A stretch of 64,000 bases of DNA, taken from contig NZ_OPYI01000007.1 in the NCBI RefSeq assembly GCF_900343085.1, forward strand, positions 1 through 64,000, read 5' to 3'. This document shows, piece by piece, positions 1 through 64,000 of the stretch (position 1 is the stretch's first letter; each line of letters begins with the position of its first letter). A model generated the notes under the pieces. It searched no databases. It saw nothing but the letters and a program-made list of their open reading frames with translations, and was not told where the DNA came from. A program made the position numbers and the translations under genes. This DNA is from Aedoeadaptatus coli (GTDB lineage: Bacteria; Bacillota; Clostridia; Tissierellales; Peptoniphilaceae).

Positions 1-586
1 TCGGTGGTTTGAGGTCGTCTTTTCCGTGTGCGTTTCGATCGTCGGCAATTTCTTTTTCCAGTTGTTGTTGGTAGCTTCGCACGTGTTTCTTCACTGTGGC
101 TTTTTTGTTTTTGTGGCGATTGGCATGGGCTTTGACGTGGGTGGCATCGACGAATTGGAGGCGTGTGTCGACGAAGCCTTGGTCCATGGCTTGTTGAAGG
201 ATGTTGGTGAAGATGGACTCAAAGAGGTCGGTGTCTTGAAAACGCCGACGGTAGTTTTGCCCAAAGGTGGTGAAGTGGGGGATTTTATCGTAGAAGTCGA
301 GTCCCAAGAACCAACGATAGGCCAGGTTGACTTCGACTTCTTTGATGGTTTGGCGCATGCTGCGAATGCCATAAAGGTGTTGGATAAAGACGAGTTTAAT
401 GAGAACCACGGGGTCGATGCTGGGTCGGCCGTTGTCTAAGCAATAAAGGTCTTCCACCAGGTCATAGATGAAGTCGAAGTCCACGTAACGGTCAATTTTT
501 CGCAAAAGATGATCTGCCGGCACGAGTTGGTCCAGAGCGATCATTTGAATTTGTTCTACTTTTTTCTTGTCTTCTTTGTGCAGCAT
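1..586 (-). CDS. IS1182-family transposase, N-terminal part (cut by window edge)
   Basis: Read on the minus strand from an ATG at 586-584, an open frame runs to the window edge (about 194 residues seen). An AAGGAGG ribosome site lies a few bases upstream. The protein has the DUF772-type N-terminal transposase domain of IS1182/IS5-group elements, with the segment GRPSIDPVVLIKLVFIQHLY near residue 53, followed by the RWFLGL block and a conserved FVDATHVKAHAN region in which the Asp begins the DDE catalytic domain. No stop or frameshift is visible in the part present, so the gene may be intact beyond the window. It lies downstream of, and in the same direction as, the housekeeping run, but a terminator at 644-679 separates them. 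Family assignment is by remembered similarity; whether it is an active element cannot be judged. Confidence 0.88.
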   Translation of the reverse strand, partial: MLHKEDKKKVEQIQMIALDQLVPADHLLRKIDRYVDFDFIYDLVEDLYCLDNGRPSIDPVVLIKLVFIQHLYGIRSMRQTIKEVEVNLAYRWFLGLDFYDKIPHFTTFGQNYRRRFQDTDLFESIFTNILQQAMDQGFVDTRLQFVDATHVKAHANRHKNKKATVKKHVRSYQQQLEKEIADDRNAHGKDDLKPP

Positions 587-643
587 AGCAACCTCCTTTT
601 TCTCTATTTTACTATAATTGAAGCGAATGCTGTTTGATGACAC

Positions 644-679
644 AAAAAAAGGAAGGGTGAATCGGATGATTCTCCCTCC
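644..679 (-). terminator. Rho-independent terminator after the rseC-like gene
   Basis: On the minus strand an imperfect stem of about 12 bp (arms near 651-662 and 668-679, with the GAATC/GATTC core) with a short loop is followed by seven T (650-644). It closes the long aspS/rseC-side transcript before the IS element. Confidence 0.75.
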
Positions 680-694
680 TTTGTCATCACTCTG

Positions 695-720
695 ATCCAT
701 GCCTCGCGGCATGGATTTTT
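695..720 (+). terminator. Perfect 9-bp hairpin with T-run on the + strand
   Basis: ATCCATGCC (695-703) and GGCATGGAT (708-716) form a perfect stem around a TCGC loop, followed by T bases to 720 on the plus strand. It has the form of an intrinsic terminator facing away from the IS element, toward the 3' end of the rseC-like gene. There is no plus-strand gene upstream in the window, so it may block antisense transcription or belong to the IS end. Confidence 0.5.
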
Positions 721-722
721 GT

Positions 723-1139
723 TTAAAGAATTCGGACCATTTTCGGTCGGGCTTCATTGGCGTGTTTCTTGTCGACGGTTCGCAGGATAAAGTAGCTGAC
801 GACGAGAGAAAGGGCGCCGAAAATAAAGATATAGAGATCCCTTCTCTCCATGGCATCGGGGAGGATAAGCTGCCCCAGGCCGATGGCCAGTAAAAAGGCG
901 ATCAAGGGAATGCCGTAGAGTTTGTAAATGGAGTGGAGCACGAAATTGTCGTTGACGTACAATTCCACGCTGTCCCCTTCTTCGGCATTTAATTCGTTGG
1001 GAACGGAAATAAACTCCGACTTCGATTCACAGGCCGAGCTCTCGCAGACCGCACAGGCGGAGCCGCAAGCGCCCTTTCTGCTTACTTCCATATAGGCGAA
1101 TCCGTTTTTTACGGATAGAATGTGTCCGATTTGGATCAT
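723..1139 (-). CDS. RseC/MucC-family (SoxR-reducing system type) membrane protein
   Basis: A 138-residue protein of the RseC/MucC family. The N-terminal half carries a cysteine cluster (CGSACAVCESSAC, around residues 25-37) as in family members, then a small beta domain, and two membrane segments at roughly residues 72-93 and 100-119. In proteobacteria RseC takes part in the SoxR-reducing system together with Rsx/Rnf electron transport proteins; in clostridia the family is found near or together with Rnf complexes, but no rnf gene lies in this window. It starts 4 bases after the aspS stop, so it is the last gene of that operon. Function in this organism is uncertain; the family assignment is fairly firm from the cysteine pattern and topology. 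Confidence 0.75.
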   Translation of the reverse strand: MIQIGHILSVKNGFAYMEVSRKGACGSACAVCESSACESKSEFISVPNELNAEEGDSVELYVNDNFVLHSIYKLYGIPLIAFLLAIGLGQLILPDAMERRDLYIFIFGALSLVVSYFILRTVDKKHANEARPKMVRIL

Positions 1140-1143
1140 AAGA

Positions 1144-2922
1144 TCACTCCTCTATAACGCGAATGTGAACTTCCTCTAATTGTTTTTCAGGCAAGGCCAC
1201 CGGCGCGCCGGTGAGCAAATCGCTGGCGGATTGGGTCTTCGGGAAGGCGATGACATGGCGCATGTTCTTTTCGCCGGTTAAAAGCATGATTAAGCGGTCG
1301 AGACCGTAGGCCAAGCCTCCGTGCGGCGGCGCGCCGTAGCGGAAGGCCTCGATGAGGAAGCCGAACTTTTCTTCAGCTTCTTCCGCGGTGAATCCCAAAG
1401 CCTTGAACATGCGGGATTGAATCTCGCTGTCGTGGATACGAATGGATCCGCCGCCCATTTCATCGCCGTTAATGACGATGTCGTAGGCTTTTGCACGGCA
1501 GGCGCCGGGATCGGATTCCAGCTTATCTAAGTCTTCGTCCATGGGCGATGTGAAGGGATGGTGCATGGCCACGTAGCGGCCTTCTTCCTCGTCGTATTCA
1601 AACAAGGGGAATTCCACGATCCACAAAGGTGCGATGACATCTTCGGGGATCATGCCCATTTCATCGGCAATGTGGTTTCTCAAATTACCCAGAGCGGCGT
1701 AGACCGTGGCATTTTTATCGGCCACGAAAAGCACCAAATCGCCGGCTTTGGCTTCGAGTTTTTCCAGGATTTTATCCATGCTTTCCTCGCCGATGAATTT
1801 TAAAATCGGCGATTGAATTTCGTCTTCTTTTACCTTGGCCCATGCCAGACCCTTGGCTTTGAAGTCTTTCACAAAAGCTTCCAGCTTGTCGATCTTCTTG
1901 CGGGAATAGGCTTCGGCGCCGCCTTCTACGACGATGGCGCGAACGCTGCCGCCGCTTTCCACGGCGGAGGTAAATACCTTAAAGCCGCAGTCCTTTACTA
2001 AATCGGAGACGTCTTTTAATTCCATGCCGAAGCGCACGTCGGGCTTGTCCACGCCGTAGCGATCCATGGCCTCTTGATAGGTCATGCGATCGAAGGGAAC
2101 GGCCAAGTCTTTGCCCAGAACTTCTTTAAAGAGCATCTTTAAATACCGTTCGTTGACTTCGATGACATCTTCCGCTTCCACAAAGCTCAGTTCCATGTCG
2201 ATTTGCGTAAATTCCGGTTGACGGTTGAAGCGCAAATCTTCGTCCCTGAAGCAGCGGGCGATTTGAATGTAGCGATCAAAGCCTGCCACCATGAGCAATT
2301 GCTTCATAAGTTGCGGCGATTGAGGCAGGGCATAAAACTCCCCGTCGTGAATGCGGCTGGGCACCAAATAGTCCCGCGCCCCTTCCGGCGTGGGCTTATT
2401 TAACATAGGCGTTTCAACTTCCACAAAGCCTTCGCTGTCGAAGAAGTCCCGCGTTAATTTATATACCCGAGAACGGGTGCGTAAAATCGACTGACTGCGG
2501 GGTTTTCTCAAGTCCAGAGCACGGTATTTTAGGCGCAAATCATCGGAAACATCGTCGTCGTCTTTGACGTAAATCGGCGGGACGTCGGATTCGGATAAGA
2601 TCTTTAATTCCGAAGCCAACACTTCGATCTTGCCGGTGGGAATATTTTCGTTAATGGAGCTCCTCATGCGAACGGCGCCTACGACGGCGACGCAAAATTC
2701 CGAGCGAAGCTTCGTCGCCTTTTCGAAAATGGCTTCGTCCGTGTCCCCGTCGAATACCACTTGCACAATCCCCGTGTAATCGCGAAGATCGGCAAAGACA
2801 ATGGACCCGAGATTTCTGGATTTTTGCACCCAGCCCATAAACGTTACGGATTCACCGATCTGTTCTTCTCTTAAATTTCCACAAAAATGACTGCGTTTTA
2901 ATCCGCCTAATGCTTCTCCCAT
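1144..2922 (-). CDS. aspS: Aspartate--tRNA ligase
   Basis: Bacterial-type class II aspartyl-tRNA synthetase of 592 residues, the usual length for forms with a GAD insertion. It has an N-terminal OB-fold anticodon domain (about residues 15-105), the QSPQ segment at 201-204, class II motif 2 FRDEDLR at 225-231, the GAD insertion at roughly 290-425, and motif 3 GLDRL near the C-terminus. The open frame extends 40 codons further upstream, but the chosen ATG is preceded by AGGAGG and leaves an 8-base gap to the Mur ligase stop; the longer reading would overlap that gene extensively. No gatCAB genes are in the window, so whether it is a discriminating enzyme cannot be told. Identity is certain. Confidence 0.97.
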   Translation of the reverse strand: MGEALGGLKRSHFCGNLREEQIGESVTFMGWVQKSRNLGSIVFADLRDYTGIVQVVFDGDTDEAIFEKATKLRSEFCVAVVGAVRMRSSINENIPTGKIEVLASELKILSESDVPPIYVKDDDDVSDDLRLKYRALDLRKPRSQSILRTRSRVYKLTRDFFDSEGFVEVETPMLNKPTPEGARDYLVPSRIHDGEFYALPQSPQLMKQLLMVAGFDRYIQIARCFRDEDLRFNRQPEFTQIDMELSFVEAEDVIEVNERYLKMLFKEVLGKDLAVPFDRMTYQEAMDRYGVDKPDVRFGMELKDVSDLVKDCGFKVFTSAVESGGSVRAIVVEGGAEAYSRKKIDKLEAFVKDFKAKGLAWAKVKEDEIQSPILKFIGEESMDKILEKLEAKAGDLVLFVADKNATVYAALGNLRNHIADEMGMIPEDVIAPLWIVEFPLFEYDEEEGRYVAMHHPFTSPMDEDLDKLESDPGACRAKAYDIVINGDEMGGGSIRIHDSEIQSRMFKALGFTAEEAEEKFGFLIEAFRYGAPPHGGLAYGLDRLIMLLTGEKNMRHVIAFPKTQSASDLLTGAPVALPEKQLEEVHIRVIEE

Positions 2923-2930
2923 GATGCCTC

Positions 2931-4463
2931 CTAGCAAATTCTGTTTTCTATTTTCTTCATCCAATAGGATTTCTCGTCGCCTGTTGATTTTTCGGCCAAG
3001 GCTTCCCACACGTATTTGGCGCCGTGATCCATGCCTTGGCAACCGGCCAGTAAAAAGACGTCCTTTTCACCGACCTTACTCCATACCCCGTCGATGGCGC
3101 TTTTTAAATCGTCCATCACAGGCACGTCGTAGCCGGCATCGGCCATGACTTCTTTAAAGGCGGCCAATTCCGCATCCGTCACCTCGTCCTTTTTCGTGAC
3201 CACTTCCTCGCTCCTGGTGGCGACAAAGGTCTTGAGGGGAAGCTTGTGCATCCACTTGACCATTTCCAGCGCATTGTCCCGATTTAATTCGGCCCCTCTT
3301 CCGCCTCGTACGGCGTAGAGAAGGTGGAGGTCCTTGTATTCCATGTGACACAAGGTTTCCAGGGTGACGGCGATGTTTTTTTCATTGGCAAAGTGATCAT
3401 CCAGGATCATATACTCTTTATTATAGATCAATTCGAAGCGTCTTTCGACCCCGGAAAAATTTTGCATGGCCTTTTGAATGACCGCGCCGTCCACGCCTTC
3501 CAATAAGCCGTAAGTAATGGCGATCATGGCGTTTAATACGGAGTGGTAACCGGCTACTTCCAATTGAATGGGAAGCACCATGGGCTCCAGGGACCAACGG
3601 TCGCTGTGATGGGCCCGGCGCACGACGTAATTAAATTTCGCAAAGCCCGTGGACAAATCAATGGCCTCGATGCCAATGGATGCGTCTTTTTCGATGCCCG
3701 CCGAAAACACGTCGCCTTTTGTCTTTTCAATTAACCCTTCGATAAGGGGCGCGTCGATATTCAGGATGACCGCCGTCTTCTCGTCGGCATGACGAATCAA
3801 GCGGCTCTTGTAGTGAAAGTAGTTTTCAAAGGTGCCGTGTTGCTCCAAGTGTTCCACGGAAATATTGTTGAAGCTTACGATGTCGTAGTCGATGCCCCTG
3901 CTTCTGTATAGTTCCTGCGCGGAAGAGGACACTTCCATGACCACCACTTCCACGCCGGCATCGGCCATGTCGCGCAAGTGCTTTTGCAGATGAATGCTCT
4001 CGGGTGTCGTTAAAATCGAGGGAATGGACACGTCTTTGTACTGCACTTCCACCGTGCCGACGACGCCGACCTCATAGCCCGCTTCTTTAAATATGTCGCG
4101 AATCATATAGGCCGTGGAGGTCTTGCCGTTTGTGGCCGTGACACCGAACACTTTCATTTCCTTCGACGGATGATCGTAAAATGTGCAGGCCAAGTCGGCC
4201 AGGGCGATTCGCGGATTTTTTACCAAAATCTGCGGTATATCGTCGTCGGTGAAGTGATCGACCACGGCCAGTGCGGCGCCCTTTTCTTTGGCTTTTTGAA
4301 TGTAATCGTGGCCGTCGGCCAAGACGCCCTTCATGGCGACGAAAATATCTCCTTCGCCGATTTCTCTCGAGTCGTTGGAAATGTGTTCGACGATGTGATC
4401 CTCGTCGATGACGCCTTTTTTATCAATGATTTCTATGGCGTCTAAGAGTTTTTTTAATATCAT
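2931..4463 (-). CDS. MurE-like Mur ligase (divergent)
   Basis: A 510-residue Mur ligase of the MurE type. Seen: an N-terminal UDP-MurNAc domain with NDSREIGEGDIFVA (30-43); ATP loop GVTATNGKTS (107-116); the central block with SSSAQELYRSRG, the NISVEHLEQHG element and Lys219 at the position of the carbamylated lysine. The C-terminal domain deviates: the usual HTPD segment is replaced by DDHFANEK (355-362), the GGDRD loop by RGGRGAELNR (386-395), and the DNPR/DDPR amino-acid recognition motif is not found. It could therefore add an unusual amino acid or act on another Mur-type substrate; it may not be the main MurE. It overlaps hemZ by 4 bases (ATGA), so it is co-translated with it. The ligase fold is certain, the substrate is not. 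Confidence 0.85.
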   Translation of the reverse strand: MILKKLLDAIEIIDKKGVIDEDHIVEHISNDSREIGEGDIFVAMKGVLADGHDYIQKAKEKGAALAVVDHFTDDDIPQILVKNPRIALADLACTFYDHPSKEMKVFGVTATNGKTSTAYMIRDIFKEAGYEVGVVGTVEVQYKDVSIPSILTTPESIHLQKHLRDMADAGVEVVVMEVSSSAQELYRSRGIDYDIVSFNNISVEHLEQHGTFENYFHYKSRLIRHADEKTAVILNIDAPLIEGLIEKTKGDVFSAGIEKDASIGIEAIDLSTGFAKFNYVVRRAHHSDRWSLEPMVLPIQLEVAGYHSVLNAMIAITYGLLEGVDGAVIQKAMQNFSGVERRFELIYNKEYMILDDHFANEKNIAVTLETLCHMEYKDLHLLYAVRGGRGAELNRDNALEMVKWMHKLPLKTFVATRSEEVVTKKDEVTDAELAAFKEVMADAGYDVPVMDDLKSAIDGVWSKVGEKDVFLLAGCQGMDHGAKYVWEALAEKSTGDEKSYWMKKIENRIC

Positions 4464-5839
4464 AGTACGTCTCCCAAATACTTCGCCTTCTTCTTAAGCA
4501 CCTCGCTGAAGCGGTCGGTGTAGTCCCGCATGTTTCTGAAATTTGAAAATTTTCGAATGGTATTTCCCCGGGCATCCACCAATTTCGTCGTTGCGGACAT
4601 GCCCACGCCGACGACGGTATGGATTTCTTCCATCATGACCATATTGTAGATGGATTCCGTGCCCTCTTTTGCGTAGCCGATATTTGCGCCGTTGCCCAGA
4701 ATCCGCTTCTGCCGATACAGGTAGTAGGGATGGTAGCCCTTCTCTTCCAAAAATCCCATGGCGTAGCTTTCCATGGAGCGCGTGTTTTTTACAAAAACGC
4801 TGTTGTTTTCAAAAAGCTTCGAACCGTTTTTCAAAGACAACATGTGGACGGTAATATTCTCCGGCGCGAGAGCGCAGAGCTTATTTAATGTATAGTCCAC
4901 ATCGTCTACGGTTTCGTCGGCGAGACCTAAGATCATGTCCATATTCACCTGAAGATCGGTCCTCTCCCGCACCAATTTGTAGGCCTTTAAAATATCTTCG
5001 GCGCTGTGCGGCCTTTTTACCGCCTTCAGCGTTCGATCCACCATGGTCTGTGGATTGATGCTGATCCTCGTCACGGGATAGTCGCGGATCATGTCCACCA
5101 ATTCCGTCGTAATGGTTTTGGGCCTGCCGGCTTCCAAAGTAAATTCCTTCGGCGTCAAATGGCGAAGCTCCTGAAAAATTTTCTCCAGATCCGCCACGGG
5201 AATGGACGTGGGAGTGCCGCCGCCGATGTAGACGGTCTCCGGTGAAGTGCCCATTTTATTAAGCACAAAGGACAGCTCCTTTAAGAGATAATCCATGTAA
5301 ATTCGCACGGCCTCTTTGTTGTCGCTGCCGATGGTGGGATAGCTGCAGTATTCGCAGCGCGTCGGACAAAAGGGAATGTGAATGTACAAAGAGTAGCCCC
5401 GGCCCCAATTGTCGCCGATCAAGGCGCTTTCTCGCTTCGCAATGCGCATCAGTAAAGATGCCACGTCGGGATCAATAAGGTAATCCTTCGTCAAAAGCTC
5501 CATTACGCCGGCGTCGCCTAATTCGCGCCGATGCTTTTGCAAAAATTTAATGGGTCGGGTTCCGGTCAAGCTTCCCCACAAAGAGGGCTCTTTGTTCGGA
5601 TGATCCACTTCTGATGCAATCCAGGCGCTGATCTTTCGCTTCAACTCATATTCATCTGTGCCGCTAAAGGTGTTCTCGTATTGATCGTCGTCGATCATTA
5701 AAGTTACGTGTTTATTTTCAGCTGTCGTGTCGATAATTAAAAACAGCTCGCCGGATGTCTCGTAAGCAGGAAAATAGATTCGAAGCAGCTCGTAAAATGT
5801 GTGCAGCTCCGAATCTGTGCCGTTAACTATTCGAATCAT
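4460..5839 (-). CDS. hemZ: HemZ-type coproporphyrinogen dehydrogenase-like radical SAM protein
   Basis: A 459-residue radical SAM protein of the HemZ type. The N-terminal 145 residues form the HemZ-specific leader region. The iron-sulfur motif is C158-x3-C162-x2-C165 (FCPTRCEYCSY), followed by the VYIGGGTPTS block characteristic of the HemN/HemZ family. In Bacillus HemZ is linked to anaerobic coproporphyrinogen III oxidation, but many heme-lacking clostridia keep a copy whose true reaction is unknown, and no other heme gene is visible here. It overlaps the genes on both sides by 4 bases, so it belongs to the long run. Family is firm; the reaction in this organism is an open point. Confidence 0.88.
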   Translation of the reverse strand: MIRIVNGTDSELHTFYELLRIYFPAYETSGELFLIIDTTAENKHVTLMIDDDQYENTFSGTDEYELKRKISAWIASEVDHPNKEPSLWGSLTGTRPIKFLQKHRRELGDAGVMELLTKDYLIDPDVASLLMRIAKRESALIGDNWGRGYSLYIHIPFCPTRCEYCSYPTIGSDNKEAVRIYMDYLLKELSFVLNKMGTSPETVYIGGGTPTSIPVADLEKIFQELRHLTPKEFTLEAGRPKTITTELVDMIRDYPVTRISINPQTMVDRTLKAVKRPHSAEDILKAYKLVRERTDLQVNMDMILGLADETVDDVDYTLNKLCALAPENITVHMLSLKNGSKLFENNSVFVKNTRSMESYAMGFLEEKGYHPYYLYRQKRILGNGANIGYAKEGTESIYNMVMMEEIHTVVGVGMSATTKLVDARGNTIRKFSNFRNMRDYTDRFSEVLKKKAKYLGDVL

Positions 5840-6456
5840 AAAATCTGCCGCATAAAGGGATTCATGCGTTTTTCCGTGCCGATGGTCGTGGCAAATCCGT
5901 GTCCGGAAAGCACCTTTAAGTCCTCATCCAATTTCGATAGTTTGACGAGGGATTCCATAATGGCCGCCACGTCGCCGCCGGGAAAATCCGTGCGGCCGAT
6001 GGAGCCTTGGAACAGGGTGTCGCCGGTGAAAAGCGTATCGCCGTATAGGTAGCAGACGCCCCCCGGCGTGTGGCCCGGCGTAAAGAGAACCTTCACATCG
6101 CCTGCTTTGAACGAAATAACGTCCCCGTCTTGTAAGAGAACGTCGGGATTTTTGTTCGGGAGCTCGCCGCCGAGCATGGCGACAAACTGAGGCGATTGAC
6201 TCAGGAAGTTGTCCAATTCATCTTTATGCATATAAACCTTCACGCCCAAGGCGTCGCGCACTTTATTTAATGCGGAAATGTGATCCCCGTGGCCGTGGGT
6301 GAGTAAAATGCCTTCGATATTTAAACCTAAATTTTTGACGTGGGCGAGGATCTTTTCAGCTTCCGCGCCGGGATCGATGATAAATCCGTTTTTGTCGTCA
6401 TCGTAGACGATGTAACAATTCGTCGTACCGCCGACTAAGAGCGTATCAATTGCCAT
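5836..6456 (-). CDS. MBL-fold metallo-hydrolase (glyoxalase II-like)
   Basis: A 206-residue metallo-beta-lactamase-fold hydrolase. The metal site THGHGDH is at residues 53-59, with further ligands in the FTPGHTPGG and LFTGDTLF segments and the SGHG motif near the C-terminus. The compact single-domain form is that of the glyoxalase II-like/YcbL group, which is often found next to dtd and relA in clostridia. The substrate cannot be read from sequence; hydroxyacylglutathione is unlikely to be physiological in such anaerobes. Its ATG overlaps the dtd stop (TAATG), which points to translational coupling. Confidence 0.88.
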   Translation of the reverse strand: MAIDTLLVGGTTNCYIVYDDDKNGFIIDPGAEAEKILAHVKNLGLNIEGILLTHGHGDHISALNKVRDALGVKVYMHKDELDNFLSQSPQFVAMLGGELPNKNPDVLLQDGDVISFKAGDVKVLFTPGHTPGGVCYLYGDTLFTGDTLFQGSIGRTDFPGGDVAAIMESLVKLSKLDEDLKVLSGHGFATTIGTEKRMNPFMRQIL

Positions 6457-6905
6457 TAAAATCTCCTTTCGCTGTCGATTAAGATGGTTACCGGCCCGTC
6501 CGCCACCATGTCGATGGCCATGTCCGCACCGAAGACGCCGCGGGCGACTTTATGGCCCTTGGATTCGATGTAGGCGATCAGATCTTCGTACATGGGCTCC
6601 GAAATTTCGCCTTTCGCCGCCCGAATGTAGCTGGGGCGATTGCCTTTTTTCGCGTCACCGTAAAGGGTAAACTGGCTGACCACCATGATTTCGTTCTGGC
6701 TGTCGCCCACATTGACATTCATCACGCCGTTTTCGTCGTTGAAGACGCGCAGACCCACGATTTTGTTGCCGATGTATTCCATGTCTTTTTTCGTGTCGGA
6801 ATCCGTGACGCCGACCAAGACCATAAGGCCTCCGCCGATGGAAGAGACTTCTTCCCCGCCGACGGACAGGCTGGCTCGTTTTACCCGTTGAATAACTGCT
6901 CGCAT
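6456..6905 (-). CDS. dtd: D-aminoacyl-tRNA deacylase
   Basis: A 149-residue Dtd protein of normal length. It hydrolyses D-aminoacyl-tRNAs (and Gly-tRNA-Ala) to keep D-residues out of proteins. The conserved SQFTL motif is at residues 77-81 and the cross-subunit GPVT motif at 137-140; these two define the active site of the homodimer. It has a clear AAGGAGG site before the ATG. The gene lies just after relA, with a 9-base gap, which is the common Gram-positive order relA-dtd-MBL. Confidence 0.96.
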   Translation of the reverse strand: MRAVIQRVKRASLSVGGEEVSSIGGGLMVLVGVTDSDTKKDMEYIGNKIVGLRVFNDENGVMNVNVGDSQNEIMVVSQFTLYGDAKKGNRPSYIRAAKGEISEPMYEDLIAYIESKGHKVARGVFGADMAIDMVADGPVTILIDSERRF

Positions 6906-6914
6906 ACTTCCTCC

Positions 6915-9074
6915 TTAACCGCTTACCCGATAAGCTTCATAGACATTTTCCACGCGCTCTAATTTTTTCAACAATCGTTCCAATTCGTCGATGTGATGAA
7001 TGCGAACCACCGTGCGAATAATCAAATTGTGGTCCTTGTCCTCTCTGGCGGAGAGGTTTTGAATGTCCAGTCGGGCGTCGTGAATTCGATTGGCGATGTC
7101 GGCCAAGACATTGTTCTTGCTTGCGGCGCGGATTTCAATTTCCGCACTGTACATTTCCTTTTCGTCGATTTCCCAACGCACGGGAATGAGGCGATCTTCG
7201 TTCATATTGTTTTTCAGATTAATGCAGTCGGAACGGTGAATGCTCACGCCGCGGCCCATGGTAATAAATCCCACAATCTCATCCCCCGGAACCGGCGTAC
7301 AGCATTTAGCGATGCGCACCTTCACATTGTCGATGCCCTTCACCACGATACCCCCGGCGTTTCGGTGGTTCTTCGACTCTTCATGCACGGCAATGTCTTC
7401 CACGGTCATGTTTTCCGCCATGGCTTTGCGTTTTTCTTCCTTGGCGTATTCCTCAAGCTTCGCCGTCACTTGGCGCACGCTCATGCTTCCGTAGCCGACT
7501 TGGGAATAGAGGTCGTTTAAATTGTCGAACTTCAGCCGTTGGCGCACGTCCTCCATCCAATCGTCGCGAACAAATTCCGACGGCCGGTAGCCCAGGCGCT
7601 TGGCCTCCTGCTCGATCATGGCCCGGCCCTTTTCGATGTTTTTGTCCCGGTCCTTGACTTTGAAATACTGTTTTATTTTCGTGCGGGCCTGGGGACTGGC
7701 GACGATGGAAAGCCAATCCAAAGACGGCTCGGAATTTTTATTGGTAATGACTTCGACGATTTCGCCGTTTTTTAATTTGTGGCTCAAAGAAACGATGCGG
7801 CCGTTGATTTTCGCGCCGACACAGGTGTTCCCAACAGCCGTGTGTACCCGATAGGCAAAGTCGATAGGTGTGGAATTATCGGGCAGGTTAATGACGTCGC
7901 CGTTCGGTGTGAAGACGAATACCTCATCGGCAAAAAAGTCCACCTTCAGCGTTTCCATAAACTCGTTCGGGTCTTTTAAATCCTTTTGCCATTCCAGCAG
8001 CTGTCTGAGCCAGGTCAGGTTTTCGTCGAAGGATGTGGATTTCTTCGCCCCTTCTTTGTACTTCCAGTGGGCGGCGATCCCGTATTCCGCCGTCTTGTGC
8101 ATTTCCCAGGTACGAATTTGCACTTCGAAGGTTTCGCCGTTGTCGTCGATAACCGTCGTGTGTAACGATTGGTACTTGTTCTGCTTCGGCATGGAGATGT
8201 AATCCTTGAACCGGCCTGGAATGGGCTTGTACATCGTGTGTACCACGCCCAAGGCCCCGTAGCAATCCTTGACGTCGTCGACGAGGATGCGGATGGCCTG
8301 CAGATCGTAGATCTCTTCGAAGGTCTTTCCCTTCTTCATCATCTTTTTATAGATGCTGTAAAAATTTTTCGGTCGACCGTTAATGTCCGCGGCGATGCCC
8401 ATGCGCTTCAACTGCTTGGAAATATCGTCGATTAAGGATTGAATCAAAGCTTCCCGCTCGCTCCTGCGGCGGTTCACCATATCCACTAGATTGTAATAAT
8501 TTTCGGGATCCAGGTAGCGCAGTGACAAGTCTTCCAATTCGCTTTTGACGCGGCTCATCCCCAAACGATCCGCCAGGGGCGCATAGATTTCGATGGTCTC
8601 CAGCGCCTTGTCGTGCTTTTTCTCCGGCGTCATGTATTCCAAGGTGCGCATATTGTGCAGGCGGTCGGCGAATTTTACGATGACCACGCGAATGTCTTTC
8701 GCCATGGCCAGGACCATCTTGCGAATATTTTCCGCCTGCTTTTCCTGTTTGGTCTGGTAAGAAAGCATTTTTAATTTCGTCACGCCTTCGACCAAAATGG
8801 CGACTTCTTCGCCGAACCGCTCCTTTACATCCTCGTAGGTGACCTCCGTATCCTCGATCGTATCGTGCAAAAGGCCCGCGATGATCGTGGGAACGTCCAT
8901 GTTCATTTCAGCTAAAATGAGCGCAACATTGAAGGGGTGAACGATGTAATCCTCCCCTGAATTGCGCTTTTGGCCTTCGTGATGTTTTTCGGCATAGTCG
9001 TAGGCTTCGCGAACTTTATCTACATCGGCCTCAGGGTTGTAAGACAAGATTTTTTCAATCAATTGTTCAATCAT
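6915..9074 (-). CDS. relA: Bifunctional (p)ppGpp synthetase/hydrolase (Rel)
   Basis: A 719-residue long Rel/SpoT homologue, the stringent-response enzyme of Gram-positives. The N-terminal HD hydrolase domain is intact (HDTIED at 70-75, ADRLHNMRT further on), so hydrolysis of ppGpp is expected. The synthetase domain follows (GRPKNFYSIYKKM, then AIRILV and KPIPGRFKDYI), then a TGS domain (VFTPNGDVINLP region), the conserved-cysteine region (AKCCTPVPGD) and a C-terminal ACT domain in the last 75 residues. It starts 4 bases after recJ, as in many Firmicutes. Both catalytic domains look functional. The symbol rel or rsh is equally used. Confidence 0.97.
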   Translation of the reverse strand: MIEQLIEKILSYNPEADVDKVREAYDYAEKHHEGQKRNSGEDYIVHPFNVALILAEMNMDVPTIIAGLLHDTIEDTEVTYEDVKERFGEEVAILVEGVTKLKMLSYQTKQEKQAENIRKMVLAMAKDIRVVIVKFADRLHNMRTLEYMTPEKKHDKALETIEIYAPLADRLGMSRVKSELEDLSLRYLDPENYYNLVDMVNRRRSEREALIQSLIDDISKQLKRMGIAADINGRPKNFYSIYKKMMKKGKTFEEIYDLQAIRILVDDVKDCYGALGVVHTMYKPIPGRFKDYISMPKQNKYQSLHTTVIDDNGETFEVQIRTWEMHKTAEYGIAAHWKYKEGAKKSTSFDENLTWLRQLLEWQKDLKDPNEFMETLKVDFFADEVFVFTPNGDVINLPDNSTPIDFAYRVHTAVGNTCVGAKINGRIVSLSHKLKNGEIVEVITNKNSEPSLDWLSIVASPQARTKIKQYFKVKDRDKNIEKGRAMIEQEAKRLGYRPSEFVRDDWMEDVRQRLKFDNLNDLYSQVGYGSMSVRQVTAKLEEYAKEEKRKAMAENMTVEDIAVHEESKNHRNAGGIVVKGIDNVKVRIAKCCTPVPGDEIVGFITMGRGVSIHRSDCINLKNNMNEDRLIPVRWEIDEKEMYSAEIEIRAASKNNVLADIANRIHDARLDIQNLSAREDKDHNLIIRTVVRIHHIDELERLLKKLERVENVYEAYRVSG

Positions 9075-9078
9075 ATAA

Positions 9079-10794
9079 TCACCGTTTAGATCGTCTTAAG
9101 TCTTCGATTTGAAATTGAAGCGTATTTCTGTTATTAAATGTGTCGATGGCGGGCACATAGGCCATGTCGATGCACAGGCTGCCGTCCGGTGCCTTCGCCT
9201 CATTGGCAAAGGCCAGAAAATCCTCCGCCGGCATAAAGAGAATGCCGTCGTAGCGCGCCTGATTGTAGAACAGCTCCAATTTAATTACATTCCTATTCTT
9301 ACCTAAAATTCGGTATTGTGAAACATAGACCCCGGTTGCGCCGAAAAGCGGTTTGGGATTTCCGTTTCCGAAAGGCTTCAGGCGATTCAATCGCTCCACA
9401 GTTTCAGCACTCACCTTGTCGAGCTGCATAATCGTATCCAGACGCACACGAGGCACCAAATCTCTGGGATCCAAATCGCTTTTTTCGATGGCATCGAGCT
9501 TAAAGGCGATAAACTGATCTTTTCTCAAGCTTAAGCCGCAGGCCATGGCGTGGCCGCCGAAGGAGGTAAGGTATTTTTCGCTCTTTCGGATCTGCTCCAC
9601 CATATTATAAGCGTCGATGCTTCTACCCGATCCCTTCAGGCCGTCTTTGCCCGAGGTAAGCACGATGCAGGGGCGATGGTATTTTCCCTTAATGCGCCCG
9701 GCGATAATGCCGGCGATGGACTCGTCGATGGTTTCATCTTTTAAAATGTAAATGGGCTGCACCCTTTCCTTGGGACTGGTCAATTGTTTTTCCAAACGAG
9801 CCAGGCCTTCGGTGGTTAAATCTTGGCGCTTTTTGTTTAGCTCGCGCAAATAAGAGGCGGTCTCTTCAGCAAAGGCTTCGTCTTCCGTTAAAAACAATTC
9901 CACCCCGTCGGCGGCCGTATCCAAGCGCCCTGCCGCATTGATGGTGGGGCCGATGATGAAACCTAAATGGTAGGCGCCGATTTCCCCCTTGATCTTCGCC
10001 GCTTCCCTTAAGGCGTTAAAGCCTATGTTATCCGTTTGATTTAATCGGGCGAGGCCGCAAGTGACCAGATCTCTGTTTTCGCCCATTAGCTCCATGACAT
10101 CGCACACCGTGGCCAGGGCGGCAAAACCGATCAGGTCTTCATCCATGGTCTCGATTTTTCCCGAAATCGTATAGAGATAGTTAATAAAATAATAGGCCAA
10201 GGCGCCGCCGCACAAGCCTTTGAAAGGATAGCTACAATCTTCCTGATGGGGATTGATTATGGCGTCGGCTTCCGGCAAGACTTCCTCGCCTTCCCGCCAC
10301 ACCACTTGATGGTGGTCGATGACGATGACCTTCAGGCCAAGGGCCTTCGCTTTTTCAATGGCTTCAAACTGCGCAATGCCGTTGTCGCAGGTGATGATCA
10401 TCTCCACGCCGTCGGTCAGGGCTTCATCGGCCATAAAGGGCTTCATTCCGTAGCCGTCTTCCCGGCGATGGGGCAGGCGGTAGTCCACATCGTAGCCGAG
10501 ACCGCCCAGGCCTTTCATAAGAATCGTCGTGCTCATGACGCCGTCACAGTCGTAATCGCCGATGATGCGGATTTTTCCCTTGACGCTTTGAACGAGATTG
10601 CCCGCTTTCACCATGTCTTTTAATGCGATGGGCGAATGGATGTGATCCATCGAAGGGTGCAAGTAGTTTTGAATCTTTTCTTTCGTGTCCACGCCGCGAT
10701 TCACCAGAATGCGAAACTCCCATTCCTGCAGGCCCAATGCGCGAAAGTCGATGGATTCTTTCGGTTGTTCGTTTTTAATAGACCAGTATTTCAT
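9079..10794 (-). CDS. recJ: Single-stranded-DNA-specific exonuclease RecJ
   Basis: A 571-residue DHH-family exonuclease, close to the E. coli length and shorter than the long Bacillus form. Motif I DYDCDGV is at residues 80-86 and the DHH motif at 160-162 (VIDHHQV); a DHHA1 domain with the GGHAMACG motif lies around residue 410-420, and an OB-fold follows. It degrades single-stranded DNA 5' to 3' in recombination and mismatch repair. It overlaps scfB by 4 bases and precedes relA, so it is inside the long run. Motifs are complete and nothing suggests loss of function. Confidence 0.96.
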   Translation of the reverse strand: MKYWSIKNEQPKESIDFRALGLQEWEFRILVNRGVDTKEKIQNYLHPSMDHIHSPIALKDMVKAGNLVQSVKGKIRIIGDYDCDGVMSTTILMKGLGGLGYDVDYRLPHRREDGYGMKPFMADEALTDGVEMIITCDNGIAQFEAIEKAKALGLKVIVIDHHQVVWREGEEVLPEADAIINPHQEDCSYPFKGLCGGALAYYFINYLYTISGKIETMDEDLIGFAALATVCDVMELMGENRDLVTCGLARLNQTDNIGFNALREAAKIKGEIGAYHLGFIIGPTINAAGRLDTAADGVELFLTEDEAFAEETASYLRELNKKRQDLTTEGLARLEKQLTSPKERVQPIYILKDETIDESIAGIIAGRIKGKYHRPCIVLTSGKDGLKGSGRSIDAYNMVEQIRKSEKYLTSFGGHAMACGLSLRKDQFIAFKLDAIEKSDLDPRDLVPRVRLDTIMQLDKVSAETVERLNRLKPFGNGNPKPLFGATGVYVSQYRILGKNRNVIKLELFYNQARYDGILFMPAEDFLAFANEAKAPDGSLCIDMAYVPAIDTFNNRNTLQFQIEDLRRSKR

Positions 10795-12149
10795 TCTTCA
10801 CTCTGCTCATTGGCATAGACACTGAGGGCGCATTCCAGGCGCTTGCGCTCCATTTGGCAACCGATGTCGAAGGGCTCGTAAATGTCGCCGTTGTTGTGGT
10901 AAGCGTTGGCGTGGCAACCGCCGCTGCAAAAATACTTGGCCCAGCAATCGGTGCAGGCCTCTTTATGAAAGACGTCGGCCTTGTGGAAATGATTCTGTAG
11001 CTCTTTATTGACGATGCCTTCGTCTACATTTCCCAGGAGGAAATCTTCCTCGCCGACAAATTGATGGCAGGGATAAATATCCCCTGTCGGCGTTACGGCC
11101 ACGTATTCGCTTCCCGCGCCGCAGCCGATGCTCTTTTTGTAGGCGCAGGGGCCGCCGGAAAGATCGATCATGTAGTGGAAAAAGAGGAAATCGGGATCCT
11201 CTTTTCGAATGCGCAAATAGTCTTCGCTGAGTTTTTCGTACTCTTTCAGGATTTGATCCAGATGCTCTTCGCGAATGGCGTATTCTTCGTTGGGATCGGT
11301 GACCACAGGCTCCATGGAGGTCTTTTCAAAGCCCAAATCGTGGAACAACATGACGTCTTTCGAAAAGTCTAAATTGTGATTGGTAAAAGTGCCGCGAATG
11401 TAGTAATCCTTATCTCCCCGCGAGGCGATTAATTTTTGAAAATTCGGGACGATGGTGTCGTAGCTGCCTTTTTTATTGACCGTGGGACGCATGGCGTCGT
11501 TGATTTCCTTGCGGCCGTCGATGGACAGGACCACATTGGCCATTTCCCGGTTTAAATACTCAATATTTTCATCGTTCAGCAAAAGGCCGTTGGTCGTCAT
11601 GGTGAAGCGGAAATTCTTTCCGTAGGCTTTCTCCCGTTCTCTGCCGTAGCTGACCAGCTCTTTTACCACATCGAAATTCATCATGGGTTCGCCGCCGAAA
11701 AAGTCGACTTCTAAATTGCGGCGGTTTCCGGAGTTTTCCAAAAGAAAATCCAAGGCTTTTTTCCCGGTCTCGAGATCCATGACCATGCGCTCGCCGTGGA
11801 AATCCCCCTGAGAGGCGAAACAGTAGGCGCAGCGCAAATTACAGTCGTGGGAGACGTGAAGGCACATGGCTTTAATGTGGCAATCCGGATTAAAGCCGCT
11901 TAAATCCACCGGCGTGTCCTCAGAATAGAGCAGGCCCTCTTCAATAAGGTAATCCAGCTCATCGTAGCCCTGTGCCACCTCACGGGGATCGTAGCGACCT
12001 GTGTATTTTTCCACCATGGCCTCTTTCGACAAATCCAACATGTCTGCGGCCATGTCGAAAATCATGGGATCCACCACGTGCACCGCGCCCGATGCCACGT
12101 CCAGTAATATATGCTTGCCATTTCCTTGAAAACGATGAATTTTACGCAC
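10791..12149 (-). CDS. scfB: SCIFF peptide radical SAM maturase (thioether forming)
   Basis: A 452-residue radical SAM/SPASM enzyme that installs thioether cross-links in the SCIFF precursor. The N-terminal 95 residues form the RRE-like peptide-binding part; the radical SAM cluster motif is C103-x3-C107-x2-C110; the FFGGEPMMNF segment follows. The C-terminal SPASM/twitch region carries the cysteine series from CAYKKSIGCGAG through CHQF, CTDCWAKYFCSGGC to GCQM, which binds the two auxiliary clusters. The start is GTG with an AAGGGG site upstream. The substrate gene scfA lies 44 bases upstream, with a terminator-like hairpin between. It overlaps recJ by 4 bases. Assignment is firm because enzyme and cognate peptide are adjacent. 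Confidence 0.95.
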   Translation of the reverse strand: MRKIHRFQGNGKHILLDVASGAVHVVDPMIFDMAADMLDLSKEAMVEKYTGRYDPREVAQGYDELDYLIEEGLLYSEDTPVDLSGFNPDCHIKAMCLHVSHDCNLRCAYCFASQGDFHGERMVMDLETGKKALDFLLENSGNRRNLEVDFFGGEPMMNFDVVKELVSYGREREKAYGKNFRFTMTTNGLLLNDENIEYLNREMANVVLSIDGRKEINDAMRPTVNKKGSYDTIVPNFQKLIASRGDKDYYIRGTFTNHNLDFSKDVMLFHDLGFEKTSMEPVVTDPNEEYAIREEHLDQILKEYEKLSEDYLRIRKEDPDFLFFHYMIDLSGGPCAYKKSIGCGAGSEYVAVTPTGDIYPCHQFVGEEDFLLGNVDEGIVNKELQNHFHKADVFHKEACTDCWAKYFCSGGCHANAYHNNGDIYEPFDIGCQMERKRLECALSVYANEQSEE

Positions 12150-12163
12150 AAATTTCCCCTTCT

Positions 12164-12193
12164 AAAAGAAAAAGGTGTGGGAATCCCACAACC
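12164..12193 (-). terminator. Terminator-like hairpin between scfA and scfB
   Basis: On the minus strand, right after the scfA stop, GGTTGTGGG pairs with CCCACACC (8 bp with one bulged T, 3-base loop), followed by TTTTTCTTTT. The following gene's ribosome site begins only a few bases later. It probably lets most transcripts stop after scfA, giving more peptide than maturase. Confidence 0.7.
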
Positions 12194-12340
12194 TTATCTA
12201 TCCTTATTTTCGCACTTTTGATTGCCGACGGTACAAGAGGTCTTGCAGGCCGATTGGCAAGAGGTTTGACATTCGCCGCAGCCGGCTTTTTCTAAACCTT
12301 TACGCAGTGAACGTTTCGTCAGTGTTTTTATGTATTTCAT
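12194..12340 (-). CDS. scfA: SCIFF ranthipeptide precursor (six cysteines in forty-five)
   Basis: A 48-codon gene, below the usual size limit for gene calling, with ATG at 12340-12338, an AGGAG site upstream and TAA at 12196-12194. The product has a lysine-rich leader (MKYIKTLTKRSLRKGL) and a core with six cysteines at residues 21, 24, 28, 32, 36 and 43, spelling CGECQTSCQSACKTSC then KCE. This is the SCIFF family signature, almost universal in Clostridia. ScfB links core cysteines to other residues by thioether bonds. The sequence ends with a short basic/acidic tail ENKDR after the last cysteine, slightly longer than I recall as typical. The biological role of SCIFF is not settled; quorum sensing or redox roles have been proposed for ranthipeptides. 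Recognition is firm. Confidence 0.95.
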   Translation of the reverse strand: MKYIKTLTKRSLRKGLEKAGCGECQTSCQSACKTSCTVGNQKCENKDR

Positions 12341-12349
12341 AAAATGCTC

Positions 12350-12703
12350 CTATTCTTCCTCTTCGTCTTCTTCTTTTTCAGCTTTCCGTCCCGACGGTTT
12401 CAAGACATTCTTAACCGCCCATTTCATAATTTCCAGGCGCGTCTTCATGCCCGTGGATTCGATGACGATCACATCGGCCTTCACCTGCACGATCTTTCCG
12501 ACGATGCCGCCATAGGTATAGATAACGTCGCCGACGGCCAGATTCTCCATCATTTCCGCCGCTTCTTTTTCCTTCTTTTTATTCGGACGAATAATACCGA
12601 AGTAAAAGATGGCGATCATTAAAACGACAGAGATAAGTGTAGGGACCATTGAATTTCCCCCACCGATCGCTCCCAGCGGGAAAAGACCATCTCCAAATTC
12701 CAT
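12350..12703 (-). CDS. yajC: Preprotein translocase subunit YajC
   Basis: A 117-residue protein with one N-terminal membrane segment (about residues 19-38), the conserved FGIIRPNKKKEKE stretch just after it, and the small cytoplasmic domain (GDVIYTYGGIVGKI), ending in a glutamate-rich tail. YajC is an accessory of SecDF-SecYEG. It follows tgt by 13 bases; the queA-tgt-yajC order is conserved in many bacteria. secD and secF, which often follow, are not here; instead scfA comes next, which is the common clostridial arrangement for SCIFF genes. Confidence 0.94.
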   Translation of the reverse strand: MEFGDGLFPLGAIGGGNSMVPTLISVVLMIAIFYFGIIRPNKKKEKEAAEMMENLAVGDVIYTYGGIVGKIVQVKADVIVIESTGMKTRLEIMKWAVKNVLKPSGRKAEKEEDEEEE

Positions 12704-12716
12704 ACATACCTCCTAT

Positions 12717-14863
<2,147 letters not shown>

Positions 14864-14873
14864 GCTGTCCTTT

Positions 14874-16103
14874 CTATCGTAATTCCGTGCCGGGATAGTA
14901 AAAGCTCAAAATCGCTCTGTAATCCTTGCCGGCCTTGGCCATTTCAATGGCGCCGTATTGGCTGAGGCCCACGCCGTGGCCGTAGCCTGTGCCCTTTAAT
15001 GTAATCGAGCCTCGAATGGGCATGACATCGTTATACGTCGCCGTTTGTGCACTTGCGCTCTCCAAGCCATTGGCGCGGATCACCGAATCGGCGTTACCTG
15101 TGCGGATGCCTGCGGCGGAAATAATTCGGACCTTTGCATAGGGCCTGATTCCCGTCGAGGTGATCACCGTCAACGGTTTTTCAACCCCGCGGGACCTCGC
15201 TTCCGTGCCAAAGTTTGCGCTCTTTACCTTAATGGGGCCTAATTTCATGCGGAATTGATTGCCCGTCACGACTTCTCGTCCCGAGGTACCCACCACGGCC
15301 ATGGATTTAATGCGCCCTGTGGAGGAGCGCTCCGAGACTTCCAAAGAAGTAGGTTCTCCCACAGAGGGAAAGGCCCGGCGAATGTCGGCGGATGAGAGCG
15401 TCGCCTCCCAAGTGGCGTGGCGCGTATTCAGGGAATAAGGATCTTTTATAGCCTTTAAGTAAGGAGAGGGATTGCCGCCCCATACTTCTTCGATGGCTTC
15501 CGTTTCGCCGCCGCTGGTGGCGTGAAAAATCGTATTGGCCACTTCGCCTTGGTAGTAAAGAATTTGGTCCTTGGTCTCCGCCACGGCCCGGTCGGTCATG
15601 GGCGACTCGACGCTCATGCCTGCGTAAGCTTGGGAGGCGCTGGAATCGTCTAAATTATAGCCGTACTTGGCAAATTTGTTCCAGTTGGCGTAGGCAAAGC
15701 TTCTGGAGACTACGGCCTGAACCTTTAATGCTTCGATGGGCGTGGTGGTGCCGATTTCTTTCGGCAAGACGCCGCGAATGTAGTCGTCTACATCGACGAT
15801 GTTCACCGATTTCAACTGACCGCCCGACTTCACAAAGCGCACACTTCCCCGGTAGGGCTTCCCGCCGATTGAAATGTAGCCGGCGGTGGAAGAAAATACA
15901 TCGGTCTCCGATACATTGGATGCCGTGGCATTAAAGCTGCTTCCCACGGGGCTGCCGTTTTTCATTAAACCGCCGTCGGTAGAAAGAGTGATGGAAGAGG
16001 AAGTGGGGCCTACTTTAACGTGAATGGGCTCCGATTGCGCGAACACCGGCGCGCCCATTACGAGTACGGCGACAAAGGCCAGTAAACTAAGTAATTTTCT
16101 CAT
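14874..16103 (-). CDS. SpoIID/LytB-domain secreted protein
   Basis: A 409-residue exported protein with a cleavable signal peptide (about residues 1-22, ending in AQS). The rest carries a SpoIID/LytB domain: [13 protein letters not shown] contains the glutamate that is catalytic in SpoIID lytic transglycosylase, then [16 protein letters not shown], the [16 protein letters not shown] block and the C-terminal [13 protein letters not shown] motif. In spore formers SpoIID digests septal peptidoglycan during engulfment; related proteins in non-spore-formers remodel peptidoglycan. Its place between ruvB (4-base overlap) and queA is known in clostridia. Enzyme class is likely; a role in sporulation cannot be inferred here. 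Confidence 0.88.
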
Positions 16104-17110
16104 GACTCGTCCTTTCTGTAAGGAATGCCTAAATGATCGTAGGCCCGTTTCGTGGCCATGCGGCCCCGAGGCGTTCGTTGAATAAAATTTATTTGAAGCA
16201 AATAGGGCTCGTAGACGTCTTCGATGGTAATGCGCTCCTCGCCGATGGTGGCGGCAATGGTGTCGATCCCCACAGGCCGACCTTCGTAGTCTAAGATCAT
16301 GGTCCTCAAGATTTTTCGGTCCAAATCATCCAGTCCGTAATCGTCCACGTCTAAAAGCCGCAGGCCTTCTTTCGCCACATCCTCGTCGATTAATCCGTTT
16401 CGCTTCACTTCCGCAAAATCGCGAATCCGCTTCAACAGGCGATTGGCGATTCGAGGCGTGCCTCTGCTCCTTTTAGCGATTTCCATGGCGCCGGAGGTGC
16501 TCAAAGGAATATTTAAAATCTCCGATGAGCGCAGTAAAATGGTCTTTAAGCTCTCCACGTCGTAAAGCTCAAGGTTTAAGAGCACGCCGAAGCGGTCCCT
16601 TAAAGGCGAAGCCAGCTGACCGGAGCGGGTGGTGGCGCCGATTAATGTAAAGTGATTGAGGTCCAGACGCAGGGACCTCGCCGAAGGGCCCTTGCCCACG
16701 ATGATATCCAAGGCAAAGTCTTCCATTGCCGGGTAGAGAATTTCTTCCACGGTGCGGGGAATGCGGTGGATTTCGTCGATAAAGAGCACGTCGTTTTCAT
16801 CTAAATTGGTCAAAATACTGGCCAAATCTCCCGGCCGCTCGATGGCAGGCCCCGAAGTCACCCGCATGTTGACGTGCATTTCGTTGGCGATAATATTGGC
16901 CAGGGTGGTCTTGCCGAGCCCCGGCGGTCCGCTCAACAGGGCGTGGTCCAGGGATTCGTCGCGGCGCCTGGCCGCCTCAATGAAAATTTCCAGCTTTTCC
17001 TTCGCCTTGTCCTGGCCGATGTATTCCGAAAGAAATTTCGGACGAAGGGCCGTTTCCAGGCGTTCTTCCTGAGGCAACACGGTTTTTGAAACTAATCGTT
17101 CCTCTTCCAT
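16100..17110 (-). CDS. ruvB: Holliday junction branch migration helicase RuvB
   Basis: A 336-residue AAA+ motor of the RuvAB complex. Walker [10 protein letters not shown] is at residues 61-69, Walker B is FIDEIHR, sensor 1 lies in LIGATTR, and the C-terminal winged helix ends with the usual [16 protein letters not shown]. It drives branch migration of Holliday junctions together with RuvA. It is 9 bases downstream of ruvA. All motifs are complete. Confidence 0.98.
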
Positions 17111-17119
17111 AGGCCCTCC

Positions 17120-17710
17120 TTACCCCTTCATGGCGAGACGCCTAAGCGCCGCTTTTAACAAAACTTCCACATCGTCGCTATCGATGCCTTGAATCGCCGC
17201 CTTCGCTTCATTGGTGGCGTAGCCGAGCCCTTCAAGGGCGTCCATGGCCTCTTGCACGGCACCCTGCGCAGAAACGGGCGCAATATCACCTCGAGGCGCC
17301 GCCACGCTCAGCCCCTTCACTTTGTCTTTAAGCTCCAAGAGCAAACGCTCCGCCGTCTTCTTTCCGATGCCCGGCGCTTCCGTTAATGATTTCGCGTCGC
17401 CGTTTTGAATGAAATAAATCACATCGTCGGCGGAAAATCGACCGAAAATACCCATGGCCACTTTCGGGCCCACGCCGGTGACGCCGATTAACAGGAGAAA
17501 CAATTCCCTGTCCTTCTCGTCTAAAAAGCCGAAGAGGGAAAATCCGTCGTCTTTTACTTGCAGATACGTATAAATCGTCGCGCGATCCCCTTCGTCGATT
17601 CGTCCGAGATCGGATCCGGGGAGATAGACCAAAAGGCCGAATCCTCCCGTTTCCACGACGACGCTATCTAATTTCTTTTCTAAAATCATGCCGCCTATGC
17701 GATCGATCAT
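17120..17710 (-). CDS. ruvA: Holliday junction DNA-binding protein RuvA
   Basis: A 196-residue RuvA. It has the N-terminal OB domain, two helix-hairpin-helix units (LLIGVTGVGPKVAMGI and LTEAPGIGKKTAERLLLEL) that grip the junction backbone, and a C-terminal RuvB-binding domain (residues about 150-196). It lies 7 bases after ruvC and 9 before ruvB, the canonical ruvCAB order. Length and motifs are normal. Confidence 0.97.
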   Translation of the reverse strand: MIDRIGGMILEKKLDSVVVETGGFGLLVYLPGSDLGRIDEGDRATIYTYLQVKDDGFSLFGFLDEKDRELFLLLIGVTGVGPKVAMGIFGRFSADDVIYFIQNGDAKSLTEAPGIGKKTAERLLLELKDKVKGLSVAAPRGDIAPVSAQGAVQEAMDALEGLGYATNEAKAAIQGIDSDDVEVLLKAALRRLAMKG

Positions 17711-17717
17711 ATGCCAC

Positions 17718-18212
17718 CTACTTCAATTCAAAATGTGCTTTGCTCTTCGCCGAATGGATATGGGTGATGGCGATGGCCAACCCGTCGGCGGCATCGTCGG
17801 GCTTGGGAATGTCTTTTAAATGCAAAAACATCTTCACCATTTCCTGTACCTGATGCTTCTCCGCCCGCCCGTAACCGACCACGGCCTGCTTAATCTGAAG
17901 GGGCGTGTACTCGTAAATCGGCAGGCCCATTTCCATGCAAGTCAATATTTCCACGCCCCGGGCCTGAGCCACGGAAATGGCCGTGGTAATATTCTTATTA
18001 AAAAACAGCTCCTCCATGGCCACCTCGTCGGGGCAGGTATCTTCGATGATTTTTTTCAGTTCCACGTGAAGCTGAAACAGGCGTTTCGGATAATCCGTCT
18101 TGCTTGCCGTTTCAATGGTGCCGTACTCCACGGCACAGAGGCGATTGCCCTCCACGTCGATAATACCATAGCCCATGGTGGCGAGGCCCGGATCGATTCC
18201 CAAAACTCTCAT
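17718..18212 (-). CDS. ruvC: Crossover junction endodeoxyribonuclease RuvC
   Basis: A 164-residue resolvase. Catalytic acids are visible: Asp7 in GIDPGL, Glu in the MEELFF block, and the paired Asp in PDDAADGLAIA near residue 140. It resolves Holliday junctions made accessible by RuvAB. It opens the long minus-strand run. An AAGGAG site directly follows the T-run of the upstream terminator (18223-18247), so its transcription depends on readthrough or on a promoter inside the preceding gene; none was clear. Confidence 0.97.
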   Translation of the reverse strand: MRVLGIDPGLATMGYGIIDVEGNRLCAVEYGTIETASKTDYPKRLFQLHVELKKIIEDTCPDEVAMEELFFNKNITTAISVAQARGVEILTCMEMGLPIYEYTPLQIKQAVVGYGRAEKHQVQEMVKMFLHLKDIPKPDDAADGLAIAITHIHSAKSKAHFELK

Positions 18213-18222
18213 AAAACTCCTT

Positions 18223-18247
18223 AAAAAAAGGGCCCCTCAGAGCCCTT
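18223..18247 (-). terminator. Rho-independent terminator between the 252-residue protein and ruvC
   Basis: On the minus strand AGGGCTC and GGGCCCT form a 7-bp stem with one G-U pair around a TGAG loop, followed by seven T (18229-18223). The last T bases run directly into the AAGGAG ribosome site of ruvC. Confidence 0.85.
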
Positions 18248-18250
18248 CGA

Positions 18251-19009
18251 TTACGGACGATATCTTCTTAAAACCGAATCGTTGATGCCGCACCAGTAGG
18301 CCGACAAATAGATTCTGAGTCCGTCTCGGTATAAAAAATTCTTTAATTTGCGATTTAAACCGACCAGCTCTTCCCGGGTCAATACGTAGTCCGACTCGCG
18401 ATACAACTTTTTCGGGCTTTGAAAATCCATTTGCAATTGCCGGTCCACATAGTGGTTTAGGGTCAACACTTTGCGTTTTAGTACCGCTTTCGAAAACCGA
18501 CGGGCCTGTTCCTGAATGGGCGCGCCGCCTCCGATGGAGCACATGTGCCGATTAATGGCCTCCTTGCGGAAGCGCCGCACATCCTCAAATTCCACATCGT
18601 AGTGGAACAGCACCTTTCGCTCAAAGAGATGGCACAGGTCGATGTGCCTGAGGGCGATGACCTCCAGTTCGTTGGCCTCCGATGCCGCACTGTAACCGCA
18701 TTTGTAGCCGGCCAAATACATGACGAGCTCAAAACGATTAATGTCGTCGTAAATCGCGTCGGTCAGGCTGTTTGCAAAGAGGGCGCGATTTTCTTTACGC
18801 CGCAGAAAGGACAAAATATCCTTCTTAAGATTTTTCATCGAGACGTAGGAAGGAAAGATGTTGTGGATCTTCTCTTCCAGGTCATACAAATTTAAAAGGA
18901 GTTGCATGGCCGAGCTGTCCGCTCCATACAAAAACTTCTGTGTGAGCTTCGCTTTCATGTCGACGAAATTTAACGTCTTGTCATTCAGTTGCGCGTTTTG
19001 TACGGACAT
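18251..19009 (-). CDS. Uncharacterised 252-residue protein downstream of asnA
   Basis: I do not recognise this family. The 252 residues contain no signal peptide and no obvious membrane segment; the composition is mixed and rather basic, helical in appearance, with scattered cysteines (near residues 104, 125 and 152) and a C-terminal segment rich in Tyr and Arg that ends RYRP. The start ATG has an AAGGAGG site. It lies 58 bases downstream of asnA, so it is likely transcribed with it and placed under the asparagine T-box; a small hairpin (19026-19049) lies in the gap. A terminator follows immediately. The frame is well supported by its length, ribosome site and context, but no function can be given. 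Confidence 0.75.
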   Translation of the reverse strand: MSVQNAQLNDKTLNFVDMKAKLTQKFLYGADSSAMQLLLNLYDLEEKIHNIFPSYVSMKNLKKDILSFLRRKENRALFANSLTDAIYDDINRFELVMYLAGYKCGYSAASEANELEVIALRHIDLCHLFERKVLFHYDVEFEDVRRFRKEAINRHMCSIGGGAPIQEQARRFSKAVLKRKVLTLNHYVDRQLQMDFQSPKKLYRESDYVLTREELVGLNRKLKNFLYRDGLRIYLSAYWCGINDSVLRRYRP

Positions 19010-19025
19010 GCCTTTCCTCCTTATT

Positions 19026-19049
19026 GTGCTTTATTTTATCATAAAGCAC
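19026..19049 (-). other. Hairpin between asnA and the unknown gene
   Basis: GTGCTTTA (minus strand 19049-19042) and TAAAGCAC (19033-19026) form a perfect 8-bp stem with an 8-base loop. No T-run follows, so it is not a terminator; the loop contains an AT-rich TATGATAAAAT stretch that resembles a -10 element. It may be an RNA processing or stabilising element. Confidence 0.35.
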
Positions 19050-19067
19050 GAGAGAATTCACGGCCTT

Positions 19068-20066
19068 TTAAAGCACATCTTCTCCCCGGAGTTTCGATTC
19101 CAGGAGAAAATCCTCGGGCCATACGGACGCTTGCACCTCGGCGATGGACTTCTTTTCCAAAAAGAACATGCAGATTCGCGATTGACCGATGCCGCCGCCC
19201 ACGGTATAGGGGAGCTCCCCGTCCAAGAGATCCTTGTGGTACTTCATCTTCAGGCGATCCGTTTCGCCGGCCACTTCCAATTGGCGCATTAAGCTTTCTT
19301 CGTCCACGCGAATGCCCATGGAGGAAAGCTCGATCACCGAATCCGTCGTGGGATTGTAGAATAAAATGTCCCCGTTTAAATCCCAATCGTCGTAGTCCGG
19401 GCTACGGCCGTCGTGGGGTGCGCCGCCTGCAAGTTCTTTTCCGATGCCTTGTAAAAACACCGCTTTTTTCTCGCGGCAAATAGCGTACTCCCGGTCCTTC
19501 GGGCTCAGATCCGGATACTTGTCCTCCAATTCCTGTGCCGTCATAAAGTAAATGGATGAGGGCAATTTTCTCGAGAGAATATTGGGGTAGACGCTGTTAA
19601 TGTAGGTCTCCGTGCGTAGAAAAACCGAATAGATTTCCGAAACGATAAAATGCAAATAGGCGTCGGTGCGATCTTCCTTGCGGATCACTTTTTCCCAATC
19701 CCATTGGTCGACGTAAATGGAATGGATGGCGTCCAGCTCTTCGTCGGGGCGTATGGCGTTCATGTCCGTATAGAGGCCTTCGTAATAGTCGAAGCCGTAG
19801 GCCTTCAGGGCGTTGCGCTTCCATTTCGCCAAGGACTGCACGATTTCCACGTCGATGTCGTATTTGCGCAGTTTGAACGATACGGCCTTTTCCACGCCGC
19901 TTAAATTGTCGTTTAAGCCCGTTTCCGGACGCACAAACAAAGGCGCCGAGACGCGGGTCAAGTTTAATGTATTCGCCAAATCCCTCTCAAAATAGTCTTT
20001 TAAACTTTTAATGGCGATTTGCGTTTCTTTGATTGTAAATTTTGTCGCTTCAGAATTGTTTCTCAT
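19068..20066 (-). CDS. asnA: Aspartate--ammonia ligase (AsnA-type asparagine synthetase)
   Basis: A 332-residue ammonia-dependent asparagine synthetase, homologous to class II aminoacyl-tRNA synthetase cores. Recognisable are the SAPLFVRPETGLND segment near residue 40, MNAIRPDEE, DQWDWEKV, and the C-terminal GGGIGQSRICMFFL block that resembles class II motif 3. It makes asparagine from aspartate, ammonia and ATP. The 5' leader is a T-box with an AAC specifier, which fits induction when tRNA-Asn is uncharged. The start has an AAGGAG site just after the leader terminator. Identity and regulation support each other. Confidence 0.97.
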   Translation of the reverse strand: MRNNSEATKFTIKETQIAIKSLKDYFERDLANTLNLTRVSAPLFVRPETGLNDNLSGVEKAVSFKLRKYDIDVEIVQSLAKWKRNALKAYGFDYYEGLYTDMNAIRPDEELDAIHSIYVDQWDWEKVIRKEDRTDAYLHFIVSEIYSVFLRTETYINSVYPNILSRKLPSSIYFMTAQELEDKYPDLSPKDREYAICREKKAVFLQGIGKELAGGAPHDGRSPDYDDWDLNGDILFYNPTTDSVIELSSMGIRVDEESLMRQLEVAGETDRLKMKYHKDLLDGELPYTVGGGIGQSRICMFFLEKKSIAEVQASVWPEDFLLESKLRGEDVL

Positions 20067-20082
20067 CTTTTCTCCTTCAATA

Positions 20083-20285
20083 CAAAAAGCGAATTCTTCA
20101 TCAAACGGACGAAAAATTCGCTATGCCACCTGTTCGAGTACTTCATACTCTATTACAAAATAACGGGTAAAACCGTCTGCCCTTTTGAGAGCAGAGCCTC
20201 CGAGATGTTTTCCGCAGGGACCTATAAGCATCTTTCACCGACATGCCTCGCTGAATATAAGCCGTCCTACTTCCCTTCTCTTCAA
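20083..20285 (-). promoter_or_regulatory. T-box riboswitch leader, Asn specifier (AAC), with terminator
   Basis: On the minus strand upstream of asnA. The T-box sequence is the variant AGGTGGCATAGCG (20131-20119), followed by TTCGTCC (20113-20107) and an intrinsic terminator with a long GCGAATT/AATTCGC stem ending in TTTTT (20122-20084). The UGGC in the T-box pairs with GCCA, matching the G73 discriminator of tRNA-Asn. Upstream, a GGTG apical-loop motif (20239-20236), a GAGA element (20280-20277), and an AAC triplet followed by A (20209-20206) in the position of a specifier are visible. The leader begins only a few bases after the stop of the preceding gene, and no clear promoter was found there, so it may be inside a longer transcript. 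Confidence 0.88.
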
Positions 20286-20288
20286 AGG

Positions 20289-20924
20289 TTATGCCATTTG
20301 AACTTGTCCGGCCTTCTGATAGCTTAAGGCCGCTTCGCAAACTACATTTGATATAAACACATTGACGATATAGGCGAAATTCGCATCGTTTCTGAATGTG
20401 ATGGTTTCTTTTTTATAAAGCTCGATCAAGGCCGCGATCTGCTCTTTTACATAGACGCGAAGATCATCCTTGTCGCCTTGGAAGCTGCCCATTTCCATGT
20501 TGGAAATAGAGTCCCGATCGACGCCGTGTTTTTTTACGTGGCGGTTCAGATCTTTTTCGTAAAGCATATGGGATTTCATATCTTTCATGGAAGTGCAGCG
20601 AATGCGGCGAGCATGGGGATGGGTCATGTAGTCGCACAGATAGTGGCTGATGACGCCGATCTTGTAGCTGACAGGAAGATTTAATAAACCTTTCCACGCC
20701 GTGTCATTGGCCAGCTCCGACATATAGGGAACCAAGGCCACAATTTTTTCGACGACGTAATCGATGCTTTCATCATAGTAATGGGGAATAAATTTATACT
20801 TGGGATACACATCCGGCGCAATGGATCCGCGCAACATTTTCGATTCATCCAAAATAATGCCGTAATCCTCTATGATGCGATCTCGCACCTCACCGGCGAT
20901 AATGCGATGTGTTTCAGGTACCAT
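20289..20924 (-). CDS. Zinc-dependent phospholipase C family protein
   Basis: A protein of about 211 residues resembling the zinc-dependent phospholipase C/S1-P1 nuclease-like group found in clostridia. Metal-binding type histidines and aspartates are seen in APDVYPKYKFIPHYY, in VISHYLCDYMTHPHA and around ETHRIIAGE at the start. No signal peptide is visible, so it seems cytoplasmic, unlike secreted toxins of this fold. The ATG at 20924 was chosen over an upstream GTG because it gives a proper distance to AAAGGAG. A promoter with TATAAT lies upstream. The T-box leader of asnA starts right after its stop. Substrate is unknown; family assignment is moderately sure. Confidence 0.75.
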   Translation of the reverse strand: MVPETHRIIAGEVRDRIIEDYGIILDESKMLRGSIAPDVYPKYKFIPHYYDESIDYVVEKIVALVPYMSELANDTAWKGLLNLPVSYKIGVISHYLCDYMTHPHARRIRCTSMKDMKSHMLYEKDLNRHVKKHGVDRDSISNMEMGSFQGDKDDLRVYVKEQIAALIELYKKETITFRNDANFAYIVNVFISNVVCEAALSYQKAGQVQMA

Positions 20925-20960
20925 GAACACTCCTTTGTCTTTATTCCGTCTTCCTCTGCC

Positions 20961-20988
20961 ATTATATCAAAATTTCCGAAATATGCAA
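20961..20988 (-). promoter_or_regulatory. Promoter of the phospholipase-like gene
   Basis: On the minus strand TTGCAT (20988-20983), a 16-base spacer and TATAAT (20966-20961) preceded by TGA, that is, an extended -10. It lies 36 bases ahead of the start codon. Confidence 0.7.
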
Positions 20989-20991
20989 TTT

Positions 20992-22662
20992 CTATTGATA
21001 GGGATAGCGGTATTTACTGAATTGATCCGCCATGGCACCCCACACATCGGGTGTCTCGAATCCGAGACGCCAGGAAGAAATCCCCGCCAAATTGTATTTG
21101 CGCATCAAAGACACCTTCCAGCTGACGGATTCCGCGTTTTCGATCCAAATCTTTTCGCTCTTTCCGTTCACGCTCTGCTCGATGGTGTACTGCTTCGCCT
21201 CATCGTCCCACGTAGGATTTAAACCATGGGCCGTGACGTAATCGGCTGTGGTTTTCATGCCCACGGCACTGGATGTAAGCCCCTTATCTCCTTCTTTCCA
21301 CAGACGGGCATAGAAGGGAACGGAGAGAATGAATTTTTCCGGCGGAATATCTTTTAGGCTGAGATTGATATTGCCTTCCACCCATTTGTATTCTGCGACG
21401 GATCCGGCTTTTTCGGAGCTTCCCCAGTGTTGGTCGTAAGCCATTAAGACCACGTAGTCGCAGATCTCGGCCAAGGCCTTTCTGTCATAAAGCTCGTTTT
21501 CCACATTTTTTGAAATTTGCGGCGTGACACAGACAGAAACCAAAAGGTTTGCCGCCCGGGCCTCTTCGGCCACTTCTCTGACAAAGGTTGTTAAGGCATC
21601 GCGATCTTCCACTTTGATGTTTTCAAAGTCGATGTTAATGCCCTTCATGCCGTAGGCTTTTGCAAAATTGATATAGGTGGATACAGCCCTTTTCCGCGCC
21701 TCTTCATTTTGCAGGAATTGATGGGTCAGCTCGGGATCGAAACTGTTGTCCAGATAGGCCCAGGTGGCCACGCCTAATTTGGCGTAATTTTCGACGTAGC
21801 GAATATCGCCGCGGTCGCGAATGTCTCCTTGGGCATTTTCCACGGAAAACCACGTGGGAATCACCACGTCCAAACCGTCGATTTTCTTGATACCCGCAAT
21901 GACTTCGTCCTTCACTTGGGCGTAGGTGTAATCGTAGGTAATATTCAGAGGCTTTTTAACGGCTGATTGCAGCACGAGGCCGCTGTCCGCCGTGTATTCG
22001 CCGCCGTCGAGGGTTTCAACCTGCAAATTATCTTCGCGAATCCACCCAAGGTAGCCGTCTTGTTCTCTGACGCGATACCAATCGCCTTTTTTGCCGTAAA
22101 CCCTAAGCTTGGCATCGGCCTTCAAGGTGGCGACAATGGGCGAATCCGTGGTGCCGGATTCACGTAAATTCACGCCGTCTCCAGCCAGTGTGCCGACCGC
22201 GTGTTTTTTCATGCGATTGTCCATGACCAGGACATTTTTGTCCTTTTCGTAATTCATGGCAATGGGATAATCGTGAACGAAGGCTTCCACCGGAATAAAG
22301 ATTTGATCGTCCTTTTTCACGAGGGGATCTCTTAAGCCGATTTTGCCGCCGTTTACCGTGGCTTCCTTGCTGTCTAAAGGCAAGACTTTTTCGCCGCTCT
22401 TGTTGTTGAAGACGACGGCAGCTTTTGCTTCGTCGTAGTGTGCCGTATCGTCCAGGTATTTTTGCACGCCTTCAAGGGACATGTAGTACTGACCGTCTTC
22501 GCGCATGGAAAATTTTGCCGGCACGAGTTGATCTTCGTAGATAATGTGGAAGGTTTTGTACGTTTCAGAGTATTGATTGTTGCCGCCCGCTTTATTTAAA
22601 ACGGTGTAGCCGCCAAATAATACGCCGGCAAGAACCAATAGCAATATAAGTAGTTTTTTCAT
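20992..22662 (-). CDS. Exported GH18 glycoside hydrolase with SH3 domain
   Basis: A 556-residue protein with an N-terminal membrane anchor or signal (residues 3-21). Residues about 35-150 resemble the copper-amine-oxidase-N-type domain (paired repeats, FIPVEAFVHDY), 154-216 are a bacterial SH3 domain (GVNLRESGTTDSPIVATL), and the rest is a GH18 TIM barrel with GINIDFENI at 341-349, in which Glu347 matches the catalytic acid. The nearest known group is the YaaH/YdhD/SleL family of peptidoglycan N-acetylglucosaminidases that act on spore cortex, but similar proteins occur in non-spore-formers. It probably trims peptidoglycan outside the membrane. A terminator lies upstream (after rplS) and no strong promoter was recognised. 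Confidence 0.87.
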   Translation of the reverse strand: MKKLLILLLVLAGVLFGGYTVLNKAGGNNQYSETYKTFHIIYEDQLVPAKFSMREDGQYYMSLEGVQKYLDDTAHYDEAKAAVVFNNKSGEKVLPLDSKEATVNGGKIGLRDPLVKKDDQIFIPVEAFVHDYPIAMNYEKDKNVLVMDNRMKKHAVGTLAGDGVNLRESGTTDSPIVATLKADAKLRVYGKKGDWYRVREQDGYLGWIREDNLQVETLDGGEYTADSGLVLQSAVKKPLNITYDYTYAQVKDEVIAGIKKIDGLDVVIPTWFSVENAQGDIRDRGDIRYVENYAKLGVATWAYLDNSFDPELTHQFLQNEEARKRAVSTYINFAKAYGMKGINIDFENIKVEDRDALTTFVREVAEEARAANLLVSVCVTPQISKNVENELYDRKALAEICDYVVLMAYDQHWGSSEKAGSVAEYKWVEGNINLSLKDIPPEKFILSVPFYARLWKEGDKGLTSSAVGMKTTADYVTAHGLNPTWDDEAKQYTIEQSVNGKSEKIWIENAESVSWKVSLMRKYNLAGISSWRLGFETPDVWGAMADQFSKYRYPYQ

Positions 22663-22696
22663 GGTACCTGCTACTTTCTTAAACAGGAAAAGATTT

Positions 22697-22728
22697 TAAA
22701 AGAATAGGCACTGCAAAAGCAATGCCTA
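22697..22728 (-). terminator. Rho-independent terminator after rplS
   Basis: TAGGCATTGC and GCAGTGCCTA on the minus strand form a 10-bp stem with one G-T pair around TTTT, followed by TTCTTTT. It ends the ylxM-to-rplS transcript. Confidence 0.85.
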
Positions 22729-22733
22729 AACAA

Positions 22734-23078
22734 TTAAAACTTCTTTTCTTTAACTTTGGCCGCTTTACCTTGGCGATCGCGTAAGTAGTAAAGTTTTGCA
22801 CGACGAACTTTACCGCGCTTTAATACCTTGATTTCGGCGATTCTCGGAGAGTGTACCGGGAATGTTCTTTCGACGCCGACACCATAGGAAAGACGTCTGA
22901 CGGTAAAGGTTTCGTTAATGCCGCCGCCTTGACGTTTGATAACGGTGCCTTCGAAGGCTTGGATTCTTTCTCTGGAACCTTCGATGATGCGGTAGTTTAC
23001 TTGTACGGTGTCGCCTGCTTTAAATTCAGGCACATTGTCTTTTAATTGCGCTTGTTCAATGGATTTAATGATGTCCAT
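22734..23078 (-). CDS. rplS: 50S ribosomal protein L19
   Basis: A 114-residue L19 of normal length, with the typical [13 protein letters not shown] near the N-terminus, [10 protein letters not shown], and the C-terminal [18 protein letters not shown]. It is at the 30S-50S interface. Its ATG lies inside the trmD 3' end (14-base overlap) with an AGGGGG site in the trmD coding sequence, so it is probably translationally coupled. It is the last gene before a strong terminator. Confidence 0.98.
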
Positions 23079-23814
23079 GCTTTTCCCCCTCTTGTTTTTC
23101 TTTAAGAGCTTTTATGAAACTCTTGTCCGTCTCCGAAAGCGCCGCTGTCTCTAACAGATCGGGCCTACGTTCGTAGGTCACTTTCAGAGCTTCTCTTCTT
23201 CTATATTCTTCGATCTTTCGGTGATTGCCGCTCATAAGCACGTCGGGTACGCAGTAGCCCCTGAAATTATAGGGCCTGGTGTAGTGCCCGTGTTCCAAAA
23301 GGCCTTGGCTGTGGGATTCTTCCACGGCCGAATCTTCGTTACTAAGGACGCCCGGAACCAGTCGACTGACGCCGTCGATTAAGACCATGCTCCCCAGCTC
23401 CCCGCCGGAAAGGACGTAATCACCGATGGAAATCTCTTCGTCGATGTAGTGATCCAACACCCGCTGATCGATGCCTTCGTAATGGCCGTTGACCAAAACG
23501 AGGTGCTCTTTCTTTGCCAGTTCTTCCAGCTTCGATTGCGTCAAGACCTTGCCTCGCGGCGATAAATGGATGACGTGACCGTCCCAACCGCGTTTTTTTA
23601 ATATGGCATCGGCAACCGGCTGAGCCTGTAAAACCATGCCCGGTCCGCCGCCGTAGCTGTAATCGTCCACATTGTTGTGTTTGTCCGTGGTGTAATCCCG
23701 GATATTGACGCAGTCCAGGCGAATCAAGCCCTTATCCACGGCTCGCCCGATGACGGAATAACCCTTCATGGATTCCACGAATTCCGGAAATAAAGTCAGT
23801 ACGGTAAATCTCAT
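23065..23814 (-). CDS. trmD: tRNA (guanine(37)-N1)-methyltransferase
   Basis: A 249-residue SPOUT methyltransferase. The knot region with [29 protein letters not shown] and the C-terminal [22 protein letters not shown] are diagnostic when read as blocks. It methylates G37 in tRNAs to prevent frameshifting. It overlaps rimM by 4 bases and rplS by 14, in the widespread rpsP-rimM-trmD-rplS order. Confidence 0.97.
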
Positions 23815-24311
23815 GGAAGCATCCCCTCGATGGGCTCGACGACGATGCCGCCCGTATCGACCGAACGAACAAAGGCTTTGACAAACGGGATAAGCACCTC
23901 GCCTTTTTCCGTGTCGATCACTAAAATATCGTTGCCGTGTTGGGTCATCACATCGGTAAGTTTGCCGATTACATCGCCTGAGGGCGTCGATACGGTCAGG
24001 CCGATTAAGTCGTCGATAAAAAACTGGTCTTTTTCAAGGGGCTTGCGATCGTCGAAAGGAATGAATAATTTCTTTTTCAAAATTCCTTCCGCCGCGTTTC
24101 GCGTATCCACACCCTGAATTTTTACAAGGGCCATGTTTTTTTGAACCGACGCCGACTCGACGGCCCGAAGCTCGTCGTCCCCTTCGATGTAGACGCGCTG
24201 AATCGTGTGGAATCGATCCGGCGAATCCGTATAGGGATAGACCTTCACCATGCCGCGAATGCCGTGGGCCGATGTGATTAATCCGACGAGGACTTTATCC
24301 TTCTTTGGCAT
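23811..24311 (-). CDS. rimM: Ribosome maturation factor RimM
   Basis: A 166-residue RimM with N-terminal RimM domain (VGLITSAHGIRGMVKVYPYT) and C-terminal PRC barrel (DLIGLTVSTPSGDVIGKLTDV, then VLIPFVKAFVRSVD). It assists maturation of the 30S head through S19. It overlaps khpA by 17 bases at its start and trmD by 4 at its end. Nothing unusual beyond the tight packing. Confidence 0.96.
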   Translation of the reverse strand: MPKKDKVLVGLITSAHGIRGMVKVYPYTDSPDRFHTIQRVYIEGDDELRAVESASVQKNMALVKIQGVDTRNAAEGILKKKLFIPFDDRKPLEKDQFFIDDLIGLTVSTPSGDVIGKLTDVMTQHGNDILVIDTEKGEVLIPFVKAFVRSVDTGGIVVEPIEGMLP

Positions 24312-24534
24312 CGAAATCCACCGAGACCATTACTTGTTCTTTCGTTCCCACCGCTTTGGCGATGCTGCGAATGGAGCGGGCGATCTTTCCTTGACGTCCG
24401 ATGACGCGCCCCATGTCGTCGGGATTCAGATACACTTGGATGTGGACCTCGTCGCCGTCTCTGGTTTCGATCACTTCGACGGACTCGGGATCCATGACGA
24501 GCTTCGAGACGATGTAGTGAATTAACGCTTCCAT
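24295..24534 (-). CDS. khpA: KH-domain RNA-binding protein KhpA
   Basis: A 79-residue single KH domain (type II) protein. The GxxG loop lies in DDMGRVIGRQGKIARSI. KhpA (YlqC) works with KhpB/Jag in Gram-positives and binds many RNAs, with effects on cell division and elongation. It has a very strong AGGAGGTGA site and sits between rpsP and rimM, as in most Firmicutes. Confidence 0.94.
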   Translation of the reverse strand: MEALIHYIVSKLVMDPESVEVIETRDGDEVHIQVYLNPDDMGRVIGRQGKIARSIRSIAKAVGTKEQVMVSVDFDAKEG

Positions 24535-24557
24535 GGTCTCACCTCCTGGTTCGAACC

Positions 24558-25073
24558 TTATGCTTCTTCAGCAACTTCTTCCGCTTCAGCTTCTTCTGCG
24601 ACTTCTTCTTCGCCTTCAGCTTCTTCCGCTTCAGCTTCGGCAGCTTCTGCTTCAGCTTCAGCTGCGGCTGCGGCTTTGGCTTCTTCCGCTTCTTTGGCTT
24701 TCTTTTCTTTTGCTTCTTCGTCTAAGCGATCCAATTCAGCTTCTCTTTCGGCCCGTGCCTTGCGTTCGGCGGCCATTTTTTCTTCGCGTTTTGCCTTTTG
24801 TACGTCGGTGTTATCGAAGTTGCCCGTTGCTTCGTAAACGGCATTTTCCTTGAAGAGACGTTCGACGGTATCCGTGGGTTTTGCGCCGTTTTTAATCCAG
24901 CTGTTTGCCTTGTCGGCATCGACGCGCAAAATCTTCGGTTCCGTTAAGGGGTTGTAATAACCGATTTCTTCAATGAAACGACCGTCTCTCGGTTTTCTGG
25001 AATCTGCTACTACGATTCTGTAAAAGGGATTCTTCTTGGAACCCATTCTCTTTAATCTGATTTTTACTGCCAT
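24558..25073 (-). CDS. rpsP: 30S ribosomal protein S16 with long Ala/Glu-rich tail
   Basis: The first ~82 residues are a normal S16 ([20 protein letters not shown], then the GYYNPLTEP and NGAKPTDTV segments). S16 is usually 80-90 residues; this one has 171. The extra ~89 residues start with a charged K/R/E helix-like part (around residues 93-130) and end in a nearly pure Ala/Glu region with few other residues. There is no stop, frameshift or ribosome site between core and tail, so the tail is part of the protein. Strong GGGAGG site before the ATG; 22 bases after ffh. Ribosomal role is sure; the tail's role is unknown. Confidence 0.96.
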
Positions 25074-25095
25074 TATATCCTCCCATATTTCTCAT

Positions 25096-26433
25096 TTAAA
25101 ACGGAAAAGGCATCTTCATTTTGCGTTTGCCCTTTCCTCCATTCATCGCGCCGAGCTTTTTCATCATTTTTCGCAATTCTTTAAATTGCTTTAACAGCCC
25201 GTTCACCTGTCTTACATCGGTACCCGATCCTTGGGCAATGCGCTTTTTCCTCGAACTGTCGATGATCTCCGGGTGGGTTCGCTCTTTTTTCGTCATGGAT
25301 TGAATGATCGCCTCCACGCGAGCGAATTCCTTCTCGTCGATCTTTAAATTTTTCATGGCCTTGTTGTTCATGCCGGGAAGCATGCCCAACAAGTCTTCCA
25401 GCGGACCTAAATTTCGCATCTGCTGCATCTGGTCCAGAAAGTCGTCGAAGGTGAAGGTTTGGGAACGAATTTTTTCTTCCAATTCCTTGGCTTTCTTCTC
25501 GTCCACAAATTCTTCGGCCTTTTCGATAAGGCCCACCACGTCGCCCATGCCCAAAATGCGCTTCGCCATGCGATCCGGGTGGAATACTTCCAGTGCGTCC
25601 AGTTTTTCGCCTAAGGCGATAAACTTAATGGGCACGTCCGTTACCGAACGAATGGAAAGTGCCGCACCGCCTCGGGCGTCGCCGTCCAACTTCGTGAGGA
25701 CAACGCCTGTTATGGACAGGGCATCGTTAAATGCCTGAGCCACTTTCACCGCATCTTGACCGGTCATGGCATCTAAAACCAAGAGGATTTCCGTCGGCGC
25801 CGTGGCCTCTTTTATCCCTTTGATTTCATCCATTAGGGCCTCATCCACGTGGAGGCGGCCCGCCGTGTCGATGATGACCACGTCGTTGCCGTTGGCCTTG
25901 GCGTGCTCGACACCGCGCCGTGCAATGGCCACGGGATCTTCGTCGGTTCCCTGAGCGAAGACGGGAACCTGAACTTGCGATGCCAATACTTCCAACTGCT
26001 TAATGGCCGCCGGGCGGTAGACGTCGCAGGCCACGAGCAGCGGCCGCTTGTTTTGCTTCTTCAATAAGCGCGCCAGCTTCGCCGTGGTGGTGGTCTTGCC
26101 GGCCCCTTGCAGACCGGTCATTAAGATGACCGTCGGATTTTTGGAAAAATCGATTTTTTCCGCGTTGTCGCCCATTAGGGCCGACAGCTCTTCCATAACG
26201 ATTTTAATGACCTGTTGGCCCGGCGTCAAACTTTCCATGACGTCGCTGCCCAAGGAGCGTTCTTTTACTTTTTTTACAAAGGATTTGACGACTTTAAAAT
26301 TGACATCGGCCTCGAGCAGTGCCAATTTAACTTCGCGCATCGCCTCGTCGACATCTTGCTCGGTTACTTTACCTTTGCCGCGCAATTTGCCGATCGTGTC
26401 TTGCAATTTATCGCCCAGGGATTCAAATATCAT
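25096..26433 (-). CDS. ffh: Signal recognition particle protein Ffh (SRP54)
   Basis: A 445-residue SRP GTPase. N domain, then G domain with P-loop GLQGAGKTTTTAKL (near residue 107), DTAGRLHVDE and TKLDGDARGG, then a methionine-rich M domain (MQQMRNLGPLEDLLGMLPGM and MMKKLGAMNGGKGKRKMKM). It binds 4.5S RNA and signal sequences and docks to FtsY (also in this window). It overlaps ylxM by 11 bases; the YlxM-Ffh pair is standard in Firmicutes. All GTPase motifs are intact. Confidence 0.98.
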   Translation of the reverse strand: MIFESLGDKLQDTIGKLRGKGKVTEQDVDEAMREVKLALLEADVNFKVVKSFVKKVKERSLGSDVMESLTPGQQVIKIVMEELSALMGDNAEKIDFSKNPTVILMTGLQGAGKTTTTAKLARLLKKQNKRPLLVACDVYRPAAIKQLEVLASQVQVPVFAQGTDEDPVAIARRGVEHAKANGNDVVIIDTAGRLHVDEALMDEIKGIKEATAPTEILLVLDAMTGQDAVKVAQAFNDALSITGVVLTKLDGDARGGAALSIRSVTDVPIKFIALGEKLDALEVFHPDRMAKRILGMGDVVGLIEKAEEFVDEKKAKELEEKIRSQTFTFDDFLDQMQQMRNLGPLEDLLGMLPGMNNKAMKNLKIDEKEFARVEAIIQSMTKKERTHPEIIDSSRKKRIAQGSGTDVRQVNGLLKQFKELRKMMKKLGAMNGGKGKRKMKMPFPF

Positions 26434-26782
26434 AGTATCCCTCCTTATCTATACGAGTTTCAATCGAATCGATGATTTCATGAAAACGGGCCTCCCGGGA
26501 AAAGAGCCTGAGCTCTTCCAGGGATGCGACGATGGCTTCCCCGTCTTCTTTCCATCGCTTCGTTTTTTTGGCGAGCTTCAGGGTCGACTCGTAATTTTTC
26601 AGCGCCCCTTCCGCGCGTTTAATGTGCTCGGAAATGGCTTGCTTCGAAATACTCAACAGATCGGAAATCTCGTTTAAGGAGTAGTCCTCCTTATAGTAGA
26701 GATCCATCACTTGCCTTTGCCTGTCGCTTAGCAATTCATCGTATAAGTCTAACAAAACATTGACGTGTACTGTCTTATCCAT
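26423..26782 (-). CDS. ylxM: YlxM family SRP-associated DNA-binding-like protein
   Basis: A 119-residue YlxM protein with the sigma-70 region 4-like helix-turn-helix (LLSDRQRQVMDLYYKEDYSL, then SISKQAISEHIKRAE). In streptococci YlxM modulates SRP assembly and Ffh GTPase activity. The start MDKTVHVN at 26782 was chosen over an ATG four codons upstream because GGGAGTG gives proper spacing to it. Upstream lies a consensus promoter and a terminator-like hairpin (see 26795-26861). Confidence 0.92.
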   Translation of the reverse strand: MDKTVHVNVLLDLYDELLSDRQRQVMDLYYKEDYSLNEISDLLSISKQAISEHIKRAEGALKNYESTLKLAKKTKRWKEDGEAIVASLEELRLFSREARFHEIIDSIETRIDKEGYYDI

Positions 26783-26794
26783 GATCACTCCCAT

Positions 26795-26829
26795 AAAAAA
26801 AACAGGGTCAGGTTAATTCCTTGACCCTG
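26795..26829 (-). terminator. Terminator for alr; lies in the ylxM leader
   Basis: CAGGGTCA and TGACCCTG (minus 26829-26822 and 26810-26803) form an 8-bp stem extended by GG/CC past a bulge, then eight T (26802-26795). It lies after the alr stop but also downstream of the ylxM promoter, so the ylxM mRNA would begin with this hairpin. Confidence 0.85.
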
Positions 26830-26832
26830 TGA

Positions 26833-26861
26833 ATTATACTATCCCTTCGGGATATTGTCAA
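26833..26861 (-). promoter_or_regulatory. Consensus promoter of ylxM-ffh with a dyad in the spacer
   Basis: On the minus strand TTGACA (26861-26856), a 17-base spacer and TATAAT (26838-26833), a full match to the sigma-A consensus. The spacer holds a perfect inverted repeat TATCCC-GAA-GGGATA (26854-26840). The -35 overlaps the alr stop codon. Confidence 0.9.
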
Positions 26862-28021
26862 TATTCGATGTGCATAATTTCATCCACGGTTTTGTACCGC
26901 ATGCCGCCTTTCATATAGACCTTCGGCAACCGTTGTTTGAAGTGGGTTACGAAGGAGGTCGGGATTTCGTTATTGGCTGCGGCGATTTCTTCGATGGTAA
27001 TTTCTTCGTCGCCTTGTCTACCGATAATAACCACTTCGTCGCCAACTTTGCAGTCAACGCCGGTAACATCCACCATCATTTGGTCCATGCAGATGCGGCC
27101 GATTTGCGGGCAGCGCTTGCCGCCGACGAGGACGTCGAATTTTTCAGACATGCTGCGTTCCATGCCGTCGGCATAGCCGATGGGAATGGTGGCGATTTTT
27201 GTTTCGCCTTCGGTGACGTAGATTTGACCGTAGCTGACGCCTTCGCCTGCACCGACGGTTTTTACGTGGCCGATTTCAGCCTTTAATTGCGCGACGAAGT
27301 GAACGTCGAAGTCTCTTCCGCCGGGATCGCCTTCCGTGGTGCCGTATTGAATAATACCGGGGCGAACATATTCTAAGTCGAATTCTCTGAAGTTCATGAG
27401 GGCGTGGGAATTGGATACGTGGCGGTTCAATGTAATACCCCGTTTTCTCAATTTTTGATAGACCCAATCGTAGCGTTCGTATTGTTTTAATGTAAAGTCG
27501 CGATCTTCATCGGCCAGGGCGAAGTGGGTGAACATGCCCTTTACTTCGATATTGTCCATGCGAACGATCTTTTCGATGGCATCGACGCTTTCATCGGTGG
27601 GTTTGAAACCGATCCGGTTCATGCCCGAGTCGATGGCGATATGCACGCCGGCTTTCTTTCCCAAACGGCCGGCAAGTGCGTTTAATTTTTCGGCGACGTC
27701 CAGGCGATACATGGCCATGTCGATGGAGTTTTCAATCATCATGTCGGAAACTTCTTCCGGCGTGTAGCCTAAGACTAAAATATCGACTTTCGGCAGGGCG
27801 CGGCGCAGGGCGATCCCTTCGTTTCCGGAAGCGACGGCGAAGTGGGTGACGCCGCATTCTTTCATGGTCTTTGCAATTTCAATGGCACCGAAGGAGTAAG
27901 CATCCGCCTTCACAATGGAAATGACTTCAGTCCCTTCCTTTACGTGGCGTTGAATTTCCAGCATGTTTTTCTTTACTTGATCGAGATTAATTTCCAGCCA
28001 AGCGGGACGTGTGATTTTCAT
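26858..28021 (-). CDS. alr: Alanine racemase
   Basis: A 387-residue PLP enzyme that makes D-alanine for peptidoglycan. The PLP lysine lies in IVKADAYSFGA near residue 35 (the usual GHG after ADAY is changed to SFG), and the catalytic tyrosine in GEGVSYGQIY in the C-terminal domain. The CMDQMMVDVTG block is typical. The start MKITRP has a GGAGGAGG site; an upstream in-frame start would place this site inside the gene. It is a single-gene unit with its own promoter and a terminator behind it. Confidence 0.95.
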   Translation of the reverse strand: MKITRPAWLEINLDQVKKNMLEIQRHVKEGTEVISIVKADAYSFGAIEIAKTMKECGVTHFAVASGNEGIALRRALPKVDILVLGYTPEEVSDMMIENSIDMAMYRLDVAEKLNALAGRLGKKAGVHIAIDSGMNRIGFKPTDESVDAIEKIVRMDNIEVKGMFTHFALADEDRDFTLKQYERYDWVYQKLRKRGITLNRHVSNSHALMNFREFDLEYVRPGIIQYGTTEGDPGGRDFDVHFVAQLKAEIGHVKTVGAGEGVSYGQIYVTEGETKIATIPIGYADGMERSMSEKFDVLVGGKRCPQIGRICMDQMMVDVTGVDCKVGDEVVIIGRQGDEEITIEEIAAANNEIPTSFVTHFKQRLPKVYMKGGMRYKTVDEIMHIEY

Positions 28022-28065
28022 AATTACCTCCTCCAATCGCGCTTCGGATATAATTTCTTTTCTCT

Positions 28066-28094
28066 ATTATCCGACTTTCTTCAATAAATTGCAA
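28066..28094 (-). promoter_or_regulatory. Promoter of alr
   Basis: TTGCAA (28094-28089), 17-base spacer, GATAAT (28071-28066) on the minus strand, followed by a leader of about 40 bases before the alr start. Confidence 0.75.
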
Positions 28095-28116
28095 GAGGTA
28101 GATGAAAAAACAAATA

Positions 28117-29610
28117 TTATTCCGCGCTAATTAACGCATTTGCAAAATCTTTTCCGGAAAAATCCTGAAGATCCAACATGCCTTCGCCTACGCCGATGAG
28201 TTTGATGGGGATATCCAGCTCCTGTACCAAGGGTAGCACCACGCCGCCTTTGGCCGTGCCGTCTAATTTCGTGAGAATTAAACCGCTTAAGTCGGTGACT
28301 TCATCGAAGGTCTTCGCCTGGAGAATGGCGTTTTGGCCGGTGGTAGCGTCGAGAACCAAGAGGGATTCTTTCTGCGCATCCGGCGCTTCTTTTTCGATAA
28401 TTCGGTGAATTTTCTCCAGCTCGTTCATCAAATTCTTTTTGTTGTGAAGACGGCCCGCCGTATCGCAAATTAACACGTCGATGTTTCTGGATTTTTGCGC
28501 TTGGATGGCGTCGTATACCACCGCCGCCGGATCGGCCCCTTCTTTGTGACTGATCACCGGCGTGCCGGAGCGCTCGCCCCAGGTTTCGATTTGTTCGATG
28601 GCCGCCGCCCGGAAGGTATCCGCCGCAGCGATCAATACGGATTTTTCTTCGCGCTTAAAGCGATAGGCCAATTTCCCGATGGTCGTTGTTTTGCCGACGC
28701 CGTTGACGCCGACGATGAGAATGATGGCGGGGGAAGGCTCCACGTGTAAGCGGTTCCGTTCCGGATCCCCTTCCAATATGGCGCGGATCTCTTCCGCCAA
28801 AAGGCCCTTCACTTCTTTCGGGTCTTGGATTTGTTTTTCGCGAATGCTTTCTTTAAGGCGGTCGATTAAAGTCATGGTGGTTTCCATGCCCATGTCCGAG
28901 GAGATCAGGAGATCTTCCAAATCTTCCATCATTTCGTCGTCGATCTTGACGTAATTGCCTAAAATGTCGTTGATCTTATAGTTCATGTCGTCTCTGGTTT
29001 TTTCAAGCCCTTGTTTCAGGCGCTTAAACCAGCCGACTTTCTCCTCAACTTCGTCGGATGCATCTTCTTTCGGATTATCTTCTTCTGTTGCAGGCGCTTC
29101 TTCCTCGGCCTCTTCGGAGTTTATTTCAACTGCTTCCGACGTTTCTTCTTCCTCGACTTCTTTTTCGCCGGGGGTTTCTGCTGCCTCCACATGGTCTTCT
29201 TCAATTTTCGTTTCAGATTCAGCCGCCGGCGCATCCGCATCGGCCGGGACGATTTCACTTTCTTCGACGGGAATTGAAGTTTCTTCTGTCGAGTCTTCCT
29301 CGGCTTGTTCCTCTGCCGGCTCTTCTTCCTCGGGCATTTCCTCTGTCGGTTCTTTTTCCGGTTCGACGTCAGCCTCCGGTTTTGCTGCTTCCTCTTCCGG
29401 TTTGGAAAAATCGTAGGCCTTGTGTTTTACGAGATCTGCCGCTTCTTTCTGTTCTTCTTTTTCGTCCGCCGGCACTTCGTCGGCGCTATCCACAGCTTCC
29501 TCTTGAGCCTCCTCAGCCTTTTCCGATTCCGCTTTGTCTATGTCCTGTTTTTCTTCCTTCTCCTCATTGGCATCCTGTTTACCGATTTTTCGCTTGATCC
29601 ACTCCAACAT
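28117..29610 (-). CDS. ftsY: Signal recognition particle receptor FtsY
   Basis: A 497-residue SRP receptor GTPase. The C-terminal ~300 residues are the NG domain with GVNGVGKTTTIGKLA, DTAGRLHNKKNLM and TKLDGTAKGG. The first ~195 residues form a highly acidic, Glu-rich region of low complexity, like the A domain of E. coli FtsY but longer than in Bacillus, whose FtsY lacks it. The start has AGAGGAGGT within the smc 3' end; the two genes overlap by 32 bases, a long overlap that suggests coupling. No terminator was seen after it. Confidence 0.96.
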   Translation of the reverse strand: MLEWIKRKIGKQDANEEKEEKQDIDKAESEKAEEAQEEAVDSADEVPADEKEEQKEAADLVKHKAYDFSKPEEEAAKPEADVEPEKEPTEEMPEEEEPAEEQAEEDSTEETSIPVEESEIVPADADAPAAESETKIEEDHVEAAETPGEKEVEEEETSEAVEINSEEAEEEAPATEEDNPKEDASDEVEEKVGWFKRLKQGLEKTRDDMNYKINDILGNYVKIDDEMMEDLEDLLISSDMGMETTMTLIDRLKESIREKQIQDPKEVKGLLAEEIRAILEGDPERNRLHVEPSPAIILIVGVNGVGKTTTIGKLAYRFKREEKSVLIAAADTFRAAAIEQIETWGERSGTPVISHKEGADPAAVVYDAIQAQKSRNIDVLICDTAGRLHNKKNLMNELEKIHRIIEKEAPDAQKESLLVLDATTGQNAILQAKTFDEVTDLSGLILTKLDGTAKGGVVLPLVQELDIPIKLIGVGEGMLDLQDFSGKDFANALISAE

Positions 29611-32600
29611 GAGATTCGACCTCCTCTAATTCTAAAAATAACAAACGGGAAATTCCTTTTTCCTCCATGGTGACGCCGTAAATTTCATTGGCCATTTCCA
29701 TGGTCTGCTTCCTGTGGGTAATCATAATAAATTGCATGTCATCGATTTGTTTCACGTAATTGGAATAGCGGCGAATGTTGGCATCATCCAGGGCCGCGTC
29801 GATTTCGTCGACGATGCAAAAGGGCGACTGGCGCATGCGCAACAGGGCGAACAAAAGGGCCACCGCCGTCATGGAGCGCTCGCCGCCGGACAAGAGGGAA
29901 AGGGATTGAAGCTTTTTCCCCGGCGGTTGGGCGGAAATTAAGATGCCCGCCTCCAATATATCTCCTTCGTCCCAAGCCAGAGAGGCTTTGCCGCCTTGAA
30001 AGAGCTCGCGGAAGATATCGTTGAAGTAGCCGTTGATTAGTATTAAAGCTTCTTCCAATTGCTTGCGCATGTCTTTGTCCAGGCGCTTGATCATTTTTTC
30101 CAATTTTTCCTTGGAAAGCACCAAGTCTTCTCGCTGCTCCGACAAAAAGTCGACCCGTTCTTTCCAAAGGCTGTATTGCTCCAGAGCATCGCCGTCCACC
30201 GGACCGATTTGCAGAATTTCTTTTTCAATGGCGCCTTCTTTATTCCTGAGCGTCGTGACGGAAAGGTTCAGGAGCGCGTCGATGTCTCCCGGGTCGCTGC
30301 TTTGCGCCAGGGCATCAGTGAAGATAATCGCCGCACGATCCGCCTCTTCCAATTGATTTTGTAGGCGGACCAAATCTTTTTCCAGGGCAAAGGCCTGCTC
30401 CTTCTTCGCTTCAAGAGCCGATTTCTCTTCCCGAAGCTTTTGCCTTTCGGCGGAGACACGCTCTTTTAATGCCGCGAGGGATTCGCGCAGCACCACCACC
30501 CGCTCTTCCATGCGGGCCTCTTTCGGTTGCGCCTCTGCCACAGATGCCTCCAGCTTTTCCGTTTCATCGGCCATGGCACGAGCTTCTCTTTCAGCGGCTT
30601 CGAGGCGGGTTTTTGTGCCAGCAGCGTCGCGCTGAATTTGCTCCAGCCGCAGGGATTCTTCTCTGTAAGCGGCGATAATTTTCTGATGCTCGATTTTCGC
30701 GCCGTTTATTTCCTCGCGCTTTTCATCCAAGTTGCGGTGCCAACGGTCGCTGTCGTCGTCTCCTTGCGATGTCCACTCTTTCTCCGAAGCTGCAATTTCC
30801 GAGAGGGCCTCTTCTTGTTCCTTGCTCTCCGATTCGTCGCGACTCGCGGCCGCCGTTTCCTTTTCAATTTCTGCGTCTAAGGACGCCAGTTGCTCTTCAC
30901 TGTGCTCCAGGGCGGAGCGCAGGCGATAGAGCTTCTCTTCCGCCTTGCGGCACGCTTCATTCTTTTCCTCGTGGGCTTCGGCCAGCTCTTTTTCTTTATT
31001 TTTTAAATCGCCGTAGGCTACAAACAAATGCTCGTATTGTTCCTTCGCCTCGTTTAGCTGCTCGGAAACCGCCACCAGCTCCGAAGCTTTTTTGGCAATT
31101 TCGCCGTCTCGCGTATAGAGATCCGTGGATCCGCTTTTCGCCTGGCCGCCGGTAATGGCGCCACCTACCTGAAAGACGTCGCCGCCTTTGGTGACGATGC
31201 GGTAGCGGTGCTTTAAATCCTTGGCCAGTTGCTTCGCCTCATCCACCGTCTCCACTAATAGGATGCGGCCCAAGAGAAAATTCGCCACCGGGCGCAGGGA
31301 ATCCTCGCAGCGGACGCAGTCCGATGCCACGCGGAAGGGAATGGACGTTTGTCGAGAAAGATCAGCGGGGAGTGGGCGTGGCGTCAAGTTGTTTAAGGGA
31401 AGGAAGGTGAGTCGACCCATTTTCCGGCTCTTTAGGTAGGAAAGGATCGCGCCGATTCTCCGATCATCTTTTAAGATGATGTTTTGCCCGCCGTAGCCCA
31501 GCGCCGTGGATATGGCCACAGCGTCGGCTTCCTCCACATGGAGATGCTCCGCCACCGGCCCGATCACGGAACCAAAGAAGGATTCCGACCAGGCAGCTTT
31601 CAGAAACTGCTTGACGCCATGTTGAAAGCCTTCGTGATTATCCCGAAGACGTTCCAAGTATCGCTTTTCGCGCTCGATCCCCTCCATGCCCATGGTCAGG
31701 TTTTTTATCTGCCCGTCGATTGCGTCGATTCGGCTTTTCATGTCGACGAGGGAATCGCGGGTTCCCGAAAGTCGGGTTTCTAAATCCGCCGACGCGCCTT
31801 TTAATTGCGATTCTTTCTCTTCGTCATCAGAGAGGTTTTTCGCGAGCTCTTCTGTGTCCCGCTCCCATTCCTTCCTTCGATCCTTCAGCTGTGCCAGCCG
31901 TTCTGCGCGCTCTTTCAATAAGTAGTCCAAGGCCTGCAGGCGCGATTCCAGGGAGTGACGTCGATCGGCCAATTGATCCAAGGCCTCGCGGCGGGATTTT
32001 TCACCTGAATCCACGGCCGCCACCTTTTCCGCGACGCGCTCGTAGTCGGCCTTCATCCCATCGAGATCCGCCGCTTTTTCGTCCATGCGCCCTTTAAGGG
32101 CACGCACCTCTTTTTCCTGCTTTTCCGATGCGGCTATAAGGCCTTCCAGTTCCGCACGCAGGGTTTCAGCGGCTGCTTCTCTTTCGGTTTTCGCTTCTTT
32201 TAAGTAATTGGTTCGTTCGATTTTTGAACGCAGATCTCCGGAGGCCTGCTCCTTTTTTCGAATAAGGGTCAGGATTTCGTCGTTAAGGGCTCCTTCGCTG
32301 TCGCCGTCGGATTCGATCTTTAATTCTTTTTCCCGAATCGCAGCTTCAAGGAGGTGATTCGCCTCTTTCTCTTCCTGCCAGGCGGCCTCCGATTCCTTGT
32401 AGCGCGCCCGTATTTTCTCCTGTTTTTCTTTCGCCGAGGCCACTTCCCGCGTGAGGAGCGCATAGCTATACTTTTCCTTTTCCAATTCCAATTCATTGAG
32501 GCGCAGGGCCTTCTCCCGCTTCTCTTCCATTTCGCCGGAGCGGCTCTTCAATTCGGAAAAAATATCGTCGATGCGCTCGATATGGTCCGTCGTTTTATTT

Positions 32601-33142
32601 AAATTCCGAAGGGTTTCCTCCTTGCGTAATTTAAATTTGCTGATTCCAGCCGCTTCTTCGAAGGCATTTCTGCGGTCCTGGGGACGGGTACTTAATATCT
32701 CTTCGATTTGGCCTTGGCCGATAAAGGAATAGCCGTTTTTTCCGATGCCCGTGTCGAGAAAAATCTCCCGCACGTCTTTTTGACGCACACGCTTTTTGTT
32801 AATGGTGTACTGACTTTCGCCGGAGCGGAAATACTTCCTGGACACGGAGAGCTCTTCGTAGGGCAAATCAAAAAAGCCGTCCTTGTTATCAAATGTGAGA
32901 ACGACTTCTGCAAAATTCACGCCTTGATGGCGATCGGTGCCGCTGAAAATAACATCTTCCATTTTATTTCCACGGAGTTGTTTGACGCTGGATTCGCCTA
33001 AGGCCCACATAATGCCGTCGACGATATTGCTCTTGCCGCTGCCGTTGGGCCCGACAATGGCCGTAATGTCTTCGGAAAATCGGATGCGCGTCCGCTTGGC
33101 GAAGGATTTAAAGCCGTAAAGCTCCATTTCAATTAAATGCAT
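29579..33142 (-). CDS. smc: Chromosome segregation protein SMC
   Basis: A 1187-residue SMC of normal length. N-terminal Walker A GPNGSGKSNI (near 32-41), coiled coil, hinge around residues 515-665 (with FGSVIGPVAEHL and GGAITGG), second coiled coil, then C-terminal signature LLSGGERSMTAVALL and Walker B CIVDEIDAALDD. It forms the condensin complex with ScpA and ScpB, which are not in this window. It overlaps the Elp3-like gene by 14 bases and ftsY by 32. The rnc-smc-ftsY order is typical of Firmicutes. Confidence 0.98.
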   Translation of the reverse strand: MHLIEMELYGFKSFAKRTRIRFSEDITAIVGPNGSGKSNIVDGIMWALGESSVKQLRGNKMEDVIFSGTDRHQGVNFAEVVLTFDNKDGFFDLPYEELSVSRKYFRSGESQYTINKKRVRQKDVREIFLDTGIGKNGYSFIGQGQIEEILSTRPQDRRNAFEEAAGISKFKLRKEETLRNLNKTTDHIERIDDIFSELKSRSGEMEEKREKALRLNELELEKEKYSYALLTREVASAKEKQEKIRARYKESEAAWQEEKEANHLLEAAIREKELKIESDGDSEGALNDEILTLIRKKEQASGDLRSKIERTNYLKEAKTEREAAAETLRAELEGLIAASEKQEKEVRALKGRMDEKAADLDGMKADYERVAEKVAAVDSGEKSRREALDQLADRRHSLESRLQALDYLLKERAERLAQLKDRRKEWERDTEELAKNLSDDEEKESQLKGASADLETRLSGTRDSLVDMKSRIDAIDGQIKNLTMGMEGIEREKRYLERLRDNHEGFQHGVKQFLKAAWSESFFGSVIGPVAEHLHVEEADAVAISTALGYGGQNIILKDDRRIGAILSYLKSRKMGRLTFLPLNNLTPRPLPADLSRQTSIPFRVASDCVRCEDSLRPVANFLLGRILLVETVDEAKQLAKDLKHRYRIVTKGGDVFQVGGAITGGQAKSGSTDLYTRDGEIAKKASELVAVSEQLNEAKEQYEHLFVAYGDLKNKEKELAEAHEEKNEACRKAEEKLYRLRSALEHSEEQLASLDAEIEKETAAASRDESESKEQEEALSEIAASEKEWTSQGDDDSDRWHRNLDEKREEINGAKIEHQKIIAAYREESLRLEQIQRDAAGTKTRLEAAEREARAMADETEKLEASVAEAQPKEARMEERVVVLRESLAALKERVSAERQKLREEKSALEAKKEQAFALEKDLVRLQNQLEEADRAAIIFTDALAQSSDPGDIDALLNLSVTTLRNKEGAIEKEILQIGPVDGDALEQYSLWKERVDFLSEQREDLVLSKEKLEKMIKRLDKDMRKQLEEALILINGYFNDIFRELFQGGKASLAWDEGDILEAGILISAQPPGKKLQSLSLLSGGERSMTAVALLFALLRMRQSPFCIVDEIDAALDDANIRRYSNYVKQIDDMQFIMITHRKQTMEMANEIYGVTMEEKGISRLLFLELEEVESHVGVDQAKNR

Positions 33143-34121
33143 GGGTGTATTCCTCTCCGTTGATCTGCAGTTCTTCCCCGACTGAATCGTTACTTCGAAA
33201 GGCCACGGGCCCGTAAACGGCCTCGAGGGATTTCCTGCCGTAGCCGAAGGGGCCGACCAGGCGATTAATGGCCCTATGGCTTCCCTCCACCGATTCGACG
33301 GTCTTGTACTTTTTAAAAATCGGCGCCAACAGGCGGTAAGACTCTGCGAATTCCCTGAAGTTATCGTGGTAAGGGCCTTTTACATAGGCGCCGCGCTCCA
33401 TTTGCGGCAGTCCCACGCGTATGACGGGGACCGATGCGGCGTCGTAAATATCCAAAAGATATGCCGCCCGCTCGATGGCCTCTTTTAAGGGCAGGGGATG
33501 AAATTTTCCTTCCGCAACCATGTCGTAGAGTTCCGTGTTCTTAAAGACCACCGTGGGATAGATCCGCGCAAAATCCCCGCGCTCTGCGATCCAACGAGCC
33601 GTCTTTACATCTTTTTCAAAGGAATCTTCCGGCAGGCCGATCATCTGTTGCAGGCCCACATTAAGTCCCGCAGCTTTTGCCAGGGCGACCGTGCGGTCCA
33701 TTTCCTCGACGGAAACGCCGCGCTTTGCGGCTTTTAAAACAAAGGGATCCACCGATTGAATGCCGAACTCAATGGTTTTTACGCCGTAAGATTTCAGCCG
33801 CGCGAAGTCTTCTTCCCATAATTTCTCCGGCCGCGTCGACAGGCGTATGCCCGAGAGGGCGCCGGAGCTGATAAAAGGCTGTGCGGCCTGAAGAAGCTCG
33901 TTTTGTTTCTCCACGGGAAGCATGGTAAATGTGCCGCCGTAAAAGGCCACCTCCGCAGGCGTGTGGGCGCCGTTTTCAAGCCCCCTTGCGATTTGATGAG
34001 CTACGTCCTCGCCCGAAACAGTGCTCGCAATGCCGGTGATTTGATTTTGATCGCAGTAAACGCACTTCACCGGGCAACCGGCGAAGGGTATGAAAATGGG
34101 AATGATACTACGCTTCGCCAT
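33129..34121 (-). CDS. Elp3-like radical SAM protein
   Basis: A 330-residue radical SAM protein resembling the N-terminal catalytic part of Elp3, without the acetyltransferase domain. The cluster motif is C16-x3-C20-x2-C23 (GCPVKCVYC), then the FYGGTFTMLP block and FGIQSVDPFVL. Homologues lie between rnc and smc in many clostridia. Elp3 modifies wobble uridine in tRNA; whether this short form does so is unknown. It overlaps rnc by 14 bases. Confidence 0.87.
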   Translation of the reverse strand: MAKRSIIPIFIPFAGCPVKCVYCDQNQITGIASTVSGEDVAHQIARGLENGAHTPAEVAFYGGTFTMLPVEKQNELLQAAQPFISSGALSGIRLSTRPEKLWEEDFARLKSYGVKTIEFGIQSVDPFVLKAAKRGVSVEEMDRTVALAKAAGLNVGLQQMIGLPEDSFEKDVKTARWIAERGDFARIYPTVVFKNTELYDMVAEGKFHPLPLKEAIERAAYLLDIYDAASVPVIRVGLPQMERGAYVKGPYHDNFREFAESYRLLAPIFKKYKTVESVEGSHRAINRLVGPFGYGRKSLEAVYGPVAFRSNDSVGEELQINGEEYTHAFN

Positions 34122-34782
34122 GATCCATCTTTCTCAGCGCTTCGGCGGCAGCGGCGCCCTCGGCGGTCTTCCTGTTGCGTCCCCGACCCGTGGCCACAGC
34201 ACGGCCTAAGACATAGACCGTGGCTTCAAAGCGGTCTTCATCGCCGATGGCTGACGGATCGATTTCACGGAGATCATAATCCACGCCGTTTTTCCGGTAC
34301 TTCTTTTGCACCACTTCCTGCAAGAGGGATTTGTAATCCGCCCGCAGATTTCTGCGCCCGCTCAGCAATGTTTTTTCCACAAAGGCGCGGGCCGCATCCA
34401 AGCCTCGGTCGCAGTAAATAGCGCCGAGTAGGGATTCGTATAAATCGTCGCTGTGGATGTTGAACTTCTCGTCTTTCTTCAATTCCTCGCCCATCAGCAG
34501 GAAAGACCCTAAGTCCAGCGCTTCGGCGGCCGCCTTTAAGGCCGATTCGCATACCAAGTCGGCACGCATCTTCGTCAGCGCACCTTCTTCTTCCTCACAG
34601 CGCGAGTACAGATAGTCGCCGACGATAAAATTCAACAAGCTGTCGCCTAAAAATTCCAAGCGCTCGTAGGACGGAGTGTTTCTCTCTTTGCTGTACGTCT
34701 TGTGCGAAAAAGCCTCGATTAACAGGGCCGGATCCTTAAATCGAATGCCGATCCGCGCCTCCAATTCGTGAAAGGACGTCAA
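34108..34782 (-). CDS. rnc: Ribonuclease III
   Basis: A 224-residue RNase III. The signature ERLEFLGDSLLNFIVGDYL (near residue 40) carries catalytic Glu and Asp, LYESLLGAIYCDRG holds the second acidic pair, and a double-stranded RNA-binding domain fills the last ~70 residues. It processes rRNA precursors and structured mRNAs. It overlaps acpP by 4 bases. Confidence 0.97.
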   Translation of the reverse strand: MTSFHELEARIGIRFKDPALLIEAFSHKTYSKERNTPSYERLEFLGDSLLNFIVGDYLYSRCEEEEGALTKMRADLVCESALKAAAEALDLGSFLLMGEELKKDEKFNIHSDDLYESLLGAIYCDRGLDAARAFVEKTLLSGRRNLRADYKSLLQEVVQKKYRKNGVDYDLREIDPSAIGDEDRFEATVYVLGRAVATGRGRNRKTAEGAAAAEALRKMDHGEA

Positions 34783-35009
34783 TCCAGATCAAACTCTTCC
34801 AGTAAGTCCAACACATCGCCGATGCTGCGGACTTTCTCCAGGCGATCCTCGTCGATTTCGATGTCGAATTCATCTTCCACGCTCATAATCAACTCCACCA
34901 ACTCGATGGAGTCCATGTTTAAATCGTCGATAAAATCCATGGAAGGGTCCAACTCATCTACGGAACGGTTCACCTGTTCGGCGATAATTTCTAAAATTCT
35001 TTCTCTCAT
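34779..35009 (-). CDS. acpP: Acyl carrier protein
   Basis: A 76-residue ACP, strongly acidic. The phosphopantetheine attachment serine is in LNMDSIELVELIM (Ser at about 37). It carries acyl chains in fatty acid and phospholipid synthesis. It overlaps plsX and rnc by 4 bases each, in the common order plsX-acpP-rnc; fab genes, often in between, are absent here. Confidence 0.96.
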   Translation of the reverse strand: MRERILEIIAEQVNRSVDELDPSMDFIDDLNMDSIELVELIMSVEDEFDIEIDEDRLEKVRSIGDVLDLLEEFDLD

Positions 35010-35956
35010 TGTCCTGCTCCTTCTCTATGTTCTTCTCCTCGTACCATGCGAACCAATGCCTCCGTCGCCGATAAAATGGCCTCGGAATTGGATGCGCCGT
35101 GGGCTTTAAATACAGGTTTTTCCAGCCCGAGTAAAGGCACGCCGCCGTAACGGCTGTAATCAAGATCCCCTAAGATGCTCCCCGCCAGCATCTTTAGTTC
35201 GCCGGCCTTCTCGCTCCCTTTGGCAGCCGATGCCACGCCGCGTTGAATGTATCCCACCGTACCTTCGATGGTCTTCAGTAAAATATTTCCGGCGAAGCCG
35301 TCGGTGACGATGACGTTCACATTGTTAAAGAGAACATCCCTCGCCTCGATGTTTCCGGCGAAGTGCTCGATGCCGTCGGCCATGAGCTCGTAGGCCGCCT
35401 TGACCTGTTGATTGCCCTTGCCTTCTTCCGTGCCCACGTTTAGCAGGGCCACCGTCGGCACTTCCACGCCTTCTACATCGCGCAGGTAATTTTGGCCCAT
35501 TTCGGCGAAACTTAAAAGCATTTCAGGGGAAGCGTCCATATTGGCGCCCACATCTAAAATTAATTTCTTTTGGCCGCTGATTTCCAAATAAACCGGAAGC
35601 GCGGCCCGTTCAACGCCTTCTTTTCGCTTCACGATAAACATGCCGCCGGCCAACAAAGCGCCGGTGCTTCCCGCGCTGATCATGCCGTCGACTTTTCCTT
35701 CTTTTAAGGCGCCGAGACCCATGACAATGGCGCTGTCCTTCTTTTTCCGAATGGCAAGGGCCGGGCTGTCTTCCTGAGTAATGGCCGAGGCGCAGTGAAC
35801 GATGTGGGCTTCATCCACGCCATCTATGGCTTTTAGAAGCGCCGCGTCGCCGAAAAAGATCGGCTCGATGCCCAAGGCCTCTTTCGCCTTCAGGGCCCCT
35901 TCGACAATCGCCTGAGGCGCGTGATCCCCGCCCTGGCAATCAAAAGCTATTTTCAT
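35006..35956 (-). CDS. plsX: Phosphate acyltransferase PlsX
   Basis: A 316-residue PlsX that makes acyl-phosphate from acyl-ACP for PlsY (found at 61290). Recognisable are MKIAFDCQGGDHAP at the start, GMISAGSTGALLAGG, and VTDGFAGNILLKTIEG. The ATG at 35956 has an AAGGAG site with good spacing and matches family N-termini; 28 further upstream codons in frame were left out. A probable promoter lies at 36011-36040. Confidence 0.96.
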   Translation of the reverse strand: MKIAFDCQGGDHAPQAIVEGALKAKEALGIEPIFFGDAALLKAIDGVDEAHIVHCASAITQEDSPALAIRKKKDSAIVMGLGALKEGKVDGMISAGSTGALLAGGMFIVKRKEGVERAALPVYLEISGQKKLILDVGANMDASPEMLLSFAEMGQNYLRDVEGVEVPTVALLNVGTEEGKGNQQVKAAYELMADGIEHFAGNIEARDVLFNNVNVIVTDGFAGNILLKTIEGTVGYIQRGVASAAKGSEKAGELKMLAGSILGDLDYSRYGGVPLLGLEKPVFKAHGASNSEAILSATEALVRMVRGEEHREGAGQ

Positions 35957-36010
35957 GTGCGTTCTCCTTCTATATAAACCGGAAAAAAATTCTACTCTTC
36001 GATCCAACCT

Positions 36011-36040
36011 ATTGTAATATAAACCCTTCCCGTCATTCAA
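36011..36040 (-). promoter_or_regulatory. Probable promoter of plsX
   Basis: TTGAAT (36040-36035), 18-base spacer, TACAAT (36016-36011) on the minus strand, about 55 bases ahead of the plsX start. No obvious FapR-type operator was recognised. Confidence 0.5.
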
Positions 36041-36070
36041 CTATTTGGCCAAAGACGAGGAGTTTTCTGC

Positions 36071-36107
36071 AAAAAAATAACCTTACAACTCTGAAAGCTG
36101 TAAGGTT
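36071..36107 (-). terminator. Rho-independent terminator after tRNA-Leu
   Basis: AACCTTACA and TGTAAGGTT form a perfect 9-bp stem (36107-36099 with 36087-36079, minus strand), followed by A and seven T (36077-36071). It ends the two-tRNA transcript. Confidence 0.88.
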
Positions 36108-36163
36108 AAACACGTCAATGCGATCCCGCCACCGAGAAATACGCTCGGTATAGGGAGTCTACA

Positions 36164-36247
36164 TGGTGCGGGAAAGAGGACTTGAACCCCCACGTCGTTG
36201 ACACTAGATCCTAAGTCTAGCGCGTCTGCCAATTCCGCCATTCCCGC
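36164..36247 (-). tRNA. tRNA-Leu (anticodon UAG)
   Basis: An 84-base tRNA on the minus strand. The acceptor stem GCGGGAA pairs with TTCCCGC, the discriminator is A, and CCA is encoded. The D-arm contains GGCAGACGCG, the anticodon loop CTTAGGA gives UAG (CUA codons), there is a long variable arm as in Leu tRNAs, and the T-arm holds GGTTCAAGTCC. All stems close. Confidence 0.97.
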
Positions 36248-36282
36248 GTACTCGCGATGCGAGTTGAAATCCCGAAGGATTA

Positions 36283-36360
36283 TGGGGTGGATAGTGGGAA
36301 TCGAACCCACGATCTCCAGGACCACAATCTGGCGCCTTAACCGACTAGGCCATACCCACC
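36283..36360 (-). tRNA. tRNA-His (anticodon GUG)
   Basis: The minus strand reads G(-1) plus GTGGGTA paired with TATCCAC, C73 opposite G(-1), and encoded CCA. The extra G at -1 is the histidine identity element. The anticodon loop TTGTGGT gives GUG, and the T-arm GTGGGTTCGAATCCCAC is perfect. It lies 35 bases ahead of tRNA-Leu in the same transcript. With G34 it is a queuosine (Tgt) substrate. Confidence 0.97.
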
Positions 36361-36381
36361 ACAAAATTTGACGATGGATAT

Positions 36382-36410
36382 ATATTAACATCATTTAATA
36401 CCCATGTCAA
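36382..36410 (-). promoter_or_regulatory. Promoter of the tRNA-His/tRNA-Leu unit
   Basis: TTGACA (36410-36405), a 17-base spacer and TAATAT (36387-36382) on the minus strand. It begins 8 bases after the rdgB stop and ends about 20 bases ahead of the tRNA-His 5' end. Confidence 0.88.
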
Positions 36411-36417
36411 ATGTTTT

Positions 36418-36984
36418 TTAGCTTTTTAATGATTCCACAAAGGCGCGTAGGGCGCGACCGCGGTGACTGACGGCATTTTTCTCGTCGTCGGTCATTTCGG
36501 CGAAGGTTTTGTCATAGCCTTCGGGAACGAAGAGCGGATCGTAGCCGAATCCTCCCACACCGCGAGGCGATTCGGTTATGTGTCCGGGACAGATTCCTTC
36601 CACCGTGTAGATCTCATTCCCTCGCTTCACGGCGATGACCGTTTTAAAATAGGCGCTGCGATCGTCTTTTCCTTCCATCTCCCGCAAGAGTTTCTCGCGA
36701 TTTTTTTCGTCGTTTCCCTCTTCGCCGGCGTAGCGGGCGGAAAAGACGCCGGGACGTCCCTGAAGGGCGTTGACAAACAAGCCCGTGTCGTCGCCAATGA
36801 CGATTTCACCTTCGAGTGGTTTGATTTTTATCATGGCATTGGCTTTTAGGGTATCGCCGTCTTCCACGGGATGAATGTCGCCGTAGCCGGCCTCGGTTTT
36901 CGATAGCACGCGGAATTTCCCATCGACTAATTCGCGAATTTCTTTTAGCTTGTGTTCGTTATCTGTGGAAAGGATGATGTTCAT
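36418..36984 (-). CDS. rdgB: XTP/dITP diphosphatase (RdgB/HAM1)
   Basis: A 188-residue house-cleaning pyrophosphatase that removes ITP, dITP and XTP. Visible are ILSTDNEHKLKEI at the start, IGDDTGLFVNAL with active-site Asp, GVFSARYAGE and the C-terminal GGFGYDPLFVPEG with SHRGRALRAF. Its AAGGAG site directly follows the T-run of the amidase terminator, so its expression depends on readthrough from the amidase promoter. Confidence 0.96.
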   Translation of the reverse strand: MNIILSTDNEHKLKEIRELVDGKFRVLSKTEAGYGDIHPVEDGDTLKANAMIKIKPLEGEIVIGDDTGLFVNALQGRPGVFSARYAGEEGNDEKNREKLLREMEGKDDRSAYFKTVIAVKRGNEIYTVEGICPGHITESPRGVGGFGYDPLFVPEGYDKTFAEMTDDEKNAVSHRGRALRAFVESLKS

Positions 36985-36996
36985 GGTTTCTCCTTT

Positions 36997-37020
36997 AAAA
37001 AAGGAAGGCTCCCGCCTTCC
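36997..37020 (-). terminator. Rho-independent terminator between amidase and rdgB
   Basis: GGAAGGC and GCCTTCC form a perfect 7-bp stem around GGGA on the minus strand, then six T (37002-36997). It starts right after the amidase stop and runs into the rdgB ribosome site. Confidence 0.85.
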
Positions 37021-38235
37021 TTACATGTATTTACGATTGTAATTTTCGATTCCCTTCACGATGCCATTGGCCAATTTGTCCAAATAGCTGTCGCTTTTTA
37101 TTTGTTCGAGCTCGCTGGGATTGGACATAAACCCGCCTTCTATTAAGCAGGCCGTCATATTCGTGCGACGAAGCACGGCCAGTTCGGGCCGATTTTTGAT
37201 ACCGCGACTGTTTGCGCCGGTTTCCTTCAGCAAGGCGTTTAAAATTTCCCGGGCAAGTTTCGTTTGATCGCCACAATCTTTTTTCAACTCGACATCATTT
37301 TCCGATGCATAAAGCACTTCGATGCCATAGGCCGAAGAGCTGCCTGCAGAGTTAAAGTGCATACTTACGAAAAGATCCGCATTGTTACGATTAGCAATAT
37401 CCGCCCGCTCACTTAATGCAATAAACTCGTCGGTAGTGCGGGTCATAATGACATTATAACCTTTCGCTCTCAGCATGGATTCCACCCTGGGTGCCAAGCG
37501 TAGCGTCAAGGATTTTTCCGTGGTCTTATCTTCGGCGACGGCACCGGAATCTTTACCGCCGTGACCGGGGTCTAAAACGATGGTCAAATTTTTCTTTTGA
37601 CCCGGCTCCATGGGTTGGGGCTTCGCATCGTTTACTTCCGGCTCTTTCGGCAGAGGCATGGGCTCTTTCGTTTTTTCAACGGGGGCTTTCGTCTCTTGGA
37701 CCGGTTTCGCTTCATTCTGTTGTTGCGGCGCTTGTACGACGCCGTTGTCGATCATCGCCAAGCGTTTATTTTGATCCCAATCGACGCTGAATCCCAGAGA
37801 CTCCGACAAGAAACGCAGAGGCACCATGGTCTTGCATTCATTGTTTTGGGCCGTGTACTGGGTCAGTTTCGGCACCGACGCGTCGTCGATGCGCATTTTC
37901 TTTCCGTTGACGTAGACGACGGAGCTGTTGATCTTCAACTTCACGTCTTTGTCCATCATGGAAATGCTCACCGATTTGGTTTTTTGATTCCATTTAACAT
38001 TGGCTCCCATAAGTTCCGTGAGCTCGCGAATGGGAACGAAGGTGCGGCCGTTGTCTACATAAGGTTTATATTCACTGTATAGGTCAAAGCCGTTTACCTT
38101 GACATTGGCGACGCTGACCTTTCGATTGTTGCCATTGGTTTTAACACGCATGGTTGCGCCAGCCGCTTCCGAAAATCCTGAAAAGATTAACATAAACGCG
38201 AAGCAAAGGGCGAAACTTCTTAGAAATCGTTTCAA
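37021..38235 (-). CDS. N-acetylmuramoyl-L-alanine amidase with CuAO-N-type domain
   Basis: A 404-residue secreted cell wall hydrolase. A signal peptide covers about residues 1-24 (ends SEAAGA). Residues ~35-160 hold a copper-amine-oxidase N-terminal-type domain (twice a pattern like FVPIRELTELMGA and MVPLRFLSESLGF), followed by a Pro/Lys/Glu-rich linker. The C-terminal Amidase_3 domain has the zinc ligands in VLDPGHGGKDSG and SMHFNSA and the catalytic Glu in CLIEGGFMSN. The start is taken as TTG at 38235 with AGGAGG five bases upstream; an earlier TTG would contain that site. It has its own strong promoter. Confidence 0.93.
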   Translation of the reverse strand: MKRFLRSFALCFAFMLIFSGFSEAAGATMRVKTNGNNRKVSVANVKVNGFDLYSEYKPYVDNGRTFVPIRELTELMGANVKWNQKTKSVSISMMDKDVKLKINSSVVYVNGKKMRIDDASVPKLTQYTAQNNECKTMVPLRFLSESLGFSVDWDQNKRLAMIDNGVVQAPQQQNEAKPVQETKAPVEKTKEPMPLPKEPEVNDAKPQPMEPGQKKNLTIVLDPGHGGKDSGAVAEDKTTEKSLTLRLAPRVESMLRAKGYNVIMTRTTDEFIALSERADIANRNNADLFVSMHFNSAGSSSAYGIEVLYASENDVELKKDCGDQTKLAREILNALLKETGANSRGIKNRPELAVLRRTNMTACLIEGGFMSNPSELEQIKSDSYLDKLANGIVKGIENYNRKYM

Positions 38236-38274
38236 GGGAACCTCCTTCAAATTGGTAACACTTTGTCACTAATT

Positions 38275-38303
38275 ATTATGGTTCCCTCGCCTTTAAATGT
38301 CAA
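38275..38303 (-). promoter_or_regulatory. Promoter of the amidase gene
   Basis: TTGACA (38303-38298), 17-base spacer, CATAAT (38280-38275) on the minus strand, about 40 bases before the TTG start. Confidence 0.82.
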
Positions 38304-38325
38304 ATAGTCCGTCGCTTTTGTAACT

Positions 38326-39336
38326 TTACTGTAATCTAACTAAAGCCGTGTAGAGGGCGTCGGGGCCGGGGGAGGCGATTTCTTGTTCCGAGCCGTCTTT
38401 CATTTTGTAGACGACGCGGTTTTCATCGGTCACTTCACCGATTTTCGTAAATAAGATGCCCCGATCGGTTAATTTCTTTTGCATGGGTTCAAAATCATCT
38501 TTATCCAATACAACCAACATGGAGCCACTGGAAATAAGGCGGTACAAATCCACCTCGGCCTTTTCCGCCACGGCTTTTGTGGATTCCAATACGGGAATCG
38601 CCTCTTTGTCGATGGCCACGCCCACTTTTAGCGCCTGTGCCATTTCCCAAATGGCGCCTTCCACGCCGCCTTCGGTGACATCGTGCATGGCGCGAATGCG
38701 AAAATCTCCGGCTACCTCGCCTTCCGTTTGGACGCTGAGGGCATCGATCAGTCCACGGCCTTCCCGAAGCAGTTCCTCGCCGATCTCCTTTAATGCCTCG
38801 GCGCAATCCGTCGCAAGGATGGCCGTGCCTTCAAGGCCGGCGTATTTGCTCATGGCCACCACGTCGCCTACCCGCACTTTCGACGGATCGGGCACTTTGT
38901 CTTTACTTACACGGCCCACGACGGTGGAGATCATAATGGGTTTGGACACGGTGTCGGTAATTTCCGTGTGGCCCCCGATAATATCCATGTTCACCGCATC
39001 GGCGGCCTTTTGCGCGTCGGCCATAATGGTTTCGATGTCTTCCGACGTGGTGTTCACCGGAAGGAGCAAGGTCAGCAGCACGCCTACGGCGTCGGCGGAT
39101 TTCGTCGCCACGTCGTTGACGCTGATATGAATGGCCAGTGCGCCCAAGTTTTCCGCAGCCCCTGTAATGGGATCGCTACTCAATACGATCAGATCGCCGC
39201 CGAAGTCCAACATGGCCGTGTCCTCGCCGATGGAGGAGGCGCCCAAGACTTCGCTTCGCTTCGATTTTATTTTTGAAAGAATCAGTGAATCTAATTCTTC
39301 GTTGGATAGTTTTCCTACGTCCTTATAAACTTTCAT
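38326..39336 (-). CDS. AIR synthase family protein (HypE-like fold)
   Basis: A 336-residue protein of the PurM/HypE (AIR synthase) superfamily, with the N-terminal GEDTAMLDFGGDLIVLSSD, the HISVNDVATKSADAVG block and the Gly-rich DIIGGHTEI. It lacks the C-terminal conserved cysteine tail of HypE (family members end in a PRIC-like sequence; this one ends ALVRLQ), and no other hyp or hydrogenase gene is near. The substrate is unknown; an ATP-dependent reaction is likely from the fold. It is the last gene of the comM-to-pilus run, 9 bases after the PilM-like gene. Superfamily sure, function not. Confidence 0.82.
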   Translation of the reverse strand: MKVYKDVGKLSNEELDSLILSKIKSKRSEVLGASSIGEDTAMLDFGGDLIVLSSDPITGAAENLGALAIHISVNDVATKSADAVGVLLTLLLPVNTTSEDIETIMADAQKAADAVNMDIIGGHTEITDTVSKPIMISTVVGRVSKDKVPDPSKVRVGDVVAMSKYAGLEGTAILATDCAEALKEIGEELLREGRGLIDALSVQTEGEVAGDFRIRAMHDVTEGGVEGAIWEMAQALKVGVAIDKEAIPVLESTKAVAEKAEVDLYRLISSGSMLVVLDKDDFEPMQKKLTDRGILFTKIGEVTDENRVVYKMKDGSEQEIASPGPDALYTALVRLQ

Positions 39337-39345
39337 TTATGACTC

Positions 39346-40842
39346 CTATATACTGGCGCTGTTGTCGCCGGCGTCGTTTACCGTCATCTCATCGCCCATC
39401 ATCGCGTCGCCTGCGGAATCCATGCCGTCGTCCGTTTCTTCCGAAGAGGCGGAATCACCTTCATCGCCGCCGATTAAATAGGCCGTTAATTGGAAGTAGA
39501 TCACATCGCCGACCGTCGCCGTCGGTTCTTCTTCCACTTTAACTTTCAACACGTCTTCCAATTGGTTGCGCCAGTTTTGTATTTCGTTGGCATCTTTTGC
39601 TTCGCCGCGAATGGACAGGGTGCCGTTTTGGTAATCCATGCCCGTTACGGTCAGGGTGTCCGGCGCAGAGGATTTTACCTTGGTAATGGCATCGGCAATG
39701 TCGGCGCTCTTTTGTGCACCGCTTGCGTCTTCAGTCGAATCCGATTCGTCTTGCGCCATTTCCTGTTCGTGGGTCCGGACGATAAGGTCTCGGTTTTGCT
39801 GCTTTAATTTTTCACCGTAGACAAAGGAGCCGATGAGAATGGCAAAGGCCACGACAAGGGCACCGATGGGCAGGTAGTAGTTTTTGCCTCCCCCGCCGGA
39901 GCGTCTTGCACCGGAGAACATGGCGGCGACATCGCCGTGTTCCGCCGCTGCGGCAAGGATGTCCCCTAAGTTCAGCGGCTTATACACTTCCTCGTCCATC
40001 AGCGCGGCAAAGAGGCCGCTTTCCACGAACGATCCTGCGATTAACTGCCTGTCGGCCAAGGCAAAATCGCCGCCCATATGCTCCACATGGCCCAAGGCTT
40101 CGTAATAAGCCGATTGCATTTCCCTTTTCATGGCGTCGGGATCCACATCGCTCATGCGCTCGTCGAAATTTTCGTCTTTAATGCGCAAGACATCTTCCGC
40201 TTCCAGTTCGTTTCTACGCATAAAGTCCAAAACGGAGTCGTTGACCTCCGTGCGGTCGAAGAAGCGGTTTTCGTGGCCGTAGTAAAAGCCCAAATGGCTC
40301 GTGCCGACGAAATTCACCCTCGCGCCGCCCAGCCAATGGGCGTACTCCAGGCATAAAGTTGAAAAAGGAATGATGCCGCGAAGTTTTATTTCGCATTTTT
40401 TCGCCAAATCCCTGTAACCTTCCAAGATTTCTTCGGGACAAATCGTAATTAACAGATGATGGATGTCGTCGTCACTTTTTAAATCCACCGAATCCAAGGC
40501 ATATTCCTCTAAATCCTGCGGAAAAAGGGACGGACACTCGTTTTCGATTAACGAAGCCCTCTCCTTCTCCGTCATAGACGGCACGTGCATGGTGCGGTTT
40601 ACCGCTGAGGCGGAATTTATGACGAACAAGGCATGGCTCTTGGTCAGCTCGTTTTCTTCCAAGGTCTTTTTCAAAAGATAGTGCAACTGTGCGCTGTCTA
40701 AAATTTCGCCGTCACTCAAGACGTTCATCGGTATATCAAAAGAATAAAGTGCGCTTACGGATTTGTTTTCGTCAACATTTGCTACATAACAGCGACGATC
40801 TTCGAAGTAAATAATCGCTTCGCGCTTATTAAATAATTTCAT
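39346..40842 (-). CDS. PilM/PilN-like type IV pilus assembly fusion protein
   Basis: A 498-residue protein in the pilus cluster. Residues ~1-310 look like a PilM-type actin-fold domain, though nucleotide-binding motifs are weak. A short Gly-rich linker and one membrane segment (about 323-342) follow, then a short coiled region and a C-terminal extracytoplasmic domain (about 385-450: KVKSSAPDTLTVTGMDYQNG, GTLSIRGEAKDANEIQNW) resembling the PilN/GspL periplasmic fold, ending in an acidic tail rich in Asp, Ser and Met. PilM and PilN are separate, interacting proteins in diderms; here they appear to be joined. The assignment rests on layout and context more than strong motifs. Confidence 0.68.
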   Translation of the reverse strand: MKLFNKREAIIYFEDRRCYVANVDENKSVSALYSFDIPMNVLSDGEILDSAQLHYLLKKTLEENELTKSHALFVINSASAVNRTMHVPSMTEKERASLIENECPSLFPQDLEEYALDSVDLKSDDDIHHLLITICPEEILEGYRDLAKKCEIKLRGIIPFSTLCLEYAHWLGGARVNFVGTSHLGFYYGHENRFFDRTEVNDSVLDFMRRNELEAEDVLRIKDENFDERMSDVDPDAMKREMQSAYYEALGHVEHMGGDFALADRQLIAGSFVESGLFAALMDEEVYKPLNLGDILAAAAEHGDVAAMFSGARRSGGGGKNYYLPIGALVVAFAILIGSFVYGEKLKQQNRDLIVRTHEQEMAQDESDSTEDASGAQKSADIADAITKVKSSAPDTLTVTGMDYQNGTLSIRGEAKDANEIQNWRNQLEDVLKVKVEEEPTATVGDVIYFQLTAYLIGGDEGDSASSEETDDGMDSAGDAMMGDEMTVNDAGDNSASI

Positions 40843-40859
40843 TTCGCCCTCCTACAAGC

Positions 40860-40865
40860 ATTATA
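40860..40865 (-). promoter_or_regulatory. Possible -10 element ahead of the PilM-like gene
   Basis: TATAAT on the minus strand 18 bases before the start codon. No -35 match at a normal distance, and the implied leader is very short, so this may be chance. Confidence 0.25.
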
Positions 40866-40907
40866 TCCCACGAATGCGTAATTTTTATGTAATTTAAATA
40901 ATTTCGT

Positions 40908-41609
40908 TCACAAATAAATTCCTACGATCAAAAAACCCAACAGAAAAAAGGGAAACATGGGGACGGTTCTCTGTTTGAGGACTTTGAAAAAGTAGAGGCC
41001 CCCGCCGATTAGAGCGGCCGAAACAAAGGTGACGGTGAAAAATAAATAGCTTCTCCAAATCTCCCCGATGCCCAAGGCGAGAATCGAAGCATAATAAATG
41101 TCCCCCTCGCCCACCGCCTTGGGAAAGAGAAAATAGAGCGCGCCGATCAGGCAAAAGAGAAACGTGCCGCTTAGTGGATGAAAGGACTCATCGAGAATCA
41201 GAGCCGCGACAAAGAAAACGCCGCCTACGACGAGATCCCCTGTAAAAACATCCCGATGGCGACTGTCTTCCAGAGCCAAAAGATACATGACAAATACGGC
41301 GGCCACCGGAAGGACGGAGGCCTTCTCCATACCCAAATGATGGAGCAAAAAGATGACAAGCGCGCCTCCGATTCCTTCGCTCAGCGGATGGTAGAAGGAG
41401 ATTTTTTCGCCGCAAGTGCATCGCCCGCGGCAGAAAATATAGCCGAGGACGGGAATTAAATAGGGCCAAGGAATCCTGCGGCCGCAGGATTCGCAGCGGC
41501 TTCTTCCCCCGATCCAATTTTCGCCGCGCCGGCGCCTGTCGTCGAAAAGATTAAAAAAGGACACGAAGGAGGTCGCGAGAAAAAAAGCGGCGGCATTCAG
41601 TATAATCAT
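40908..41609 (-). CDS. pilD: Prepilin peptidase (type IV leader peptidase)
   Basis: A 233-residue polytopic membrane protease of family A24. The N-terminal zinc-type cysteines are CESCGRR and CRGRCTCG; the catalytic aspartates are in ALEDSRHRDVFTGD and GEGDIYYA. It cleaves prepilins after Gly and usually N-methylates the new N-terminus. It overlaps the pilin gene by 4 bases. Length is normal. Confidence 0.94.
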   Translation of the reverse strand: MIILNAAAFFLATSFVSFFNLFDDRRRRGENWIGGRSRCESCGRRIPWPYLIPVLGYIFCRGRCTCGEKISFYHPLSEGIGGALVIFLLHHLGMEKASVLPVAAVFVMYLLALEDSRHRDVFTGDLVVGGVFFVAALILDESFHPLSGTFLFCLIGALYFLFPKAVGEGDIYYASILALGIGEIWRSYLFFTVTFVSAALIGGGLYFFKVLKQRTVPMFPFFLLGFLIVGIYL

Positions 41610-41974
41610 TTCTTCGTCGTATCCGGTTCCAGCTTGTCGCCATTGACCTTGACCATGCCGGGCTCGACGGTAATATTTCCATTCTCGGCCTTTACGGTAA
41701 ATGCATCCTTCTTTAAGGCCTTTGCCGGTGTGGGGACTTCGCCGGATTCCAGATAGGGCTTGAGGTCGTCTAATTTAATCGTCCCTTCGGTCGGTTTGTC
41801 CATGGAATAAAGGATCGCCGCATTCTTTATGACCCGCACATTGGCATTGTGGGCCGTGGCCTGAGCGCTTAAATTGGAGCGTTGGTACCGCGGTATGGCG
41901 ATGGCGATGAGAAGAGCCAAAATGGCGATGACGATAATGAGTTCGATGAGGGTAAATCCCTTTTTCTTTTTCAT
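41606..41974 (-). CDS. Type IV prepilin
   Basis: A 122-residue prepilin with a short positively charged leader MKKKKG, cleavage before F, Glu5, and a hydrophobic stretch FTLIELIIVIAILALLIAIA. The head domain (residues ~35-122) is small and has no cysteine pair. It is the only clear prepilin in the cluster; minor pilins are not seen. It lies between pilC (8-base gap) and pilD. It may be the major subunit of a competence pilus or a short pseudopilus. Confidence 0.93.
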   Translation of the reverse strand: MKKKKGFTLIELIIVIAILALLIAIAIPRYQRSNLSAQATAHNANVRVIKNAAILYSMDKPTEGTIKLDDLKPYLESGEVPTPAKALKKDAFTVKAENGNITVEPGMVKVNGDKLEPDTTKK

Positions 41975-41982
41975 AATTCCTC

Positions 41983-43173
41983 CTAAAAACTGTTTACCAT
42001 ATCAAACATGGGAATGGCAATGGAAAAAATAATAAACCCGACGACGACGGCCATAATCAGAATCAGTGCCGGCTCTATGTATATGCTTATGCGCTCGGCG
42101 CGATTTTTCTGCCGCTCTTCCTCCAAATGGATAGCCACGGCGAGCATCTCACTTACGGCGGAAGACGCCTCGCCTAAGGCGACAAAGGAGCAGTTCTGCG
42201 CTTTAAACAAATCGCTTTTCTCCATGGCCTGAGAGAGCTCCTCCCCTTTCATCAAGCCGCGAATCATCTCCTGTGCCTTTCTTTCGATGTAGGGATTTTC
42301 CGCCCCTTCGTTCATGTTTTCCATAATGCGCAACAGGTCCACGCCGTTATCCATTTGCATCTTCATGGTTCTTAATTGCCTAAGCTCAAAGGGATCGCGA
42401 TAAAAAGGCGCGGCGATGGGCAGATGGTACCATCTGCGGTAGAAGCCGTCGGCGGTTTTCGGATGATTCTTCAGTAGCAAAATCATAAGCACCAAAAGGA
42501 GCAGTGCCGCGATGTAGAGAAGGCCGAAGCGATTAAAATGGTCGGCGATGGCGATGAGCATGCGGGTCATCAGGGGCAAGGGCACCTGTCGGGATTCAAA
42601 GACGTCGGTAAATACGGGAAGAACCGAATGAAGTACCACCTGCAAGACGAAGAGGGATGTAATCATAAGGATGACGGGATAGGCCAGGGCGTTTGCAAGC
42701 TTTCTGTGCATTTGTTGTTCCTCGTCGAAGAAATCCGCCAGCTGGCGAAAGATGTCGCCCAAGGTGCCCGCCGCCTCCCCGCTTCGGATCGTGCCGGAGA
42801 CGAAGTGAGGAAAACAGTCGGCGTCGTGAAAAGCCTCGGAGAGGAGCTTCCCCTGCCGCACCGCCTCCACGATGAATTGGAGTTTTTCTTTCTGAAGGCC
42901 TTTGGACTCCCGAGCCATTAATTCCATGACCGTGACGATGTCCAAGCCGCCTGAGGACATAAGGGCCAGTTGGGAAAACAATAGGGCCAATTGGCCTTTC
43001 GCAATCACCCGCCGCGGCTTTGTTAATTGAAGCCGCCGCCCTTCTTCTTTCAAGGCGACGATGCGGTAGCCGGCTTCGTGGAGCTTCTCCCGCGCCTCTT
43101 GTATATTATCCGCGTCCATTTCATCGGTCACGAGGTTCGACTGTGCGTCGATGATTTTATACTTAAACTTCAT
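41983..43173 (-). CDS. pilC: Type II secretion/type IV pilus inner membrane platform protein PilC
   Basis: A 396-residue GspF/PilC/ComGB family protein. It has an N-terminal domain (ANVTDEMDA-type start, KEEGRRLQL), two homologous GspF domains around residues 65-190 and 270-390, and three membrane segments (near 165-185, 215-235, 370-390). It is the platform on which pilins are assembled by the PilB motor. 7 bases after pilB. Confidence 0.93.
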   Translation of the reverse strand: MKFKYKIIDAQSNLVTDEMDADNIQEAREKLHEAGYRIVALKEEGRRLQLTKPRRVIAKGQLALLFSQLALMSSGGLDIVTVMELMARESKGLQKEKLQFIVEAVRQGKLLSEAFHDADCFPHFVSGTIRSGEAAGTLGDIFRQLADFFDEEQQMHRKLANALAYPVILMITSLFVLQVVLHSVLPVFTDVFESRQVPLPLMTRMLIAIADHFNRFGLLYIAALLLLVLMILLLKNHPKTADGFYRRWYHLPIAAPFYRDPFELRQLRTMKMQMDNGVDLLRIMENMNEGAENPYIERKAQEMIRGLMKGEELSQAMEKSDLFKAQNCSFVALGEASSAVSEMLAVAIHLEEERQKNRAERISIYIEPALILIMAVVVGFIIFSIAIPMFDMVNSF

Positions 43174-43180
43174 GGCTCAC

Positions 43181-44389
43181 CTACATGGTCATAATGGTGC
43201 GGTAGGCTTCGTCGAGGCTGATGGCTCCCGCAAGAATCTTCTCACGCAGAGCGTCTCTCAATGGAATCATGCCCGAGGCTACCGCCGCATCCCGCAGGGC
43301 ATCTAAAGTGACGCCGGGCTTAATTAAGTCGCGGATTTTTTCGTTCATGGCCATTATTTCGAAGACGGCCTCCCTGCCGGTGTAGCCCTCAAAACAGTGT
43401 TCGCAGCCCACGGCCTCGTAGGTGGCCCCGTCGATATGGAAGTAATCGTCTTTTCTGTAAACTTCTTTTTTACAATGGTCGCAAAGCCTTCGAACGAGGC
43501 GCTGGGAGATCACGCCGATAATTCCTGCCGACAACATGTAGGGCTCGATGCCCATGTCCATGAGGCGGATGATGGCCGAAGGCGAATCCGTGGTGTGGAG
43601 CGTGGAGAAGATCAGGTGCCCGGTGATGGAAGACCTCAAGGCGATCTCCGCCGTTTCCATGGAGCGAACTTCCCCCACCATCATGACCTCCGGGTCCTGA
43701 CGCAACATGGCTTCCAGACCCGTGGAGAAAGTGATGTTCGCCTTGGGATTCACCTGCATTTGATTGATCCCTTCCATGGCAAATTCCACGGGGTCTTCGA
43801 TGGTCAGGATGTTTCGCTCTACACTGTTTAAGAGCTGAATGAAGGTATAGAGGGTGGAAGTCTTCCCGGAGCCCGTGGGCCCGCAGATTAAAACCAGGCC
43901 CAGGGGCTGGCGCAGCAGCTTTTCAACCAAGGCCAAGTTCTCTCCATCCAAGCCGATGCCTTCCGGCGTGTAGTTTAGGCCGCTTCTGTCCAAGAGGCGG
44001 AGCACGAGCTTCTCCTCGCCCTTCACGGGAATGGCCGATGCCCGCACGTCCACGTCGCGACCGTCGTGATTAAAGGTGAAACGGCCGTCTTGGGGCTTTC
44101 TTTTTTCGCCGATGTCCATGGAGGAAAGAAATTTGATCCGCGTGACAAATTCCGAGTACAATCGCTTCGGGTAGGTGTCATACAAAAAGAGCGTGCCGTT
44201 ACGACGCATACGAACCCGCCAGTTTTCACCGGCCGGTTCAATATGCACGTCGGAACAGCACGCTTCGGCGGCATCATTTAATATTTTTTCGCTTAATTGG
44301 ACGGCACTGACGCGGCCCGCCGAAACAGTCGATTGGGCATTCATTTGCCCTTTATCTTTCGATGCGGAAAAGGAAAATTTCTTGTCCAT
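43181..44389 (-). CDS. pilB: Type IV pilus/competence assembly ATPase PilB (GspE family)
   Basis: A 402-residue GspE-type ATPase. Walker A GPTGSGKTSTLYTF, Asp box IEDPVEFAMEGI, Walker B-like EVMMVGEVRSMETAEIA, His box STLHTTDSPSA, and the zinc tetracysteine CDHC...CEHC are all present. The N-terminal GspE_N domain is short, as in ComGA. The start MDKKFSF at 44389 is preceded by GGAGG; an earlier TTG would include that site. It follows topA by 42 bases without a terminator. pilT is not in the window. Confidence 0.93.
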   Translation of the reverse strand: MDKKFSFSASKDKGQMNAQSTVSAGRVSAVQLSEKILNDAAEACCSDVHIEPAGENWRVRMRRNGTLFLYDTYPKRLYSEFVTRIKFLSSMDIGEKRKPQDGRFTFNHDGRDVDVRASAIPVKGEEKLVLRLLDRSGLNYTPEGIGLDGENLALVEKLLRQPLGLVLICGPTGSGKTSTLYTFIQLLNSVERNILTIEDPVEFAMEGINQMQVNPKANITFSTGLEAMLRQDPEVMMVGEVRSMETAEIALRSSITGHLIFSTLHTTDSPSAIIRLMDMGIEPYMLSAGIIGVISQRLVRRLCDHCKKEVYRKDDYFHIDGATYEAVGCEHCFEGYTGREAVFEIMAMNEKIRDLIKPGVTLDALRDAAVASGMIPLRDALREKILAGAISLDEAYRTIMTM

Positions 44390-44431
44390 CACTGCCTCCA
44401 AAAATTGCGGTCCATCCCATGCCCGCCTTCA

Positions 44432-46522
44432 CTATGATTCTTTTGACTCGTCGCCTTCCGTGCGTTGGTAATCGCAATCCGAATTGTGGCATTGGATGCG
44501 CGTACCGCGTTTCGTGGTCTTTTTCGTCAATATATCGCCGCATTTCGGGCAGCGCTCGTCGATAGGCTCGTCCCACGAGACGAAATCGCAATCGGGATAC
44601 TTGTCGCAGCCGAAGAACTTCCGCCCCCGCTTGCTCCTTTTAATGACGATTTCCCCTTCGCCGCATTTCGGGCACTTCACGCCGATTTTTTCCACCAAGG
44701 CCTTGGTGTTTCGGCAGTCGGGAAAGCCCGGACAGGCGAGGAATTTGCCGTAGCGACCCATTTTAATCACCATATTCCGACCGCATTTTTCGCAGATCAC
44801 GTCGGTGGGCTCGTCGCGAATTTCAACTTTTTCGATTTCTTTTTCCGCTCGCTCCAGGTACTCGGCCAGTTGCTTGTACACGGGATCCACGGCTTTTTGC
44901 CAGGCGAGTTCCCCGTCGGCCACGGCATCCAAACTGTGTTCCATCTTCGCCGTAAAATCCTCGTCCACAAACATGGGGAAGTAATCCGTTAAAAGATCAT
45001 TGACCGTTTCCCCGAGCTCCGTGGGCACGAAGCGCCGCTCCTCGCTCACCACGTAGTAGCGGGAAAGCAGGGTGTTAATAATCGGCGCGTAGGTACTGGG
45101 GCGGCCGATGCCCAGCTCTTCCAAGAGCTTAATCAGGGACGCTTCGTTGTATCGGGCCGGCGGCTGGGTAAAGTGTTGTTCCGGGAAAATCTCTTTTACT
45201 TTTACGTGTTCCCCCACTTCGAAGGCGGGAATCTCCTTGTCCTTTTGATCCTTCGAGGGAAAGACCCTCAAAAAACCGTCGAACACCAGGGTATTGCCGT
45301 TCACTTGAAACATTTCCGTGCGGCTTGAAAGCTTCACTTTTTGCGTATCGTAAAGGGCCGCCGTCATTTGCGAGGCCACGAAGCGGGACCAGATCAATTC
45401 ATAAAGGCGGAACTCGTCGCGCCCCAAACTTTCCTTTAAGCTCAACGGCGTGCGACTCACATCCGCCGGGCGAATACATTCGTGGGCGTCCTGGGTGTTT
45501 TCTTTCTTCTTCGACCAAGTGGAGGGTGCGCTGTATTTTTCCCCGTAGGCCTTTAAAATATGGGCCTTCGTTTGGGCCACGGCCTGTTCGGAAATCCGCG
45601 TGGAGTCCGTACGCATGTAGGTAATCAAACCCACGGAGCCTTCCCCGGGAATGGTGATCCCTTCGTAAAGCTTTTGCGCCACCTGCATGGTCTTGCGGGT
45701 GGTGAAATTCAGGCGCTTGTTCGCCTCCTGCTGCATGGTGGAGGTGGTGAAGGGCGCCAAGGTGCGGCGCTTTCTCGATCCCTTTTGAATGTCCGAAACC
45801 ACCAATTCCTTCTCGTCCATGCGCTTCATCACGGCGTCCACATCGGCTTTGGTATTTAAAGTCACCGATTGAATTTTTCCGTCTTTAATGGTGCCGAAAT
45901 ACTTCGCCTCGAAGGTTTTTCGGTTTTTCAGGGCTTTCGCCACGATGGTCCAGTATTCCGAGGGTTCAAACTCGTTGATCTCCTCTTCGCGGTCGCAAAT
46001 AATCTTTAAAACCACCGACTGCACCCGCCCGGCGCTGAGCCCGGATTTGACCTTCTTCCATAAGAGCGGGCTGATTTTATAGCCCACCAGGCGATCCAAG
46101 ATTCGCCGAGCCTGCTGAGCGTCGACCAATTCCATATTGATGGGCCGAGGATTTTTTATCCCGTTTTTCACGGCATTTTTCGTAATTTCGTTAAACGAAA
46201 TCCGTACATTATCCTCGGGATCCATGTCCAAAATATGGGTCAAATGCCAACTGATGGCTTCCCCTTCCCTATCCGGGTCGGTTGCGAGAAGCACTTTGTT
46301 GGCTTTTTTCGCTTCCGCCTTCAGCTCTTTAATAACCGGGCCCTTGCCCCGAATGTTAATGTACTTCGGTTGGTAATTGTCTTCTATATCGATGCCTAAT
46401 TTCGACTTAGGCAAATCGCGAATATGCCCCACAGTGGCCACGACTTTATAATGGCTGCCCGCCATTTTGCGGATGGTCTTTGCCTTTGTGGGTGACTCCA
46501 CGATGATCAGATTCCTTGCCAA
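44432..46522 (-). CDS. topA: DNA topoisomerase I
   Basis: Type IA topoisomerase of about 696 residues. Toprim domain at the start (LIIVESPTKAKTI, ATDPDREGEAIS), active Tyr in GLITYMRTDSTRIS, and three C-terminal zinc-finger units (CEKCGRNMVIKMGRYGKFLAC, CPKCGEGEIVIKRS, CPKCGDILTKK). It relaxes negative supercoils. The start is taken as TTG at 46522 because family members begin two residues before NLIIVES; a GTG at 46546 overlapping the dprA stop would add 8 residues and cannot be excluded. dprA-topA is a widespread order. Confidence 0.95.
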   Translation of the reverse strand: MARNLIIVESPTKAKTIRKMAGSHYKVVATVGHIRDLPKSKLGIDIEDNYQPKYINIRGKGPVIKELKAEAKKANKVLLATDPDREGEAISWHLTHILDMDPEDNVRISFNEITKNAVKNGIKNPRPINMELVDAQQARRILDRLVGYKISPLLWKKVKSGLSAGRVQSVVLKIICDREEEINEFEPSEYWTIVAKALKNRKTFEAKYFGTIKDGKIQSVTLNTKADVDAVMKRMDEKELVVSDIQKGSRKRRTLAPFTTSTMQQEANKRLNFTTRKTMQVAQKLYEGITIPGEGSVGLITYMRTDSTRISEQAVAQTKAHILKAYGEKYSAPSTWSKKKENTQDAHECIRPADVSRTPLSLKESLGRDEFRLYELIWSRFVASQMTAALYDTQKVKLSSRTEMFQVNGNTLVFDGFLRVFPSKDQKDKEIPAFEVGEHVKVKEIFPEQHFTQPPARYNEASLIKLLEELGIGRPSTYAPIINTLLSRYYVVSEERRFVPTELGETVNDLLTDYFPMFVDEDFTAKMEHSLDAVADGELAWQKAVDPVYKQLAEYLERAEKEIEKVEIRDEPTDVICEKCGRNMVIKMGRYGKFLACPGFPDCRNTKALVEKIGVKCPKCGEGEIVIKRSKRGRKFFGCDKYPDCDFVSWDEPIDERCPKCGDILTKKTTKRGTRIQCHNSDCDYQRTEGDESKES

Positions 46523-46545
46523 ATTATTCCAAATCCTTTCCTGCA

Positions 46546-47619
46546 CTAAAGTATTTCGATGCAGTTGCTATCCACACCTGTAATGTAATTTTTTAATTCT
46601 AACATGGTTAATACGCTTAACACGTCGGTAATATCCCAACCAATATGCTCCATAAGGGCCTCCGTATTTTGATGGCCGTCCCTTATACTATCATACAATG
46701 TTTTTTCTTCCAAAGAGAGTTCGGAAAGATCCGGCGAAGTTTTCTCTTTTTTCATCTGATAGACCGGATGATCCAGTATGTCTTCCGGGGAAAGGGCGAT
46801 GGACGCGCCGTCGAAAATCAGGCGGTTGGTGCCTTGACTGTAAATGGAATCCACATTGCCGCAGACGGAAAATACTTCTCTGCCGTATTCCGCCGCCAGG
46901 CGCGCGGTGATCAAAGAGCCGCTTTTTTCTTTGGCTTCCACCACCAAGACCCCATCGCCTAAAGCCGCAATGATGCGATTTCGCTCGGGAAAGCGGAAAG
47001 GCTGGGGCGATGTGTAGGGCGGATACTCGCTTAAAATCAGCCCCGTGGCTTTAATGGCCTCGTAACAGGCCCGGTTGCTCCTGGGATAACAGTCGCCGAT
47101 GCCGTTTCCCAAGACGGCGATGGTTTCGCCGCCGGCGTCCAGCGTGGCCTGATGGGCCAGCTTGTCGATCCCGAGAGCCAGGCCGCTGATGATGACGAGG
47201 CCCGATGCCGCCAGTTGAGACACGAATTTTTTGCACACCCTCTGGCCGTAATCCGTGTGTTTTCTCGCGCCAACCACGGAAAGGGCCGGCTTCGCCATGA
47301 GTTCCAAATTGCCCAAGGCATAGATCACCATGGGCGGATCCGGTGTAAGGGCCAGTTTCTCGGGATAAAAATCATCGCCGACAACTAATGTCTGTATGCA
47401 CTGGGTTTCAAGAACGCTTTCTCGCTTGCTCAAATCCCGTTTCAAAAACATGTCCGTGCGCGTCTTTAACTTTTCCGGAATGTTGTCGTTTTCGAAAAGG
47501 GACAACTGTCCTTCCTCTTCGGTTATGTAGCCGTAAAGCTCCATCATTTCGGCATTGGGCATGCCGGCGAGGGACAATCGGACAAACAGGGACCGTAAAT
47601 CTTCTCTTATTCCGACCAA
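46546..47619 (-). CDS. dprA: DNA processing protein DprA
   Basis: A 357-residue DprA/Smf with the Rossmann-type core (SVVGARKHTDYG, VIISGLALGIDKLAHQ, AVLGNGIGDCYPRSN, RNRIIAALGDGVLVVEA). It loads RecA onto incoming single-stranded DNA in transformation. The start is TTG at 47619 within the comM 3' end (13-base overlap) with a GGAGGG site. An N-terminal helical and a C-terminal winged-helix-like domain flank the core. Its neighbours comM and the pilus genes support a DNA-uptake context. Confidence 0.95.
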   Translation of the reverse strand: MVGIREDLRSLFVRLSLAGMPNAEMMELYGYITEEEGQLSLFENDNIPEKLKTRTDMFLKRDLSKRESVLETQCIQTLVVGDDFYPEKLALTPDPPMVIYALGNLELMAKPALSVVGARKHTDYGQRVCKKFVSQLAASGLVIISGLALGIDKLAHQATLDAGGETIAVLGNGIGDCYPRSNRACYEAIKATGLILSEYPPYTSPQPFRFPERNRIIAALGDGVLVVEAKEKSGSLITARLAAEYGREVFSVCGNVDSIYSQGTNRLIFDGASIALSPEDILDHPVYQMKKEKTSPDLSELSLEEKTLYDSIRDGHQNTEALMEHIGWDITDVLSVLTMLELKNYITGVDSNCIEIL

Positions 47620-49133
47620 TATTTTCCCTCCACAGATTTGTAGCGCACGGCTTCTAAAACGTCTTGGTCCGTAATGGGCCCGCCGTCCCGTAAATCGGCG
47701 ATGGTACGGGCCACCTTCAGCACTTTATGTAGGGAGCGTCCGCTGAATTTATATTTCTTATAGGCCATGTCCAGGAGTTTTTGCGAACTCGGGGACAAAC
47801 GGCAGTATTTTTCCACGTCGCGATCGGGAATATCCGCATTGGTCATAATGCCCGTGCCTTCGAAGCGAGCTTTTTGATAACCGCGGGCCCGTTCCACACG
47901 CTCCCGTACCGTTTTCGAATCTTCGCCCTGTGCCGTTTCCTTCATGTCTTCGTAACTAATGGGTTTCACTTCCACCTGCAAATCGATGCGATCCAAGAGG
48001 GGATGCGAAATCTTTCCCAGGTACTTTTGAATCTGCTGCATGCTGCAACTGCACTCGTGATTGGGATCCTGATAATAGCCGCAAGGGCAAGGATTCATGG
48101 AGGCAATGAGCTGAAAATCCGCGGGAAATTCCAAACTTGCCGTGGCTCGAGCCACGTGAATTTTCCCGTCTTCCATGGGCTGGCGCAGCACTTCCAAAAC
48201 ACTGGACTGAAATTCCGGAATCTCGTCCAAGAACAAGACGCCGCGGTGGGCCAAAGAAATTTCTCCCGGCTTCGGAATGCGACCGCCGCCGATTAAGGAC
48301 ACGCCGGAGGCCGTGTGGTGGGGCGAGCGGAAAGGCCGCTCCGTCATCAGCCTGTTTTCCGCTAAAAGACCGGAGACGGAATAGATCTTCGTCACTTCGA
48401 TGGCCTCTTCGAAGGCCATGCGCGGCAAAATCGTGGGCAGGCGCTTGGCGCTCATGCTCTTTCCGCTTCCCGGCGGGCCGATCATTAAGAGATTGTGGGC
48501 CCCCGCCGCCGCTACTTCCAGGGCGCGCTTCAATTGACTTTGCCCCTTAATATCGGCAAAGTCCACGTCGTAGGTCTTCATGTGATCCATCGGATTTTCC
48601 ACCACGGCCTCGTCGATGGTGGATTCGCCGGTCAGAAGGGAGACCACTTCTTTTAAATCGGAGGCGGGATAAATGCTGACATCGCGAACAATGGCCGTCT
48701 CGTTTTCATTAGCCTTCGGAACGATGAACTTCTTGTAACCCAGCTCACGTAGAGAAATCACCATGGGAAGGGCGCCGCGAATAGCGGAGATTTCGCCGTT
48801 TAACTGAAGCTCTCCTAAAAATATGTAATCGTCGATAACTTTCGGATCGCCGAAGCCTTCAGCGGCCAAGATGGACACAGCCACGGCCAAGTCCATTTGG
48901 GATCCGTCTTTTCTGCGATTTGCGGGAGATAAATTCACCGTAATGCGCTGTTGGGGGTAAGGCATGCCGATGTTTTTAATCGCCGCGTGAACCCGCTCGC
49001 CGGATTCGCGAATTTGCGCGTCGGGCAAGCCGACCATAAGAAAGCGCGGAAGCCCGCGACTTAAATCGCATTCGACTTCCACGACAAATCCGTCTAATCC
49101 TTCTAAGCTACAGGTTTTCACTCTGGCATACAT
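47607..49133 (-). CDS. comM: YifB/ComM family AAA+ ATPase (Mg chelatase-like)
   Basis: A 508-residue ComM-type helicase. N-terminal LonC-like domain (VVEVECDLSRGLPRFLMVGLPD), Walker A GPPGSGKSMSAKRL, Walker B VLFLDEIPEF, the SMNPCPCGYY block and C-terminal SGRSLHKVLKVARTIADL. ComM aids branch migration during natural transformation. The start at MYARVK follows a GGGGG site and lies just after the yraN stop; an upstream in-frame ATG would lie inside yraN. Confidence 0.93.
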   Translation of the reverse strand: MYARVKTCSLEGLDGFVVEVECDLSRGLPRFLMVGLPDAQIRESGERVHAAIKNIGMPYPQQRITVNLSPANRRKDGSQMDLAVAVSILAAEGFGDPKVIDDYIFLGELQLNGEISAIRGALPMVISLRELGYKKFIVPKANENETAIVRDVSIYPASDLKEVVSLLTGESTIDEAVVENPMDHMKTYDVDFADIKGQSQLKRALEVAAAGAHNLLMIGPPGSGKSMSAKRLPTILPRMAFEEAIEVTKIYSVSGLLAENRLMTERPFRSPHHTASGVSLIGGGRIPKPGEISLAHRGVLFLDEIPEFQSSVLEVLRQPMEDGKIHVARATASLEFPADFQLIASMNPCPCGYYQDPNHECSCSMQQIQKYLGKISHPLLDRIDLQVEVKPISYEDMKETAQGEDSKTVRERVERARGYQKARFEGTGIMTNADIPDRDVEKYCRLSPSSQKLLDMAYKKYKFSGRSLHKVLKVARTIADLRDGGPITDQDVLEAVRYKSVEGKYWSE

Positions 49134-49134
49134 G

Positions 49135-49494
49135 TCATTCCCCCAAGTCATTTCCGTCGAAGGCATTTTTTATGTGATGAATCATCGGCTTGTCCGTTAA
49201 AAACACTTCGATCACATCGAAACGGGCCGCACGGTAAAAAGGCGATCGCTGCGTCAGGTAGTGCTCCGCGGTCATATAGATCTGGCGCCGTTTAAAGATA
49301 TCTACGGCATCCTTCGGGTCGCCGTAGGAGACATTGGTCCGCGTCTTCACCTCTGTAAAGACCACGATGCCCTTCGTAAAGCTTATGATATCGATTTCAC
49401 CACGTTGAAATCGAAAATTTCGCTCCAGGATTTCGTGGCCCTGTTTTTCCAAAAACTTCGCCGCAATCCCTTCGCCCGTTTCGCCGACGTTCAT
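49135..49494 (-). CDS. YraN family (UPF0102) nuclease-fold protein
   Basis: A 119-residue YraN family protein with an endonuclease-like fold: GEGIAAKFLEKQGHEILERNFR, then GEIDIIS and VVFTEVKTR give the E...D...ExK pattern of PD-(D/E)XK nucleases. It is commonly next to comM, dprA or rnhB. Function is not established. It is the first gene after the promoters at 49500-49629. Confidence 0.92.
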   Translation of the reverse strand: MNVGETGEGIAAKFLEKQGHEILERNFRFQRGEIDIISFTKGIVVFTEVKTRTNVSYGDPKDAVDIFKRRQIYMTAEHYLTQRSPFYRAARFDVIEVFLTDKPMIHHIKNAFDGNDLGE

Positions 49495-49516
49495 AAATCC
49501 TCCCAGCTATACTCAA

Positions 49517-49545
49517 TAATATATACTAAATCCCCATTTAGCACA
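49517..49545 (-). promoter_or_regulatory. Possible second promoter ahead of yraN
   Basis: TTGTGC, 17-base spacer and TATATT on the minus strand, close to the yraN start. The match is moderate; it may act besides the TATAAT promoter further upstream. Positions are approximate. Confidence 0.35.
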
Positions 49546-49620
49546 ATTGTTTTATTCCTCAATTTTTGATGCCGTCAAAATTCAGTTGGCATTTCTCTTC
49601 CTCTTATGCTCTTTCCCACT

Positions 49621-49629
49621 ATTATAGCA
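49621..49629 (-). promoter_or_regulatory. Extended -10 promoter of the yraN-comM-dprA-topA-pil run
   Basis: TGCTATAAT on the minus strand (49629-49621), an extended -10. The expected -35 area is AT-rich and lies next to the T-run of the upstream terminator. The leader would be about 120 bases. Confidence 0.6.
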
Positions 49630-49649
49630 AGATTGTTTTTTAAAAATAC

Positions 49650-49677
49650 AAAAAAATTTGCCGCCTAAGCGACAAAT
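49650..49677 (-). terminator. Rho-independent terminator after the small membrane protein gene
   Basis: ATTTGTCGC and GCGGCAAAT form a 9-bp stem (one G-T pair) around TTAG on the minus strand, followed by seven T. Confidence 0.88.
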
Positions 49678-49690
49678 CCATTTCTTCTGT

Positions 49691-50044
49691 TTAGTTTTCT
49701 CTCCGGCGGCGCTCGCTTTCCCGGGAACCGTCCGGGTAGCGGTCTTTATTGTAGATGCCGATGCACAGGGCGAAGAGCAGAGAGCAGATGCCCGCCGTGA
49801 TACAGACCACGGAGATAAATATATTGGTGAGACTTGAGCGCTCGAAGAGGCGATTCAACACCATAATCAATGAAAACATGCCGATAAATACCAGGGCCAA
49901 ACCGGGTAGGTAGCGCATAAATTTCATTTGTTTCCCCATCATATTGATGACGAAGGTTAGAATAAGGGCGATGATTACCGCCAGTACCAATATGCCTATA
50001 TACTGCAAGTTTCCGTTTAAACTTTCAGAAATTTTCGATATCAT
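49691..50044 (-). CDS. Small integral membrane protein, unknown function
   Basis: I do not recognise the family. The 117 residues contain three likely membrane segments (about 15-35, 44-64 and 75-97) and a basic, Arg-rich C-terminal tail rich in Arg and Glu. It is the last gene of the run that contains a two-component system and a lipoprotein, 9 bases after the lipoprotein gene. Such small proteins next to sensor kinases may modulate signalling, but nothing in the sequence proves this. Confidence 0.72.
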   Translation of the reverse strand: MISKISESLNGNLQYIGILVLAVIIALILTFVINMMGKQMKFMRYLPGLALVFIGMFSLIMVLNRLFERSSLTNIFISVVCITAGICSLLFALCIGIYNKDRYPDGSRESERRRREN

Positions 50045-50053
50045 GTGATCCTC

Positions 50054-50590
50054 CTACTTGCCGGGCACCCGGGAGTAATACGTCCGATGGGGGTCGGCCT
50101 GTTCCATAAGATTTTTTAATTGACGCTCGTCGAGGCTGCCTTTCGTCTTGACCAATTGCAAGAGATTGCCGTAGATGTCCATGTATGCCACATCGTCTTT
50201 TTCGCGGTACACGGTAAAGAGTTTTTCATCGTCTTGGTAGATGTCGATGATAAACAAATTGTCTCCGGCGATGCCCACGTCGTCTTTCGTCTTATTATAC
50301 CCTACTTTCATTAAATAGTCAGTCTTGCCTTTGCGAATGACATAGGTGGGATTCTCGATGCGCTGGCCGTTAAAGATGCCGCCCATGGGGGCGAAAATGG
50401 CGTCGGATCCGATGACGGGCCGAAGGTCGACGCTGTCGTCGGTGACGGTTTGAATCTTCGTCACCACCCAACGGCCCTGAAGGGGGGATCGGTTGAGGGC
50501 GGGCTTTTCGATGATGCGGTAGTCGCCCTTAATGGGGCCGCAGGCCGTTAAAAACAGGAGCAGGAGTAGGATCGGAAGTTGTTTTTTCAT
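50054..50590 (-). CDS. Putative lipoprotein, unknown function
   Basis: A 178-residue protein with a lipoprotein signal: MKKQLPILLLLLFLTACG, with the lipobox LTAC and Cys17 as the anchor. The mature part is mostly polar with a beta-rich look (GRWVVTKIQTVTDDSV, NPTYVIRKGKTDYLMKVGYN), resembling lipocalin-like or META-type small domains, though no family is recognised. It overlaps the sensor kinase gene by 4 bases, so it is probably coupled to that system as an envelope component or signal input. lspA is at 56564. Confidence 0.75.
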   Translation of the reverse strand: MKKQLPILLLLLFLTACGPIKGDYRIIEKPALNRSPLQGRWVVTKIQTVTDDSVDLRPVIGSDAIFAPMGGIFNGQRIENPTYVIRKGKTDYLMKVGYNKTKDDVGIAGDNLFIIDIYQDDEKLFTVYREKDDVAYMDIYGNLLQLVKTKGSLDERQLKNLMEQADPHRTYYSRVPGK

Positions 50591-51993
50591 GCGTCCGCCT
50601 CGCTTCCCAAGGGTATGATGATTCGAATGGTGGTTCCCACGGATTTTTCCGATACGATTTGTATGGCGCCGTTGTGAAGCTTTACGATTTCATCGGCGAT
50701 GGAAAGGCCGAGGCCCGAGTGGGAGTTGGAGTGTTTGCCCTTGTAAAACTTTTCCTTGGCCAGGGCCAGTTCGTTTTCGTCCATGCCCACGCCGTTATCG
50801 GAGATGATCATTTCGTAGTTCGGGAAATTTTTTCGCGCTTCAAAAAGCACCCATCCGCCGGGATCGGTGAATTTTATGGCGTTGTCGATGAGATTAATGA
50901 GCACCTGGCGCAGGCGGTCTTCATCGGCTGTCAGAAGCACCACTTCTTCATTGATTTCGTTAATTAAGTGAATGTTCTCTTTCGAGGCTCGAGGCTTCAT
51001 TTGCTTCCACACATCTTCGCAGATGGAGGTAATGTCGAAGCGATCTTTTTTCAGGGTGATCCGCCCGGAAATGTACCTGGAAAAATCCAAGAGTTCTTCC
51101 ACCATTTTCGACAGACGATCCGTTTCTTTTTCGATAATTTCGAAGCCTTCGTTCATGACTTCGGTCTCCGACGGATCCGTGTCCTTCAGCACTGCTGCCC
51201 AGCCTTTGATGGAAGTGAGGGGCGTGCGCAGTTCGTGGGAAATGGAGGAGATAAAGTCGTTTTTCACCTGTTCTTTTCGCACGATTTCCGCAGCCAGCGT
51301 GTTAATGGACTGGGCCAATTGCCCCAATTCGTCGTCTCGCTTCATGACGATGTGTTTTTTGTACTGCCCGTCGGCCAATTGAATGGCAGTGGACTGAATC
51401 TCCTCGATGGGCCTTGTAATGCTCTTCGCCAACATGCGACTGACTACGACGGCAATGGCCATGACAAAGGCCGTTAAAAGAAGCAGGTAGCGGCTCAGGG
51501 TCCAGACGGAGTGAATGGCCGGTCCCAAGGACGAGGAGTAGCGCAAGACGCCGATCACTCGATTGTCATTGGAATAGAGGGGGCGGGAGACGGACAAGAG
51601 TTTCGTGTCGGAATAAGGCACGGGGCCGATGCGAAAGCCGGCTTTTCCTTTCAGCGCCTGAATGACATCCGTATAATCTTTCACCGGATCGTTGATGGCG
51701 CCGATGGAATCGTAGACCAACTGGGCGTCCTTGTCGATCATCTGCACCTGGCCGCCGAATTGATTAAAGATCATGTCGTAGTCGCCGTCCAAAAGTTCGT
51801 CGATGCTTCGGCTTTTAAAATAGCGGTCGTAGGTGTAGACGGCGCTGTCCAATTGTTGATTTAAGTAGAATTTTACCCCGCCGTAGGTGTATTCGCGAAA
51901 GCCTAAAATCAGAGCCAAGTCCAAAAGGCTCACGGTTAAGAGAATCAGGGCGACGAAATTTCGCGTCACCGTTTTACGAATGGAGTGCTTCAT
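50587..51993 (-). CDS. Two-component sensor histidine kinase
   Basis: A 468-residue membrane kinase. Two membrane segments (about 12-34 and 157-178) enclose an extracellular sensor of about 120 residues, followed by HAMP (SITRPIEEIQSTAIQLADG), HisKA with SISHELRTPLTSIKGW, and HATPase with NLIDNAIKFTDPGG, DNGVGM and GLGLSIAD. The start MKHSIRK at 51993 overlaps the regulator stop (ATGA). The signal sensed is unknown; layout resembles WalK/PhoR/ResE-type kinases but no PAS domain is evident. Confidence 0.93.
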   Translation of the reverse strand: MKHSIRKTVTRNFVALILLTVSLLDLALILGFREYTYGGVKFYLNQQLDSAVYTYDRYFKSRSIDELLDGDYDMIFNQFGGQVQMIDKDAQLVYDSIGAINDPVKDYTDVIQALKGKAGFRIGPVPYSDTKLLSVSRPLYSNDNRVIGVLRYSSSLGPAIHSVWTLSRYLLLLTAFVMAIAVVVSRMLAKSITRPIEEIQSTAIQLADGQYKKHIVMKRDDELGQLAQSINTLAAEIVRKEQVKNDFISSISHELRTPLTSIKGWAAVLKDTDPSETEVMNEGFEIIEKETDRLSKMVEELLDFSRYISGRITLKKDRFDITSICEDVWKQMKPRASKENIHLINEINEEVVLLTADEDRLRQVLINLIDNAIKFTDPGGWVLFEARKNFPNYEMIISDNGVGMDENELALAKEKFYKGKHSNSHSGLGLSIADEIVKLHNGAIQIVSEKSVGTTIRIIIPLGSEADA

Positions 51994-52697
51994 GCGTCGT
52001 TGGCTGTGTTTTTCCAGCGATAGCCCACGCCCCACACGGTTTCAATATAGACGGGGTGGGCGGCGTCCTCTTCCACTTTCGAGCGGAGGCGGCGAATGTT
52101 AACGTCGACGATTTTGCTGTCCCCTAAAAATTCTTCGCCCCACACGGCGTTTAAAATCTCGTCGCGACTCAAGGCGCGGTTGGCGTGGGTAATGAAAAAC
52201 TTGACGATTTCGTGTTCCGTGGGCGTCAGCTCGATTTCCTTGCCGTTTTTGTAAAACTTATGGCCGAAGACGTCCACTTTAAAGATCCCCGATTCCAAAA
52301 AGCGCTCGCCCTTTTTCTCGCCTCTGTCTTCGCCGCCGAGGCGTCGCTCCAGGGATTTAATCCGCAGAGTAAGCTCCGTGGGATTAAAGGGCTTGGTGAG
52401 ATAGTCGTCGGTGCCGCTTTGCAGGCCCATAATCTTGTCGTAGTCCTCGGCCTTTGCCGTGAGCATGATAATGCCCAGGTGCGGGAAGGATTTTCTCAGG
52501 CGATCGCACACTTCGAATCCGTCGATGCCCGGGAGCATAATGTCCAAAAGCACGATGGCGGGCTTTTCCCTTTCGGCGATTTCAAGGCCCTCTTCGCCGC
52601 TTCCCGCTTCGTATACGTCGAAGCCTTCCCGCTCCAAATTAATCTTAATAAATTTACGAATGGATACCTCATCTTCGACGAGTAGAATCTTCGTCAT
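51990..52697 (-). CDS. OmpR-family response regulator
   Basis: A 235-residue regulator with a receiver domain (KILLVEDEVSIRKF, phospho-Asp in IVLLDIMLPGIDGF, MLTAKAED, KPFNPTEL) and a winged-helix DNA-binding domain (ELTPTEHEIVKFFI, DSKIVDVNIRRLRSKVE). It pairs with the adjacent kinase. It overlaps both neighbours by 4 bases, so HD hydrolase, regulator and kinase are co-translated. Confidence 0.95.
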   Translation of the reverse strand: MTKILLVEDEVSIRKFIKINLEREGFDVYEAGSGEEGLEIAEREKPAIVLLDIMLPGIDGFEVCDRLRKSFPHLGIIMLTAKAEDYDKIMGLQSGTDDYLTKPFNPTELTLRIKSLERRLGGEDRGEKKGERFLESGIFKVDVFGHKFYKNGKEIELTPTEHEIVKFFITHANRALSRDEILNAVWGEEFLGDSKIVDVNIRRLRSKVEEDAAHPVYIETVWGVGYRWKNTANDA

Positions 52698-53275
52698 GGA
52701 CTCACTCTCCCTTCAAAATGCGCGTCGACTTTTTCTTTGATCATGGCGTACAGGGGCGGAAATTCCCGCACCGGCTCGATGCGCGCGTAGACGTCTTTCT
52801 GCTTGATTTCGTGGCTTGTCCAGGTGCCGCCGCCACCGGCCGCATTGAGCAGAATGGGCTCGATTCGGTCCATGGCCAGGGCGAAATGCGACTCCGCCGT
52901 CTCTTGGGCTTCAAACTCTTCCCAGAGAGCGCGCAGCTCTTTTCCCTGCTCTTCGGGAAGCATGCCGTACAAATGCTCTGCCGCGCGCACTTCCCTCTCC
53001 CGCTTGGTCTTGTTGTTTTCCGTGTCGTAGGCGAAGGTGTCCCCCGCTTCGATTTCCACCACATCGTGGAACAAGAGCATAAACACCACCCGCTCCATGT
53101 CCACACCCTCCGGGGCATATTCCTTTAAAATAAAGGCCATGGCCGCAATATGAAAGCTGTGTTCCGCGTCGTTTTCAAAGCGATCGGCGTGGAGGAGATG
53201 GGTTCTGCGGTAGACGCTTTTCATTTTTTCCAAAGCGTAAATAAATTCGATCTGCTTGTCTAATCGTTGGCTCAT
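52694..53275 (-). CDS. HD-domain phosphohydrolase (YfbR-like)
   Basis: A 193-residue HD-domain protein. The motif residues are visible in ENDAEHSFHIAAMA (His), LLFHDVVEIEAGDTFAYD (His-Asp) and further acidic residues in the helical part. The layout is that of the HD_3/YfbR 5'-deoxynucleotidase group, which removes phosphate from deoxynucleoside monophosphates. It lies between mtnA and the response regulator. The substrate is inferred from family only; a role in nucleotide salvage would suit the mtnA/mtnP neighbours. Confidence 0.85.
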   Translation of the reverse strand: MSQRLDKQIEFIYALEKMKSVYRRTHLLHADRFENDAEHSFHIAAMAFILKEYAPEGVDMERVVFMLLFHDVVEIEAGDTFAYDTENNKTKREREVRAAEHLYGMLPEEQGKELRALWEEFEAQETAESHFALAMDRIEPILLNAAGGGGTWTSHEIKQKDVYARIEPVREFPPLYAMIKEKVDAHFEGRVSP

Positions 53276-53277
53276 AC

Positions 53278-54336
53278 TTATACGGCGAAATAAAAATCGC
53301 CCACTCCTTTTTTCTTTTCGTATTCCTTTAATTCATTCGATTTGAAAATGCCTAAATCCGTCACCACGCCGGTAACAAGATTCGGCGGCGTCACGTCGAA
53401 GGCCGGATAATAGCCCTTCACGCCTTCTACCGTGTGTTTAATGCCGTGGGCGCTCAGGCTTTCCTCGGGATCCCGCATTTCGATGGTTAAGTCCTTTGCA
53501 CTTTTTACGTCCATGTCGGGAATCCCCGTAGCGTAATAGGGAACGCCGAAGTACGCCGAGACGATGGCGATTTGGTAGGTGCCCACTTTGTTTACGATGC
53601 TGCCGTCCATGCAAATAGAATCCGCCGCCGAGGTAAACAAAGTGATGCCGTGGTTTTCAATGTAGGCCGCCACCATATTGTCCGTGATCACCGTGGTGTC
53701 CAGGCCCATTTGAGACAGGACCGAGGCGGTAAAGCGGGCGCCCTGCAGGAAGGGCCGGGTCTCCGGGCAGACAAAGCTGATGTCTCTGCCGCTTTTTATA
53801 ATTTCCCGCGCCAACATGCCGATAATGGTTTCGCCGAAACATTGGGTCATGACCGTGCCCTCATCGGGCAACAGCTCCATGAAATTCTTCGCCACGCGGT
53901 GGATAGTGGCGTAGCGCTTTTCCATGGAATGAAGGGCGTGATCCCGAAGGATCAAATCCAAATCCTCGTCGTCCAAATGATCCTTTGCCACAGAAAGGGC
54001 GCCCCTCGTCACCTGTGCCATGCGCATGGCCGTGGTGGGGCGACCGCTCGCCAGCACCTCCGCCGCTTCTTCCAAGTAACGAAGCCGCGCCTCACCTTTT
54101 AAGTGGCGGGATTCGTGGGCCGCAAGGGCCATGCCCATGGCCGCCGCCGTGTAAGGCCCCGCCGATTGGGTCACCATGTTTCTCAATGCGTCGCGAACCT
54201 CCACATGGGTTTTGCAACGCACGTATTCCACCCGCACCGGGTAAATGCGCCGGTCCAAAATCGACACGACGCCGTCTTTATAATAGGCCACGTGCTCCGC
54301 CTGAAGCATGTAGGCTAAATCTCCGTCAAATTCCAT
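53278..54336 (-). CDS. mtnA: S-methyl-5-thioribose-1-phosphate isomerase (eIF2B family)
   Basis: A 352-residue protein of the MtnA/eIF2B-like family. The catalytic Cys is in VMTQCFGE and the catalytic Asp in VITDNMVAAYI; TSAADSICMDGSIVNKVGTY is a family block. It isomerises methylthioribose-1-phosphate, and related enzymes act on 5-deoxyribose-1-phosphate. The divergent gene mtnP makes the substrate. The usual TxCNAG sequence is altered to TQCFGE, which may reflect substrate change. Start MEFDGD at 54336 has a GAGAGG site. Family firm, exact substrate open. Confidence 0.85.
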   Translation of the reverse strand: MEFDGDLAYMLQAEHVAYYKDGVVSILDRRIYPVRVEYVRCKTHVEVRDALRNMVTQSAGPYTAAAMGMALAAHESRHLKGEARLRYLEEAAEVLASGRPTTAMRMAQVTRGALSVAKDHLDDEDLDLILRDHALHSMEKRYATIHRVAKNFMELLPDEGTVMTQCFGETIIGMLAREIIKSGRDISFVCPETRPFLQGARFTASVLSQMGLDTTVITDNMVAAYIENHGITLFTSAADSICMDGSIVNKVGTYQIAIVSAYFGVPYYATGIPDMDVKSAKDLTIEMRDPEESLSAHGIKHTVEGVKGYYPAFDVTPPNLVTGVVTDLGIFKSNELKEYEKKKGVGDFYFAV

Positions 54337-54355
54337 ACGAACCTCTCTTTCCATG

Positions 54356-54365
54356 TATAATAGTA
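54356..54365. promoter_or_regulatory. Overlapping divergent -10 elements of mtnP and mtnA
   Basis: The plus strand reads TATAAT (54356-54361) facing mtnP; the minus strand reads TACTAT/TATTAT over the same bases facing mtnA. The whole gap is 59 bases, so the promoters must overlap. No good -35 was seen on either side. Confidence 0.45.
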
Positions 54366-54395
54366 CCATATTCAGGAAAGAGAAACGAGGTTATC

Positions 54396-55121
54396 ATGCA
54401 TTACGGAATCATCGGCGGCACCGGCTTTGAAGCCCCCTTTTCTCCCGCCAAAGAAGAAATTTTTTCCACGCCCTACGGCGAGGCCAAGCTTATTTATCCC
54501 GAAAACAAGCCCTATGTTTTCGTCTCTCGCCACGGCACGGATCACACCATTCCTCCGCACAAGGTGCCTTATCGGGCGAATATTTGGGCACTGAAAGAAA
54601 TCGGCGTCACGGAAGTGTACGGCATCAGCGCCGTGGGCAGTTTAAAAAAAGCCTACGGCCCCGATTCCGTCGTCTTATGCGACGATTTTTTAGACTTTAC
54701 GAAGACCCGGCCCCACACCTTTTACGACGGCGATCACGAGGCGGCGAAACACATCGCCATGGGCGAGCCCTACGACTCAAACTTAAATGACGCTTTCGAA
54801 GCGGCCTTCGGCGAAAAGCTTCCCCGCGGCGTCTACGTGGCCACGGAAGGCCCGCGCTTCGAATCCCGCGCGGAAATAAATTTTTACGCCTCCATCGGCG
54901 GCGACGTGGTGGGCATGACCAATGTGCCGGAAGTGGTTCTTGCGCGGGAAATGGGCCTCCACTACGCCAATATTTGCCACGTCATCAACTACTGCACCGG
55001 CGTGAGTGACACCATGGTTATTTCCAAATCCGAAGAGGTGAGAAACAAGATTATCCGCGCCGTGGACGAGGTCTTTACTTCGGAGCGCGTGCCGCGAGAG
55101 GCGCGCATCGATCTCTTGTAA
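54396..55121 (+). CDS. mtnP: S-methyl-5'-thioadenosine phosphorylase
   Basis: A 241-residue nucleoside phosphorylase of the MTAP/PNP family and the only plus-strand gene. Visible are MHYGIIGGTGFE at the start, VSRHGTDHTIPPHKVPYRANI, YGISAVGSLKKA, the EGPRFESRAEI block and VGMTNVPEVVLAREMGLHYAN. It splits methylthioadenosine (or 5'-deoxyadenosine) into adenine and the sugar-1-phosphate, which MtnA then isomerises. The open frame extends far upstream but the ATG with GAGG at 54396 matches the family start. It could also act on purine nucleosides. Confidence 0.9.
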   Translation: MHYGIIGGTGFEAPFSPAKEEIFSTPYGEAKLIYPENKPYVFVSRHGTDHTIPPHKVPYRANIWALKEIGVTEVYGISAVGSLKKAYGPDSVVLCDDFLDFTKTRPHTFYDGDHEAAKHIAMGEPYDSNLNDAFEAAFGEKLPRGVYVATEGPRFESRAEINFYASIGGDVVGMTNVPEVVLAREMGLHYANICHVINYCTGVSDTMVISKSEEVRNKIIRAVDEVFTSERVPREARIDLL

Positions 55122-55131
55122 TTCATCCGAG

Positions 55132-55176
55132 AAAAAACCGGCGACGCGATCATAAAGATCACGCCGCCGGTTTTTT
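55132..55176. terminator. Bidirectional terminator between mtnP and pyrR
   Basis: AAAAAACCGGCG and CGCCGGTTTTTT flank an interrupted stem with GATC/GATC around an ATAAA loop. With A-run and T-run on both sides it can stop mtnP (+) and pyrR (-) transcripts. It overlaps the pyrR stop codon. Confidence 0.88.
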
Positions 55177-55687
55177 ATCCCTCTACATAGACGGCATCTT
55201 CGCCGTCGCATTCTTTAAAGTGTACGATTATTTTTTCCGACTGTGCCGTGGGAACATTCTTGCCGATAAAATCGCCGCGTATGGGCAGCTCCCTGTGGCC
55301 ACGATCCACGAGGCCCACCAGTTCCACGAGCTTGGGCCGATCTTTCACCATCAAAGCGTCCATGGCGGCGCGCACCGTGCGGCCCGTGTAGAGGACATCG
55401 TCCACCAAGACCACCCGCTTGCCGTCGATTTTTCCCATAAATTCCATGGGCAAAAAGGCCTCGTCCCGTCGATCGTCTCTGAAAAAACTCGGATCAAGGG
55501 TATAGACCGGCACATGCACGCCTTCGATTTGTTTCATCTTCTCCTGAAGGCGGCGAGCGAAAAATTCGCCCCGCGTCACGATGCCGATGAGGACCACGTC
55601 GTCCAGCCCTTTGTTTCGCTCGATTATTTCATTGGCGATGCGAGCCGTGGCCCGTTTCATGGCAAGTTCATCTAAAATCTTGTGCAT
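55175..55687 (-). CDS. pyrR: Bifunctional pyr operon regulator/uracil phosphoribosyltransferase PyrR
   Basis: A 170-residue PyrR. The PRPP motif is VVLVDDVLYTGRTVRAA, and the N-terminal RIANEIIERNKGLDDVVLIGI and DLSFFRDD-like part (TLDPSFFRDDRR) are typical. PyrR binds pyr mRNA in the presence of UMP and also forms UMP from uracil. No pyr genes follow; it ends the lspA-rluD run, as is common in Firmicutes. It overlaps rluD by 16 bases. Confidence 0.95.
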   Translation of the reverse strand: MHKILDELAMKRATARIANEIIERNKGLDDVVLIGIVTRGEFFARRLQEKMKQIEGVHVPVYTLDPSFFRDDRRDEAFLPMEFMGKIDGKRVVLVDDVLYTGRTVRAAMDALMVKDRPKLVELVGLVDRGHRELPIRGDFIGKNVPTAQSEKIIVHFKECDGEDAVYVEG

Positions 55688-56574
55688 CGGTCCCCTTTCT
55701 CCTTTCGTATATAGGCGAGCATGCGCTCGGGAAGTTTCGACGTGACGGCCACTTCATTCCCCGTAATCGGGTGGGTGAAGGCCAAATGGCAACTGTGGAG
55801 CAAAAGTTCTTTTTCCCTGTCGTTCTTTGCCCCGTATAGGGGATCGCCTAAAAGCCCGTGGCCGACGGATGCCATGTGTACGCGAATTTGATGGGTGCGC
55901 CCCGTGTGAAGGGCCACGCGAATCAGGGTGGAGTCGCGAAAAGCGAGCACCGGCGTATATTCTGTCAGAGCTTCCTTCGAAGGATACACATCGGCCGCCA
56001 TGCGAATGCGATTTTTCGGATCCCGCCCGATGGGCGAGTCGATGATGCCCGCCTCCCGAATCACGCCGCGGCAAATGGCGTAATAGATCTTTTCCACCCG
56101 CCGATCCTGAAACGCTTCCACCAATCCGTCGTAGGCGGCGTCGGTTTTCGCCACCACCATGACGCCGGAGGTATCCTTGTCCAGGCGATGAACGATACCC
56201 GGGCGAAGGGGATCGCTTCCCTGCGCCAAGTGATCGAAGCGGTGCAGCAGTCCGTGAACCAGGGTTTCTTCTTCCCGGCCCGCCCCGGGATGGACCACGA
56301 GGCCGTAAGGCTTGTCGATGCAGGCCAGGTGCTCGTCTTCGTAGAGAACTTTGAATGGCACGTCCTTCGGCTCAAGTACATAGGGCGCTTCTTCTTCGAA
56401 GGAAATTTCATCCTCCTCTTGAAGTTTATAGCCCGCCTTCACCTTCTGTCCGTTTACCGAGACCCGCCCTTCGTCTACGGCCCGCTTCACTTGGGAGCGG
56501 CTCATTTCGAGCTTTTCGGCAAGAAAATTGTCCAAGCGGATGCCGGCATTCTCCGCCGTATATTTATGAAGCAT
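55672..56574 (-). CDS. rluD: RluA-family pseudouridine synthase (RluD-like)
   Basis: A 300-residue large-subunit type pseudouridine synthase. N-terminal S4 domain (GIRLDNFLAEKLEMSRSQVK), then the catalytic HRLDKDTSGVMVVAK with active Asp, and RTHQIRVHMASVGHGLLGDP. The start MLHKYTAE at 56574 matches family N-termini and overlaps lspA by 11 bases; a longer frame exists inside lspA but has no support. Order lspA-rluD-pyrR is standard. The exact rRNA target is inferred. Confidence 0.93.
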   Translation of the reverse strand: MLHKYTAENAGIRLDNFLAEKLEMSRSQVKRAVDEGRVSVNGQKVKAGYKLQEEDEISFEEEAPYVLEPKDVPFKVLYEDEHLACIDKPYGLVVHPGAGREEETLVHGLLHRFDHLAQGSDPLRPGIVHRLDKDTSGVMVVAKTDAAYDGLVEAFQDRRVEKIYYAICRGVIREAGIIDSPIGRDPKNRIRMAADVYPSKEALTEYTPVLAFRDSTLIRVALHTGRTHQIRVHMASVGHGLLGDPLYGAKNDREKELLLHSCHLAFTHPITGNEVAVTSKLPERMLAYIRKEKGDRCTRF

Positions 56575-57028
56575 GGCTGTTTTTCTCATCTCCGAAAAGG
56601 ACGTGGACCATAAGCAAAATCGTGCCCACGACGATGAAACAATCGGCGAGATTAAAGACGGCGAAGTCCCGGCCAAAGAAGCGGAAGGACAAAAAGTCCA
56701 CGACGAAGTTGAGGCGGAGCCGGTCGATAAAGTTTCCCACGGCACCTGCGAGAATCAAAACCAAGGCCACCCGCATGGGGCCTTTCACTTCATCCCGCTT
56801 TCTGTAAATGCCGTAGAGTAAAACGCCGATGACTGCGATGGTAATCACGATAAAAAGGGGCCGGCCTTCCTGCAAAATGCCGAAGGCGGCGCCGCGATTT
56901 TCCACGTAGAGCAGGCGAAAAAAGCCCGGGATAATCTCCACTTCCCCGCCGCCTGCCAAGTGGCCCAAGACCGCGAGTTTGGAAAGCTGATCCAAGGCGA
57001 TCAGTAAAAGAATAATTAATGTAACCAT
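56564..57028 (-). CDS. lspA: Lipoprotein signal peptidase
   Basis: A 154-residue signal peptidase II with four membrane segments. Catalytic aspartates are in GAVGNFIDRL and FNLADCFI. It processes prolipoproteins such as the one at 50054. The preceding ylmH gene ends 7 bases upstream. Motifs are complete. Confidence 0.95.
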   Translation of the reverse strand: MVTLIILLLIALDQLSKLAVLGHLAGGGEVEIIPGFFRLLYVENRGAAFGILQEGRPLFIVITIAVIGVLLYGIYRKRDEVKGPMRVALVLILAGAVGNFIDRLRLNFVVDFLSFRFFGRDFAVFNLADCFIVVGTILLMVHVLFGDEKNSHAS

Positions 57029-57035
57029 AGCGCTC

Positions 57036-57812
57036 CTATCTGCTGTTTAAGGTTCCGTACTGAAAGCGCACTTTCCCCTTCTTCGTCTCATAGAGGGGCT
57101 CGAAAATTTTTATGCGCCCGAATCCCCGCACGGAAATCAGATCCCCGGGGTCGACGGTGTCGTGGGTCTTCTCCGCCCGCTTAAAGTTAACTTTCACCAA
57201 GCCCTTGGCCACGAGGCCCTTCACTTCGTCTCGCGACTTGTGGGTCACGGCCCGCACCACGGCATCCAGGCGCATGGACGACACCACGGCCGCGGACTTA
57301 ATCCAGTCCTCTTCGATTTCAGGCACGGAGGCCGTCGGAATCTCTTTCAGGCTTATGGGCGCAGAGCCGACTTTTCTGAAATTCACGGCGATAAAATTCG
57401 CGATCTCTTTTTTCACGAAGACATAGGCCCCCTCGTCGGTGGGGGCGATGTCGCCGATTTTATCCCGCTCGATGCCCATGCCCAACAGGGAGCCGAGAAT
57501 TTGTCGGTGATCGAAGTCGCCGCCTTCCAGATAAAAGGCCGCGACAAATTCCTCTTCCGCGGGAAAGGGCTTATAGACCGGGATCTTCCGCTCCCAATTT
57601 CCCGCCGGCTCAAAAGACGTCTCCACATCCGGGAAATGACCGGCCCAGGAAGCCACCAGGCTCTGTTCGTAGGGATCTAAAAAATCACCGGCTGTCGCCC
57701 TGTAATTTCTCGAGCTGATTTCAGGCAGATCGAGAACGTGGCGCAACCGAGTGATTTTTTCAGGCTCTCTTATGTGGCGAAGGAGTTCATCCTTCCGAAG
57801 GCTCTTTACCAA
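57036..57812 (-). CDS. ylmH: YlmH family S4-domain RNA-binding protein
   Basis: A 258-residue YlmH protein. The C-terminal S4 domain is visible (SMRLDAVVRAVTHKSRDEVKGLVAKGLVKVN, then DPGDLISVRGFGRIKI). YlmH homologues are linked to ribosome rescue (RqcP paralogue) and to cell division. Start is TTG at 57812 inside the sepF stop region (TTGGTAA) with no clear ribosome site, so translation is probably coupled to sepF. The N-terminal part is the YlmH-specific domain. Confidence 0.9.
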   Translation of the reverse strand: MVKSLRKDELLRHIREPEKITRLRHVLDLPEISSRNYRATAGDFLDPYEQSLVASWAGHFPDVETSFEPAGNWERKIPVYKPFPAEEEFVAAFYLEGGDFDHRQILGSLLGMGIERDKIGDIAPTDEGAYVFVKKEIANFIAVNFRKVGSAPISLKEIPTASVPEIEEDWIKSAAVVSSMRLDAVVRAVTHKSRDEVKGLVAKGLVKVNFKRAEKTHDTVDPGDLISVRGFGRIKIFEPLYETKKGKVRFQYGTLNSR

Positions 57813-58276
57813 GGAAAGATGCCCGAGTTTTGTAATTCTTCTTTTAAGCCGTCGATGGCGATGTTCGCCGGCGCGAGAATAAAGATGTCTTTGTTCACCT
57901 TTTGGATCTTGCCTTCGATAGCGTAAAGGGCGCCGTTGACGAAGTCAAAAATTTCCCGCTTCACGTCTAAATCCAGTTGTTCGAAATTTAAGACGACGGC
58001 CTTGTTTTCCTTTAAGTCGTCGACGATCTTCGGCGATTCGTCGTAGCTCAAGGGTTCATGCACCGTAATGACCATGGCGGCTTTCGTTTGAATGCTCAAC
58101 ACATTGCCGCTGTCTTTTCTGCGTGGAGCCACGGGTTTTTGCGAATGGGTCGTGGTGATGGGTTCCACTTCCGTCGTTTGAAACGCGTCGTCTTCCGCGT
58201 AATCGTATTCGTCGTCGTATTCGTAATCTTCACCGAAACCGAACGCCCTTTTTAACTTGTTACCAAAATCTGCCAT
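57806..58276 (-). CDS. sepF: Cell division protein SepF
   Basis: A 156-residue SepF. It begins with an amphipathic helix (MADFGNKLKRAFGF) that binds membrane, then an acidic Asp/Tyr/Glu-rich linker, and the SepF core domain (VVLNFEQLDLDVKREIFDFVNGALYAI as blocks). It tethers and shapes FtsZ rings. The start at 58276 has AAGGAGG. It lies between yggS and ylmH, as in Bacillus ylmEFGH (ylmG is missing here). Confidence 0.94.
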   Translation of the reverse strand: MADFGNKLKRAFGFGEDYEYDDEYDYAEDDAFQTTEVEPITTTHSQKPVAPRRKDSGNVLSIQTKAAMVITVHEPLSYDESPKIVDDLKENKAVVLNFEQLDLDVKREIFDFVNGALYAIEGKIQKVNKDIFILAPANIAIDGLKEELQNSGIFPW

Positions 58277-58286
58277 AATTTCCTCC

Positions 58287-58976
58287 TTAATAATGCCGTG
58301 CACCGAAAATGCGACTGCCTACGCGTACCATATTTGCGCCTTCTTCAATGGCGATGTGAAAGTCTTGGCTCATGCCCATGGACAAGTGAGTCATGTCGAC
58401 ACCTTCGTAATGGCGTCCGGCGATGTCTTCTTTTAAGGCCACCATTTTCCGAAACAGCTTCCTTAAATAAGCCTCGTCATCCACATTGGGCGCGACGGTC
58501 ATTAAGCCGTCGACTTTCAGATGGGAGTAATCGAGGATGGATTCCAGAAAAGGCAGGACCTGATCGTAGGCCAGGCCGCCTTTGGAGGCTTCATCGCCGA
58601 TATTTACTTCCAACAGACAATGGACGACGTGATCCGTTTCGCATCCTCGTTTTTGAATTTCTTTCGCCAAGGACGGCCTGTCCAGTGAATGGATCAAAAC
58701 CACATCATTGTAGATATATTTTACCTTATTTGACTGCAAGTTTCCAATCATATGATAACGAACACGGGAACCGAGGGCATCTATTTTTTGCGTCAGTTCC
58801 TGCACCTTGTTTTCGCCGATATCCGTGACGCCGCATTTCAATGCTTCCTCGATGACATCCACGCCGTGGGTTTTCGTCACGGCGATCAATTGCACCGGCT
58901 CGCCGGTTAAACTGTGGCGTCTCGCTTCTTCGATTTCTTCTCGCACCCGCTTGAGTTCGTCGCCAATCGTCGACAT
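58287..58976 (-). CDS. YggS family PLP-binding protein
   Basis: A 229-residue PLP homeostasis protein (YggS/YlmE/PLPBP). The PLP lysine is in LIAVTKTHGVDVIEEAL, with HMIGNLQSNKVKYI, GLMTVAPNVD and LSMGMSQDF as family blocks. The usual KTH/KTVP and S-MGMS-DF motifs are intact. It has no known catalytic activity. ATG at 58976 is preceded by AGGAGG; an earlier GTG lies too close to the site. Confidence 0.94.
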   Translation of the reverse strand: MSTIGDELKRVREEIEEARRHSLTGEPVQLIAVTKTHGVDVIEEALKCGVTDIGENKVQELTQKIDALGSRVRYHMIGNLQSNKVKYIYNDVVLIHSLDRPSLAKEIQKRGCETDHVVHCLLEVNIGDEASKGGLAYDQVLPFLESILDYSHLKVDGLMTVAPNVDDEAYLRKLFRKMVALKEDIAGRHYEGVDMTHLSMGMSQDFHIAIEEGANMVRVGSRIFGARHY

Positions 58977-58991
58977 ACGCACCTCCTGTGA

Positions 58992-60284
58992 TCAATACAC
59001 TATTTTATCCTTGCGGACCTTCTTCGGCTCCACGATAATTTCGTTGGTGGGACGCAAAGTGGTCACTTTTTTGCCTTTTTTATTTTTTATCATGCCTTTG
59101 TCGTCACCCATGCTGATGTAAGCGGCTTTGTCGCGAATCGACAATACCTCCACGGGCACAAAGGTGACGAAGCGGCGCACGGCATCGACGTAGACGCCTT
59201 TTTCGCCGTGTTTTCCTTTGACGATGGCCGTGGTGGGAATCTTCAGAGCCGGGGATTCGCTTTTTATAATGGTGGTCTTTTGCTTCCGAGGTCGATAGAC
59301 TTCCTGCAATTTATCTTGCAGGCTTAAAATCACCACCGGCGAATGGTCGTCGCCTACCACGGATTCCACCCGCGCTTCGGTGACGACTTTTCCGATTCTC
59401 ACCGTCACCATTTTTCCCATTTCGTCTTTTACCAATCGCGCGTCCTCCACAGGCAAGGCGATTTTATAGGCCGTGTCGCTGATGGTGCGGAAGAATGCCC
59501 GGCCTTCTTTTACCTGATTTTCGCCACGGGTCAAAGGCTCGATGCTCACCCCGCTCAAATAGGCTGCGGTAAATGTGTCGTCGTCATTTTCCAGGGAAAG
59601 CTCTTTCTTAAAATCGTCGAAGGTGTAGCTGACGACCCCCGATGAAGGGGCCACATAATCGGCGCTGGTAGAGGCGATGCGGCGGGTGAGCCGATCTTTT
59701 TTCTCCTCCAGCTCCGGAATGGAAAGCTTCAACAACTCGTTGAGCTCCGACACATTCACCGTATGTTTCGTGCTTAAATCCAAGGTGTTGATGGACGAAA
59801 TCAGTTTTTCGTAATCCTCGTCGCGAATGAAGCGCTGAATGTTTCGAATGACGTTTTCGTCTTCTTCGTTGATCCTGTCCTTGGATTTTTCCGAGGTGCG
59901 GTCGTTTTTAAAGTCGATGGCCGCCTGAATTCGAATGAGCTGGTCCTTCACCTTGGAATTGTCGTTCATGACATTAATATCCGCCACGCGAAAGCCCTTG
60001 GGCACCTTCTTTCCTTCCCGCACATTGTAAACGGCGGTGCCGCTCGCCTTTGTGAAGATCGTCTCTTCGTCGAAAAGCAGGTAGCCGTCGCCGCGGACCA
60101 CGTCGCGAAAACACACCTCTTGGGGCTGCTCCGTTTTAGGCGCACAAACCAGGCGGTAGTAAAGGGAGTAGCCACCACCTGCTAAAATCAGCAACAGAAG
60201 GATAACAAGAAGAAGCCGCCTGCGCTTTTTCTTCCGGTTCTGCCGTCGTCGAATTTTTTTTCGAACGTTCGAACTTTGAGTCAT
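58992..60284 (-). CDS. HlyD-like membrane fusion/adaptor protein
   Basis: A 430-residue protein with a strongly basic N-terminus, one membrane segment (about residues 23-43) and a long extracytoplasmic part. The layout is HlyD/RND-adaptor-like: a lipoyl/barrel-sandwich hairpin split by a charged helical region (about 110-200), then beta-barrel regions; YVAPSSGVVSYTFDDF is the second half-lipoyl. There is no partner ABC or RND transporter nearby. Homologues sit next to yggS-sepF in clostridia, so a role in envelope or division rather than export is possible. It overlaps gpsA by 4 bases. Confidence 0.75.
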   Translation of the reverse strand: MTQSSNVRKKIRRRQNRKKKRRRLLLVILLLLILAGGGYSLYYRLVCAPKTEQPQEVCFRDVVRGDGYLLFDEETIFTKASGTAVYNVREGKKVPKGFRVADINVMNDNSKVKDQLIRIQAAIDFKNDRTSEKSKDRINEEDENVIRNIQRFIRDEDYEKLISSINTLDLSTKHTVNVSELNELLKLSIPELEEKKDRLTRRIASTSADYVAPSSGVVSYTFDDFKKELSLENDDDTFTAAYLSGVSIEPLTRGENQVKEGRAFFRTISDTAYKIALPVEDARLVKDEMGKMVTVRIGKVVTEARVESVVGDDHSPVVILSLQDKLQEVYRPRKQKTTIIKSESPALKIPTTAIVKGKHGEKGVYVDAVRRFVTFVPVEVLSIRDKAAYISMGDDKGMIKNKKGKKVTTLRPTNEIIVEPKKVRKDKIVY

Positions 60285-61285
60285 AGTAAAAATATCTTCT
60301 CGTTTTCGTGTTTATTGGGCCGCTGCATGAGATCCGACACGGCCTGCCCGGGATCGGCGCCGCGGTACAAGACGTCGTAGAGTTTTTCGGTAATGGGCAT
60401 TTCGATGCCAAGCTCCCGAGAGAGTTCGTAGCATGCCTTCGTGGTTTTATACCCTTCCACCACCATGCCCACTTTCTCGATGGCGGCATCGGGATCCGTC
60501 CCCTTGCCGATGAGGTTGCCGAAGCGCCAATTGCGGCTGTGGACGCTGGTGCATGTGACGATTAAATCGCCGATCCCGGAAAGGCCTTGAAAGGTAATTG
60601 GCTTCGCGCCCAAGGCAATGCCTAAACGCTGAATTTCCGTAAGGCCCCGGGTCATCAAGGCGGCCTTGGCATTGTCGCCGTAGCCCAGGCCGTCGGAAAG
60701 GCCGGCACCGAGGGCGATAATGTTTTTTAATGCGCCTCCGATTTCTACGCCGATCATATCATCTTGAACATAGACGCGGAAGCTGTCGTAAGTAAATAAG
60801 TCTTGGGCCCACAGGGCGTGTTTTTCGTCTTCGGCGCAGACCAAAACGGTGGTGGGCATGAATTTCGCCACCTCTTCCGCATGGGAAGGCCCGGATAAGA
60901 CGATGTAGGGCGAATCGGGCAGGATTTCTTTGGCCACTTGAGAGAGGCGCAGATGGCTTCCCTGCTCCAGTCCCTTGGCCAGATTAATGACCGGGGCTTT
61001 CGATCCGGAGCGTGCCACGGCTTCCATGGTGGAGCGCACCGCCCCTGTGGGCACGGCCAAGACGATGCCATCTGCTCCTTCGATGGTTTCTTCCACAGAA
61101 AGGTGCACCTGAATCGACGGATCGAAGGTGAAATCCTCTAAATAGCCGGGATTGTCCCCCACCGATTGAATCCGCGCGTATTGTTTTTCGTTGCGTGTGT
61201 ACATATGCACCTCGTGGCCGATGCGGGCCAGGAGATTGGCAATGGCGCTGCCCCAACTGCCGCAACCTAAAATTCCGATCTTCAC
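60281..61285 (-). CDS. gpsA: Glycerol-3-phosphate dehydrogenase [NAD(P)+]
   Basis: A 334-residue GpsA. NAD(P) binding GILGCGSWGSAIANLLA at the start, VINLAKGLEQG, SGPSHAEEVA, and the catalytic-lysine region IGGALKNIIALGAGLSDGL. It makes sn-glycerol-3-phosphate, the acceptor for PlsY encoded just upstream (4-base gap). Der-plsY-gpsA is a conserved Firmicutes order. Confidence 0.97.
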   Translation of the reverse strand: MKIGILGCGSWGSAIANLLARIGHEVHMYTRNEKQYARIQSVGDNPGYLEDFTFDPSIQVHLSVEETIEGADGIVLAVPTGAVRSTMEAVARSGSKAPVINLAKGLEQGSHLRLSQVAKEILPDSPYIVLSGPSHAEEVAKFMPTTVLVCAEDEKHALWAQDLFTYDSFRVYVQDDMIGVEIGGALKNIIALGAGLSDGLGYGDNAKAALMTRGLTEIQRLGIALGAKPITFQGLSGIGDLIVTCTSVHSRNWRFGNLIGKGTDPDAAIEKVGMVVEGYKTTKACYELSRELGIEMPITEKLYDVLYRGADPGQAVSDLMQRPNKHENEKIFLL

Positions 61286-61289
61286 CGAA

Positions 61290-61874
61290 TCAACCTCCGA
61301 TCTTGTTTTCTCTGCCTTCTTTCAAGCGAATCAAATTGTCTTTATGGCGAATAAAGCCCAACAACCACACGGCGAGAATCGCCCAGCGATTGTAGCCGAT
61401 GCTTCCGTATTTTATAAGCATGGCCGCACTGCTCAGGCTGAGAAAGGTCAGGGACCCGACGCTCACGTATTTGGTGACCTTCGCTGCGATGACGCCGGCG
61501 ATGGCCGCGACGCCTCCCCACAATGGCTGAAGCGTCGTATAGGAGCCGAAGGTTGTGGCGATGCCTTTGCCGCCGCGAAAACCTAAGTAAAAGGGAAAGT
61601 CGTGGCCTAAAACGACGAAGAGGGCGGCGAAGAGCCGTATGGATTCGTCCAGCATGGGCGCGAGTAAAGCCATGGCCACCACGCCTTTTAATACGTCGAT
61701 GGCGAAAGTGGTGTAGCCCAGCTTCTTCCCCATGACCCGCACGGCATTGGTGGTGCCGGCATTGCCGCTTCCCTCGTCGCGAATGTCTTTGTGGAAAAAC
61801 GCGCGACTTAAAATATAGGCGCCTGAAACAGAGCCCACCAAGTAGCAGGCAAAAAGTACGAGGAGCGTCTTCAT
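61290..61874 (-). CDS. plsY: Glycerol-3-phosphate acyltransferase PlsY
   Basis: A 194-residue polytopic enzyme that uses acyl-phosphate (from PlsX) to acylate glycerol-3-phosphate. Motif 1 lies in DEGSGNAGTTNAVRVMGKK, motif 2 in LGHDFPFYLGFRGGKGIATT. Five or so membrane segments. It overlaps der by 4 bases. Together with plsX, gpsA and acpP the window covers the first phosphatidic acid steps. Confidence 0.96.
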   Translation of the reverse strand: MKTLLVLFACYLVGSVSGAYILSRAFFHKDIRDEGSGNAGTTNAVRVMGKKLGYTTFAIDVLKGVVAMALLAPMLDESIRLFAALFVVLGHDFPFYLGFRGGKGIATTFGSYTTLQPLWGGVAAIAGVIAAKVTKYVSVGSLTFLSLSSAAMLIKYGSIGYNRWAILAVWLLGFIRHKDNLIRLKEGRENKIGG

Positions 61875-63178
61875 CGATTCCTCAACTCCATAATAATGGG
61901 CACGCCGTCGAAGCGATAGGCCGCGCGAATTTGATTTTCCAAATAGCGCAAATAGGTGAAGTGGAAAAGTTCCTTGTCGTTGACGGACAGCACGATTTTC
62001 GGCGGTCTGGCCGAGACTTGGCTCGCGTAGTAAAGCTTCCCGCGCTTGCCCTTATCCGAAGGGGGCTGATTCATTAAGACGGCCCGGTTCATAATGTCGT
62101 TTAAGACCCCGGTTTGAATCCTGAGGGAGTAATTGTTGTTGACCACGTGAATCATGTTCAACAATTTTTCCACGCGAGAACCTGTCAGGGCCGAGATGAA
62201 AATCATGGGCGCGTAGTTTAAAAAGGGCAGCTCCATGCGAATGGCCTCTTCGAATTGCTTCATGGTGCGGGTTTCTTTTTCGATGGCATCCCACTTGTTC
62301 ACGGCGATAATCATGGCCTTGTTGTTGTCGTGGGCGTAGCCTGCGATCTTCGAATCCTGCTCGCTGACGCCTTCCGTGGCGTCGATTAAAAGCACGCAAA
62401 CGTCGGCCAACTCGATGCTTCTTAAAGTACGCACCACGGAGTAGCGTTCCACTTTTTCGTTGATTTTTTTGCGCTTTCGAAGGCCCGCCGTGTCGATGAG
62501 CACGTAGTCCGTGTCCTCGTATTCGAAGAAAGAGTGAATGGAATCCCGAGTCGTGCCGGGAATGTTCGTCACGATGGAGCGCTCTTCCCCTAAAATGCGG
62601 TTCACCAAAGAAGATTTGCCCGCATTGGGCTTTCCGATAAAGGCCACTTTAATTTCGTCGCGGAAATCATCCTCTTCCACCTTTGGAAAGGAGGCCACCG
62701 TGGCATCCAGCAAATCGCCGATGCCCCGGGACTGCTCTGCGCTGATTGTGTAGGGCTCGCCTAAACCAAGCTCGTAGAAGTCGTAGCGATGGTCTTCCGA
62801 TTCCTTGGCGTCCATTTTATTGACGACGAGAAGGGCTTCTTTTCCGCTCTTTCGAATGTAGGCGGCCACTTCGCGGTCCACGGTGGTCAGGCCTTCCTTG
62901 CCATCGACGACAAATAAAATAATCTGCGCATTTTCCACAGCCACTTCCGCCTGGGCCATGATTTCAGGCATAAAGGTCTCGTCGCTGGAGGGGTCCAGCC
63001 CGCCCGTGTCGATTAAAGTAAATTCATGATCGAGCCACGTAGCCTTCGCATAGATTCTGTCTCGCGTCACGCCCGGCGTATCCTCGGTAATGGATATTTT
63101 CGAGCGCGTCAGCACATTAAATAAGGTACTCTTCCCCACATTGGGGCGACCTAATATACAGACGACCGGTCTATTCAA
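61871..63178 (-). CDS. der: Ribosome biogenesis GTPase Der (EngA)
   Basis: A 435-residue tandem GTPase. The first G domain has GRPNVGKSTLF (near 9-19) and DTGG, the second GKPNAGKSSLVN (near 182-193), DTAGLR and NKWD; the C-terminal KH-like domain ends in the family-typical RFDGVPIIMELRNR region. It is essential for 50S assembly. It overlaps the DUF512 gene by 8 bases. Confidence 0.97.
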   Translation of the reverse strand: MNRPVVCILGRPNVGKSTLFNVLTRSKISITEDTPGVTRDRIYAKATWLDHEFTLIDTGGLDPSSDETFMPEIMAQAEVAVENAQIILFVVDGKEGLTTVDREVAAYIRKSGKEALLVVNKMDAKESEDHRYDFYELGLGEPYTISAEQSRGIGDLLDATVASFPKVEEDDFRDEIKVAFIGKPNAGKSSLVNRILGEERSIVTNIPGTTRDSIHSFFEYEDTDYVLIDTAGLRKRKKINEKVERYSVVRTLRSIELADVCVLLIDATEGVSEQDSKIAGYAHDNNKAMIIAVNKWDAIEKETRTMKQFEEAIRMELPFLNYAPMIFISALTGSRVEKLLNMIHVVNNNYSLRIQTGVLNDIMNRAVLMNQPPSDKGKRGKLYYASQVSARPPKIVLSVNDKELFHFTYLRYLENQIRAAYRFDGVPIIMELRNR

Positions 63179-64000
63179 CAGGACGCACCTCCAAACATTT
63201 TTCTAAAAATTCCGCACCGTTGTTGCTTACGGTGATAATCTTCGCACCTAATTCTTTTTCCAAAGCATCCACTGTTACATCGTCTAATGTAATGGCGCGG
63301 TCGCTTCGAAACATTGACATAGGTAACATTATAGCATCGTGGATTTTACCTTTCAATTGACGGACCACGTCCTCCGCCGTCAAGAGCCCCGCCACTTTTA
63401 CCGTGTCGCCGAAAAATTCGTTTTTTATGGTAACCACGTCGCATTGAATGCCGGGGAATTTTTCGTGAATCATATGGTCCAATTCTTCAAAAAGAGGCGC
63501 CGCATACTCTCCCGTGGCCAAAGTGATTTTGGAACGATGGGCCCCTTCCGCCCGATCCAGGGCTTCTTTAAATTCTTCGTAGAAGGAGCGCATGAGGCCC
63601 ACGCCGTTTTCGTACTGCGGGTAGCCGTCGTAGAAATCCGCCTCGGGCAGATCCTTTTCGGCGATGAGGTAAAACTCATCGGAAGCGTAGACCCAGTGGC
63701 GGCCACAGATTTTCCGCATGTCTTTTGCAAATGCCTCGGCAATGGCGATCACTTCCCGCGCCTGATCCTTCGTGTAGGGAGAAAGCTTCGGCAAATTCTC
63801 ACGATACTTAGAAAGACCCACGGGCACCATGGCCACGGAGGCCACTTGAGGCATGAGAGATGTCAAGTCCCTCAAGGTGCGCTTCAGTTCCTCCCCGTCG
63901 TTCACGCCGGGGAGCAGCACGATTTGCGCGTTCATGACGATGCCCGCATCAGCCAGGCGCTTCATATCCTCCATTATCTTTCCCGCCGAGGGATTCTTCA
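63171..64000 (-). CDS. DUF512 radical-SAM-like protein (N-terminus beyond window)
   Basis: The minus frame is open to the window edge; about 276 C-terminal residues are seen, with the first visible codons reading KNPSAGKIMEDM. The part present contains QIVLLPGVNDGEELKRTL, VPVGLSKYRENLP, SDEFYLIAEKDLPEADFYDGYPQ as blocks and the DUF512 domain. Complete family members have an N-terminal PDZ domain and a radical SAM core with its cysteines, which would be outside the window. The family lies before der in most clostridia and its reaction is unknown. Confidence 0.88.
   Translation of the reverse strand, partial: KNPSAGKIMEDMKRLADAGIVMNAQIVLLPGVNDGEELKRTLRDLTSLMPQVASVAMVPVGLSKYRENLPKLSPYTKDQAREVIAIAEAFAKDMRKICGRHWVYASDEFYLIAEKDLPEADFYDGYPQYENGVGLMRSFYEEFKEALDRAEGAHRSKITLATGEYAAPLFEELDHMIHEKFPGIQCDVVTIKNEFFGDTVKVAGLLTAEDVVRQLKGKIHDAIMLPMSMFRSDRAITLDDVTVDALEKELGAKIITVSNNGAEFLEKCLEVRPVE

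Follow-up and report, generated by a model that had tools for sequence, protein, structure and literature searches.

The SCIFF locus, in which a gene for a small precursor peptide (scfA) is followed directly by the gene for its radical SAM maturase (scfB), raises the question of how two adjacent genes can supply far more substrate than enzyme. An excess of peptide would suit such a locus because the maturase is catalytic, while the substrate is used one molecule per product. The pair was described in 2011 and has been studied biochemically as a ranthipeptide system (PMC8326336, PMC5300114). We analysed it in a 64,000-nt stretch of DNA (hereafter "the window") and in related genomes, and we consider it probable (about 0.75) that a partial intrinsic (Rho-independent) terminator at the 3′ end of scfA keeps the precursor in excess over the maturase. 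The predicted terminator itself is well supported by its conservation, strand specificity and independence of context; the partial read-through and the peptide-to-enzyme ratio at the protein level we infer.

The locus and its spacer

All genes of the locus lie on the minus strand in the order tgt, yajC, scfA, scfB, recJ, relA/spoT. The features relevant to the argument are the following:

12729..12757, minus strand: candidate promoter ATGACT-17-TATAAT for yajC-scfA, in the last codons of tgt (consensus scan)
12350..12703, minus strand: yajC, the upstream neighbour, 9 nt before scfA (TIGR00739, 76 bits)
12194..12340, minus strand: scfA, SCIFF precursor peptide, 48 aa, six Cys (TIGR03973, PF13165)
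12172..12195, minus strand: predicted intrinsic-terminator hairpin AAGGTTGTGGGATTCCCACACCTT, fold of -11.8 kcal/mol, structure conserved in relatives
12164..12173, minus strand: T-run TTTTTCTTTT, the terminator tail, whose first two T are shared with the closing pairs of the stem (sequence)
12156..12163, minus strand: scfB ribosome-binding site AGAAGGGG, 6 nt before GTG (sequence)
10791..12149, minus strand: scfB, radical SAM/SPASM SCIFF maturase, GTG start, 452 aa (TIGR03974, PF04055, PF13186)
9079..10794, minus strand: recJ, overlapping the scfB end by 4 nt, downstream of the terminator (TIGR00644, 453.8 bits)

The peptide scores 81.7 bits against TIGR03973 (cut-off 50) and 84.5 bits against PF13165; its six Cys occupy positions 21, 24, 28, 32, 36 and 43, and the donor Cys32 and acceptor Thr34 are both present in its sequence. 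The maturase scores 684.9 bits against TIGR03974 (cut-off 425) and matches the radical SAM (PF04055) and SPASM (PF13186) domains, and with the exception model NF040492 it remains below that model's own cut-off. Peptide and enzyme are thus a plain SCIFF pair with no protein-level difference from the known system. The first-pass annotation of this DNA had described a 48-codon gene for a six-cysteine SCIFF peptide, a radical SAM maturase 44 bases further on, and a position between yajC and recJ; its coordinates, length, families and neighbours are all borne out, the spacer being exactly 44 nt (12193..12150), and it was silent only on the minus strand. The genes yajC and scfA are probably on one transcript. 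As a side observation, yajC is retained but secD gave no match in any of the eight genomes of the genus (G000-G007) or in G070, which belongs to the same family; other families of the order have secD.

The spacer hairpin has the arms AAGGTTGTGGG-ATT-CCCACACCTT, that is, 10 pairs with one bulged T and a 3-nt loop, and the base of its stem reaches into the scfA stop codon, whose final two bases it includes. The T-run (9 T of 10) is near-constant across the genus and ends at 12164, immediately before the ribosome-binding site of scfB that begins at 12163, as had been noted at first reading. A stable, GC-containing hairpin with a T-run directly after it on the sense strand represents the pattern of an intrinsic terminator. 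A search of positions 9000-16000 against Rfam returned no known RNA family. In the predicted fold of the spacer, the U-tract is base-paired to the ribosome site of scfB (12156-12173); this may be without meaning, as a stretch of U readily pairs with a purine-rich site nearby.

Taken alone, the window offers evidence at chance level: terminator-like sites are hardly more numerous in the 7-kb region (12) than in its shuffles (10.2), and the fold of the whole spacer compared with its own shuffles gives z = -1.44. This is why a comparative test was required.

Conservation of the predicted terminator among Clostridia

SCIFF genes are widespread: 117 of the 130 genomes of the window's family carry them, as do 322 of the 391 sampled from the class. 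The comparison covered 257 loci in which scfB comes after scfA, from Peptoniphilaceae and from Clostridia class-wide. The region from the scfA stop to the scfB start was scored in spacers of at least 15 nt (n = 243), and a terminator was defined as a single hairpin of -6 kcal/mol or lower that has 5 or more pairs and precedes a tail with no fewer than 5 T in 8.

A terminator was detected in 211 of the 243 spacers, against a mean of 39.6 in shuffled sequences (ten dinucleotide shuffles each) and 70 on the reverse strand; at -10 kcal/mol the corresponding numbers were 195, 10.3 and 46. Loci inside one ScfB cluster are related, hence counts by locus are not independent; with one vote per ScfB cluster (greedy clustering at 80% identity), 139 clusters had a terminator, 19 had none and 8 had spacers shorter than 15 nt. 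The background was taken from neighbouring spacers of the sampled loci (the first 185), where terminators occurred in 8/109 spacers upstream of scfA, 9/50 other same-direction gaps and 7/13 gaps downstream of scfB. Comparison of the spacer hairpin across related genomes, which the first-pass annotation had named as a check, therefore speaks for it: the predicted terminator is clearly conserved beyond chance among relatives, in about 85% of clostridial lineages. L183 and L186 are both among the positive loci.

The stem sequence changes between genera (GGTTGTGGG/CCCACACC in the window, GCAAGG/CCTTGC in Peptoniphilus and GTGGTGG/CCACTAC in other lineages), so that the structure appears to be retained while its sequence is replaced. 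Since the MAFFT alignment of the hairpins misplaced the more distant stems, covarying pairs were left uncounted and we relied on the shuffles and control spacers.

The terminator does not depend on its neighbourhood. Upstream of scfA, yajC was detected in 92 of 253 loci, most loci having no detected yajC; a terminator was present in 84/91 spacers with yajC upstream and in 123/148 without it, and therefore it is no property of the yajC operon as such. In other genomes scfA and scfB are nearly always seen adjacent; they are far apart or on different contigs in six (G249, G295, G315, G156, G296 and G384). In the first four of these, a hairpin with a T-run stands directly 3′ of scfA although scfB is elsewhere, and in G296 and G384 no comparably clear terminator was found after scfA. 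The device is dispensable, since eight clusters (e.g., L070-72, L116 and L090) have spacers shorter than 15 nt and no terminator, the spacer of L116 and L090 being 1 nt. In the terminator-free lineages with spacers of at most 14 nt, yajC is absent upstream, with one exception.

Probable read-through into scfB and its alternatives

We propose that transcription would start upstream of yajC, pass through scfA and mostly end near 12164. The main product would be a short, abundant yajC-scfA message (some 0.56 kb from the candidate promoter), while a minority of polymerases would read through and produce an scfB-recJ message. The -10 element of the candidate promoter is unchanged in 8/8 genomes of the genus, but the site is suggestive only, because it overlaps the coding sequence of tgt. 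Together, the terminator position and this conserved promoter-like site suggest a separate yajC-scfA transcript. The first-pass view of constitutive peptide production alongside DNA repair and tRNA-modification genes is not supported: the terminator parts scfA from recJ, the candidate promoter lies at the end of tgt, and most of the sampled loci have no detected yajC before scfA.

The starts of translation show a difference in the same direction: scfA begins with ATG in 164/166 representatives and scfB in 118/166, and the mean Shine-Dalgarno match is 5.5 nt for scfA versus 4.3 nt for scfB in the same set. The terminator and the weaker scfB starts (GTG here) would in combination bring the substrate peptide far above the maturase. 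The earlier claim that the terminator gives far more peptide than enzyme is therefore well supported in its first part, the terminator (211/243), and its second part, the purpose, is plausible given the lack of promoter room in many spacers, described below, and the weaker scfB starts.

The alternative that survives best, though we consider it unlikely, is that the terminator represents the full end of the yajC-scfA unit and scfB is transcribed from its own promoter inside scfA or the spacer. The genomes with scfB located elsewhere indicate that the two genes can be transcribed apart, and good promoter-like sites follow the hairpin in some long spacers (for example L136, scoring 12/12, and L052 and L102, scoring 10). 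However, the segment between the terminator and the scfB start region is shorter than 35 nt in 112 of the 211 terminator-positive loci, which leaves no room for a promoter, and the longer segments contain 21 promoter-like sites against about 13 expected from shuffles, that is, little enrichment. In the window, no promoter-like site suited to scfB was found between yajC and the scfB start, with the reservation, valid for all these counts, that consensus scans can miss promoters. Given the lack of room in more than half of the positive spacers and the small enrichment in the others, the scfB message is most simply explained by read-through, on which scfB and, in this genus, the overlapping recJ would most likely depend.

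Another reading, rather improbable in our view, has a full-length message cleaved, with the hairpin serving chiefly to shield the 3′ end of the scfA mRNA or to mark a processing site, and not to stop transcription. About ten terminator-negative loci carry a strong hairpin beyond all 30 shuffles with no qualifying T-tail, including a 23-bp stem in L235; such hairpins fit a post-transcriptional role better and count against the terminator reading. A plain protective hairpin, however, needs no T-run on the sense strand, and the T-run follows the stem in 211/243 spacers on the sense strand against 70/243 on the opposite one. Terminator hairpins protect 3′ ends too, so the two explanations overlap.

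There is an equally slim chance that read-through is a regulated switch, responsive to a condition or to the SCIFF product, rather than a fixed setter of the ratio; a possible means would be an alternative fold in which the U-tract is bound to the ribosome site of scfB. If this were true, the maturase supply would vary, and with it, in this genus, that of the downstream recJ and relA.

Finally, that the hairpin is a chance product of ordinary operon sequence, found anywhere in these genomes, as the site count of the 7-kb region could suggest, is highly improbable and is refuted by a conservation far above both the shuffles and the neighbouring spacers of the same loci.

Peptide variants and comparison with known systems

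In the peptide of the window, Cys32, Thr34 and Thr37 stand at the positions named for CteA, whose cross-link from Cys32 has been assigned to either Thr37 or Thr34, a discrepancy called unclear (PMC8326336). Over scfA codons 34-37 (12230-12241 in the window), all 166 representatives have Thr34, but position 37 holds Thr in 132 of them and Gly in the other 34. An invariant Thr34 beside a position 37 occupied by Gly in roughly one lineage in five favours a Cys32-Thr34 cross-link over Cys32-Thr37.

In five lineages we observed a "twin SCIFF", that is, a single reading frame (about 95-115 aa) encoding the complete leader-core unit twice (L279 in G067, L281/L282 in G103 and G100, L283 in G133, L284 in G288, and L285 in G443). 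These lineages are spread over two Peptoniphilaceae genera and three other families, and all belong to the GVANQPC subtype. In one of these lineages, genus g34 (L090 and L091), the twin SCIFF has Ser for Cys32 and Cys36 in both copies, which removes the reported thioether donor; both loci have a 1-nt spacer and no terminator. The g34 maturase keeps the invariant cysteines and carries the changes H325N, G333S, A351S and G366N.

The statement of the first-pass annotation that the function is unresolved in the whole family is dated. According to Chen 2020, as cited in PMC8102284 and PMC8326336, disruption of the system in C. beijerinckii lowers sporulation genes and raises agr, and a quorum-sensing role has been proposed for it in solventogenic clostridia.

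The likeness to the SCIFF system described earlier as ScfA-ScfB (CteA-CteB, Tte1186a) consists in adjacent genes and in both proteins scoring above the family cut-offs. The terminator between the genes goes without mention in the open-access literature we found: nothing combined "SCIFF" and "terminator", nothing on terminators of RiPP maturases or lantibiotics documented this arrangement, and the main text of PMC6284299 has no passage on it. The class-wide conservation of the post-scfA terminator may thus be undescribed so far.

Although SCIFF genes are present in 322/391 genomes of the class, work on their role has only just started. A putative stop kept class-wide behind the precursor gene points to a peptide intended to exceed its enzyme, and equal expression of scfA and scfB is not to be assumed. 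The proposed arrangement predicts a short, abundant scfA RNA, which should be visible in existing clostridial RNA-seq sets.

Partial terminators after precursor genes are known from other RiPPs, namely from lantibiotics such as nisin. The likeness consists in a hairpin with a T-run after the precursor gene and a modification gene downstream that would be reached via read-through. This design is not universal, since the cluster of the lantibiotic thusin has no predicted terminator (PMC4949975). The SCIFF case is a new example of this known RiPP arrangement, and it differs from the lantibiotics in that its predicted terminator is located not in a bacteriocin cluster but at a near-universal chromosomal locus of a whole class.
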